Source: an uncultured Acetobacteraceae bacterium
Lineage (GTDB): Bacteria; Pseudomonadota; Alphaproteobacteria; Acetobacterales; Acetobacteraceae
Direction: 5' to 3'
Assembly: GCA_937873225.1 (NCBI GenBank)
Contig: CALMVN010000289.1
Span: forward strand, 1-38,459
DNA: 38,459 nt
The translations under genes and the position numbers were made by a program. Under the pieces are notes generated by a model that did not search any database, was not told the DNA's origin, and worked only from the letters and a program-made list of their open reading frames with translations. Positions 1 to 38,459 of this stretch are shown one piece after another. Position 1 is the stretch's first letter. Every line of letters begins with the position of its first letter.

Positions 1-58
<58 letters not shown>

Positions 59-74
59 TCTTCGAGGTGGGGGC

Positions 75-103
75 GCTATAGCAGTGCCGGCACGGCATGG
101 AAA
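75..103 (-). promoter_or_regulatory. sigma-70 promoter of tRNA-Lys
   Basis: On the minus strand there is a -35 TTTCCA (103-98), a 17-bp spacer and a -10 TATAGC (80-75), placed about 17 bp before the mature tRNA end. The stretch after the -10 is C-rich (GCCCCCACC), the kind of GC-rich discriminator found at stringently controlled stable-RNA promoters. Spacing and position are seen directly; stringent control is inferred. Confidence 0.55.
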
Positions 104-134
104 GAGCCGGGCCCCTGCGATTGCGGAATGCCCG

Positions 135-1022
135 TCAGGACGCAGCCCGGTTCAGCAGGAGCAACACGCCGTCGAGCTGGTCCAGCGTGTCGTAGTTGAT
201 CCGCAGCTGGCCGCCCCGGCCGTCGAACTGCAGCTCCACCTTGAGGCCGAGCGTCTGGCGCAGCTCACGTTCAAGGGCTGCAAGCTCCGGATCCTTGCCC
301 TCCCGCTGGTTGATCGCAGCGCGGGCGGCAGGTGGCGCCACCCGGGCGGCGTTGATGTGGCTCTGCGCTAGCGCCTCGGTCTGGCGCACGGACAGGCGCC
401 TGGCGATCACCGCCAGGGCGGCCTTGGCGGGATCGGGATGGCCGATCAGGGCACGGGCATGGCCGGCGGACAGGGCGCCGTTCATCACCTCGCGCCGCAC
501 GCTGGCCGGGAGCTGGAGCAGGCGGATGGTGTTGGCGACGTGGCTGCGCGACTTGCCGACGGCGCCGGCGAGCTCCTCCTGCGTCATCGCGTAGTCGCGC
601 ATCAGGCGGTGCAGGCCTTCGGCCTCCTCGATGGCGTTGAGGTCCTGGCGCTGCAGGTTCTCGACCAGGGACGCGGCCATCGCCTCGGCGTCGGCCAGGT
701 GGCGCACGTGCACGGGCACCGCGTGCAGGCCCGCCTTCTGCGCCGCCCGCCAGCGCCGTTCGCCACCGATGATCTGGTAGCGGCCGGGTTGAACGGGATG
801 CGGGCGGGCCAGGATCGGCTGCAGGATGCCGCGGGCGCGGATCGATTCCGTCAGCTCCTCCAGCGAGTCGGGTTCCATGACCTGACGCGGCTGGAATGGT
901 CCCGCTTCCAGCAGCTCGATCGCCAGGGCGTGGATGCCCTCGCCCGAGCGGTCCGGCGCGTCATGGCTGCGGTCGCCGAGCAGGGCAGCCAGTCCGCGGC
1001 CGAGCCGTGGCGGGTTGCTCAT
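135..1022 (-). CDS. parB: Chromosome-partitioning protein ParB
   Basis: ParB is the CTP-dependent DNA clamp that loads at parS, spreads around the origin and stimulates the ParA ATPase during segregation. The 295 residues show the family order: an N-terminal ParA-activating segment LGRGLAALLGD (7-17), the CTP-binding box GERRWRAA (87-94), the second box ENLQRQDLN (121-129), a parS-recognising helix-turn-helix around 147-168, and a C-terminal dimerisation domain. The ATG overlaps the parA stop as ATGA, so translation is probably coupled. A perfect parS lies 1.4 kb upstream inside rsmG. Downstream on the same strand is tRNA-Lys. Confidence 0.96.
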   Translation of the reverse strand: MSNPPRLGRGLAALLGDRSHDAPDRSGEGIHALAIELLEAGPFQPRQVMEPDSLEELTESIRARGILQPILARPHPVQPGRYQIIGGERRWRAAQKAGLHAVPVHVRHLADAEAMAASLVENLQRQDLNAIEEAEGLHRLMRDYAMTQEELAGAVGKSRSHVANTIRLLQLPASVRREVMNGALSAGHARALIGHPDPAKAALAVIARRLSVRQTEALAQSHINAARVAPPAARAAINQREGKDPELAALERELRQTLGLKVELQFDGRGGQLRINYDTLDQLDGVLLLLNRAAS

Positions 1023-1867
1023 CGGGCCGGCTCCCGCTCGGCGCGGCTGAGCAGCTCGTCCGCCAGCCGGACATAGGCGAGTGCGCCGCTCGACCTGGGG
1101 TCGTACAGGTGGGCCGGCTTACCGTGGCTCTGGGCTTCGGAGATGCGGATGTTGCGCGGGATCATGGTCTCGAACACCTGCTCGCCGAAGAAGCCGCGCG
1201 CGTCGGCGGCGACCAGCTCGGACAGGTTGTTCCTGCGGTCGAACATGGTCAGTACCAGGCCTTGCAAACGCAAGCGCGGGTTGAAGGCGCGTCGGACGCG
1301 CTCCACGGTGCGGATCAGCTGGCTGACGCCCTCCAGGGCGAAGAACTCGCATTGCAGCGGCACCAGCACCGAGTGAGCGGCGACCAGCGCGTTAAGGGTC
1401 AGCAGGCCCAGGCTGGGCGGGCAGTCGATCAGGACGAAGTCGTGGCGTTGCGCGTCCTGTGCGGTCAGGGAGTCGCGCAGGCGGTACTCGCGCCGCTGCA
1501 TCTCGACCAGCTCAATCTCGGCGCCGGCGAGCTCGTTGTCCGCTGGAACCACCCACAGTCCCGGGATCTCGGTTCCGACCGACAGCCGATCCAGCGGCTC
1601 CCCTTCCGTGATCAGGGCGTAGCTGCCGGCACGTCGGCCGTGGTCGATGCCCAGGCCGGTCGAGGCGTTGCCCTGGGGATCAAGGTCGATCAGCAGCACG
1701 CTGCGCCCCTGCACCGCAAGCGCCGTGGCCAGGTTGATGGCCGTGGTGGTCTTGCCGACGCCGCCTTTCTGGTTGGCGATGGCCAGGACGTGCGGGATCG
1801 GGGACGCCGAATCGCCGGGCCTACCGGCCGTGCTCCCGGTCTGGCTGTCTGACACGCCTGATTTCAC
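1019..1867 (-). CDS. parA: Chromosome-partitioning ATPase ParA (Soj family)
   Basis: ParA is a deviant-Walker ATPase that forms nucleoid-bound dimers and moves ParB-parS complexes. The P-loop KGGVGKTT is at residues 34-41 and the Walker A' motif [10 protein letters not shown] at about 60-69. Walker B is in the segment [17 protein letters not shown]. There are about 25 extra residues before the core. The start is uncertain: GTG at 1867 overlaps the end of rsmG by 47 bases, and a second GTG lies 12 bases further in. The protein is 282 residues if the first is used. The 3' end overlaps parB by four bases. Confidence 0.95.
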
Positions 1868-2456
1868 TCAGCCTGAGGATGACGCCGTCCGGATCGGTCC
1901 GGCTTTGGCGTCGGGAAATCGCCATGTGCCATTCCGCGGCGGCTTCGGTCAATTCGTCCGCGGCGCTGCGGCCCTTGAGGAACAGGCAGACGCCGTCGGC
2001 TGCCAGGAACCGTGTCGACCAATCCAGCAGGCGCGGCAACGGGGCAAGCGCGCGGGCGGTGAGGTAGCGCGCAGGTGGCAGATCCGCCTGCTCGATCCGC
2101 AGGGCCACCACGTGGGCTGTCGTTCCGGTGGCCCTGGCCGCTTCGCGCAGGAAGCTCGCCTTGCGCTGGTCGGCCTCGACCAGGGTCACCGGGCTGTGGT
2201 TGGCGATCGCCAGTATCAGACCGGGGAAGCCGCCGCCGGAGCCGAGATCCGTGAAGGGCGTGCCAGCGGGGAGCTCCTCCAGGAGCTGCAGGCTGTCGGC
2301 GATGTGCCTGTTCCACAGCTGGGGCAGGTCGCGCGGCGAGACCAGGTTGATCCGCCCGTTCCAGCGTTGCAGCAGATCGGCGAACACGCTCAGACGCTGC
2401 AATGTTTCACGTGAAACATCGGCCAGAAGGGGTGGCGTGAGGGTGTCGAAGGTCAT
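1821..2456 (-). CDS. rsmG: 16S rRNA (guanine527-N7)-methyltransferase RsmG (GidB)
   Basis: RsmG methylates N7 of G527 in 16S rRNA using S-adenosylmethionine. The protein has 211 residues, normal for the family. The SAM-binding glycine loop [11 protein letters not shown] is at 70-80, and the [14 protein letters not shown] segment after it is typical. The ATG overlaps the mnmG stop as ATGA. Codons 13-18, encoding DVSRET, contain the parS site, a common arrangement in alphaproteobacterial rsmG genes. The 3' end runs 47 bases into parA if parA uses its first GTG. Confidence 0.96.
2403..2418. promoter_or_regulatory. parS centromere site
   Basis: TGTTTCACGTGAAACA is a perfect 16-bp palindrome identical to the canonical bacterial parS consensus. 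It is the loading site for ParB encoded 1.4 kb away. It sits inside the rsmG reading frame, so the DNA serves both coding and segregation. I found no second copy in the window. It implies that the region is close to the replication origin. Confidence 0.95.
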
Positions 2457-4309
2457 GCCGCTCGGAGGTGTGCCAGCAGGGCCATCAGTGCGGCGGGGGT
2501 GACGCCGGGAACGCGTTGGGCGGCGCTGAAGTTGGCAGGTCTTGCCAGGGCCAGCCGCTCCCGCATCTCGCTGCTCAGGCCGCCGATCATGCGGTAGTCC
2601 AGTTGCGGCGGAAGGCTCAGCGTGGTTTCCGTACCGAGCTGGCGGATCTCGCGTGCCTGCCTGCCGAGATAGCCGCGATAGCGTGCCTCGGTGTGCAGAT
2701 GCAGCCTGATCCGGTCCGGCAGCTGCGACAGCCAGGGGGCGATCGATGCCAGGGATGCGGGCTCGACCTCGGCCGCCAGCAGGTCCAGCACCGACCGCCT
2801 GCGGCCGTCTGCGGTGGTCGGCAGGCCGTGGCGGAGAAGCTGCGCCGGCATGAAGCTTTCGGCTGCCTGCTGCATCGCCGCGTCGATCGCCCTCCGGTCA
2901 GCGGCGAACAGGGCCGCTCGCACCGGGCCGACGCAGCCCCAGTCGGTGCCGATCCCTGTCAGGCGGAGGTCGGCGTTGTCCGCCCGAAGGGTCAGCCGAT
3001 ACTCGGCGCGCGAGGTGAACATCCGGTACGGCTCGGAAACGCCCTGGGTGGTCAGGTCGTCGATCATCACCCCGAGGTAGCCGGTCCCCCGGTCCACCAC
3101 GACCGGATCGCTGCCGGCGGCGCGCCGGGCGGCGTTGACCCCGGCGAGCAGGCCCTGTGCTGCCGCCTCCTCGTAGCCGGTGGTGCCGTTGATCTGGCCG
3201 GCCAGGAACAGCCGGCCGATCCGCTTCAGCTCCAGCGTGGGCCACAGCGCACGCGGGTCCACGTAGTCGTACTCCACCGCGTAGCCTGGGCGGACGATAC
3301 GGGCCCGCTCCAGGCCCGGCATGGATGCGACCAGCAACGCCTGGATATCGGCGGGCAGGCTGGTGGAGATGCCGTTCGGATACACCAGGTCGCCGCCAGG
3401 ATTGCCGGGAAGGGCTTCCGGCTCGAGAAACACCTGGTGCCGCTCGCGCTCGGCGAAGCGGACCACCTTGTCCTCAATCGAGGGGCAGTAGCGCGGGCCG
3501 CGTCCGGAGATGGCGCCGCCATACACCGCCGAGAAGCGGAGGTTGTCGCGGATCAGCGCGTGGGTTGCCGGCGTCGTGGAGGTGATCCGGCACGACAGCA
3601 GGGCGTTGTCGATCCGCGTCGTCAGGCGGCTGAACGGGACCGGCACGGCATCGCCCGCATCCTCCGGAAGGGCGTCCCAGTCGATGCTGTCGCGGGCCAG
3701 TCTGGGCGGCGTGCCGGTCTTCAGGCGACCGAGCGGCAAGCCCAGCGCCTCCAGACGCTGACCGAGAGCGGTTGCAGGCGCCTCCCCGATCCGGCCTGCC
3801 GGCGTGGTCTGGTGCCCGACATGGATCATGCCGCGCAGGAAGGTGCCGGCCGTCAGCACCACGGCGCCGGACCGGAACGCACGCCCGTCAGCGCAGATGA
3901 CGCCGCAGGCGCAGCCGTCGGGATCGAGCAGCAGGTCCTCCACCGCACCCTCGACCACCTGCAGCCCGGGCGTTGCTCCCAGCAGCTCGGTGATGGCGGC
4001 GCGATACAGCGAGCGGTCCGCCTGCGCGCGGGGACCGTGCACCGCCGGTCCCTTGGATCGGTTCAGCAGCTTGAAGTGGATGCCTGCGCGATCGGCGGCA
4101 ACGCCCATCAGCCCGTCGAGCGCGTCGATCTCGCGAACCAGATGCCCCTTGCCGATGCCGCCGATCGCCGGGTTGCAGGACATGGCGCCGATCGTGTCCC
4201 GCCGGTGCGTCAGCAGCAGCGTCCTGGCGCCGATGCGTGCGGCCGCCGCCGCGGCCTCGCAGCCGGCATGGCCGCCGCCGATCACGATCACGTCCATCCG
4301 GTCGCTCAT
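2453..4309 (-). CDS. mnmG: tRNA uridine-5-carboxymethylaminomethyl modification enzyme MnmG (GidA)
   Basis: MnmG is the FAD/NADH-dependent partner of MnmE in making (carboxymethyl)aminomethyl-uridine at wobble position 34 of tRNAs. The dinucleotide-binding GGGHAG lies about 10 residues from the start, followed by the family signature [15 protein letters not shown]. Further on are GTFLRG and the C-terminal tRNA/MnmE-binding helical domain. I chose ATG 4309 (MSDRMDV...), giving 618 residues, which matches the family start. An in-frame start at 4345 would add 12 residues nearly back to the mnmE stop. The gap to mnmE is 37 bases and the 3' end overlaps rsmG. Confidence 0.96.
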
Positions 4310-4346
4310 CCGCGTTCCCTGTCTCGCCCGCGGCCATGCGCGCACG

Positions 4347-5705
4347 TCACTTGCCGATGCAGAACTGATTGAACACGGTGTCTAGCAGATCTTCCACGCC
4401 GATCGTGCCGGTCAGGCGTCCCAGCGCCTGCATGGCAAGCCTCAGCGCCTCGCCGCGCAGTTCGGCAAGCTCCAGGTGACGTGCCGCCTGCAGATGCTGC
4501 GCTGCCTCCATGATCCCGGCGCGATGCCGCGCCCGCGTCAGCGGCGGTCCGGAGGTGGAGGCGGTCAGGCTGCGCACTTCCTTGGCCAGCCGGGCTTCAA
4601 GCGTCGCAATCCCGGCACCGGTCCGTGCGCTGACACCAAGCCAGCCTTGCGGTGCCGCGGCCAGATCCACCTTGTTCCAGACCTGCACGCCGGCCGGCCG
4701 CTGGTCCGGCACGAGTTCGCCGGCCGCGACGCATACGACCAGGTCGGCCTCCTCCGCCTGGCGACGCGCGCGCCTGATCCCTTCCGCTTCCAGCGCGTCC
4801 TCGGCGTCGCGCAGGCCGGCTGTGTCGACCAGCGTCACCGGGACGTCGCCCAGCACCAGACGCACCTCGATCGCATCCCGCGTCGTGCCGGGACGATCCG
4901 AAACGATTGCCGCCTCGCGTCCGGCCAGACGGTTCAGCAGGCTGGACTTGCCGACGTTCGGCGGGCCGACGATGGCGATGAACAACCCCGACCGGATCCG
5001 CTTCGCCCGCTCGCCCTCGGCCAGATGCGCTGCCATCTCGTGCCGGAGCGCGTCCACCTCGGCTACGAGAAGGATCTCGATCTCCGATGGCAGATCCTCG
5101 TCCGGAAAGTCGATCAACGCTTCCTGGTGCGCCAGAAGACGACGCAGTCGTGTTGCCCAGTCGGCATAAAGCCGGCTTAGCGCCCCGTCCGCCTGGCGCA
5201 GCGCCTGTCGTCGCTGGGCTTCGGTTTCCGCCTCGATCAGGTCGGCGATCCCTTCGGCTTCCAGCAGGTCGAGCCGGTTGTTGAGGAAGGCCCGCCTGGT
5301 GAACTCGCCCGGTTCCGCCGGTCGTGCGCCCAGCGCCACCAGCGCGGCGGAAACGGCCTCCACCACGGCGGGCCCGGCATGGAGGTGCAGCTCGGCGCAA
5401 TCCTCGCCGGTGTAGCTGGAAGGCCCGGGGAACCAGAGCACCAGCGCCCGGTCCAGCAGCTCGCCCTCAGGCGCTGCACGCAAGGCGCGCAGCACGGCGC
5501 GGCGCGGCTCCGGCCGGCCGCCGCACAACCGGTCCAGCAATGGCCCGCTTCCGCTGCCGCTGATCCGCATCACCGCGACTGCGGCGCGTCCGGCTCCCGT
5601 GGCCCGGGCGAAGATCGTCGCCTGCCCGTCTGTCGGCTTCGCCCCCTGATCACCTGTCGGCTCCGCCGATAGGTCGCTGGTGCGCAGCAGCCCGGCGCTT
5701 GACAC
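4347..5705 (-). CDS. mnmE: tRNA modification GTPase MnmE (TrmE)
   Basis: MnmE is a potassium-activated GTPase that works with MnmG on U34 of tRNA. It has an N-terminal formyl-THF-binding domain with [10 protein letters not shown] and a helical domain. The inserted G domain has G1 [10 protein letters not shown]2 TTRD, G3 DTAG and G4 NKVD. The C-terminus is FCIGK with the conserved cysteine. The family core begins at [17 protein letters not shown]. The nearest start upstream of it is GTG 5705, giving 452 residues, with about 28 residues before the core. The frame stays open to another GTG at 5813. The extension contains an 8-residue imperfect duplication (5619-5666) and no Shine-Dalgarno is visible, so the start is uncertain. 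The divergent ogt begins 20 bases away. Confidence 0.93.
5619..5666 (-). repeat. 24-bp imperfect tandem duplication in the mnmE N-terminus
   Basis: Two adjacent 24-base units encode AEPTGDQG and AKPTDGQA in the mnmE frame, just before the conserved MnmE core. Both share the core GCCGACAG. The repeat is in frame and lies in a segment that is not conserved in the family, so it probably arose by slippage or local duplication. Confidence 0.5.
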
Positions 5706-5725
5706 GGCGCCGGACGTGGACTGCG

Positions 5726-6241
5726 ATGGATGCACGGTGCCGGCGCCAGCCTGAGAGGTACTGCTTGCCACAACTGTCACTGCATTCTCCGCTCGGATCG
5801 CTGACCCTGACACAGGAGGAGGATGCCATAGTCGCGCTGGATTGGGGTTGGAGCAGCGGGCAATCCGAGACCGCCCTGCTTCGCGACGCGTGCGACCAGT
5901 TGCACGCGTATTTCGACGGCGAGCGCACCTGCTTCACCCTCAATCTGGCGCCGGTTCCGTCGACGTCCTATCGGGCTCGCGTCTGGGAAGCGCTGCGTGC
6001 GATCCCGTATGGCGAAACACGCACCTACGCCGAGCTTGCCCGCCTGGTCGGCGGGTCGGCGCGCTCGATCGGCCAGGCCAACGGATGCAACCCTTTGCCG
6101 ATCCTGATCCCGTGCCATCGGGTGGTTGCGGCCGGGCATCTCGGCGGCTTCTCGGCCGACGGCGGCGTCGAGACCAAGCGCTTCCTGCTTTCGCTCGAGA
6201 CAGCAGGGCCGCATCGTCAGGCAGGCGGCATCGCCGCATGA
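5726..6241 (+). CDS. ogt: Methylated-DNA--[protein]-cysteine S-methyltransferase
   Basis: This suicide repair protein transfers methyl groups from O6-methylguanine or O4-methylthymine in DNA to its own cysteine. The C-terminal domain has the diagnostic IPCHRVV (128-134, acceptor Cys130). The winged-helix part GSARSIGQANGCNP is at about 110-122 and the N-terminal ribonuclease-H-like fold at about 15-75. ATG 5726 gives 171 residues. Another ATG-free start (TTG near 5765) is possible, because the divergent mnmE start lies only 20 bases away. It overlaps the following oxidoreductase as ATGA, so the two form an operon. It lacks the AraC-type Ada domain, so it is the constitutive type. Confidence 0.93.
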   Translation: MDARCRRQPERYCLPQLSLHSPLGSLTLTQEEDAIVALDWGWSSGQSETALLRDACDQLHAYFDGERTCFTLNLAPVPSTSYRARVWEALRAIPYGETRTYAELARLVGGSARSIGQANGCNPLPILIPCHRVVAAGHLGGFSADGGVETKRFLLSLETAGPHRQAGGIAA

Positions 6242-7212
6242 GCAAGGCGGTCCGTGTCCACGCCTATGGCGGCCCGGAAGCGCTCAGCTGGGACGACGTG
6301 CCGACGCCGTCGCCGACGGCGCAGGAGATCCTGATCCGCCAGGAGGCGATCGGCCTCAACTTCATCGACATCTACTATCGCACCGGTCTGTACAAGCTGC
6401 CCACGTTGCCGGCGGTGATCGGCATGGAGGCGGCCGGCGTCGTGGAGGCGGTGGGCAGCGACGTCACCACGCTGAAGGTCGGCGACCGCGTCGCCTACCC
6501 GACCCGGCTCGGCGCCTATGCTCGCTACCGCGTGCTCGCGGCAGACCTGGTGGTGCGTCTGCCGGAGGCGATCGATACCCATACCGCAGCAGCGATGATG
6601 CTGCGTGGGCTCACCGTGCAGGCGCTGCTGCGACAGGTGCGCGTGCTGGCGGCCGGCGAGACGATCCTGGTGCATGCCGCAGCCGGCGGGGTCGGCCTGC
6701 TGCTGTGCCAATGGGCAGCCCATCTCGGGGCAACGGTGATCGGCGTGGTGTCGACGACGCAGAAGGCCGAGCTCGTGGGTCGCCACGGCGCCACCCACAC
6801 GATCGTCGGCCTGGACGACCTGCCGCAGAAGGTCAGGCGGCTGACCGGCGGCGCCATGGTGCCGGTGGTGTACGACAGCGTCGGCCGGGACAGCTTCGTC
6901 CCGAGCCTCGACTGCCTGGCGCCGCGCGGGCTGATGGTCAGCTACGGCAACGCGTCCGGCGAGGTCACCGGCGTGTCGCTCAGCATGCTCGCCGCCCGCG
7001 GCAGCCTTTACGTCACCCGGCCCAAGCTGACGACCTTCATCGGCCGGCGCGAGCAGCTGGAGCAGGCCTCGACGGAACTGTTCGACGTGGTGGCGCAGGG
7101 AGCGGTGCGGATCGAGATTGGAAGCAGCTTCCCGTTGTCGCAGGTAGCAGACGCGCATCGCGCGCTGGAGTCGAGACAGACCACCGGCAGCACGATCCTG
7201 ATCCCCGACTGA
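6238..7212 (+). CDS. NADPH:quinone oxidoreductase (zeta-crystallin/QOR family)
   Basis: A zinc-independent medium-chain reductase that reduces quinones with NADPH. It has 324 residues. The N-terminal GroES-like domain (MSKAVRVHAYGGPEAL, NFIDIYYRTGLY) matches QOR closely. The Rossmann fold shows HAAAGGVGLLLCQWA at about 146-160. The catalytic-zinc cysteines and histidines of alcohol dehydrogenases are absent, as expected. It overlaps ogt by four bases and ends in a convergent gap with rho. Substrate is not readable from sequence. Confidence 0.92.
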   Translation: MSKAVRVHAYGGPEALSWDDVPTPSPTAQEILIRQEAIGLNFIDIYYRTGLYKLPTLPAVIGMEAAGVVEAVGSDVTTLKVGDRVAYPTRLGAYARYRVLAADLVVRLPEAIDTHTAAAMMLRGLTVQALLRQVRVLAAGETILVHAAAGGVGLLLCQWAAHLGATVIGVVSTTQKAELVGRHGATHTIVGLDDLPQKVRRLTGGAMVPVVYDSVGRDSFVPSLDCLAPRGLMVSYGNASGEVTGVSLSMLAARGSLYVTRPKLTTFIGRREQLEQASTELFDVVAQGAVRIEIGSSFPLSQVADAHRALESRQTTGSTILIPD

Positions 7213-7214
7213 CG

Positions 7215-7241
7215 GACGAAGCCCGGCAGCCGGGTGTCGTC
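7215..7241. terminator. Bidirectional hairpin between convergent oxidoreductase and rho
   Basis: An interrupted inverted repeat, GACGA-AG-CCCGG-CAG-CCGGG-TG-TCGTC, fills the 27 bases between the two convergent stops and touches the rho stop codon. No T-run follows on either strand, so it may act as a 3' end stabiliser or a weak terminator rather than a strong intrinsic one. Confidence 0.45.
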
Positions 7242-8514
7242 AGGTGTTCATCGCGTCAAAGAAGTCCTGGTTGGTCTTGCTGTACTTCAGCTTGTCGAGC
7301 AGGAAGTCCATCGCGTCCATGGTGCCCATCGGGCTCAGGATCCGGCGCAGCACCCACATCTTGGACAGCGCACCCTTGTCGACCAGCAGCTCCTCCTTGC
7401 GTGTGCCGCTCTTGGTCACGTCAATTGCCGGGAAGGTGCGCTTGTCGGAGAGCTTGCGGTCGAGGATGAGCTCCGAGTTGCCGGTGCCCTTGAACTCCTC
7501 GAAGATCACCTCGTCCATGCGCGACCCGGTGTCGATCAGCGCGGTGGCGATGATGGTCAGCGAGCCGCCTTCCTCGATGTTGCGCGCCGCACCGAAGAAG
7601 CGCTTCGGCCGCTGCAGCGCGTTGGCGTCCACGCCGCCGGTCAGCACCTTGCCCGAGGATGGCACCACGGTGTTGTAGGCGCGCGCCAGGCGGGTGATGG
7701 AGTCCAGCAGGATCACCACGTCGCGCTTGTGCTCGACCAGCCGCTTGGCCTTCTCCAGCACCATCTCCGTCACCTGCACGTGGCGGGTCGCCGGCTCGTC
7801 GAAGGTGGACGACACCACCTCCCCCTTCACCGTGCGCGCCATGTCGGTGACCTCCTCCGGCCGCTCGTCGATCAGCAGCACGATCAGGAACACCTCGGGA
7901 TGGTTCGCCGAGATGGCGGTGGCGATGCTCTGCAGCATCACCGTCTTGCCGGTGCGCGGCGGGGCCACGATCAGGGCGCGCTGTCCCATGCCGATCGGCG
8001 ACACCAGGTCGATTACGCGGGGAGTGAAGTCGCGGCTCTGCCCCTTGGCAGGCACAGGCGCGCTCTCGTTCTCCATCTTCAGGCGGCGATCGGGGTAGAG
8101 CGGCGTCAGGTTGTCGAAGTTGATCCGGTGCCGGACCGCTTCGGGCGGCTCGAAGTTGATGGTGTTGAGCTTGAGCAGGGCGAAATAGCGCTCGCCGTCG
8201 CGCGGCGCCCGGATCTGACCTTCCACGGTGTCGCCGGTGCGCAGGCCGTAGCGCCGCACCTGGCTTGGGCTGACGTAGATGTCGTCGGGCCCGGGCAGGA
8301 AGTTGGCTTCCGGCGAGCGCAGGTAGCCGAACCCGTCGGACAGGATTTCCAGCGTGCCTTCGCCGTGGATCGCCTGGTCGTTCTCGGCCAGGTTCTTGAG
8401 GATGGCGAACATCATGTCCTGCTTGCGCAGGGACGACGCGTTCTCGATCTGCAGCGATTCGGCGTAGGACAGCAGGTCGGAGGGTGTCTTTGCCTTGAGT
8501 TCGGCGAGGTGCAT
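7240..8514 (-). CDS. rho: Transcription termination factor Rho
   Basis: Rho is the hexameric RNA helicase that ends untranslated transcripts. The 424 residues contain the N-terminal Rho helix domain ([20 protein letters not shown]), the primary RNA-binding cold-shock fold with [13 protein letters not shown] (61-73), and Walker A APPRTGKT (184-191). Walker B is in the segment [16 protein letters not shown], with the C-terminal Q- and R-loop regions beyond. ATG 8514 is preceded by GAGG at good spacing. A strong promoter lies about 160 bases upstream and leaves a leader that can fold, in line with the usual autoregulation of rho. In many alphaproteobacteria rho sits directly upstream of mnmE; here ogt and the oxidoreductase separate them. 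Confidence 0.97.
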
Positions 8515-8557
8515 GGGACGCCTCGAATGGGATCGATCGTGCGGAAGGGGAGGAACG

Positions 8558-8574
8558 ATCGGCAGGACGCCGAT
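8558..8574 (-). promoter_or_regulatory. Stem-loop in the rho leader
   Basis: ATCGGC-AGGAC-GCCGAT gives a perfect 6-bp stem with a 5-base loop, 44-60 bases before the rho start codon. Two CGATCG hexamers flank the nearby leader and could form a competing pairing. It could take part in rho autoregulation; that is inference. Confidence 0.35.
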
Positions 8575-8673
8575 GATCGATGCTGACGAGGGAGAACCCC
8601 GTGCTTGTTCGATCGAGGACCGTTCCGAGTGGAGGGATCCCGTGCAGGCAGGAGGTGCCGAGGGACGACGACG

Positions 8674-8702
8674 AGATAGGTGCGATGCCCCTCCCTTGTC
8701 AA
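8674..8702 (-). promoter_or_regulatory. sigma-70 promoter of rho
   Basis: On the minus strand a perfect -35 TTGACA (8702-8697) is followed by a 17-bp spacer and a -10 CTATCT (8679-8674). Transcription should begin near 8667, leaving a leader of about 150 bases before the rho ATG at 8514. Confidence 0.7.
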
Positions 8703-8794
8703 GAAGAGGCAGGACTGTAAGCCTGTCCCGGCACGCGCGATGTCGTGGCGATGTTTGTCCAAATTCGGAGACCGCACTCCTGCCGGCCGTGGTT

Positions 8795-9763
8795 TCAGCT
8801 GCTGCTCAGCCAGCCCTTGCGCCAGAACCAGATCATCGGCACCAGGATCGTCATGCCCATCAGGCCGAGCGCGTACCAGTAGCCGAAGCTCCAGTTCAGC
8901 TCCGGGATGTCCTTGAAGTTCATCCCGTAGATGCTGGCGATCAGGGTGGGCGGGATGCCGACGATGCTGACCACGGTGAGGATCTTGATGCCGTTGTTCT
9001 GCTCGATGTTGATGAAGCCGAGCGTCGCATCGAGCAGGAACTGCACTTTGGTGTTCAGCTGGCCGTCGTAGTCGTTCAGCGAGGCGATGTCGCGGACCAG
9101 CAGCGTCAGCTGCGCCGAGAAGCGTTCCCGGTCCACGCCGGGATGGTGTTCGCCGAGGTAGGCGACCACCCGTTGCAGTCCGAGCAGGCTGTCGCGGATC
9201 CCCGACACCAGGTCGGCCTTGCTGCCGACCTCCATCAGCAGGCCGCGCAGCTTGCGGTCGACGTTGTTGCCGCTGCCGTCCTGCGCCTGGAATACCCGCC
9301 TGGAGATGCCGTCGAGGTCGTGGCCGCATATCTCCAGCAGGTCGGCGATGCGGTCGATGATCGCTTCCAGCAGAAGCAGCATGATGTCGCTGCTGGCGTG
9401 CGGCGCGGTGCTTTTCGCCACCCGCTCGCCCACGGTCTCGAACACCGCGTAGTCGGTGTAGCGGATGGTGACGAGCCGGTCGCGGCTCAGCACAAAGCCG
9501 ACCGGGGCCGAGAAGGACGTCTCTCCGATCCGGCGCACCAGGGGCGTGGACAGGTAGAAGTTGTCTCCCTCCGTGTAGACGCGCGAGGAGCTTTCGATCT
9601 CCTCGATCTCCGGCCGGGTCGGCATGCGCAAGCCGGTCAGGTGCTGCGCCAGCAGGCGCTCCTCCTCGGTCGGGTTCAGCAGGTCGAACCAGGCGATCCC
9701 TGCGATCTCGGTCTCCATCGAGGCGGCAGACGGTGCCCGGCCGGATGGGTGGGAAACGAACAT
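8795..9763 (-). CDS. CorA-type magnesium/divalent-cation transport protein
   Basis: A 2-TM-GxN channel of the inner membrane that lets Mg2+ or other divalent cations in. The large cytoplasmic domain spans about residues 1-255. TM1 ends at the signature YGMN (279-282), the periplasmic loop [14 protein letters not shown] follows, and TM2 is at about 292-313 with a basic tail. ATG 9763 has GAGGAG five bases upstream and gives 322 residues; an in-frame start at 9862 lacks such a site. The tail WRKGWL is typical of the alphaproteobacterial subgroup. Ion preference (Mg, Co, Ni or Zn) cannot be read from the sequence. Confidence 0.93.
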
Positions 9764-9788
9764 GGACACTCCTCGAACAGACCGATCG

Positions 9789-9817
9789 TGATGAGCAGGG
9801 GCGATCGGGCCTGTCAA
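9789..9817 (-). promoter_or_regulatory. Possible promoter of the corA-like gene
   Basis: On the minus strand a perfect -35 TTGACA (9817-9812) is followed after 17 bp by TCATCA, which is a poor -10. The -35 and its distance to the start codon fit; the -10 does not, so this is a weak call. Confidence 0.25.
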
Positions 9818-9919
9818 ACGCCGACTATCCCGTCGCCCGGTGCCCGGCCGGTTCATCCGCACGGCCGGCCTGGCAACCGTTCTTCCCGTTGGCGCTTAAG
9901 TCCGTGCTGGAGGTATGAG

Positions 9920-11005
9920 ATGAACACTGTGACCGGCCTTCCGACGGCCTCCGGCGGTCCCGCCCCGGCCCTGATCAGCCCTGACCTGCCGGTTTCGCAC
10001 GTTCCGGATCCGGCAGCGCTTCCGGCACTGACCGATCCGGGGGAACGGCATGGCGAGATGCTGTATCGCCGCTTCGGCCGGGGCGGCGAGCTGATCTCCG
10101 CCATCGGTCTGGGCGGCTTCCACCTCGGCAAGAACGCGGTCAGTGACGATGAGGCGGTGCGTCTCGTGCACCAGGCGGTCGATCGCGGCATCACCTTCAT
10201 CGACAACTGCTGGGACTACAACGGAGGCCGGTCGGAACTGCGCGTCGGCGTGGCGCTGGACCAGGGCGGCTACCGCGACCGCGTGTTCCTGATGTCCAAG
10301 ATGGACGGGCGGACCAAGCAGGAGGCTGCCCGCCAGATCGACACCTCGCTCAAGCGGATGCGCACCGACCGGATCGACCTGGTGCAGCACCACGAGATCC
10401 TGCGCTACGACGATCCGGATCGCATCTTCGCCGAGGGTGGGGCGATGGAGGCCTTCGTCGAGGCCAAGGCGGCCGGCAAGCTGCGCCATATCGGCTTCAC
10501 CGGCCACAAGGACCCGCGCATCCACCTGCAGATGCTGGCGGTCGCCGCCGAGCGCGGGTTCCGGTTCGACGCGGTGCAGATGCCGCTCAACGTGATGGAC
10601 GCGCATTTCCGCAGCTTCGCCCATCTCGTGCTGCCGTACCTGGTCGAGCAGGGCATCGCCGTGCTGGGCATGAAGACGTTTGCCGACAGCGTGCTGCTCA
10701 AGAGCGGCGCCCCCATCGCGCCGCTTGAATACCTGCATTATTCCCTCAACCTGCCGACCTCGGTGGTGATCACCGGGGTGGAAAGCCAGCGCGACCTGGA
10801 CCAGGCTTTCGAAGCGGTGCGCAGCTTCCAGCCGATGGACCGGGCAAAGGTCTCCGACCTGCTGGCTCGCAGCCGTCCGCATGCGCTGGGCGGCAAGTAC
10901 GAGTTATTCAAGACCAGTGCCACCTTTGACGGTACCGCCAAGAACCCGCAGTGGCTCGGTGAGGATGTCGAGGCGGTCAACGCGCTGGCGCCGGTGATGG
11001 AGTGA
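9920..11005 (+). CDS. Aldo/keto reductase
   Basis: An NAD(P)H-dependent oxidoreductase of the (beta/alpha)8 fold. The catalytic tetrad is visible as Asp95 and Tyr100 in FIDNCWDYNGG, Lys127 in LMSKMDG and His158 in LVQHHE. ATG 9920 has GGAGG six bases upstream and gives 361 residues. The frame is open far upstream, but that part is antisense to the corA-like gene and is not coding. The first 45 residues are Pro/Ala-rich and precede the conserved MLYRRFGRGGELISAIGLGG. It stands alone, with divergent corA before it and a convergent lipoprotein gene after it. The substrate is unknown. Confidence 0.92.
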   Translation: MNTVTGLPTASGGPAPALISPDLPVSHVPDPAALPALTDPGERHGEMLYRRFGRGGELISAIGLGGFHLGKNAVSDDEAVRLVHQAVDRGITFIDNCWDYNGGRSELRVGVALDQGGYRDRVFLMSKMDGRTKQEAARQIDTSLKRMRTDRIDLVQHHEILRYDDPDRIFAEGGAMEAFVEAKAAGKLRHIGFTGHKDPRIHLQMLAVAAERGFRFDAVQMPLNVMDAHFRSFAHLVLPYLVEQGIAVLGMKTFADSVLLKSGAPIAPLEYLHYSLNLPTSVVITGVESQRDLDQAFEAVRSFQPMDRAKVSDLLARSRPHALGGKYELFKTSATFDGTAKNPQWLGEDVEAVNALAPVME

Positions 11006-11014
11006 GGCCCGAGG

Positions 11015-11027
11015 CCCGCGGAGCGGG
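11015..11027. terminator. Hairpin between convergent genes
   Basis: CCCGC-GGA-GCGGG is a perfect 5-bp GC stem with a 3-base loop, ten bases after the aldo/keto reductase stop, followed by G residues on the plus strand. It is the only clear hairpin between these convergent genes and lacks a T-run. Confidence 0.35.
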
Positions 11028-11044
11028 GGGCGCTACCGGATGGT

Positions 11045-11533
11045 CTAGACCCGCCCGTAGCTGAAGCTGCTCTTCGGGACTGGCCTCAGCCCCTCGATCC
11101 GGCTTTCGGCTGAGGTGTCGGGATGGTTCTGCGGCGTGGCTGGAAGCAGTACGCCGTTCGACAGAAGGACGTAGCGCGAGATTTGGCTGCTCGGCAGGTT
11201 GTGCAGCACCAGGAGCGGGACCGAGCCCGGCCCGGCCGAGGGGCTCAGCGTCCAGCGATCGCTCCAGGTCAGCTGGCGCTCGTTCATGTCGCCGAACACT
11301 GGCTGCGTGTCGATCGCCTGGATGTCGTATCCGCCCTGGCTGTCGCCGGCATTGCCGTGCAGAACCAGGGTGATGAAGGTGGACGAGTTGCCGCCTGCGA
11401 GCGGCTGCCGTCCCTGCCATTCACCAAAGATCGGGCCGTTCTGCTCGGCGCATCCAGCGAGCGCCAGCGCCAAGCCGAACACCTGAACGGACCGTTCGGA
11501 CCACGGGAATCCGGGTCGCCGATGCCTGGCCAT
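11045..11533 (-). CDS. Putative lipoprotein of unknown function
   Basis: I do not recognise this protein. ATG 11533 has GGAGAG nine bases upstream and gives 162 residues beginning with a lipoprotein signal. It has basic residues, a hydrophobic run VFGLALALAGC and the lipobox cysteine Cys28. The mature part starts AEQNGPIFGEWQGRQ and is rich in beta-type segments (TFITLVLHGN, ISRYVLLSNGVLL), with no cysteines or catalytic pattern. GxWQG near the N-terminus resembles small periplasmic proteins that bind ligands or polymers, but this is only an impression. It lies between convergent aldo/keto reductase and co-directional MFS exporter genes. Confidence 0.75.
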   Translation of the reverse strand: MARHRRPGFPWSERSVQVFGLALALAGCAEQNGPIFGEWQGRQPLAGGNSSTFITLVLHGNAGDSQGGYDIQAIDTQPVFGDMNERQLTWSDRWTLSPSAGPGSVPLLVLHNLPSSQISRYVLLSNGVLLPATPQNHPDTSAESRIEGLRPVPKSSFSYGRV

Positions 11534-11639
11534 TGCCTGCTCTCCTTCGGCGGTGCGTCGTTCGGAACGGGAACGCGCACGAGCCGGTAAAGGATGCAGA
11601 AGAAGATGTGAAGCGGTTTGCAGGTCCGGCCTGGACCGG

Positions 11640-12920
11640 CTAGCCCGTGGCTGCACCGGGCACCGGCCCGCTCTTCAGCAGCCGGATGTAGCGCGAGGTC
11701 AGCAGGACGACCGCGCTCGCCACGATCGCGCCGGAGCCGATCACCAGGGAGCTTCGCGGCCCGACCAGATGCGCGATCGGGCCGCACAGGGCGAAGCCGA
11801 TCGGGCCCAGGCCCTGCGACACCACGCTGAACATGGCGTTGACGCGGGACAGCACATCGGCCGGGATCCGCTCCTGGATCGTGGTCTGCACGGTCACGTT
11901 CAGGACCGCCAGGGAGGCGCCGAAGATGGCGCTGCCGACGGCCACGGGAAGAACCGGCGCGTGGAACGCCAGGAGGACGAGCGGTGTCGCCAGCAGGGCG
12001 GCGGCGAGCTCGAACGCGACGAGGGGGCGGAGGAAGCGGAGGCGGAGGATGAACAAGCCGCCGACCATGCCGCCGACGCCGGTGGCGGAGGCGACCAGGC
12101 CCCACAGCCTGGCGCCGTTCGGCAGGGATGCGAACAGGACCGGGCCGAGGACGAAGAAGGGTGCGAAGGCGACCAGGTTCAGAAGCCCGTACTGCGCGGT
12201 GATGAGCTGGAGCCAGCGGTGCTGCCGGAACTCCTTCCATCCGAGCTTCAGGTCGGTGATGAACGAGGCCGACGGCGTGGGCTCGTATGCGGGGATGCGC
12301 ATCAGCGACAGGCAGGTGGCGCTCAGGGCATAGGACAGCGCGTCGACGCCGATCGCAAGCGGCGCCTTGCCGGAGGCGACCAGCAGCCCGCCGAGCGACG
12401 GGCCCAGGATGGCCGACAACGAGCCGGTGATGCTGAGGACGCTGTTGGCCTCCTTGAGGTGGTCGGCACCGGCGACCTGCGGGATCAGCCCGCCTTCCGC
12501 AGGGGCGTAGAAGGCGTTGCCAACCCCGACGCAGGCTGCCATCGCCAGCAGGGCGGCGAGCGGCGGGTGGCCGATGGCCAGAAGCGTGGCGAGCACGATC
12601 TGGCTGACGCAGCGCAGGATGTCCGAGCCCATCATCAGCCGGCGCCTCGGCCACCGGTCGCCGATCACGCCTCCAGCCAGCATCAGGACGATCGTCGGCG
12701 CCGTTTGTGCGGCCAGGACGAAGCCGATCGTGGTGGCCGAGTACTTCAAGGTGAGCAGCGCGAAGGTCAGCGCCACCGGCACCACCGCCGAGCCGAGGGT
12801 CGAGGCCGTGGTGGCGGTGAAGAACAGGGCGAAGTTGCGCTGTCCGAGAAGGGTCCGGAAGCTGCCGTAAAGGGAGGTCGACGCGCTCGAGGAAGCCGGA
12901 TGGTTCGGGCGGTCTGTCAT
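11640..12920 (-). CDS. MFS transporter (MFS_3/EntS-like exporter)
   Basis: A major facilitator of the inner membrane, 426 residues, with about 12 hydrophobic segments. The loop 2-3 signature GGVIGDRWPRRRLM is present and is repeated more weakly in the C-terminal half. Helix motifs such as GNAFYAPAEGGLIPQV and the segment ERIPADVLSRVNAMFSVVSQGLGPIG are typical of the group that includes enterobactin exporter EntS and macrolide exporters. ATG 12920 (MTDRPNHP...) is preferred over an upstream in-frame start at 12965. The 463 bases upstream separate it from a divergent permease. Cargo is unknown; drug or siderophore efflux are options. Confidence 0.9.
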   Translation of the reverse strand: MTDRPNHPASSSASTSLYGSFRTLLGQRNFALFFTATTASTLGSAVVPVALTFALLTLKYSATTIGFVLAAQTAPTIVLMLAGGVIGDRWPRRRLMMGSDILRCVSQIVLATLLAIGHPPLAALLAMAACVGVGNAFYAPAEGGLIPQVAGADHLKEANSVLSITGSLSAILGPSLGGLLVASGKAPLAIGVDALSYALSATCLSLMRIPAYEPTPSASFITDLKLGWKEFRQHRWLQLITAQYGLLNLVAFAPFFVLGPVLFASLPNGARLWGLVASATGVGGMVGGLFILRLRFLRPLVAFELAAALLATPLVLLAFHAPVLPVAVGSAIFGASLAVLNVTVQTTIQERIPADVLSRVNAMFSVVSQGLGPIGFALCGPIAHLVGPRSSLVIGSGAIVASAVVLLTSRYIRLLKSGPVPGAATG

Positions 12921-13383
12921 CGTGGCGGTCCCTGTCCGGTGATGCTCGAACCAGCGGCAGGCCACCGGTTCGGGCGAGGCCGGTTCCCGGGTCGGGCGGT
13001 TGGAGCACGAGGCGGATCAGCCGGACGCACATGGTCGGCAGCGGGGCCGAGCGGTCCTGCCGCATGTGGCCACGCCGGTTCGAGTGCACGCTGCCGCCGC
13101 TTCCAGGCGGCAGGACGATCAGGCAAGCAGGGGGGCGATCAACAGGCGAGGCCTCCGCGGCGCTCCGGAAACCGACAGGAAGCGCCGGCTCAGGCTGGTT
13201 AGCTTGATCGGACGGCGTTTGTCCCGACAAAACCGGGCAACGGGAACGTATTCGGTTGAATGGGGCGGCTTGTCGCTGCATCGGCTCCGGTCGATTGACG
13301 CCGACGGGATCCGGCAGTGGCTCCAGGAACCTGATCCGGCGCACATCGTCTTCGTTCCATGCCTTTCCCGGAGTGTCGCTGGC
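12921..13383. other. Non-coding interval between two divergent transporter genes
   Basis: This interval of 463 bases carries no convincing gene. Open frames on both strands lack family resemblance and ribosome-binding sites. The only structured element I see is the palindrome at 13218-13231. No promoter with good -35 and -10 boxes stands out. Confidence 0.6.
13218..13231. promoter_or_regulatory. Palindrome TTTGTC-CC-GACAAA, possible operator
   Basis: A perfect inverted repeat with 6-bp arms and a 2-bp centre lies between the divergent MFS and ArsB-like genes. Its size suits a dimeric repressor. No regulator gene is encoded next to it, so the binding protein is unknown. Confidence 0.35.
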
Positions 13384-14643
13384 ATGTCGATCGCGACCGG
13401 CGGCGCGCCCGTCGCTGCCCTGGTAATCGTGCTCGCCGCGACCGCCGGTGTCGTCGTGCGGCCCTGGCGGCTGCCGGAAGCGGTGTGGGCGGTCGGAGGC
13501 GCCGTGCTCCTGGTGGTGTCCGGCCTGTTGCCGAGGTCGGCGGCGCTGGCCGCGATCGGCCGCGGCACGGACGTCTACCTGTTCCTGCTCGGCATGATGC
13601 TGTTGTCGGAAGCCGCGCGTCGCGAAGAACTGTTCGACTGGCTCGCCGTCGTTGCCGTGCGTCGTGCCGGCGGATCGGCGCGACAGCTGTTCGTGCTGAT
13701 CTATGCCGTCGGCACCTTGGTCACGGTGTTCCTGTCGAACGACGCCGCCGCAGTGGTGCTGACGCCGGCGGTGTTCGCTGCCGCCAGGGCCGCCGAGGCG
13801 GAACCGCTGCCCTTCCTGTTCGCCTGCGCCTTTGTCGCCAACGCGGCCTCGTTCGTGCTGCCGATCTCCAACCCGGCGAACCTGGTGCTCTACGGCAACC
13901 ACATGCCGCCGCTGCCTGTCTGGCTCGGTCGCTTCCTGATGCCGTCGGCGGTCTCGGTGGCGGCGACCTTTCTGGTGCTGCTGCTGGTCGAGCGGCGCTG
14001 CCTGTCTGGCCGGATCCGGACCGGCATCCCGCAGCCGCGGCTTCGAACCGGCGGCTGGACCGCGCTGGTCGGGCTGGTCGTCACGGCGCTGGTGCTGCTG
14101 GGCGCCTCGGCTGCAGGGATCGCGCTCGGCCTGCCGACCTGCCTGTGCGGGCTCGGCACCGTTGTTGTGGTCCTGCTCGTCAAGCGCGAGGCGCCCTGGG
14201 CGTTGGCGCGGGGCATCTCATGGGGGGTGCTGCCGCTGGTTGCGGGGCTGTTCGTGCTGGTGTCCGGCCTGGACCGGACGGGATCGCCGGCAGCCCTCGC
14301 CGGGGCGCTGCACCGCGCGGTGCAGGCCGGGACCGGGCTCACCGCCCTTGCCTGCGGCGTCGGGCTGGCGCTGCTCTGCAACCTCGCCAACAACCTGCCT
14401 GCCGGGCTGGTCGCCGCCCAGGTGGTCGCGCAGGGCCGGCTGCCGAGACCGGTGGTCGACGCGCTGCTGGTCGGGGTCGATCTCGGCCCGAACCTGTCGA
14501 TTACCGGATCGCTCGCCACCCTCCTGTGGCTGGCCGCGCTGCGTCGCGACGGGCTCGACGTGTCGTTCAGGCACTTCCTTGCCCATGGGCTGCTGGTGAT
14601 GCCGCCTGCCCTGCTGCTGGCACTCGCGGCGCTGCTGCGGTGA
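13384..14643 (+). CDS. ArsB/NhaD-type (ion transporter superfamily) permease
   Basis: An inner-membrane permease of 419 residues with 10-12 hydrophobic segments. The two inverted halves show FLSNDAAAVVLTPAVFAAARAAE with FVLPISNPANLVLYG, and later NLANNLPAGLVAAQ with GPNLSITGSLATLLW. These Asn/Pro re-entrant hairpins are the mark of ArsB, NhaD and citrate/anion permeases. ArsB (arsenite efflux) is the closest by eye, but no arsR or arsC is nearby, so Na+/H+ or anion transport is equally possible. ATG 13384 with GGAG upstream fits the start of TM1. It is followed by the separately promoted trp genes. Confidence 0.85.
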   Translation: MSIATGGAPVAALVIVLAATAGVVVRPWRLPEAVWAVGGAVLLVVSGLLPRSAALAAIGRGTDVYLFLLGMMLLSEAARREELFDWLAVVAVRRAGGSARQLFVLIYAVGTLVTVFLSNDAAAVVLTPAVFAAARAAEAEPLPFLFACAFVANAASFVLPISNPANLVLYGNHMPPLPVWLGRFLMPSAVSVAATFLVLLLVERRCLSGRIRTGIPQPRLRTGGWTALVGLVVTALVLLGASAAGIALGLPTCLCGLGTVVVVLLVKREAPWALARGISWGVLPLVAGLFVLVSGLDRTGSPAALAGALHRAVQAGTGLTALACGVGLALLCNLANNLPAGLVAAQVVAQGRLPRPVVDALLVGVDLGPNLSITGSLATLLWLAALRRDGLDVSFRHFLAHGLLVMPPALLLALAALLR

Positions 14644-14700
14644 GGTCGTCGCGGTGCAGCCGGCAGGTGGCGCGCAAGGGCAGCCGCCCGCTCCCGGCAC

Positions 14701-14729
14701 GTGACCTGGGCGGTCCCCTGCGCTAGAAC
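14701..14729 (+). promoter_or_regulatory. sigma-70 promoter of trpB
   Basis: GTGACC (14701-14706), a 17-bp spacer and TAGAAC (14724-14729) form a reasonable -35/-10 pair 25 bases before the trpB GTG. It would give the trpB-trpA-accD-folC group its own transcript, independent of the permease gene upstream. Confidence 0.55.
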
Positions 14730-14753
14730 CCCCTCCCCGGAAGGTGTCCAGCC

Positions 14754-16073
14754 GTGAATCCGCAATCCCAGACCATCCTGCCCGCGTCCGCGCCGGACGC
14801 CGACCCGTCGGTCCCGGTTTCGGCGCGCCTCGCCGCCCGGGCCGAGGTCGATCGCGCCGACGCGCTCCGTCCCAACACCCTGCGCACCGGTCCCGACGAG
14901 CGCGGCCGCTTCGGCATCTTCGGCGGCCGCTTCGTCGCCGAAACCCTGATGCCGCTGATCCTGGAGCTCGATCAGGCCTACGAGGCGGCCAAGGCCGACC
15001 CTGGCTTCCGGCAGGAGCTCGATTTCTATCTCAAGGACTATGTCGGCCGTCCAAGCCCGCTCTGGCATGCCAGGCGCCTCAGCGCCGAGCTTGGCGGCGC
15101 GCAGGTGTACCTCAAGCGCGAGGAGCTGAACCATACCGGCTCGCACAAGCTCAACAACGTCATGGGCCAGATCCTGCTGGCCAGGCGGATGGGCCGCACC
15201 CGGATCATCGCCGAGACCGGTGCCGGCCAGCACGGGGTGGCGACGGCGACCGTCTGCGCCCTGTTCGGCCTCCAATGCGTGATCTACATGGGCGCAACCG
15301 ACGTCGAGCGGCAGAAGCCCAACGTGTTCCGCATGCGCCTGCTGGGTGCCGAGGTGCACGCCGTCAGCACCGGCGCCGGCACGCTGAAGGACTCCATGAA
15401 CGAGGCGATGCGCGACTGGGTCGCCAACGTCCACGACACCTACTACCTGATCGGCACCGTGGCCGGCCCTCATCCCTATCCGGCAATGGTGCGCGACTTC
15501 CAGTGCGTGATCGGTGACGAGGCGCGGGTGCAGATGCAGGAGGCGGAGGGCCGGCTGCCGGACGTGGTGGTGGCTGCGGTCGGCGGAGGCTCCAACGCGA
15601 TGGGCATCTTCCACCCGTTTCTCGACGATCCGGCGGTGGAGCTGATCGGCGTCGAGGCGGCCGGACGCGGCCTCGACAGCGGCGAGCAGGCCGCCAGCAT
15701 CAGCCGCGGCCGTCCCGGCGTGCTGCACGGCAACCGCACCTACCTGCTGCAGGACGACCACGGCCAGATCACCGAGGCGCACTCGATCAGCGCCGGGCTG
15801 GACTATCCGGGCATCGGCCCCGAGCATGCCTGGCTGCACGACATCGGCCGGGCGCAGTATGTCGGCATCACCGACGACGAGGCGCTGGCCGCGTTCCAGC
15901 TCTGCACACGCACGGAAGGCATCATCCCTGCGCTGGAATGCGCCCATGCCCTGGCCCACGTGGCCAAGATCGCGCCCGCCATGCGCCCGGACCAGATCAT
16001 CCTGATGAACCTGTCCGGACGCGGCGACAAGGACATCTTCACCGTCGCGGAGCGTCTCGGGGTTTCCTTGTGA
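14754..16073 (+). CDS. trpB: Tryptophan synthase beta chain
   Basis: TrpB condenses indole with L-serine to tryptophan using pyridoxal phosphate in the alpha2-beta2 complex. PLP Lys132 lies in [21 protein letters not shown] is the phosphate and serine site and VGGGSNAMG binds the PLP phosphate. The 439 residues include about 50 N-terminal residues before the conserved [14 protein letters not shown], longer than the enterobacterial protein but usual in this group. Start is GTG 14754 with GGAAGG nine bases before. It overlaps trpA as GTGA, matching the stoichiometric need for both chains. trpF, often directly upstream in alphaproteobacteria, is absent here. Confidence 0.97.
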
Positions 16074-16909
16074 GCCGGATCGCCGCCCGGTTCGCCGTTC
16101 TCCGGGCCGAGAACCGCGGCGCGCTGATCCCGTTCCTCGAGGCCGGCGACCCGGACCTCGCCACCGCCGAGGCGATCCTGCGCGGCATGCCCGACGCGGG
16201 GGCGGACCTGATCGAGATCGGCGTTCCCTTCACCGATCCGATGGCGGACGGCCCGATCATCCAGGCGGCATCGAAGCGCGGCCTGGCCGCAGGCGCCACT
16301 CTCGGCCGCACCCTGGAGATGGTCGCCCGCTTCCGTGCCGTCGATGCCGACACGCCGGTGGTGCTGATGGGCTACCTCAACCCGATCGACAGCTATGGCC
16401 CGGCCCGGTTCTGCGCCGACGCGGCGGCGGCTGGCGTGGACGGGCTGATCGTGGTCGACCTGCCGTCGGAGGAGGCCGACCTGCTCGAGGCCGACGCCCA
16501 CGCGCACGGCCTCGACATCATCCGGCTGGTGGCGCCGACCACCGCCGATGCCCGCCTGCCGCTGGTGCTGAACGGCAGCTCGGGCTTCATCTACTACGTC
16601 AGCATCACCGGGGTGACCGGCACCCGGTCGGCCTCCGACGCGGATCTGGCGGCGGCGCTGCCGCGGCTGCGCGCGGTGACGGACCTGCCGGTGGCGATCG
16701 GCTTCGGCATACGCAGCCCGGCCCAGGCGGCGTCCGCGGTGCGGATCGCCGACGGCGCGGTGGTCGCATCATCGCTGATCGAGACCCTGGCCCGCAGCCT
16801 CGACGCGCAGGGCCATGCCGGGCCCGACACGGTGCGGCTGGTGCTGGACCAGGTCAGGATGCTGGCGGACGGAGTCCGCGACGCGCGTACCAGGGAGATC
16901 GTGGCATGA
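16070..16909 (+). CDS. trpA: Tryptophan synthase alpha chain
   Basis: TrpA splits indole-3-glycerol phosphate into indole and glyceraldehyde-3-phosphate and channels indole to TrpB. With GTG 16070 as start, the catalytic residues fall at Glu49 (DLIEIGVPF) and Asp60 (DPMADGP), exactly the numbering known from the enterobacterial enzyme, which supports this start. The phosphate-binding segment IGFGIRSP is in the C-terminal half. The protein has 279 residues. It overlaps trpB by four bases and accD as ATGA. Confidence 0.97.
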
Positions 16910-17775
16910 GCTGGCTGACCACCTATGTGCGGCCCAAGGTCCGCAACCTGCTCGGCAAGCGCGACGTGCCGGACAACCTGTGGACCCAGTGCGAATCGTG
17001 CAACCAGATGATCTTCTCCCGCGAGCTGGAGAAGGCGCTCAACGTGTGCCCGCATTGCGGCCACCACATGCGGGCGCTGGTCGCCGACCGGCTGGCCTGG
17101 ACCTTCGACAACGGCGAGTGCACCCGGATCGAGCTGCCACGCGCGGCGTCCGACCCGCTCGGGTTCCGTGACCAGAAGCGCTACGTCGACCGGATCAAGG
17201 AGCAGCGCGCGAAGTCGCAGCTCGACGAGGCGCTGGTGGTGGCGCATGGCACCATCGGCGGGGTCAAGGCCGTCGTGGCGGTGATGGCCTACGAGTTCAT
17301 GGCCGGCACCATGGGAGCCGCCCTCGGCGAGGGCTTCGTCGCCGCCGCCCGTCTGGCGGTGCTGCAGCAGGCGCCGCTGATCGTGTTCACCGCGTCCGGG
17401 GGGGCGCGCATGCAGGAAGGCATGATCAGCCTGATGCAGATGCCGCGCACCACCGTGGCGGTGCAGATGGTGAAGGATGCCGGCCTGCCCTACGTCGTGG
17501 TGATGACGAACCCTACCACCGGCGGCGTCACCGCCTCCTTTGCCATGCTGGGCGACGTCCAGATCGCCGAGCCCAACGCGCTGATCGGCTTCGCCGGGCC
17601 GCGGGTGATCGAGCAGACGGTGCGCGAGACGCTGCCGGACGGGTTCCAGCGCTCGGAGTTCCTGCACGAGCACGGCATGCTCGACATGGTGGTGAAGCGG
17701 GGCGAGCTGCGCGAAACGCTTGGCCGCCTCCTGCTGCTGCTGAGCGTCAAGGACGCCTTCGCCCACGCCGCCTGA
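16906..17775 (+). CDS. accD: Acetyl-CoA carboxylase carboxyltransferase subunit beta
   Basis: AccD carries the zinc ribbon and half of the carboxyltransferase site that makes malonyl-CoA for fatty acids. Zinc ligands are Cys29, Cys32, Cys48 and Cys51 (CESC...CPHC). The crotonase-fold part has SGGARMQEGMISLMQM and NPTTGGVTASFAMLGD, then the ALIGFAGPRVIEQT segment. The 289 residues match the family. The ATG overlaps the trpA stop and folC follows 13 bases later; trpA-accD-folC is a familiar alphaproteobacterial order. Confidence 0.97.
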   Translation: MSWLTTYVRPKVRNLLGKRDVPDNLWTQCESCNQMIFSRELEKALNVCPHCGHHMRALVADRLAWTFDNGECTRIELPRAASDPLGFRDQKRYVDRIKEQRAKSQLDEALVVAHGTIGGVKAVVAVMAYEFMAGTMGAALGEGFVAAARLAVLQQAPLIVFTASGGARMQEGMISLMQMPRTTVAVQMVKDAGLPYVVVMTNPTTGGVTASFAMLGDVQIAEPNALIGFAGPRVIEQTVRETLPDGFQRSEFLHEHGMLDMVVKRGELRETLGRLLLLLSVKDAFAHAA

Positions 17776-17788
17776 TCCGTTTGCCGCC

Positions 17789-19105
17789 GTGATGTCGCCT
17801 GTTCCGCTGGCCTTGTCGCCGGAGTTCAGCGGCCGCAGCGGCGTGGTGCTGGAACGGCTGCAGCGCCTCTACCCGGTGCTGATCGACCTCAGCCTCGGTC
17901 GGCTGGAGGGTCTGCTGGGCAAGCTCGGCCATCCGGAGCGGCGCCTGCCGCCGGTGATCCACGTCGCCGGCACCAACGGCAAGGGCAGCACCTGCGCCCA
18001 TCTGCGCGCCATAGCCGAAGCGGCGGGACTGGTCGTGCATGCCACCACCAGCCCGCATCTGGTGGACGTGACGGAGCGGTTCAGGGTCGCCGGTCGCCTG
18101 GTGGACGAGGCGGCGCTGATCGCTGCGCTGGAACGCATCGAGGCGGTCAACGCGGGTGACCCGATCACGGTGTTCGAGGTGCTGACCGCCTGCGCCTTCC
18201 TCCTGTTCGCCGAGACGCCGGCGGACCTCGCGATCATCGAGGTCGGGCTCGGCGGCCGGTTCGACGCCACCAACGTGCTGCAGGCGCCGGCCGCCTCCGT
18301 CATCACCGCCTTGTCGATGGACCACGAGGCGTTCCTCGGCGACACGCTGGCGGCGATCGCTCGCGAGAAGGCGGGCATCATCAAGCCGGGCTGCCCGGTC
18401 GTCACCGGACGCCAGCCAGTCGAGGCGCTGGCTGTGATCGAGGCGGAGGCTGCGCGCCGAGGTGCACCCCTGCTGCTGCGCGACCGCGACTGGCACCTTC
18501 ATCCCGGCCCGGATGGCCTGCGCTACCGCGATGCCGCCGGCACCCTCGATCTGCCGTGTCCCGGCCTGCTCGGGCCGCACCAGCATGACAACGCCGGGCT
18601 CGCGGTCGCCACCCTGCGTGCCGTCGGGCTCGCCCTGCCGAACGCCGCCTATGCCGGGATCGCCCATACGCGCTGGCCGGCACGCCTGCAGCGCCTGCAT
18701 GGCCACCTGGCCAGGACCCTGCCGCCGGGATGGGAACTGTGGCTCGACGGCGGCCACAATCCCGGCGCCGGCTCCGCTCTGGCCGGTGTCCTGGAAGGCT
18801 GGACCGACCGTCCGGTCCACCTTCTGGTCGGCATGAAGCAGACCAAGGATCCCACCGGCTTCCTCCGGCCCCTGCTGCCGCTGGCCGCTACCGTCTGGGC
18901 GGTTGCCGAGCCTGGCCAGCACCTTGCCCTGCCGGTGGAGACGATCGTCGCCGCCTCGCACGGCCGCGCCAGGCCGGGTCCGACGGTGGCCGAGGTGCTG
19001 CCCCGTCTGTCCGGATCCGACGTTCCGCCCGGCCGCGTGCTGATCTGCGGCAGCCTCTACCTTGCCGGAGAGGTGCTGAAGGCGGATGGCTGGACCCCCG
19101 ACTGA
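17789..19105 (+). CDS. folC: Bifunctional folylpolyglutamate synthase/dihydrofolate synthase
   Basis: FolC adds glutamate to dihydropteroate and then further glutamates to folates, using ATP. The Mur-ligase P-loop HVAGTNGKGS lies at 58-67. TSPHLVDVTERF binds folate and magnesium, IIEVGLGGRFDATN is the second signature, and DGGHNPGAG begins the C-terminal ligand domain. The first two codons are GTG and ATG, so the true start is 17789 or 17792; the product is about 438 residues. It closes the trp/accD group. Confidence 0.96.
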   Translation: MMSPVPLALSPEFSGRSGVVLERLQRLYPVLIDLSLGRLEGLLGKLGHPERRLPPVIHVAGTNGKGSTCAHLRAIAEAAGLVVHATTSPHLVDVTERFRVAGRLVDEAALIAALERIEAVNAGDPITVFEVLTACAFLLFAETPADLAIIEVGLGGRFDATNVLQAPAASVITALSMDHEAFLGDTLAAIAREKAGIIKPGCPVVTGRQPVEALAVIEAEAARRGAPLLLRDRDWHLHPGPDGLRYRDAAGTLDLPCPGLLGPHQHDNAGLAVATLRAVGLALPNAAYAGIAHTRWPARLQRLHGHLARTLPPGWELWLDGGHNPGAGSALAGVLEGWTDRPVHLLVGMKQTKDPTGFLRPLLPLAATVWAVAEPGQHLALPVETIVAASHGRARPGPTVAEVLPRLSGSDVPPGRVLICGSLYLAGEVLKADGWTPD

Positions 19106-19171
19106 AGCACTGGTTGCGTTTCCGGCCGCCGAGGTCTTTGCTTGGTCGCACGACGACCGGCGGAGCCTTTG

Positions 19172-20128
19172 ATGCGCAAGGTGATCTTCGACACCGACCC
19201 CGGGGTGGACGATGCGATGGCGCTTTGCCTGCTGGCCCGAAGTCGGCAGCTCGAGCTGCTTGGCGTTTCCACGGTTCATGGCAACGCCGACATCGACACC
19301 GTCACCCGCAACGCGCTGTTCCTGAAGGACCGGTTCGGCTTTGCTGCTCCGGTGGCGCAAGGCTCCGGCGTCACCCTGACCGACAAGCAGGGGCAGCCTG
19401 CGCCGCACGTGCACGGACAGAACGGCCTGGGCGACATCGTCGTTCCGGACCATCCTGATGCCGTGCTGGATGGCCGGCGCGGCCACCGCATGATGATCGA
19501 CCTGATCCGCGAGAACCCGCACGAGGTGACGATCATCGCCGTCGGCCCGCTGACCAACCTCGCCCGCGCCCTGGACAAGGACCCGGAGATCGCGCGGCTG
19601 GCGCAGGGCGTGGTGGTGATGGGCGGCGCGTTCGGCAGCCACGGCCATACCGGCAACGTTTCCCCGGTCGCCGAGGCCAACATCGCCAACGATCCCGAGG
19701 CGGCCGACACGGTGTTCACCGCGTCCTGGCCGGTGACGGTGATCGGTCTCGACGTGACGCAACAGGTGGTGATGGACGGGGCCTATCTGGAGCGCCTGCG
19801 CCGCGACGGCGGCGAGGACGGCCGGTTCCTGCACGAGGTGTCGCGCGGCTACCACGCCTTCCACCAGCGCTCGCGCCGGCTGGACGGCATCTTCGCCCAT
19901 GACAGCCTGGCCGTGGTCTACGCGTTGCGGCCGGACCTGTTCACCCTCAGGCGCGGGCCGGTCCGGGTGGTGTGCGGCGGCCTGGCCGCCGGCCAGACCA
20001 TCCAGAAGCCGAAGGACTCGCCGTTCCCGCTGGGCGCCTGGGATGCGCACTCGGCGCAGGCGGTAGCGGTCGACGTCGATGCCGAGGCGGTGCTGGCGTT
20101 CTTCGCGGGCAGCTTCGTGGGCCGCTAG
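19172..20128 (+). CDS. Nucleoside hydrolase (inosine/uridine-preferring family)
   Basis: A calcium-dependent N-ribohydrolase that splits nucleosides to base and ribose in salvage. The signature DTDPGVDDAMAL, with the Asp cluster that holds Ca2+, is at residues 6-17. VSTVHGNADIDTVTRNAL, VGPLTNLARAL and MGGAFGSHGHTGNVSPVAEANIANDPEAA follow in family order. The distal calcium Asp is in IFAHDSLAV. ATG 19172 has a GGAG site; the product is 318 residues. A TTG ten codons earlier is less likely. Substrate preference is not readable. Confidence 0.94.
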   Translation: MRKVIFDTDPGVDDAMALCLLARSRQLELLGVSTVHGNADIDTVTRNALFLKDRFGFAAPVAQGSGVTLTDKQGQPAPHVHGQNGLGDIVVPDHPDAVLDGRRGHRMMIDLIRENPHEVTIIAVGPLTNLARALDKDPEIARLAQGVVVMGGAFGSHGHTGNVSPVAEANIANDPEAADTVFTASWPVTVIGLDVTQQVVMDGAYLERLRRDGGEDGRFLHEVSRGYHAFHQRSRRLDGIFAHDSLAVVYALRPDLFTLRRGPVRVVCGGLAAGQTIQKPKDSPFPLGAWDAHSAQAVAVDVDAEAVLAFFAGSFVGR

Positions 20129-20198
20129 GCCGCAACCGGTTCACGTTCGTTCACCCGCCGCGGTCCAGCTCGTGGTTGTGGCAAGCGTCTTCTGCAAT

Positions 20199-20214
20199 CA
20201 GGTGACTGCACCTG
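20199..20214. terminator. Hairpin between convergent genes
   Basis: CAGGTG-ACTG-CACCTG is a perfect 6-bp stem with a tetraloop in the 99-base gap between the convergent nucleoside hydrolase and the unknown gene at 20228. There is no T-run, so the strength is uncertain. Confidence 0.4.
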
Positions 20215-20227
20215 GCCCGGCGATGTT

Positions 20228-21115
20228 CTAGCGCTTGGCGCCAGGATCGGCGTTCGGGCCGCCGGTCAGCAGGTAGCAGGCGCACCCGGCGCTGCGCGAC
20301 GCGTCCAAATCCGGCTCTACCAGCGACTCCACGGCGATACGGCGCAGCCGCAGCACGGCCAGGTTCGCAGGCCCGTCCAGGATCACGTCGAAATCTTCCG
20401 CCACCACCGACAGCCAGTACTGGACCCCCTGCCGCTCGGTCAGGATGATCGGGTCCTGTGCGCTGACCGGCAGCCCGTTCTCCAGGGCGGCCGCCGCCTC
20501 GATGCCGTTGGTGACGTGATACAGGTAGGAGTCGTTGCGGTCGTTCGGACGAAGGTTGCGCGGGTCGACCTGCTGCAGGAGCATGTCGCGCGGATTGAGA
20601 TGAAAGGAACCGGAAGGAGCTTCCGGTTCCCGGGGCGGATCCGGTTCCGCGACCGGCGCCACCGTGGGTTCGGGTTTCGATGCCGTCGGAAGGCTGTCCG
20701 GTTCGGCCGCGCCGAACAGGTCCGGCTCGCGGTTCGCGGGCTGCACGCGACGCTGGCGTGGTGCCGGACGAGGGGCTGGCGCTGGCGGCTCGTCCGGCTC
20801 GGGCAGCGGCAGCTCGTGGGTCTGCATGTCCGCGTGCGGCGCGTTGCGGCCGCGGGAACGCGCCGCCTCGATCCGGCGGCGCAGTCGTGCGTCGGAAGGC
20901 GGTTCGGCCATGGCAGGGGCGAACTTGGCATCACGACCGACCGCGCGCCAGTAGTGCGCCAGCGCTTCCGCAGCGGAGCGCGCGCTGCCGATCCGACGCA
21001 GGACGCGTCCGGTGCCGTCCTCGATCTTGAACAACGGCCGGTGGCTGACCGGACTGACGAAACCGGCCTGCCTCGCCCGGATCCTGGAGCTGTTCGACAC
21101 TGCGCGTTCGATCAT
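20228..21115 (-). CDS. Unknown protein; Pro-rich linker and possible ART-like C-terminal domain
   Basis: I cannot assign this 295-residue protein to a named family. Residues 25-62 form a small compact segment (RPLFKIEDGTGRVLRRIGSARSAAEALAHYW). Residues 65-170 are charged and proline-rich, probably disordered. Residues 195-285 look like a folded domain: YLYHVTNGIEAAAALENGLPVS, then IILTERQGVQYWLSVV and strands VILDGPANLAVLRLRR. The YHVT/ENGL/LTER pattern recalls ADP-ribosyltransferase-fold proteins (DarT, KptA types), where the His after Tyr binds NAD. It has a good promoter and no signal peptide. The start ATG 21115 lacks a clear Shine-Dalgarno. Two cysteines lie close to the C-terminus (GCAC). 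Confidence 0.75.
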   Translation of the reverse strand: MIERAVSNSSRIRARQAGFVSPVSHRPLFKIEDGTGRVLRRIGSARSAAEALAHYWRAVGRDAKFAPAMAEPPSDARLRRRIEAARSRGRNAPHADMQTHELPLPEPDEPPAPAPRPAPRQRRVQPANREPDLFGAAEPDSLPTASKPEPTVAPVAEPDPPREPEAPSGSFHLNPRDMLLQQVDPRNLRPNDRNDSYLYHVTNGIEAAAALENGLPVSAQDPIILTERQGVQYWLSVVAEDFDVILDGPANLAVLRLRRIAVESLVEPDLDASRSAGCACYLLTGGPNADPGAKR

Positions 21116-21192
21116 GTGTTGCCGCAGCCGGCCGGAGCGTCCGCCTCGTCGCAAGGGCGGTTCCCCCTTCCAGGCGATGCTGTCATACAGCC

Positions 21193-21221
21193 TTCTAGGA
21201 GGGCCCAGGTCCGGGCGTCAA
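21193..21221 (-). promoter_or_regulatory. sigma-70 promoter of the unknown gene at 20228
   Basis: On the minus strand TTGACG (21221-21216), a 17-bp spacer and CTAGAA (21198-21193) form a good -35/-10 pair about 80 bases before the ATG at 21115. Its presence supports the gene being transcribed by itself rather than from DUF3126. Confidence 0.6.
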
Positions 21222-21244
21222 TCGGCGCGTCGGCCCCGGGTCGG

Positions 21245-21272
21245 TGGTAGCTGGTCGTTGGTAGCTGGTCGC
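21245..21272. repeat. 14-bp direct tandem repeat
   Basis: TGGTAGCTGGTCGT is followed at once by TGGTAGCTGGTCGC, 13 of 14 bases identical. It lies between the DUF3126 stop and the promoter of the next gene. It could be a slippage product or a paired binding site. Confidence 0.7.
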
Positions 21273-21278
21273 CCGGTC

Positions 21279-21542
21279 TCAGCGGCGCGTCCCGGCCGTC
21301 CTGCCCGAGGGTGCGGGGGCCGCCTCGGCGGCCGGCGCCAGGTCCTCCTCCAGCACGGTGATGTGGATGGAGTAGGACACCTCGCCTTCGTCCTCGTCGC
21401 GATGCACGGTGCCGATCACCTCGCGACCGACCGCGATCTCGGTGGTGGCGCCCTTCCGCGGCGGCGCCACGACGTTGACCTGCTCGTTGCCGAGCAGCTT
21501 GCGCAGGTAGGCCTGCACCCGCGCGATGTCCGTTCCGTTCAT
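21279..21542 (-). CDS. DUF3126 family protein
   Basis: A small protein of 87 residues that matches the alphaproteobacterial DUF3126 family. It begins MNGTDIARVQAYLRKLLGN, continues with a basic beta segment, and has the signature HRDEDEGEVSYSIHITVLEEDL. The tail is Ala/Pro-rich and variable. ATG 21542 has AAAGG at proper spacing; an in-frame start 39 bases earlier is not supported. No function is known for the family. It lies downstream of the glycosyltransferase gene on the same strand, 107 bases apart. Confidence 0.88.
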   Translation of the reverse strand: MNGTDIARVQAYLRKLLGNEQVNVVAPPRKGATTEIAVGREVIGTVHRDEDEGEVSYSIHITVLEEDLAPAAEAAPAPSGRTAGTRR

Positions 21543-21649
21543 GGTCGACCTTTCAAGGATGAGGCGGGCCCGAGGCCACACGCCGCGTGGGATAGGCCGG
21601 ATTCGGACACGCTGGAACCGTTATTCGCGCAAGCGGTGGACGCTGCCGA

Positions 21650-24130
21650 TCAGCCAGGGCCGGATCGATGCTGCGTCGTCGCCGGGTCGAGTGCCGCGAA
21701 CAGGCTGGCGGCAAGTGCTGCACGCGAGAAGCGTTCCGACGCGTAGGCGCGCTGGACGGTCGAGCATGCGCTCCAGGCGCGGTCGTCGCGCAACAGCGAC
21801 ACCACGGCCTCGGCCAGGGCAGGTGCGGTGTCGGCAACCCGCGCCGCGTGCTCCAGGCCGGGCAGTCCTTCGGCGCCGATCGTGGTGGTGACCAGCGGCA
21901 GGCCCTGCTGCATCGCTTCCACCACCTTGCCCTTCACCCCGGCGCCGACGCGAAGCGGCACGATCCCGACCCGCGCGGCGCGGTACTGCGCGTCGAGCTC
22001 CTCCTGGTCGAGGCTGCCGGTGACGACCACGCCGTTCCTGCCGAGTGCCCGCACCGATGCGGTCGGATGCGAGCCGGCCAGCACCAGGGTCGCCTGCGGG
22101 ACGGCGGCGCGCACCAGCGGCAGGATCTCGCGCACCAGCCAGGTGGCGGCGTCGACGTTGGGCGGATGGGCGAACCCGGCGACGAACAGGATGGCAGGCT
22201 CCGGCGGCGGGATGGTGCGGGTGCGGAAGCGGTCGAAGCTGAAGGGCACGATCCCGAACGCCGATGCGCCCGGCACCAGCCGCCGCACCAGCGCTGCCTC
22301 GACCTCCGACGGATAGAGCATCACGTCGAACACGCCCCAAAGCCGGCGCTCCAGCCGCTCCATCTCGTCCGCTTCGCGCGCCAGGGACGGGTCGTGCTGC
22401 AGGATCGCCTGCCGGCGCATGCGCAGGTGGTGCACGTCGACGCCGTAGAAGCCGAGCCGCGCCCGGGTGTGACGGAGCAGGTCCGACACGAACTCCACCG
22501 CAACGGTCGGCCGCATGACCAGCACGTGGTCGAACATGGGACCGTTGCGGGCGATCCAGTCGCCGAACCCCTCCGGCAGGCGGCGGTCGAGCACCTCGAT
22601 CCCCATGGTCTCCAGCAGGCATGTGTACCGGTTGTGGGCGCGGTTCTGCGGCCAGAACTTGACCAGCCAGCCGGCGTCCTTCAGCGCAGACAGGATCGCC
22701 ATGGTCGAGCGCGATCCGGCGTCGCGGTCGGGCTCCGGCACGTAGTGGTCGATCACCAGGATGGTGGGGCGTCCACGCGCGTGCTCGCAGGCGCGGATCG
22801 GGTCGACGCTTGGCGCCATGTGGCCTTCGGCCAGCAGGCGCGGCCAGCGGGCCGTCATGCGGTGGCGGTTCACCTCCTGCTGCGCCTTGATGCCGGTGTT
22901 GGGGTCGGTGCCGTGCGACAGGCCCTCGTGGTGGATCACCACGCTGGCCGGCTGGAAGATCACGCGCAGGCCGCGGGCGCGCAGGCGGAAGGCGAGGTCG
23001 ACATCCTCGTAGTAGGCCGGCGCGAAGGCGGGATCGAAGCCGTGCAGCTCCTCGAACAGGTCGCGCCGGAGCAGGATGGAGGCGCCCGACACGTAATCGG
23101 TTTCGCGCAGGGTGTTGTATTGCGGCAGGGCCGGATCGTCGCCGCGCCCGTAGTTCCAGCCGGTGCCGTCCTGCCAGATGATGCCGCCCGCTTCCTGCAG
23201 CCGCCCGTCGGGGAACAGCAGCTTGGAGCCGACCAGCCCGGCATCCGGCAGCGCTTCCGCCACACGCACCAGCGCGTCGAGGAAGCCCGGCAGCGGCTCG
23301 GTGTCGTTGTTGAGGAACAGCAGGTAGCGGCCGCGCGCGTGCAGCGCCGCCTCGTTGCAGTTGTGCAGGAAGCCGAGGTTGGCGTCGCGTCGCAGCAGGC
23401 GCAGGCCGATGACCTCCTCCAGCAGCGCCACCTCCGGATCCCCGGACGCGTCCTCGGCGAGGATCACCTCGAAGGGCGTCCGGGTGTCCGACGCGGCCAC
23501 GGCGCGCAGGCAGCGCAGCGTGGCCGGCACCTGGCCGAAGGCAGGCACGATCACCGACACCACGGGGGCCCGCGCGGTCGGCAGCACCAGGGGCGGCGCC
23601 GCTGAAGGCGGAGGGGCCGGAAGCGCTTCCGGTAGCGTGGGGGCGGAAGCGGCTTCGGGCGGTGCCGCAGCAGGAGGCGGCTGATGATCCGGGACTGCCA
23701 GGCGTGCGGCATGCCATGCCGACCGTGCCCGCAGCCGCGCCGGCCATTGCAGGGTGAGCGTCCACCAGCCGGCCCGCAGGGCACGCCGGCCGGCGCGAGA
23801 CAAAGCCGGATGACGGTCCAGCACGCGGCGCAGAGGCCAGGTGGCACGCCAGATGGCGCTGGTGCGGAACGCCTCCAGATGCTGCGCCAGCAGCGCGATC
23901 TCGGCATCCTGCTGCGCGATCCGGGCCTGCAGCGGTGCCAGGAGGGGAGCGGTGTCGATCGGCTCGGGCGGCGGCGGGTCCGGGAGCGGACGCCGCAGCA
24001 ATGCCTCGTGCGCCTGCTGTGCGTGCCGCACCTCCTGTCTCAGGGCAGCGAGGCGAGCCTCGGCGTGCAGCAGGGACAAGCGCAGCTCCGCCCGCTCGGC
24101 CTCGTTCTCGTCCGGGACGCAGGCGGTCAT
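21650..24130 (-). CDS. Two-domain glycosyltransferase (GT2 + GT4) with coiled-coil N-terminus
   Basis: An 826-residue protein with two catalytic modules. Residues 10-95 are charged and heptad-like (ELRLSLLHAEARLAALRQEV), probably a coiled coil, followed by a basic segment and a Pro/Ala linker (148-188). Residues 190-410 form a GT-A family 2 domain with SVIVPAFGQ, ILAEDASGD, the metal-binding LFLNNDTEP and YYEDVDLAFRLRARG. Residues 455-810 are a GT-B family 4-like domain with ILFVAGFAHPPNVDAATWL and GAGVKGKVVEAMQQGLPLVTT. It has no membrane segment. Such fusions build O-antigen, exopolysaccharide or protein-linked glycans. It is a single gene, not a cluster, so its substrate is open. Confidence 0.9.
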   Translation of the reverse strand: MTACVPDENEAERAELRLSLLHAEARLAALRQEVRHAQQAHEALLRRPLPDPPPPEPIDTAPLLAPLQARIAQQDAEIALLAQHLEAFRTSAIWRATWPLRRVLDRHPALSRAGRRALRAGWWTLTLQWPARLRARSAWHAARLAVPDHQPPPAAAPPEAASAPTLPEALPAPPPSAAPPLVLPTARAPVVSVIVPAFGQVPATLRCLRAVAASDTRTPFEVILAEDASGDPEVALLEEVIGLRLLRRDANLGFLHNCNEAALHARGRYLLFLNNDTEPLPGFLDALVRVAEALPDAGLVGSKLLFPDGRLQEAGGIIWQDGTGWNYGRGDDPALPQYNTLRETDYVSGASILLRRDLFEELHGFDPAFAPAYYEDVDLAFRLRARGLRVIFQPASVVIHHEGLSHGTDPNTGIKAQQEVNRHRMTARWPRLLAEGHMAPSVDPIRACEHARGRPTILVIDHYVPEPDRDAGSRSTMAILSALKDAGWLVKFWPQNRAHNRYTCLLETMGIEVLDRRLPEGFGDWIARNGPMFDHVLVMRPTVAVEFVSDLLRHTRARLGFYGVDVHHLRMRRQAILQHDPSLAREADEMERLERRLWGVFDVMLYPSEVEAALVRRLVPGASAFGIVPFSFDRFRTRTIPPPEPAILFVAGFAHPPNVDAATWLVREILPLVRAAVPQATLVLAGSHPTASVRALGRNGVVVTGSLDQEELDAQYRAARVGIVPLRVGAGVKGKVVEAMQQGLPLVTTTIGAEGLPGLEHAARVADTAPALAEAVVSLLRDDRAWSACSTVQRAYASERFSRAALAASLFAALDPATTQHRSGPG

Positions 24131-24199
24131 GACGGTTCCCGGATTGATGCTGCATCCCGTTCTGATCGCAGCACGCGGCGACGACCTGCCGGCTCAATA

Positions 24200-24217
24200 G
24201 GACGCGGATCGCTCCGC
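24200..24217. terminator. Hairpin downstream of ridA
   Basis: ACGCGGA-TCGC-TCCGCGT is a perfect 7-bp stem with a tetraloop, 42 bases past the ridA stop and 70 bases before the glycosyltransferase start on the same strand. No T-run follows. It may separate the two transcripts. Confidence 0.4.
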
Positions 24218-24258
24218 GTGAAGCGTCGAGGGTCTTCAGGGCGTCCGGAAGGTCGGGA

Positions 24259-24651
24259 TCAGGCCGCGCGTCCGTGGGCGATCAGTTCCAGCTCGATCTT
24301 GACATGCGGGATGTCGAAGCCGCTGACCAGGCGCATGGTCGCCGCCGGGCGCGCGTCGCCGAACGCGTCGCGCAGCAGCGGGAAGCAGGCGGGAAACGCG
24401 TCCGCGTCGTGCACCAGGTAGATCACCCGCACCACGTCCTGCATCGACAGGCCGGCCGCTTCCAGCGAGCGGGCACCGTTCGCCAGTGCCTGCCGGCACT
24501 GCTCGGACAGGCGGCGGGAGAAGCCGCCCCGGCTGCGGTCGAAGCCGGTGATGCGGCGCACGCGCACCTCCTGCCGTCCGCTGACCGGGCGACGCTCGAT
24601 CCGCGCGGTTCCCGGTTCCTCGCCCTGCGTCGTCGACAGCGTCGTCAGCAT
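24259..24651 (-). CDS. RidA family (YjgF/YER057c/UK114) protein
   Basis: RidA proteins hydrolyse reactive enamines and imines released by PLP enzymes; many relatives have other roles. The 130 residues end with the family pattern RPAATMRLVSGFDIPHVKIELELIA, where the Arg is the substrate-binding one. The helix LSEQCRQALANGARSLEAAGLSMQDVVRVIYLV also fits. The N-terminal 30 residues are less conserved and the fold begins near VRVRRITGF, so this is a divergent member rather than classic RidA. It is divergent from hprK across an AT-rich gap. Confidence 0.85.
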   Translation of the reverse strand: MLTTLSTTQGEEPGTARIERRPVSGRQEVRVRRITGFDRSRGGFSRRLSEQCRQALANGARSLEAAGLSMQDVVRVIYLVHDADAFPACFPLLRDAFGDARPAATMRLVSGFDIPHVKIELELIAHGRAA

Positions 24652-24737
24652 GTGGCCTCCGAGTGCACATCCTGGTCACAAATGCGTTATTATTAGTGGA
24701 ACTTCAACCCATTTTGAGACGCGCCGGGTTTGTTGCG
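24652..24737. promoter_or_regulatory. AT-rich divergent promoter region of ridA and hprK
   Basis: This 86-base gap contains GCGTTATTATTAGTGGAAC, strikingly AT-rich for this genome, and TTGAAG on the minus strand. It must hold promoters for both divergent genes, but no pair of boxes is good enough to name. A GGAAC is present but lacks CGTT 16-17 bases later. Confidence 0.4.
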
Positions 24738-25235
24738 ATGGGGTTCCGGATTGGCGCCTTGGGAGTTGATGTGCAGGGGCTGCTTCGTCTCCATGGCAGT
24801 TGCGCCGTCCGAAGTGGGGTCGGCGTCCTGCTGCTCGGTCAGCCTGGATGCGGCAAGTCGGACCTGCTGCTGCGGCTGATCGACCGCGGGTTCGATCTGG
24901 TCGCCGATGACCAGGTTCTGGTCGAGGCCGGCCAGGCAGGACCGGCGCCGGCGCTGGCAGGGCTGATCGAGCTGCGCGGGATCGGCCTGTTGCGCATGGA
25001 TCACGTGGCTCCGGTGCCGCTCGGGCTGGTGGTGGCCCTGGACGGGACAGTGGCCGGTCTGGCGCCCACGGCGGAAAGGCTGCCGGAACCCCGTGTGCAT
25101 CCGGTGCTCGGGTTGCCGATGCTGCGCATCGCCCCGTTCGCGGCTTCCGCTGCCTTCCGCACGGAAATCGCGCTGGACTGCGTCCTGGGCAGTCGCTTCC
25201 TGGCCGTCGGCGGTCTGCCCGGCCCCACGACTTGA
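24738..25235 (+). CDS. hprK: HPr kinase/phosphorylase, short alphaproteobacterial form
   Basis: HprK phosphorylates HPr on its regulatory serine with ATP and can reverse this. The protein is only about 165 residues because, as in other alphaproteobacteria, it has the C-terminal catalytic domain alone. Walker A is GQPGCGKS (34-41), FDLVADDQV gives the catalytic Asp pair, and GLIELRGIGLLRM is the HprK signature. I chose ATG 24738 from the family start; an open frame extends to 24663. HPr with an intact target serine is encoded 1 kb downstream. rapZ, usually next, is missing. Confidence 0.92.
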   Translation: MGFRIGALGVDVQGLLRLHGSCAVRSGVGVLLLGQPGCGKSDLLLRLIDRGFDLVADDQVLVEAGQAGPAPALAGLIELRGIGLLRMDHVAPVPLGLVVALDGTVAGLAPTAERLPEPRVHPVLGLPMLRIAPFAASAAFRTEIALDCVLGSRFLAVGGLPGPTT

Positions 25236-25418
25236 TGCAGTGGGCGCGCATCAGATATGTTTCCAGGACATGCTGAAGGCTGAGAAGGTGTGGCGCAACT
25301 TGTTCTCCGACCTCGCAATTCCCTTCTGTGACGAAGGACCGGTCGGGATCCGGCCCGTCGTGCCGTGGCTCGCTCCTTAACGATTCCTAGACAGGCCACC
25401 GCTCTTGCTGCGATTGCT

Positions 25419-25435
25419 CCGTCGCCCGGCGACGG
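25419..25435. terminator. Hairpin in the hprK-EIIA gap
   Basis: CCGTCGC-CCG-GCGACGG is a perfect 7-bp stem with a 3-base loop, 184 bases past the hprK stop. It may end the hprK transcript or protect its 3' end; no T-run follows. Confidence 0.4.
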
Positions 25436-25488
25436 AAGACGTGTCTGCCCAACAGGATGGAGCGCTGCCGACGAGGCGGCTGGCTGCG

Positions 25489-25506
25489 TATCGTGACATA
25501 TCGTGA
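25489..25506. promoter_or_regulatory. Phased direct repeat TATCGTGA-CA-TATCGTGA
   Basis: Two identical 8-base units with a 10-base period lie 46-63 bases before the EIIA start. The spacing puts both on one face of the helix, as for a regulator bound as a tandem dimer. The binding protein is unknown. Confidence 0.35.
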
Positions 25507-25551
25507 TCTGACCGGATTGGCCGGAACCGGTGCCGCGTTGCCGGCCGCATC

Positions 25552-26031
25552 ATGATCGGGCTCGTTCTCATCACCCATGGCGAGATCGGCAGCTCGCTGC
25601 GCGCAGCCATGGAGCACGTGGTCGGTCCGCAGGGGCAGATGGAAACGCTGTCGATCGCGGCAGACGACGACATACAGGCGCGGCGGCGCGATCTGGAAGC
25701 GGCGACGGAGTCGGTCGACCGCGGTGACGGCGTCATCGTCCTGACCGACATGTTCGGCAGCACGCCGTCCAACCTCGCCGTGGCGATGCTGGCGCGGCCC
25801 GGCACCGAGGTGATCGCCGGGTTGAACCTGCCGATGCTGGTCAAGCTGGGCAAGATCCGCTCGCACAGCACGCTCTGCGAGTGCATCGACATCGCCGAGA
25901 CGGTGGGCCGGAAGTACATCGCCGCCGCCTCCCGCCTGCCAGAAGCCTGTCTCGGCGGCGCCGCCTGTTGCCAGTCCAGCGACGCGTCGGCCACGCCCAT
26001 CCACCGGCGTGCCGCGGCACTTGCCGGCTGA
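25552..26031 (+). CDS. PTS EIIA component, mannose/sorbose family (regulatory)
   Basis: EIIA(Man) accepts phosphate from HPr. The 159 residues begin MIGLVLITHGEIG with active His9, followed by VIVLTDMFGSTPSNLA and a helix with VIAGLNLPMLVKL. The C-terminal 25 residues are a Cys/Ala-rich tail that looks unconserved. No EIIB, EIIC or EIID gene is encoded nearby, so it probably signals rather than transports sugar, as proposed for ManX-type proteins in other alphaproteobacteria. HPr follows 23 bases later. Confidence 0.93.
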   Translation: MIGLVLITHGEIGSSLRAAMEHVVGPQGQMETLSIAADDDIQARRRDLEAATESVDRGDGVIVLTDMFGSTPSNLAVAMLARPGTEVIAGLNLPMLVKLGKIRSHSTLCECIDIAETVGRKYIAAASRLPEACLGGAACCQSSDASATPIHRRAAALAG

Positions 26032-26054
26032 GGCGCGGGGTCGAACGCCCCTGC

Positions 26055-26372
26055 ATGGTTCCGGCCGACCAGACGCCGACGGACGCGCCTCCTGATCGCC
26101 TCGCCCGCACCGTCACGATCGTCAACCTGCGCGGGCTGCACGCACGGGCGGCGGCCCGGTTCGTGACCACGGCCGAGCGCTTCAACACCCCGGTGGACGT
26201 GTCGCGCGACGGCGAGGTGGTGTCGGCGCGCTCGATCATGGGGCTGATGATGCTGGGTGCTGGACGAGGGATGCGCATCCGGCTCGAAGCCGATGCGGAT
26301 GGCTGGGACGCGCAGGAAGCGCTGGACGCCCTGGCGACGCTGGTCGAATCCGGCTTCGATGAGCACGATTGA
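26055..26372 (+). CDS. ptsH: Phosphocarrier protein HPr
   Basis: HPr relays phosphate from EI to EIIA on a histidine and is phosphorylated on a serine by HprK. The active His29 is in NLRGLHARAAARF and the regulatory Ser60 in VSARSIMGLMML, both matching the family. The 105 residues include about 16 extra N-terminal residues. The ATG 26055 is the best start. It overlaps the EI gene by 14 bases. The retained serine matches the presence of hprK. Confidence 0.95.
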   Translation: MVPADQTPTDAPPDRLARTVTIVNLRGLHARAAARFVTTAERFNTPVDVSRDGEVVSARSIMGLMMLGAGRGMRIRLEADADGWDAQEALDALATLVESGFDEHD

Positions 26373-28287
26373 CGGCGGCCCGGATGACGAGCGGCCGAGG
26401 CGCAGGCCCGCGCCGGCAAAGCCTGCCGTCCTGCGCAAACGGGCGGTGCGCAGGCCGGAACGCCAGGAACGGCGGTTCACCGGCCTCGGCGTCTGTTCCG
26501 GCGTTGCCGTCGGGCCTGTGGCGTTCGCCGCCGAGGCGCCGGCCTCGGCCACGGTGCGCAGGCTGCAGGCGTCCGAGGTGGAGCCGGAGCTGCGCCGGCT
26601 CGACGAGGCGGTGCAGCGCTCGGTGCGCCAGCTGGAGAAGCTGAAGGCACGCCTCGCCTTTCTGTCGGAAGACAGCCAGGCCGAGATCGCGCCGCTGCTC
26701 GACGCCTACCGGCAGATGCTTGGCCCGTCCCGCCTGCTGCGTCATGCCGCGCGCCGGATCGCCGAGGACCAGCTGAACGCCGAGGCGGCGGTGTCGGAAG
26801 AAGCCGAGGCGCTGGCGCAGCGCTTCGCCACCAGGGGTTCGGGATCCGGCGGCCCGGATGCCGAGGATGCCGCCTCCGCATCAAGGCAGGCGGAGGAGGT
26901 CCGGGAGATCGGGCGCAGGCTGGTGCGCAACCTGACCCGGGCGCCGTTCCGGTCGTTCGCCGCCCTGCCGGTCGGCTGCATCCTGGTCACCGAGCAGCTC
27001 CGTCCGGCCGACGCGGCGCTGATCGACCCGTCACGGATCGCCGCGGTGGTGACCGACGAGGGCGGCACCTCGGACCATACCGCGATCATGCTGCGGGCAC
27101 TCGGCATTCCGTCCGTGCTGGGCGTCACGGGGTTCACGGCCCAGGCTGGCGCCCAGGCTGGCGCCCAGGCCGGTGCTCCTGTTCAGGCCGGTGCCCGGGC
27201 GCCGGTCCAGGTCGTGGTGGACGGCGAGGCCGGGCTGGTCACGCTGGACCCGTCCGCCGTGACGCTGGAGGCAGCGCACCGCGCGGTGGTCGCGCGGGCG
27301 GGCGAGCGCCAGCGTCTCGGCCGGCTGCGCCGGCTGCCGGCCCGGCTGTCCGGCGGCGAGGCGGTGGAGCTGCAGGCCAACCTGGAGCTGCCGGCAGAGC
27401 TGCCGCTGATCGCCCAGGCGGGCGCTGCCGGGATCGGGCTGCTGCGCACCGAGTTCCTGTTCATCAACGCCGACGAGCTGCCGGACGAGGCGGTGCAGGC
27501 GGAGGCCTATCGCGGCGTGGTCGAGGCGATGGGCGGCGACTGCGTCACCATACGCCTGCTCGACTGGGGTTCGGAGAAACAGAGCGAGGCGATGGCAGGC
27601 TTTCTCGCGCCGGGCGACCTCAACCCGGCGCTGGGCCTGCGCGGCCTGCGCCTGCTGCTGCGCCACCCGTCGGTGATGGAAACCCAGCTCGCGGCGATCC
27701 TGCGCGTGTCGGGCGACGCCCCGGTGCGGATCATGCTGCCGATGGTGACGACGCTGGCGGAACTGCGTGCGGCGCGCGAGATCTACGAGCGGGTGGGGCG
27801 CCGCCTGCGCCGGCGCGGGGTGCGCCTGCCGGAGAAGCTGCCGCCGCTCGGCATCATGATCGAGACCCCGGCGGCGGCGCTGGGCGCCGAGACCCTGGCG
27901 CTGGAGGCGGAGTTCCTGGCGATCGGCACCAACGACCTCGCCATGTACACCCTGGCCACCGACCGCGCGTCCACCGACGTGTCGGCGCTCTACGACCCGC
28001 TGCACCCCGCGGTGCTGCGGCTGATCGGCCAGACCACCGACGCCGCCCTGCGCCTGCGTCGGCCGGTGTCGCTGTGCGGCGAGATCGCCGGCAGCCCGCT
28101 GGTGGTGCCGCTGCTGATGGGGATGGGCTTGCGCTCGTTCAGCATGAACGCGTCGGCGATCCCGCGGGTGAAGCAGGTGGTGCGGCAGGCCTCGCTCGAC
28201 GAATGCCGCAGGCTGGCGCGCCGGGTGCTGGAGGAAAGCGATCCGGGGCAGATCGCGCAGCTTCTCAGGGCGTTCGCCGCGCGATAA
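26359..28287 (+). CDS. ptsI: PTS enzyme I (phosphoenolpyruvate-protein phosphotransferase)
   Basis: EI takes phosphate from PEP and passes it to HPr. It has 642 residues, about 60 more than usual. Residues 1-40 are an Arg/Pro-rich extension. The HPr-binding and phospho-His domains cover about 40-260 with active His240 in DEGGTSDHTAIM. The PEP-binding barrel starts near 320 (LRTEFLFIN) and ends with the catalytic Cys in VSLCGEIAGSPL. A low-complexity AQAG repeat (261-280) sits at the hinge between the two. No GAF domain is present, so it is not the nitrogen-type EI. It overlaps ptsH by 14 bases. Confidence 0.95.
   Translation: MSTIDGGPDDERPRRRPAPAKPAVLRKRAVRRPERQERRFTGLGVCSGVAVGPVAFAAEAPASATVRRLQASEVEPELRRLDEAVQRSVRQLEKLKARLAFLSEDSQAEIAPLLDAYRQMLGPSRLLRHAARRIAEDQLNAEAAVSEEAEALAQRFATRGSGSGGPDAEDAASASRQAEEVREIGRRLVRNLTRAPFRSFAALPVGCILVTEQLRPADAALIDPSRIAAVVTDEGGTSDHTAIMLRALGIPSVLGVTGFTAQAGAQAGAQAGAPVQAGARAPVQVVVDGEAGLVTLDPSAVTLEAAHRAVVARAGERQRLGRLRRLPARLSGGEAVELQANLELPAELPLIAQAGAAGIGLLRTEFLFINADELPDEAVQAEAYRGVVEAMGGDCVTIRLLDWGSEKQSEAMAGFLAPGDLNPALGLRGLRLLLRHPSVMETQLAAILRVSGDAPVRIMLPMVTTLAELRAAREIYERVGRRLRRRGVRLPEKLPPLGIMIETPAAALGAETLALEAEFLAIGTNDLAMYTLATDRASTDVSALYDPLHPAVLRLIGQTTDAALRLRRPVSLCGEIAGSPLVVPLLMGMGLRSFSMNASAIPRVKQVVRQASLDECRRLARRVLEESDPGQIAQLLRAFAAR
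27139..27174 (+). repeat. Three 12-bp tandem repeats in ptsI
   Basis: Two perfect GCCCAGGCTGGC units and a third GCCCAGGCCGGT encode AQAG three times; a partial fourth unit follows at 27184. All changes in copy number keep the frame. It lies at the domain hinge of EI. Confidence 0.85.
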
Positions 28288-28434
28288 GACACCGGCCGAA
28301 CGATGCGGGCCGCCTCGTGCCGGGGCGTGCAGGCCGGGCTCTCCGCCGGCGTTGCCCCGGTTCCGGCGGTGCCCGCGGGCCGCCATGTCCTGCCCGCGGC
28401 GGCCCTGGCGGTTTCGGATGAGGAGCTTGTCACC

Positions 28435-30009
28435 ATGGCCGACGACATCCTGCCGATCCGGCGCGCGCTCGTCTCGGTGTCGGACAAGACCGGACTGGTG
28501 GCGCTGGCGCAGGCGCTGGCGGCGCACGGGGCGGAGCTCGTGTCCACCGGCGGCTCTGCCAGGGCGCTTCGCGAAGCCGGCTTTGCCGTGCAGGAGGTTT
28601 CGGCGCATACCGGCTTTCCGGAGATCCTGGACGGACGGGTCAAGACGCTGGTGCCGCAGATCCATGGCGGCATCCTGGGACGGCGGGACTCGGCGGAGCA
28701 TCTGGCGGAGATGGAAGCGCACGGGATCGCGCCGATCGACCTGGTCTGCGTCAACCTCTACCCGTTCGAGGCCACGGTGGCGTCCGGCGCGGACGCCGCG
28801 GCGTGCATCGAGAACATCGACATCGGCGGGCCGGCGTTGATCCGCGCAGCGGCCAAGAACCACGCGCACGTGGCGGTGCTGACCGATCCGGATCAGTACG
28901 GGGGGATGGCCGACAGCCTGCGGACCTTGCGCGGCACCACGCTTGCCAGCCGGCGTGCCTGGGCGGGTGCCGCCTATGCCCGCACCGCCGCCTATGACGC
29001 GGCGATCACGGCTTGGTTCAACGCCGAGCGTGGCGACGTGCTGCCGTCGCGGCTCGTTGTCGGCGGCATCCGGCGCGAGGCCCTGCGCTACGGCGAGAAC
29101 CCGCACCAGGGTGCCGCCTTCTACGCGGATGGCAGCAACCGGCCAGGCATCGCCACCGCGGTGCAGGTGCAGGGCAAGGCGCTGTCCTATAACAACCTCA
29201 ACGACACCGATGCCGCGTTCGAGGCGGTGGCGGAGCTCGAACGGCCGGCGGTGGTGATCGTCAAGCACGCCAACCCGTGCGGGGTGGCCGAGGCGGACGA
29301 CCTGGCCGAGGCGTGGAGGCTGGCGCTGCGCTGCGATCCGGTGTCGGCGTTCGGCGGCATCGTGGCGGTGAACCGGGTGCTCGACGAGGCGGCGGCGACG
29401 CGGATGGCGATGATCTTCACCGAGGTGATCGTGGCGCCGGATGCGACCGACGGGGCGAAGGCGGTGCTGGCGGCGAAGAAGAACCTGCGCCTGCTGCTGA
29501 CCGGGGGCCTGCCGGATCCGCGCACGCCCGGTGTGGTGCTCAGGAGCGTGTCCGGCGGCTTCCTGGCGCAGACGCGCGACAACGGCCGGGCGGACACGTT
29601 CCGGGTGGTGACGAAGCGGGCGCCGACCGAAGAAGAGTTCGCCGACCTCCGGCTGGCGTTCCGGATCGCCAAGCACGTGAAGTCGAACGCGATCGTCTAC
29701 GTGAAGGACGGTGCCACGGTGGGCATCGGCGCCGGGCAGATGAGCCGGGTGGATTCCGCGCGGATCGCTGCGGCCAAGGGCGAGGAGGCGGCAAAGGCGG
29801 CGGGCCTCGACCGGCGGCTGACCGAGAACAGCGTGGTCGCGTCCGACGCGTTCTTCCCGTTCGCCGACGGGCTCGAGGTGGCGATCGAGGCCGGGGCGAC
29901 CGCGGTGATCCAGCCCGGCGGCTCGATCCGTGACCAGGAGGTGATCGCTGCGGCCGACAAGGCGGGCGTGGCCATGGTGTTTACCGGGATGCGCCACTTC
30001 CGCCATTGA
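28435..30009 (+). CDS. purH: Bifunctional AICAR transformylase/IMP cyclohydrolase
   Basis: PurH performs the last two steps of purine synthesis: formylation of AICAR with 10-formyl-THF and ring closure to IMP. The cyclohydrolase domain begins [17 protein letters not shown] and has HGGILGRRD. The transformylase part shows [23 protein letters not shown], the catalytic Lys277-His278 in KHANPCGVA, and [13 protein letters not shown] at the end. ATG 28435 with GAGGAG upstream gives 524 residues. The frame is open upstream to 28303 but that part has no similarity. There is a 147-base gap after ptsI. Confidence 0.97.
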
Positions 30010-30109
30010 TGCCGCGTGTTGCTGCGACGACTTCACCTGCTGTCGCGAAGCATTTGCATCGGTGCGGGCTCGACTTGAATTCCATGCCGTTCGGGGCAAA
30101 TGATCGCCG

Positions 30110-31066
30110 ATGCGGAAATTCGATGAGCTGACCGAGCGCGAGCTGCTTGCCCTGGCCGTCGCCAGCGAGGAGGAGGACGGGCGGATCTACGCCGACTTCG
30201 CCCACGCAATGCGGGAGAACTTTCCCGACAGCGCCGGCATCTTCACCGAGATGGCGCAGGAAGAGCAGGAGCATCGCCGTCGCCTGATCGACCTGTATAC
30301 GCAGCGTTTCGGCGAGCACATCCCGCTGGTGCGCAGGCAGGACGTGGCGGGCTTCGTGCTGCGGCGCTCGGCGTGGCAGGTGCAGCGTCAGGGCATCGAG
30401 GCGATGCGGCGGCATGCCAGCCAGATGGAGCGCGACGCGGCGCGGTTCTACCGCCAGGCGGCGGCGCGCTCGACCGACGTGTCGATCCGCCGGCTGCTGG
30501 GCGACCTGGCCGAGGCGGAGGACGCGCACGAGCAGGCGGCGGGCAGCATCGCGCTGCGCCGCCTGCCTGCCTCGAAGCGGGAAACCGAGGACGACCAGGC
30601 GCGGCGCCGCTTCGTGCTGCAGGTGGTGCAGCCGGGGCTGGTCGGGCTGATGGACGGCTCGGTGTCGACCCTGGCGCCGGTGTTCGCGGCGGCGTTCGCC
30701 ACCCACCTGCCGTGGAACGCGTTCCTGGTCGGCATCGCCGCCTCGGTGGGGGCCGGCATCTCCATGGGCTTCGCCGAGGCGCTGTCGGACGACGGCAAGC
30801 TGTCCGGGCGCGGGGCGCCGATCCTGCGTGGACTGATCTGCGGGCTGATGACCACGGCCGGCGGCATCGGCCACACCCTGCCGTTCCTGATCCCCCGCTT
30901 CTCCGAGGCGCTGATCGTGGCCGGCATCGTGGTGGTGCTGGAGCTGGCGCTGATCTCCTGGATACGCTGGCGCTACCAGGACACGCCGCTGCTGTCGGCG
31001 GCGGTGCAGATCCTGTTCGGCGGCGGGCTGGTGTTCGCGGCCGGGGTGCTGATCGGCTCGGCGTGA
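30110..31066 (+). CDS. mbfA: Membrane-bound ferritin/VIT1 iron exporter (MbfA type)
   Basis: MbfA proteins join a ferritin-like domain to a VIT1/CCC1 membrane domain and export iron to resist iron and peroxide stress. Residues 1-165 are ferritin-like with glutamates in [25 protein letters not shown] and [12 protein letters not shown], the di-iron pattern. Residues 175-318 contain about five membrane segments with [19 protein letters not shown] and [12 protein letters not shown], typical of VIT1. ATG 30110 fits the family; length 318. In relatives it is controlled by Irr, but I see no clear Irr box upstream. lolA follows after 16 bases. Confidence 0.92.
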
Positions 31067-31082
31067 GCTAGAAGCAACGGTC

Positions 31083-31715
31083 ATGTACCGCTTCCGTGTG
31101 CCCCTACTCCTTCCGCTGCTCCTCTGCGTGGCGCTGACTCCGGCCGTGGCCCAGGGCCAGCCGGCAGCGCAGGGAGCGGCGCTCACGCCTGCCGATCGGG
31201 GCTGGATCGACCGGATCCAGGATACGCTGAACGGCATCACCACGCTGAAGGGCCGGTTCCAGCAGATCGCCCCGGACGGCAGGCGCTCCACCGGCGTGGT
31301 ATGGCTCGACCGGCCCGGACGCATGCGGTTCGAGTACGACAAGCCGAGCCCGCTGCTCCTGGTGGCGGGAGCTGGCCGGCTGGTGTTCACCGACAATGCG
31401 CTGAAGCAGACCACGGAGATCCCGCTGGACAAGACCCCGCTCGGCTTGCTGCTTCGGCCGCAGCTGAGTCTGTCCGGTGACGTGACGGTGACCGGGTTCA
31501 GGCACGACAACGGGATGCTGCAGGTTTCGCTGGTGCGCACCGCGAGCCCGTCGGACGGCAGCCTGACGGTGTTCATGACGGAGGCGCCGCTGGCGCTGCG
31601 TGGCTGGAGCGTGGTCGACGCCCAGGGACGGGAAACGCGGATCGACCTGTTCGACCTGGCCAGCGGCGGCGCCATGCCGGCCGACCTGTTCGACACCCAC
31701 GTCGCCGACCAGTAG
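31083..31715 (+). CDS. lolA: Outer-membrane lipoprotein carrier protein LolA
   Basis: LolA carries lipoproteins through the periplasm from LolCDE to the outer membrane. The 210 residues start with a signal peptide MYRFRVPLLLPLLLCVAL ending in AVA near residue 23. The mature beta-barrel has the family segments GRFQQIAPDGRRSTGVVWLDRPGRMRFEY, VFTDNALKQT and LRGWSVVDAQGRETRIDL. The ATG lies 16 bases after the mbfA stop, so they may be cotranscribed. LolB is not in the window. Confidence 0.92.
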   Translation: MYRFRVPLLLPLLLCVALTPAVAQGQPAAQGAALTPADRGWIDRIQDTLNGITTLKGRFQQIAPDGRRSTGVVWLDRPGRMRFEYDKPSPLLLVAGAGRLVFTDNALKQTTEIPLDKTPLGLLLRPQLSLSGDVTVTGFRHDNGMLQVSLVRTASPSDGSLTVFMTEAPLALRGWSVVDAQGRETRIDLFDLASGGAMPADLFDTHVADQ

Positions 31716-31743
31716 GGCCTGTCGCCGCGCCGCCGACCTGACA

Positions 31744-31769
31744 GGAACCCGGGCGGGGTGAGGCTCGTT
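31744..31769 (+). promoter_or_regulatory. EcfG (sigma-EcfG) general-stress promoter of csbD
   Basis: GGAAC (31744-31748), a 17-bp spacer and CGTT (31766-31769) match the alphaproteobacterial general-stress sigma factor consensus exactly. Transcription should start near 31776, about 30 bases before the csbD ATG. The gene it drives, csbD, is itself a stress gene family, which supports the call. Confidence 0.75.
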
Positions 31770-31806
31770 TCCCTCGACGCGGCATTGGGCCGCGTGGGAG
31801 ACGGCA

Positions 31807-31989
31807 ATGGACAAGAACCGGGTCGATGGCCTCGCCAGCCAGGTCAAGGGCGCCGTGAAGGAAACCGCCGGCAAGGTTTCCGGCAACGAGCGGCTCGAAG
31901 CCGAGGGCGTCGCCGACAAGACGGGCGGGAAGGTTCAGGAAGGCGTCGGCAAGGGCAAGGATGCCGTTCGGGACGTTCTCAAGCCCTGA
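31807..31989 (+). CDS. CsbD family stress-response protein
   Basis: A 60-residue, highly hydrophilic protein rich in Lys, Gly, Asp and Val, with the CsbD pattern DKNRVDGLASQVKGAVKETAGKVSGNERLEAEGVADKTGGKVQEGVGK. CsbD proteins are induced by general stress; their biochemical role is unknown. ATG 31807 is preceded by GGGAG. The EcfG promoter upstream fits stress induction. It is a separate unit from lolA and ends at a convergent hairpin before rsmI. Confidence 0.9.
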   Translation: MDKNRVDGLASQVKGAVKETAGKVSGNERLEAEGVADKTGGKVQEGVGKGKDAVRDVLKP

Positions 31990-31998
31990 GGGTCGCGT

Positions 31999-32025
31999 GG
32001 CCGGTCCTGTCGTTCCGGATCGGCC
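31999..32025. terminator. Bidirectional hairpin between csbD and rsmI
   Basis: GGCCGGTCC and GGATCGGCC form a 9-bp stem with one G-U pair around a 9-base loop, filling the gap between the convergent csbD and rsmI stops. A weak T/C run follows. It probably acts on both transcripts. Confidence 0.5.
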
Positions 32026-32901
32026 TCATCCCGTGCCCTCGTCGCCATCGGCCGGGTCCGACATCCGGTCTGCGGCCAGTTCCATCGCCCGGGCGTAGAC
32101 GGTACGCCGCGGAAGTCTGATCGCGCCCGCGACCAGGGTCGCGGCGTCCTTGACCGAGTGGGTCGCAAGGGCGGCCGTCAGCCGGATGTCAAGCTCGTCC
32201 TGCCCGCTCGCCTCCATTGCTGGAGGGCCGACCAGGACCGTGATCTCGCCGCGTGCCGATTCCCGGTGGTAGTGGGCAACGAGGTCCTGGAGGGTGCCGC
32301 GGCGCACCTCCTCGAACCGCTTGGTCAGTTCGCGTGCCACCGCCGCGTCCCGATCGCCGAACACCGCATGAAGGTCAGCCAGGGTTTCCGCCAGCCGATG
32401 CGGCGCCTCGTGCCAGATCAGCGTCACGGACAGGCCGGTGCGCTCGGCGGCGCGCAGGAGGGCGAAGGCCTCCCGCCTGGCGGCGGATCGTGGTGGCGGA
32501 AAGCCTGCGAACAGGAACGGGTGCGGCGGCAGGCCGGACAGGGTCAGGGCGGTAATCGCCGCGTTGGCACCCGGGACCGCACCGACCGGAAGCCCTTCGG
32601 CGATCGCGGCCCGGACCAGGCGGTAGCCGGGATCGGAGAGGAGCGGAGTACCGGCATCGGACACCAGGGCGATCCGGCGGCCGGCCTTCAGCAGGTCGAT
32701 CAGGGCGGGGATGCGATGTCGCTCGTTGTGCTCGTGCAGGGGCTCGGTGCGGACCGAGATGTGCTTGGCGGAGAACAACCGGGCGGTCACGCGCGTGTCC
32801 TCGCACAACACCAGCTCGGCATGCCGCAGCACGCCGATCGCACGCTCGCTGATGTCGCCGAGGTTGCCGATCGGGGTGGACACGAGCGTCAAGCCCGGCA
32901 T
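32026..32901 (-). CDS. rsmI: 16S rRNA (cytidine1402-2'-O)-methyltransferase RsmI
   Basis: RsmI methylates the ribose of C1402 in 16S rRNA with SAM. The SAM-binding tetrapyrrole-methylase fold shows STPIGNLGDISERA near the start, CEDTRVTARL, LHEHNE, LVSDAGTPLLSDPGYRLV and VPGANAAITAL. These are the diagnostic motifs in the right order. ATG 32901 gives 291 residues and fits the enterobacterial start; an in-frame ATG at 32991 would add 30 unconserved residues. It is divergent from an LpoA-like lipoprotein, as rsmI and lpoA are in enterobacteria. Confidence 0.94.
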   Translation of the reverse strand: MPGLTLVSTPIGNLGDISERAIGVLRHAELVLCEDTRVTARLFSAKHISVRTEPLHEHNERHRIPALIDLLKAGRRIALVSDAGTPLLSDPGYRLVRAAIAEGLPVGAVPGANAAITALTLSGLPPHPFLFAGFPPPRSAARREAFALLRAAERTGLSVTLIWHEAPHRLAETLADLHAVFGDRDAAVARELTKRFEEVRRGTLQDLVAHYHRESARGEITVLVGPPAMEASGQDELDIRLTAALATHSVKDAATLVAGAIRLPRRTVYARAMELAADRMSDPADGDEGTG

Positions 32902-33032
32902 CGTCAACGAGGCGGCGCCGCTTGGCAGGTCCTGTGCTAGGAGGTCGTGCTCGGGTGGAACGGGGGAAGCGCATGACGGGTCTTCGGGCATCGCGGCACT
33001 GGGCGCCGGTCGTCCTCGGCCGTCAACGGATC

Positions 33033-34361
33033 ATGCGGTCGCTTCGGCTGCCCCTGCTTGCGTCCAGCCTGCTCGGCGCCGGGTGCACCACGCTGATGCC
33101 GTTCGGTCAGGCCTCGGCGCCGTCTGCGCCTTCGGCAGCGCAGCGGCCGGACGCGGTGGCGCTCGACAATCGGAAGATCGGCATCCTGCTGCCGTTGAGC
33201 GGGCCGAACGGGACGCTCGGCGCGGACATGCTGCGTGCGGCGAGGCTGGCGCTGGCAGCCCCCGGCAGCCCGACGCTTGATGTGCACGACACTGCGGCAC
33301 CGGGAGGGGCTGCCCACGCGGCGCAGCTCGCCACGGCGGGAGGCGACGCCATCATCCTGGGTCCGCTCACCTCCGGCGACACCGCGATGGTGGCGCCGGT
33401 CGCGCGTGCGGCGGGCATCCCGGTGCTGGCCTTCACCAGCGACGTGACGCAGGCGCAGCCGGGCGTCTGGGTGATGGGGATCACGATCGAGCAGCAGATG
33501 CGCCGCCTGGTGTTCGCCGCCAAGGCGGAAGGACGCAGCCGGATTGCCGCCCTGCTGCCGTCGAACGCGGTCGGCAACGCCCTGGCGGACGGGCTGAACC
33601 ATGCCTGCGCCGATGCGGGGCTGCCGCCGCCGATGATCCTGACCCTTTCCGGGACTGCTGACAGCATCGACGCGACGATGAAGCAGCTGTCGGACTTCAG
33701 CGGCCGGCAGGCGGCCCAGCAGGCGGCAGCCCAGCAGGCCGGATCGCCGCAGGCGGCGGCCGATCCGTCGGCACAGGGGGCGTCTGCCTCGGCGCCGGGT
33801 GCGCCGGCGGCACCGCTTCCCGTGTCGGGCGCCACCACGGGAGGTCCTGCCGGCACCGGGCCGGGCGCACCGCTGCCTCCCTTGCCGCCGCCGCCGTTCG
33901 ACGCGCTTCTGCTCGGCGATACCGGGTTGCAGTTGCAGGAAGCGATCGTGGCGTTGCGCGCGTCCGGGATCAACAGGTCGCAGGTGCGGGTGATGGGGCC
34001 CGGCTTGTGGGGTGCGTTCGCCAGCAAGCTCGGCGCGTTGAGCGGAGCCTGGTATGCCGATCCGGACCCGTCGGCGCGGCTCGGCTTCGCGGCGCAGTAC
34101 CAGGCGCTGTACCACCAGTCGCCGAAGCTGCTTGCCGGCCTCCCGTTCGACGCCGCGGCGCTTGCGCGCAGCCTGTCAGCGTCCGGCTACCAGCCCGACG
34201 CGCTTCTGCGCCCGGACGGCTTCTCCGGAGTGGACGGGGTGTTCGCGCTGCAGCCCGACGGCCATGTGCAACGGGCGCTGGCCATCTTCCAGGTCGAGCC
34301 TGGCGGCGGAGGGCGCATCGTGCAGCCGGCCCCGCGGGTGCTGGACCGGACCGGGAGCTGA
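33033..34361 (+). CDS. LpoA-like penicillin-binding-protein activator lipoprotein
   Basis: A periplasmic lipoprotein of 442 residues. ATG 33033 gives a short lipoprotein signal with lipobox LLGAGC (Cys18). A longer start at 32973 has a better Shine-Dalgarno and remains possible. Residues 45-205 match the type-1 periplasmic-binding fold with KIGILLPLSGPNGTLGADMLRAA and DAIILGPLTSGDTAMVAPVARAAGIPVLAF. Residues 225-288 are a Gln/Ala/Pro/Gly insert. The second lobe resumes with FDALLLGDTG. Enterobacterial LpoA activates PBP1A from the outer membrane; here no TPR N-terminal domain is present. The rsmI neighbour supports the link. Function is inferred. Confidence 0.8.
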   Translation: MRSLRLPLLASSLLGAGCTTLMPFGQASAPSAPSAAQRPDAVALDNRKIGILLPLSGPNGTLGADMLRAARLALAAPGSPTLDVHDTAAPGGAAHAAQLATAGGDAIILGPLTSGDTAMVAPVARAAGIPVLAFTSDVTQAQPGVWVMGITIEQQMRRLVFAAKAEGRSRIAALLPSNAVGNALADGLNHACADAGLPPPMILTLSGTADSIDATMKQLSDFSGRQAAQQAAAQQAGSPQAAADPSAQGASASAPGAPAAPLPVSGATTGGPAGTGPGAPLPPLPPPPFDALLLGDTGLQLQEAIVALRASGINRSQVRVMGPGLWGAFASKLGALSGAWYADPDPSARLGFAAQYQALYHQSPKLLAGLPFDAAALARSLSASGYQPDALLRPDGFSGVDGVFALQPDGHVQRALAIFQVEPGGGGRIVQPAPRVLDRTGS

Positions 34362-34379
34362 GCCTGCGACCTGCAGCTC
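34355..34379. terminator. Weak hairpin after the LpoA-like gene
   Basis: GAGCTG and CAGCTC form a 6-bp stem over a 13-base loop, starting just before the stop codon and lying between convergent genes. It lacks a T-run. Confidence 0.25.
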
Positions 34380-34414
34380 AGATCAGGGACAGCCCAGGTC
34401 GGGAGCGGACCGGA

Positions 34415-34777
34415 TCAGGCCGCGACGGTTGCGCCATGAGCCAGGACCGGGCGGATGCAATGAAGGGCTGCCTCGAAGCTCGAGAAGCTGCCGAGCTTGT
34501 GGCTGCGTGGGTGGTCGACCACCAGCCAGCGCATGCCTTCCGGACGGATCATGTACGCGGGATCGGCACATTCGCGCACCCAGACCAGCACATGTTCGAG
34601 GTGGACGGCAGAGTCGGTCGGGGTGCGGGGCGCCACGTCGACGTCGCACAAACCCATGGCGGTGCCGGCATCCAGCCATCGCAGCAGGTACTCCCGATGC
34701 CTGGGCAGGAAGCGGAGCCGTAGCGGAACGACATTGGAGTTGGCAGGAAGGTCCGGCAGCGGCGCTGGTTTGGCCAT
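34415..34777 (-). CDS. Hypothetical protein, 120 residues
   Basis: I do not recognise this protein. ATG 34777 is preceded by GAAGGG with fair spacing. It is soluble, with no signal or membrane segment. The core (residues 18-115) has alternating strands and helices: VPLRLRFLPRHREYLLRWLDA, HLEHVLVWVREC and RWLVVDHPRSHKLGSFSSFEAALHCIRPVL. HREYLLRWLD and the conserved-looking Trp and His pattern suggest a small single-domain fold. Its AT-rich upstream region indicates its own promoter. It occupies the position where yraN would be in the enterobacterial order, but shows no YraN nuclease motif. Confidence 0.7.
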   Translation of the reverse strand: MAKPAPLPDLPANSNVVPLRLRFLPRHREYLLRWLDAGTAMGLCDVDVAPRTPTDSAVHLEHVLVWVRECADPAYMIRPEGMRWLVVDHPRSHKLGSFSSFEAALHCIRPVLAHGATVAA

Positions 34778-34870
34778 GGATGAACCCTTCAGGAAGTGCT
34801 CTCGAATTCGTGAGAACGGTAACTGGCCTCAGATCGGCGCCGCAATTGGAATCTGTCGCCTCCTCTTCCC

Positions 34871-34900
34871 AGCCAGGATCGTTACGCGAATCGCAAAATT
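34871..34900 (-). promoter_or_regulatory. Possible promoter of the 120-residue gene
   Basis: On the minus strand TTGTCA is followed after 18 bases of AT-rich sequence by CGTAAC, in one of the few AT-rich stretches in the window. The -10 is poor. The coordinates are approximate. Confidence 0.25.
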
Positions 34901-34925
34901 ATTGTGACAAAAATGCAATACTCGG

Positions 34926-35861
34926 TTACCGCGTCGCGTCAGCCAGTGGACGGTTGCGTGTCAGCCGCTTCGGCCAGCGTCGGTGCAGCCAGAGCCAGGC
35001 TTCCGGCTGCGCCCTGATCCAGCGTTCCAGGACGTCGTTGACCTGCTGCGTCAGCGCCGCCTGATCGGCGATCCGGTTTCCGGTATCGGGCAGCGTCAGT
35101 GGCGCGTCCACCACCAGGCGCAGCCGGGCCGGCCCGAGCCGTTCGATCCGGCCGGGGATCACCGGGCAGCGCTGGCGCAGCGCGATGCTGGCCAGGGCCG
35201 GGGCCGTCATGGCGGGATGGCCGAACAGCCGGGCCTCGATCCCGTCGTTCATCTTCTGGTCGACCAGCATGCCGAGCGCACCACCGCGCATGACGTGGGC
35301 CAATGCCGCCCGGGCGCCGCGCGGGCCCTTGGCGAACAGCGGGACCTCGCAGCCCATGGCATCCTGGCGCAGGTTCCGGATCACCGCGTCGATCAGGGGG
35401 TTGCCGGCAGCCCGGTAGAACGAGGCGAAAGGCAACCCGAACTGCGCGACCGCCGGCGGCAGCATCTCCCAGTTGCCGATATGGCCGGACACGAACAGCA
35501 CCGGGCCGCCGGTCCTGGCCTGCGCTTCGAGGATCTCGGCGCCCACCGCGATCCAGCCGGGACCGGATGGCGTGTCATGGCGCAGCGTCGCGAGATGAGG
35601 AAACTCGGCAACGGTGCGTCCGAGATTGTCCCACACGCCGCGCACGATCCGGCGCCGGGATGGGGCGTCAAGCTCGGGCATGGCGAGGCGGAGGTTGGCG
35701 TCGGCCACCGTGGAAACGGGCAACCAAGGACCGATCGTGCGGGCAAGTGCGCCGCCCAGGTTGGATGCCCGCGCCGGGCCGAGCGCGCGGAACAGCGACA
35801 GTGCAGCCTTCGCGGCCAAGGCCTCGACGCGATGGAGGACCTGCCGGAGGTGCTGGTTCAT
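34926..35861 (-). CDS. Lipid A biosynthesis acyltransferase (LpxL/HtrB family)
   Basis: This inner-membrane enzyme adds a secondary acyl chain to Kdo-lipid A. It has 311 residues. The catalytic HX4E motif is SGHIGNWEM (His127, Glu132). Also typical are FASFYRAAGNPLIDAVIRNLR, the GGALGMLVDQKMNDGIEARLFG segment and the C-terminal QPEAWLWLHRRWPKR. The ATG overlaps the lpxK stop as ATGA. The chain length and which position it acylates are not readable. It ends the LPS operon. Confidence 0.93.
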   Translation of the reverse strand: MNQHLRQVLHRVEALAAKAALSLFRALGPARASNLGGALARTIGPWLPVSTVADANLRLAMPELDAPSRRRIVRGVWDNLGRTVAEFPHLATLRHDTPSGPGWIAVGAEILEAQARTGGPVLFVSGHIGNWEMLPPAVAQFGLPFASFYRAAGNPLIDAVIRNLRQDAMGCEVPLFAKGPRGARAALAHVMRGGALGMLVDQKMNDGIEARLFGHPAMTAPALASIALRQRCPVIPGRIERLGPARLRLVVDAPLTLPDTGNRIADQAALTQQVNDVLERWIRAQPEAWLWLHRRWPKRLTRNRPLADATR

Positions 35862-36841
35862 CCGATCCCGGCGGTGATGCGGTCGAGCAGGACGTCGCGC
35901 GCTGCCGTGTCGTGCCAGCGCAGGGAGACGCGAGCGACGTGCACCGTCGCGCGAAGGTCCGGCGGCAGCCGCACCGCGTCCTTGGGAGTGGTGACCAGGA
36001 GCGCGTCCAGGCGGTTCGCGTCGCGTCGCAGCCGGTCGAGGGTGCTCGGCCGGTAGCGGTGATGATCCGGATAGCCTTGCGTGTCCGCCAGGGTGAGGCC
36101 CAGGGCCGACAAGGCGTCGAAGAACTTGGCCGGCCGGGCGATGCCGGCGAAGGCCAACAACCGACGGCCACGCAACGCGGCCAGGGCCGGGTCCATCTCC
36201 AGATCGGCATGGAGCCGGACCACGGCGGGCGGCAGGCGTCTTCCGGCACCGGTGATGTCGTTGCCGATCAGGATTGCATAACGGACGCGCGCGGCGGCGG
36301 CCTCGACCGGCTCGCGCAACGGTCCGGCCGGAAGCAGCCGGTTGTTGCCGAAGCCCACCGTGCCGTCGATCACCAGCAGGGGCCAGTCCTGCACCAGCCC
36401 AGGGTTCTGCAGCCCGTCGTCCATCAGCAGGAGCTGGGCACCGGCGGCGATCGCCGCCCGTGCGCTCGCGGTCCGGTCCTTGCCGACCCAGCAGGGTGCA
36501 ACTTCGGCCAGCAACAACGCCTCGTCCCCGACCAGCATGGCGTCGTGATGGCCAGGATCGACGCGAAGCGGCGTTGTGCTGCTCCTGCCGCCATAGCCGC
36601 GTGTCAGGCAATGCACGGCGAGGCCGCGATGCCGCAGGCCGATCGCCAGGTCGAGGGCCAGGGTGGTCTTTCCGGCTCCGCCGATGCCTACGTTGCCGCA
36701 ACAGACGACGGGAACCGAAGCGTGCCAGCCTGGACGCGCGAGGCGGCGGGCGGTCGCTCGCGCAGTGACCGCCTGCAGAGGACCGAGCAGGATCGCCGGC
36801 GCACTGGAACCCGGGGCGAACCAGAAGGCAGGCGGCCGCAT
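35858..36841 (-). CDS. lpxK: Tetraacyldisaccharide 4'-kinase LpxK
   Basis: LpxK phosphorylates the 4' position of the lipid A disaccharide with ATP at the inner membrane. The P-loop GNVGIGGAGKTTLALDLA is at about 49-66. LTRGYGGR, DEALLLAE and LLLMDDGLQNP follow in family order, with the last holding the Mg/ATP Asp pair. ATG 36841 shares one base with the waaA stop, giving 327 residues. A longer open frame upstream is antisense overlap and not used. The 3' end overlaps the acyltransferase by four bases. Confidence 0.96.
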   Translation of the reverse strand: MRPPAFWFAPGSSAPAILLGPLQAVTARATARRLARPGWHASVPVVCCGNVGIGGAGKTTLALDLAIGLRHRGLAVHCLTRGYGGRSSTTPLRVDPGHHDAMLVGDEALLLAEVAPCWVGKDRTASARAAIAAGAQLLLMDDGLQNPGLVQDWPLLVIDGTVGFGNNRLLPAGPLREPVEAAAARVRYAILIGNDITGAGRRLPPAVVRLHADLEMDPALAALRGRRLLAFAGIARPAKFFDALSALGLTLADTQGYPDHHRYRPSTLDRLRRDANRLDALLVTTPKDAVRLPPDLRATVHVARVSLRWHDTAARDVLLDRITAGIG

Positions 36842-38145
36842 CAGCGTCGTGTTCCGATCAAGGCGAGCAGGCGGCGCGACAGCCGCTCGGGCAGGCCAGC
36901 GGAAGCATCGGCCAAGGCATGGGCGGCATCGGCCATGGCCTGCCGTCGGACCGGATGTTGCAGCATGGCATCGAGCCAGGCTTCGCAGGCGCCGAGGTCG
37001 GGCAGGATGGCAAGGGCGCCGGCGGCCTGCAGACGCGCCATGTCGGCCTCGAAGTTCTGCACATGCGGACCCGATGCGATCGCGCAGCCCAGGCGGGCAG
37101 GTTCCAGCGGGTTGTGGCCGCCGCCGGATCCGCGCACGCCGTCCAGGCTGTTGCCGAGCAGGACGATGTCGGTCAGGCGGTAGAACAGGCCGAGTTCTCC
37201 CATCGTGTCGCAGATCCAATAGCCATGGGCCTGATCCGGGTCCTGTCCCGCGCTGCGTCGCGGAGCGTGGCCGAGCAGGGCGGCAACCGCCTCGCCCCGC
37301 TCGGGATGGCGGGGAGCCACCAGGGTGAGCAGGCCGGGATGGCGCGCAGACAGGGCGTCATGCAGCCGGGCGACCGCTTCCTCTTCGCCATCATGCGTGC
37401 TGGCCGCAAGCCAGACCGGTCGGTCGCCCAGCACCATGCGCAGCCGGGCCTGCTCGTCCATGTCGGCCGGGAGAACGGCTGCCGCCTGCTTGAGGTCGCC
37501 GTCATGCTCGACCGATACCGCACCCAGCATGCGGAACCGGATGGCGTCCTGTTCGGAACGGGCGGTGATCCAGTCGAACGCGCCCAGCAGGCGCCGCACG
37601 ATGAAGCCGGCGCGTGCCCAGCGACGGGCGCTGCGGTCGGACAGGCGCGCGTTCAGCAAGGCAAGCGGGATCCGGCGCCGGACGCAGCCCGCGATCAGGT
37701 TCGGCCACAGCTCGCTTTCGACCAGCACTGCAAGGTCGGGCTTCCAGTGATCGAGGAAGCGGTTGATCCAGCGCGGCAGGTCGAGCGGGACGAAGCGGCA
37801 CCAAATCCGCCGTTCGGGACCATCCTCGCCCAACCGTTGCAAGGCCAGGCGTTGGGCGTTGACGGTGCCGGTGGTGAGCAGCAGCTTCAGGGCGGGATCG
37901 GCCTGGCACAGGGCGTGCAGCAGCGGCAGCAGGGACAGGGTTTCGCCGACGCTGGCGGCGTGCAGCCAGATCAGCCGGCCTTCCGGCCGCGGCGACGGAT
38001 CAAGGCCACGTCGCTCGGCGAGACGCTCCGGCAACTCCCTGCCCAGACTCAGGCGTCGGCGCAGCAGCAGGCGCATCGCCGGCTCGACCAGCAGCCCGGC
38101 GCCGGCCCAGGCGGCGAACGGCCAGCCGAGACGGGGGTCGCTCAC
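36841..38145 (-). CDS. waaA: 3-deoxy-D-manno-octulosonic acid transferase (Kdo transferase)
   Basis: WaaA transfers Kdo from CMP-Kdo to lipid A. The N-terminal membrane anchor (GWPFAAWAGAGLLVEPAMRLL) is at about 7-27. The catalytic Glu68 is in LHAASVGETLS. VLVESELWPNLI, STHDGEEE and the CMP-Kdo site GGHNPLEPA follow. The best start is GTG 38145, which overlaps the upstream stop as GTGA and gives 434 residues, normal length. The frame runs open to 38295 but overlaps the preceding gene. It is coupled to lpxK. Confidence 0.96.
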   Translation of the reverse strand: MSDPRLGWPFAAWAGAGLLVEPAMRLLLRRRLSLGRELPERLAERRGLDPSPRPEGRLIWLHAASVGETLSLLPLLHALCQADPALKLLLTTGTVNAQRLALQRLGEDGPERRIWCRFVPLDLPRWINRFLDHWKPDLAVLVESELWPNLIAGCVRRRIPLALLNARLSDRSARRWARAGFIVRRLLGAFDWITARSEQDAIRFRMLGAVSVEHDGDLKQAAAVLPADMDEQARLRMVLGDRPVWLAASTHDGEEEAVARLHDALSARHPGLLTLVAPRHPERGEAVAALLGHAPRRSAGQDPDQAHGYWICDTMGELGLFYRLTDIVLLGNSLDGVRGSGGGHNPLEPARLGCAIASGPHVQNFEADMARLQAAGALAILPDLGACEAWLDAMLQHPVRRQAMADAAHALADASAGLPERLSRRLLALIGTRR

Positions 38146-38459
38146 ACGTCCGCTCCGGCCTCGTGGGCGACCTGGTCCAGAACGGAAGCGATCATGGGCA
38201 GGGCGTCGCGCCAGCCGTGCGGAGCAACCGATATCGGTGCCGAACAAACGATCCGCCCGCGACTGAACGGCAGCGGCAGGACCATCCGGTCCCACGAACC
38301 GAGGCGGCGGCCTGGGCGGCAGGATGCGGCGGCTGCAATCACCGGGATGCCGGACAGCGCCGCCAGTCGCGCCACGCCGGGCTGGAGCACCCGCCGCGGT
38401 CCGCGCGGCCCATCCGGGGTGATGGCGATCAGGCTGCCGGCGCGCAGCCGGGACAGTAA
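38142..38459 (-). CDS. DUF374 (LPLAT-like) acyltransferase, N-terminus outside window
   Basis: The window shows only the last 105 residues. They contain the DUF374 core: SLIAITPDGPRGPRRVLQPGVARLAALSGIPVI, CRPGRRLGSWDRMVLPLPFSRGRIV and a final helix. The PDGPRGP motif is diagnostic for this lysophospholipid acyltransferase-like family, which is usually placed next to waaA in alphaproteobacteria. The catalytic HX4D part would be upstream of the window end. The stop overlaps the waaA GTG. Confidence 0.9.
   Translation of the reverse strand, partial: LLSRLRAGSLIAITPDGPRGPRRVLQPGVARLAALSGIPVIAAAASCRPGRRLGSWDRMVLPLPFSRGRIVCSAPISVAPHGWRDALPMIASVLDQVAHEAGADV

What the first reader, a model, noticed from the sequence alone, without database searches (positions are those of the whole stretch)
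20228..21115. Unknown protein with possible ADP-ribosyltransferase-like C-terminal domain
The C-terminal 90 residues show a YLYHVT...LENGLPVS...IILTERQGVQYW pattern that resembles the NAD-binding start of ART-fold enzymes such as DarT and KptA, behind a long Pro-rich linker. It has a good own promoter and no antitoxin gene beside it. If real, it would be a chromosomal ART of unknown target.
Basis: inference. Interest (0 to 1): 0.5.

Follow-up and report, generated by a model that had tools for sequence, protein, structure and literature searches.

The report
Zur-linked ART-like protein with clamp motif
The gene belongs to an unnamed protein family, usually encoded right behind the zinc-uptake regulator gene, that joins a worn-down ADP-ribosyltransferase-like domain to a short peptide resembling those that dock on the DNA sliding clamp; this could make it a zinc-linked factor acting at DNA rather than a free-standing toxin.

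Summary
The ORF is real (295 aa, minus strand, 20228-21115). The predicted fold of its C-terminal domain (pLDDT 87, pTM 0.82) is ART-like: the best solved matches are DUF952 (CC0527, Z 5.8-6.3) and the NAD lobe of KptA/Tpt1 (best Z 5.5). His200, however, is histidine in only 30 of 55 non-redundant members and changed state at least 6 times on a tree, so a conserved classical ART enzyme is unlikely. The larger finding is the context. The family occurs in 68 of 397 genomes of the Acetobacteraceae. In 58 of the 60 members read (the window's included) it follows zur on the same strand; the window's copy is one of the two exceptions, its zur lying on another contig. The Pro-rich linker carries a peptide, Q-x-D-L-[FL] in 51 of 60 and EPDLF here, that resembles the sliding-clamp-binding consensus and is as conserved as the core of the fold ([QE]x[DN]L[FL] in 58 of 60 against 0.2 in shuffles). 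Best reading: a zinc-regulator-linked accessory protein tethered to the sliding clamp, with a probably non-classical or dead ART-fold domain. Clamp binding and function are untested.

The parts
20228..21115 (-). the gene: 295-aa protein 'X' (P0002)
   Evidence: the family's C-terminal domain in 68 of 397 genomes
20933..21079 (-). N-terminal domain, residues 13-61, three strands and a helix; found in part of the family only
   Evidence: AF2 full-length model, mean pLDDT 82-91 in the blocks 11-60; phmmer; weak fold matches HVO_2922 Z 3.4, Rnt1p dsRBD Z 3.2
20801..20815 (-). short motif ELPLP (residues 101-105); similar short motifs recur at this side of the linker in other members; partner unknown
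   Evidence: alignment A6, coordinates
20714..20728 (-). EPDLF (residues 130-134), the sliding-clamp-binding-like motif; Q-x-D-L-[FL] in 51 and Q-x-N-L-F in 1 of 60 members
20258..20608 (-). C-terminal ART-like domain, residues 170-286 (the fold matches cover 196-285)
   Evidence: AF2 model m63c7708f1b85, pLDDT 87.4, pTM 0.82; fold searches
20516..20518 (-). His200 codon; H in 30 of 55 members
20348..20350 (-). Arg256 codon; R in 54 of 55, K in 1
21279..21581 (-). upstream neighbour, same strand: DUF3126 (PF11324); it stands where 58 of 60 members have zur
19142..20128 (+). convergent neighbour: nucleoside hydrolase (PF01156), beside X in the five genus members and in G113

Best explanation
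[quoted passage not shown] A C-terminal ART-fold domain, probably not a classical ADP-ribosyltransferase any more and perhaps only binding NAD, ADP-ribose or a nucleic acid, hangs on a disordered linker. The linker carries a Q-x-D-L-F peptide that docks into the sliding-clamp (DnaN) pocket, so the domain is delivered to replicating or repaired DNA. In most members the gene would be made together with Zur, so its level would follow zinc status. In the window's genome it has come away from zur and the clamp peptide is weakened (EPDLF). Shown by computation: ORF, family, zur adjacency, motif conservation, predicted fold, variable His200. Inferred: descent by inheritance, co-transcription, clamp binding, ligand binding, zinc-responsive expression, role at DNA.
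For: Fold: pLDDT 87.4, pTM 0.82; DUF952 Z 5.8-6.3; KptA/Tpt1 rows from Z 5.5 down to 3.4; pertussis S1 4.5 at best; register LYHVT on LFHGT. Not a classical enzyme: H200 in 30 of 55, at least 6 state changes, while Y199 and G214 are 55 of 55 and R256 54 of 55. zur: next gene upstream on the same strand in 58 of 60 members; 4 of these regulators were scanned and all 4 have Zur as best NCBIfam hit, under its curated cut-off; a Zur-box-like palindrome matching 12-13 of 14 named bases stands above zur in 18 of 44 loci, best shuffle 11 (post hoc). Clamp motif: [QE]x[DN]L[FL] in 58 of 60 against 0.2 expected; L133 is one of three invariant residues and D132 one of three nearly invariant ones in 58 full-length rows. 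Pol IV tails, where clamp peptides sit, lack Q1 and end in DLF in the four genus members whose tail I could read (MPDLF, TPDLF, HGDLF, DADLF), as the X of these species does. The consensus Q-L-x-L-F and its test in Acidiphilium, a genus of the same order: PMC4549789 (passages).
Against: No binding test and no complex model. The Q1 link between X and Pol IV is imperfect: of 24 genomes 16 have Q1 in both, 4 in neither, 2 in X only and 2 in Pol IV only (one-sided Fisher 0.018, not corrected for kinship; the 4 are one genus). DnaE of the window's genome keeps Q1 (QIGLF, read by eye), so the clamp has not changed its taste. Position 2 of the motif is never the consensus Leu in 60. E227 and E267 are each E in 47 of 55, so an acid-based catalysis is not excluded. 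Foldseek E-value is only 0.1 and hhalign probabilities are 7-11%. 26 of 44 zur upstream stretches, the window genome's zur among them, do not reach that palindrome score, some because the stretch was cut short. The window's own copy has lost the zur neighbour, and no palindrome was found above it or DUF3126 (8 of 14, chance level).
Confidence: 0.42

Rival explanations
1. The linker motif does not bind the sliding clamp but another partner, such as Zur itself, or folds back on the ART-like domain; X is then a Zur co-factor or anti-repressor that senses a nucleotide.
For: zur adjacency in 58 of 60 is stronger than any link to replication genes; I recognised no replication or repair gene among the shared neighbour clusters, which were not all annotated.
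Against: The motif resembles the clamp consensus and the Pol IV tails of the genus; in the full-length model the linker has pLDDT 47-72 and no secondary structure, so no confident docking on the own domain is seen. In the window's genome and G004, X persists away from zur.
Confidence: 0.25
2. X is an active ADP-ribosyltransferase in the branches that keep His200 (and often Arg220, the column of a KptA invariant Arg), and has decayed in the others; its target would be DNA or a DNA-bound protein.
For: H200 and R220 together in 19 of 55; hhalign puts residue 220 opposite KptA R115; E227 and E267 each E in 47 of 55; Mycobacterium DarT modifies Zur sites and raises the Zur regulon (PMC12170906, abstract and passages).
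Against: No triad conserved across the family; the window's protein has H200 but Q220; H changes at least 6 times; no Pfam ART model reaches significance in 55 members (best PTS_2-RNA 0.088 and Tox-ART-HYE1 0.33, one member each); no KptA N-lobe.
Confidence: 0.13
3. One reading: a free-standing chromosomal ART toxin with its own promoter and unknown target.
For: ART-like fold; no antitoxin next door.
Against: One match a genome and the same place behind zur in 58 of 60; H200 variable; no promoter consensus found; no match in PHROGs or PADLOC at E 1 and none in 72,556 plasmid records.
Confidence: 0.05
4. The ART-like match is only a common alpha/beta arrangement and the domain is something else.
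For: Z under 8 and Foldseek E 0.1; hhalign probability 7-11%; the first 26 residues of the domain are outside the match.
Against: 24 of 26 rows are ART folds, RhsP2 and the untitled KptA entries counted so from memory, the other two being Tic22 and lymphostatin; sequence register agrees with the fold match.
Confidence: 0.15

Closest known systems
DUF952 (PF06108), CC0527 of Caulobacter, PDB 2o0q
   Same: best fold match, Z 5.8-6.3 over 80 residues; 2o0q confirmed as DUF952 by profile; hhalign P 0.003, probability 11%
   Different: the DUF952 signature (DGFIHFS, WExSRGG, FPHLY) is absent from X; no Pfam match of X to PF06108. Whether DUF952 proteins have a clamp motif or a zur link was not tested
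KptA/Tpt1 RNA 2'-phosphotransferase (PF01885), C-terminal NAD lobe
   Same: Z up to 5.5 over 76-78 residues; LYHVT falls on LFHGT and GL on GI, and residue 220 (R in 34 of 55) on KptA's invariant R115
   Different: X lacks the KptA N-lobe; H200 and R220 are not invariant and the window's protein has Q220
DarT/DarG DNA ADP-ribosylation and the Zur regulon in Mycobacterium (PMC12170906; abstract and passages read)
   Same: an ART-fold protein connected with Zur
   Different: there the ART is an active DNA-modifying enzyme with a DarG partner; the passages read describe no linkage of its gene to zur. X has no DarG neighbour among the ORFs scanned and no conserved triad
Sliding-clamp clients with a Q-L-x-L-F peptide (Pol IV, transposases; PMC4549789, passages read)
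   Same: a Q-x-D-L-F peptide in a stretch predicted without structure
   Different: X is no polymerase, repair enzyme or transposase by any match found; position 2 is mostly Pro, Thr, Asn or Asp; in the window's copy position 1 is Glu

Membership tests
ADP-ribosyltransferase (ART) superfamily | ART fold | tested here: met
   AF2 model and fold matches, moderate strength
ADP-ribosyltransferase (ART) superfamily | conserved catalytic His of the H-Y-E class | tested here: not met
   H200 is H in 30 of 55; at least 6 state changes
ADP-ribosyltransferase (ART) superfamily | match to a curated ART-clan model | tested here: not met
   0 Pfam families for the window's protein at E 1; of 55 members one hits PTS_2-RNA at 0.088 and one Tox-ART-HYE1 at 0.33
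ADP-ribosyltransferase (ART) superfamily | NAD binding or ADP-ribose transfer | not testable with these tools
   needs biochemistry
DarT/DarG | match to the DarT family and a DarG (macrodomain) partner gene | tested here: not met
   no Pfam, NCBIfam or PADLOC match of the window's protein to DarT; no macrodomain among the six nearby ORFs scanned
KptA/Tpt1 | N-lobe plus C-lobe, PF01885 match | tested here: not met
   no PF01885 match for the window's protein and no PF01885 gene found in its genome; its N-terminal domain is beta-beta-beta-alpha
DUF952 | PF06108 match and DGFIHFS/FPHLY signature | tested here: not met
   no PF06108 gene found in the window's genome
sliding-clamp client | Q-x-x-L-F peptide in a disordered stretch, conserved | tested here: met
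   met by the family: Q1 form in 52 of 60, ending in F or L; the window's own copy has Glu at position 1
sliding-clamp client | binding to the DnaN pocket | not testable with these tools
   no complex prediction offered, no bench data
zur operon member | adjacent to and co-directional with zur | tested here: not met
   met in 58 of 60 members but not in the window's genome or G004; the window genome's zur is on contig C138
toxin-antitoxin system | adjacent antitoxin gene | tested here: not met
   neighbours are nucleoside hydrolase and DUF3126

The most novel reading that the evidence does not exclude
A zinc-regulated, sliding-clamp-tethered ART-fold factor: when zinc runs short, Zur lets go of zur-X, and X rides the clamp to newly made DNA, where its ART-like domain reads or writes ADP-ribose (or binds NAD) on DNA or on DNA-bound proteins, so coupling metal starvation to replication. 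It would be a second, unrelated route to the ART-Zur connection reported for DarT in Mycobacterium, here written into the operon.
Probability: 0.1. Interest if true: 0.85.

Novelty: new variant of a known kind. Interest (0 to 1): 0.5.

Why it matters
No model in Pfam, PHROGs or PADLOC matches this protein at E 1, and none in NCBIfam comes near its cut-off. It joins three things that I have not seen joined in the papers searched: the zinc regulator's operon, an ART-like fold, and a peptide of the sliding-clamp type. If the peptide binds, it gives a directly testable link between zinc status and DNA replication or repair in acetic acid bacteria, and a case in which an ART fold was kept while the usual catalytic histidine was repeatedly lost.

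Tried and rejected
Free-standing ART toxin: rejected on linkage, one copy a genome and variable His200. Membership of DarT, KptA or DUF952: features tested and not met (see the table). Mobile or phage gene: no match in PHROGs, PADLOC or plasmids; the viral scan with A3 did not run and was not repeated. Relatives outside the family: of 385 class genomes only G000 and G003 are credible; two more at E 0.006 and 0.008 were left out as chance. The scan of genome contigs with the window's protein alone found none. X hidden behind zur in other genera: of 27 X-less genomes taken (of 329) 24 have zur, and none of their 25 zur loci has an X-like ORF, though one locus ends 132 bases after zur.

A changed clamp preference: DnaE of the window's genome keeps Q1 (QIGLF), so the Q-less form of X and Pol IV in this genus is not forced by the clamp. 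A count of the codon pattern for Q-x-D-L-F in genome G411 gave 27 sites against 8 for the reversed control; most lie in frames that look non-coding to me. Of eight of the 27 ORFs scanned in Pfam, one is a helicase C-terminal-domain protein with the motif near its tail, three are a transporter, a peptidase and a hydrolase, and four have no family. This is weak support. The N-terminal domain's fold stays unsettled (best Z 3.6 to a Lon-bound chain with rmsd 5.6, then 3.4). The Zur-box consensus was chosen after seeing AT-rich palindromes in these loci, so one search is post hoc; its score counts the free base N, so 13-14 of 15 there means 12-13 of 14 named bases.

Rows dropped: 8 of 68 family hits were never fetched; 3 duplicate loci were dropped before the 60; near-identical rows (over 93%) were dropped to reach the 55 of A3; two more near-copies were left out of the 58 rows of A6. 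Both the 60 and the 55 include the window's own protein. Pol IV tails: 25 of 31 loci gave a tail, G001 among the misses; G113 gave no motif and is not in the 24. The tree is a quick one with long branches and 20 open forks. In one member (L054) no ATG, GTG or TTG start lies in the frame before the domain.

Literature, search listings only unless said otherwise: ART with sliding clamp and DarT, 3 papers; Zur, zinc, sliding clamp and ART, 93 papers with 3 of 4 terms, 10 listed; Gluconacetobacter with zur, 17 papers, 10 listed; Acetobacter with zur, 1 paper; DUF952 with ADP-ribosyl, 1 paper. By title none of those listed is on this gene.

Full report
What is there. The frame at 20228-21115 lies on the minus strand and encodes 295 residues; the plus strand there is unrelated. 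It is tail to tail with an inosine-uridine nucleoside hydrolase (19142-20128, plus) and follows a DUF3126 gene (21279-21581, minus). The window's protein has no family at E 1 in Pfam, PHROGs or PADLOC, and in NCBIfam only one weak match, 16 bits against a cut-off of 200, over its linker half.

Relatives. Of 397 genomes of the same family, 68 (the window's included) carry one match each to the C-terminal domain, from 15 of 102 genera. One of these genera is Gluconacetobacter, by shared contig lengths (G399 contig 7 and NZ_JABEQJ010000007.1, both 159528 bases), so the family is Acetobacteraceae. A search of 385 genomes of the class with a 55-row profile found two members of the window's own genus and two chance-level hits. 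I read 60 of the 68, the window's own among them; 8 were not fetched.

Fold. AlphaFold2 on the C-terminal domain with 55 rows gave pLDDT 87.4 and pTM 0.82. Foldseek lists Tpt1 first but at E 0.1. The second aligner puts CC0527 (2o0q) first at Z 5.8 over 80 residues, then KptA/Tpt1 entries from Z 5.5 down to 3.5, pertussis toxin S1 and PltA at 4.4-4.1, RhsP2 at 3.0; two of 26 rows, Tic22 (3.5) and lymphostatin (2.5), are not ART rows to my knowledge. The full-length model gives CC0527 Z 6.3. That 2o0q is DUF952 was confirmed by profile, and DUF952 is listed in the Pfam ART clan (PMC7955679, passage seen). Profile comparison with KptA aligns LYHVT with LFHGT and G214 with G109 over 28 columns, P 0.005, probability 7%; with DUF952 P 0.003, probability 11%. 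Support at fold level is moderate, since a Z under 8 can be a common arrangement and the match starts 26 residues into the domain.

Catalysis. In 55 non-redundant members His200 is H in 30, L in 9, C in 3 and others; within the window's genus three species have YLYH and two WLYW. On a tree built without that column the state changes at least 6 times (quick tree). The column of KptA's invariant Arg (residue 220, Gln in the window's protein) is R in 34; H200 and R220 occur together in 19 and neither in 10. Tyr199 and Gly214 are invariant, Arg256 is R in 54 of 55, and E227 and E267 are each E in 47 of 55. So the shell of the fold is kept and the classical histidine is not. A pseudo-enzyme or binding domain fits better than an ART of fixed mechanism; an acid-based activity is not excluded.

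zur linkage. In 58 of 60 members the next gene found upstream on the same strand is a Fur-family regulator, with possible start codons of X from a few bases before its stop to about 260 bases after it. Four of these regulators were scanned, and all four have Zur as best NCBIfam match, at 99-121 bits, under the curated cut-off of 167. ABC-transporter ORFs of the zinc-uptake type stand on the other side of zur, divergently, in 15 of the 20 neighbourhoods clustered (one substrate-binding protein of L042 and the set in the window's genome were checked, where the permease ORF had no match). The two exceptions to the zur rule are the window's genome and G004, where DUF3126 holds the upstream place. 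The window's genome has its zur on contig C138 beside a ZnuA-like and an ABC ATPase gene; the zur of G004 was not looked for. G113 has zur upstream and the nucleoside hydrolase downstream of X, and so do three members of the window's genus, which joins the two arrangements. Of 27 X-less genomes taken, 24 have zur, and none of these loci has an X-like ORF behind it. A TGTTATANTATAACA-like palindrome matching 12-13 of 14 named bases lies above zur in 18 of 44 loci (best of 30 shuffles each: 11), including three species of the window's genus. It was not found in 26 of 44, among them the window genome's own zur at 10 of 14, nor above the window's DUF3126-X pair at 8 of 14. The consensus was chosen after looking, and in several loci the box runs past the stretch cut out.

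Clamp-like motif. Between the N-terminal part and the ART-like domain all 60 members have a D-L-F or D-L-L somewhere in the linker; taken at the motif itself, 59 have D and one N at position 3. [QE]x[DN]L[FL] occurs in 58 of 60 against 0.2 in shuffled linkers; position 1 is Q in 52, E in 6, A and T once each. In the alignment of 58 full-length rows only L133 of this motif, Y199 and G214 are invariant, with D132, R256 and L283 nearly so. The sliding-clamp consensus is Q-L-x-L-F, and an Acidiphilium clamp, of the same order, binds such peptides (PMC4549789, passages seen). As an internal check I read Pol IV tails by eye: 18 of 25 carry Q1, six do not and one has no motif, while the four tails readable in the window's genus have MPDLF, TPDLF, HGDLF and DADLF, close to the EPDLF, TTDLF, EVDLF and EEDLF of X in the same species. 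Over 24 genomes the Q1 states agree in 20, but the four Q-less pairs are one genus, two genomes go each way, and DnaE in the window's genome keeps QIGLF. So the clamp is the best-supported partner, not a shown one. A second recurrent short motif, ELPLP or LPLEGG-like, lies nearer the N-terminus; its partner is unknown.

N-terminal domain. Residues 13-61 are predicted as three strands and a helix with good confidence. It was found in three of five members of the window's genus, in G113, in G098 and in the Gluconacetobacter group. Fold matches are weak: HVO_2922 Z 3.4 and a dsRBD Z 3.2.

Reading. I take X to be an accessory of the zinc-regulator operon that is brought to DNA by the sliding clamp and carries an ART-like, probably non-classical, domain. 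The report that DarT in Mycobacterium ADP-ribosylates Zur sites and is needed for full Zur-regulon induction in stationary phase (PMC12170906, abstract and passages) makes an ART-fold/Zur connection less odd than it looks, but X is not a DarT. The window's own copy is among the least typical: off zur, and with Glu for Gln in the motif.

Noticed in passing
window 16906-19105, plus: accD (carboxyl transferase with zinc finger) and folC precede the nucleoside hydrolase gene on the same strand.
   Followed up: no
window 21650-24130, minus: A large protein with a family-2 and a group-1 glycosyltransferase domain in one chain, also near X in G004.
   Followed up: no
window 21279-21581, minus: A DUF3126 gene stands at the upstream place of zur in the window's genome and G004.
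   Followed up: partly
L191:1345-1608 minus and L195:1381-1671 plus (genome G411): Two similar small proteins without a Pfam family, each with a QPDLF peptide in the first half and alike beyond the motif.
   Followed up: partly
L203:1-1695 plus (genome G411): Helicase C-terminal-domain protein with NQPDLFEE 65 residues before its end, a possible clamp tail.
   Followed up: no
L090, L119, L117, L100: Pol IV of the window's genus has clamp tails without the usual Gln (MPDLF, TPDLF, HGDLF, DADLF), unlike 18 of 25 tails read.
   Followed up: partly
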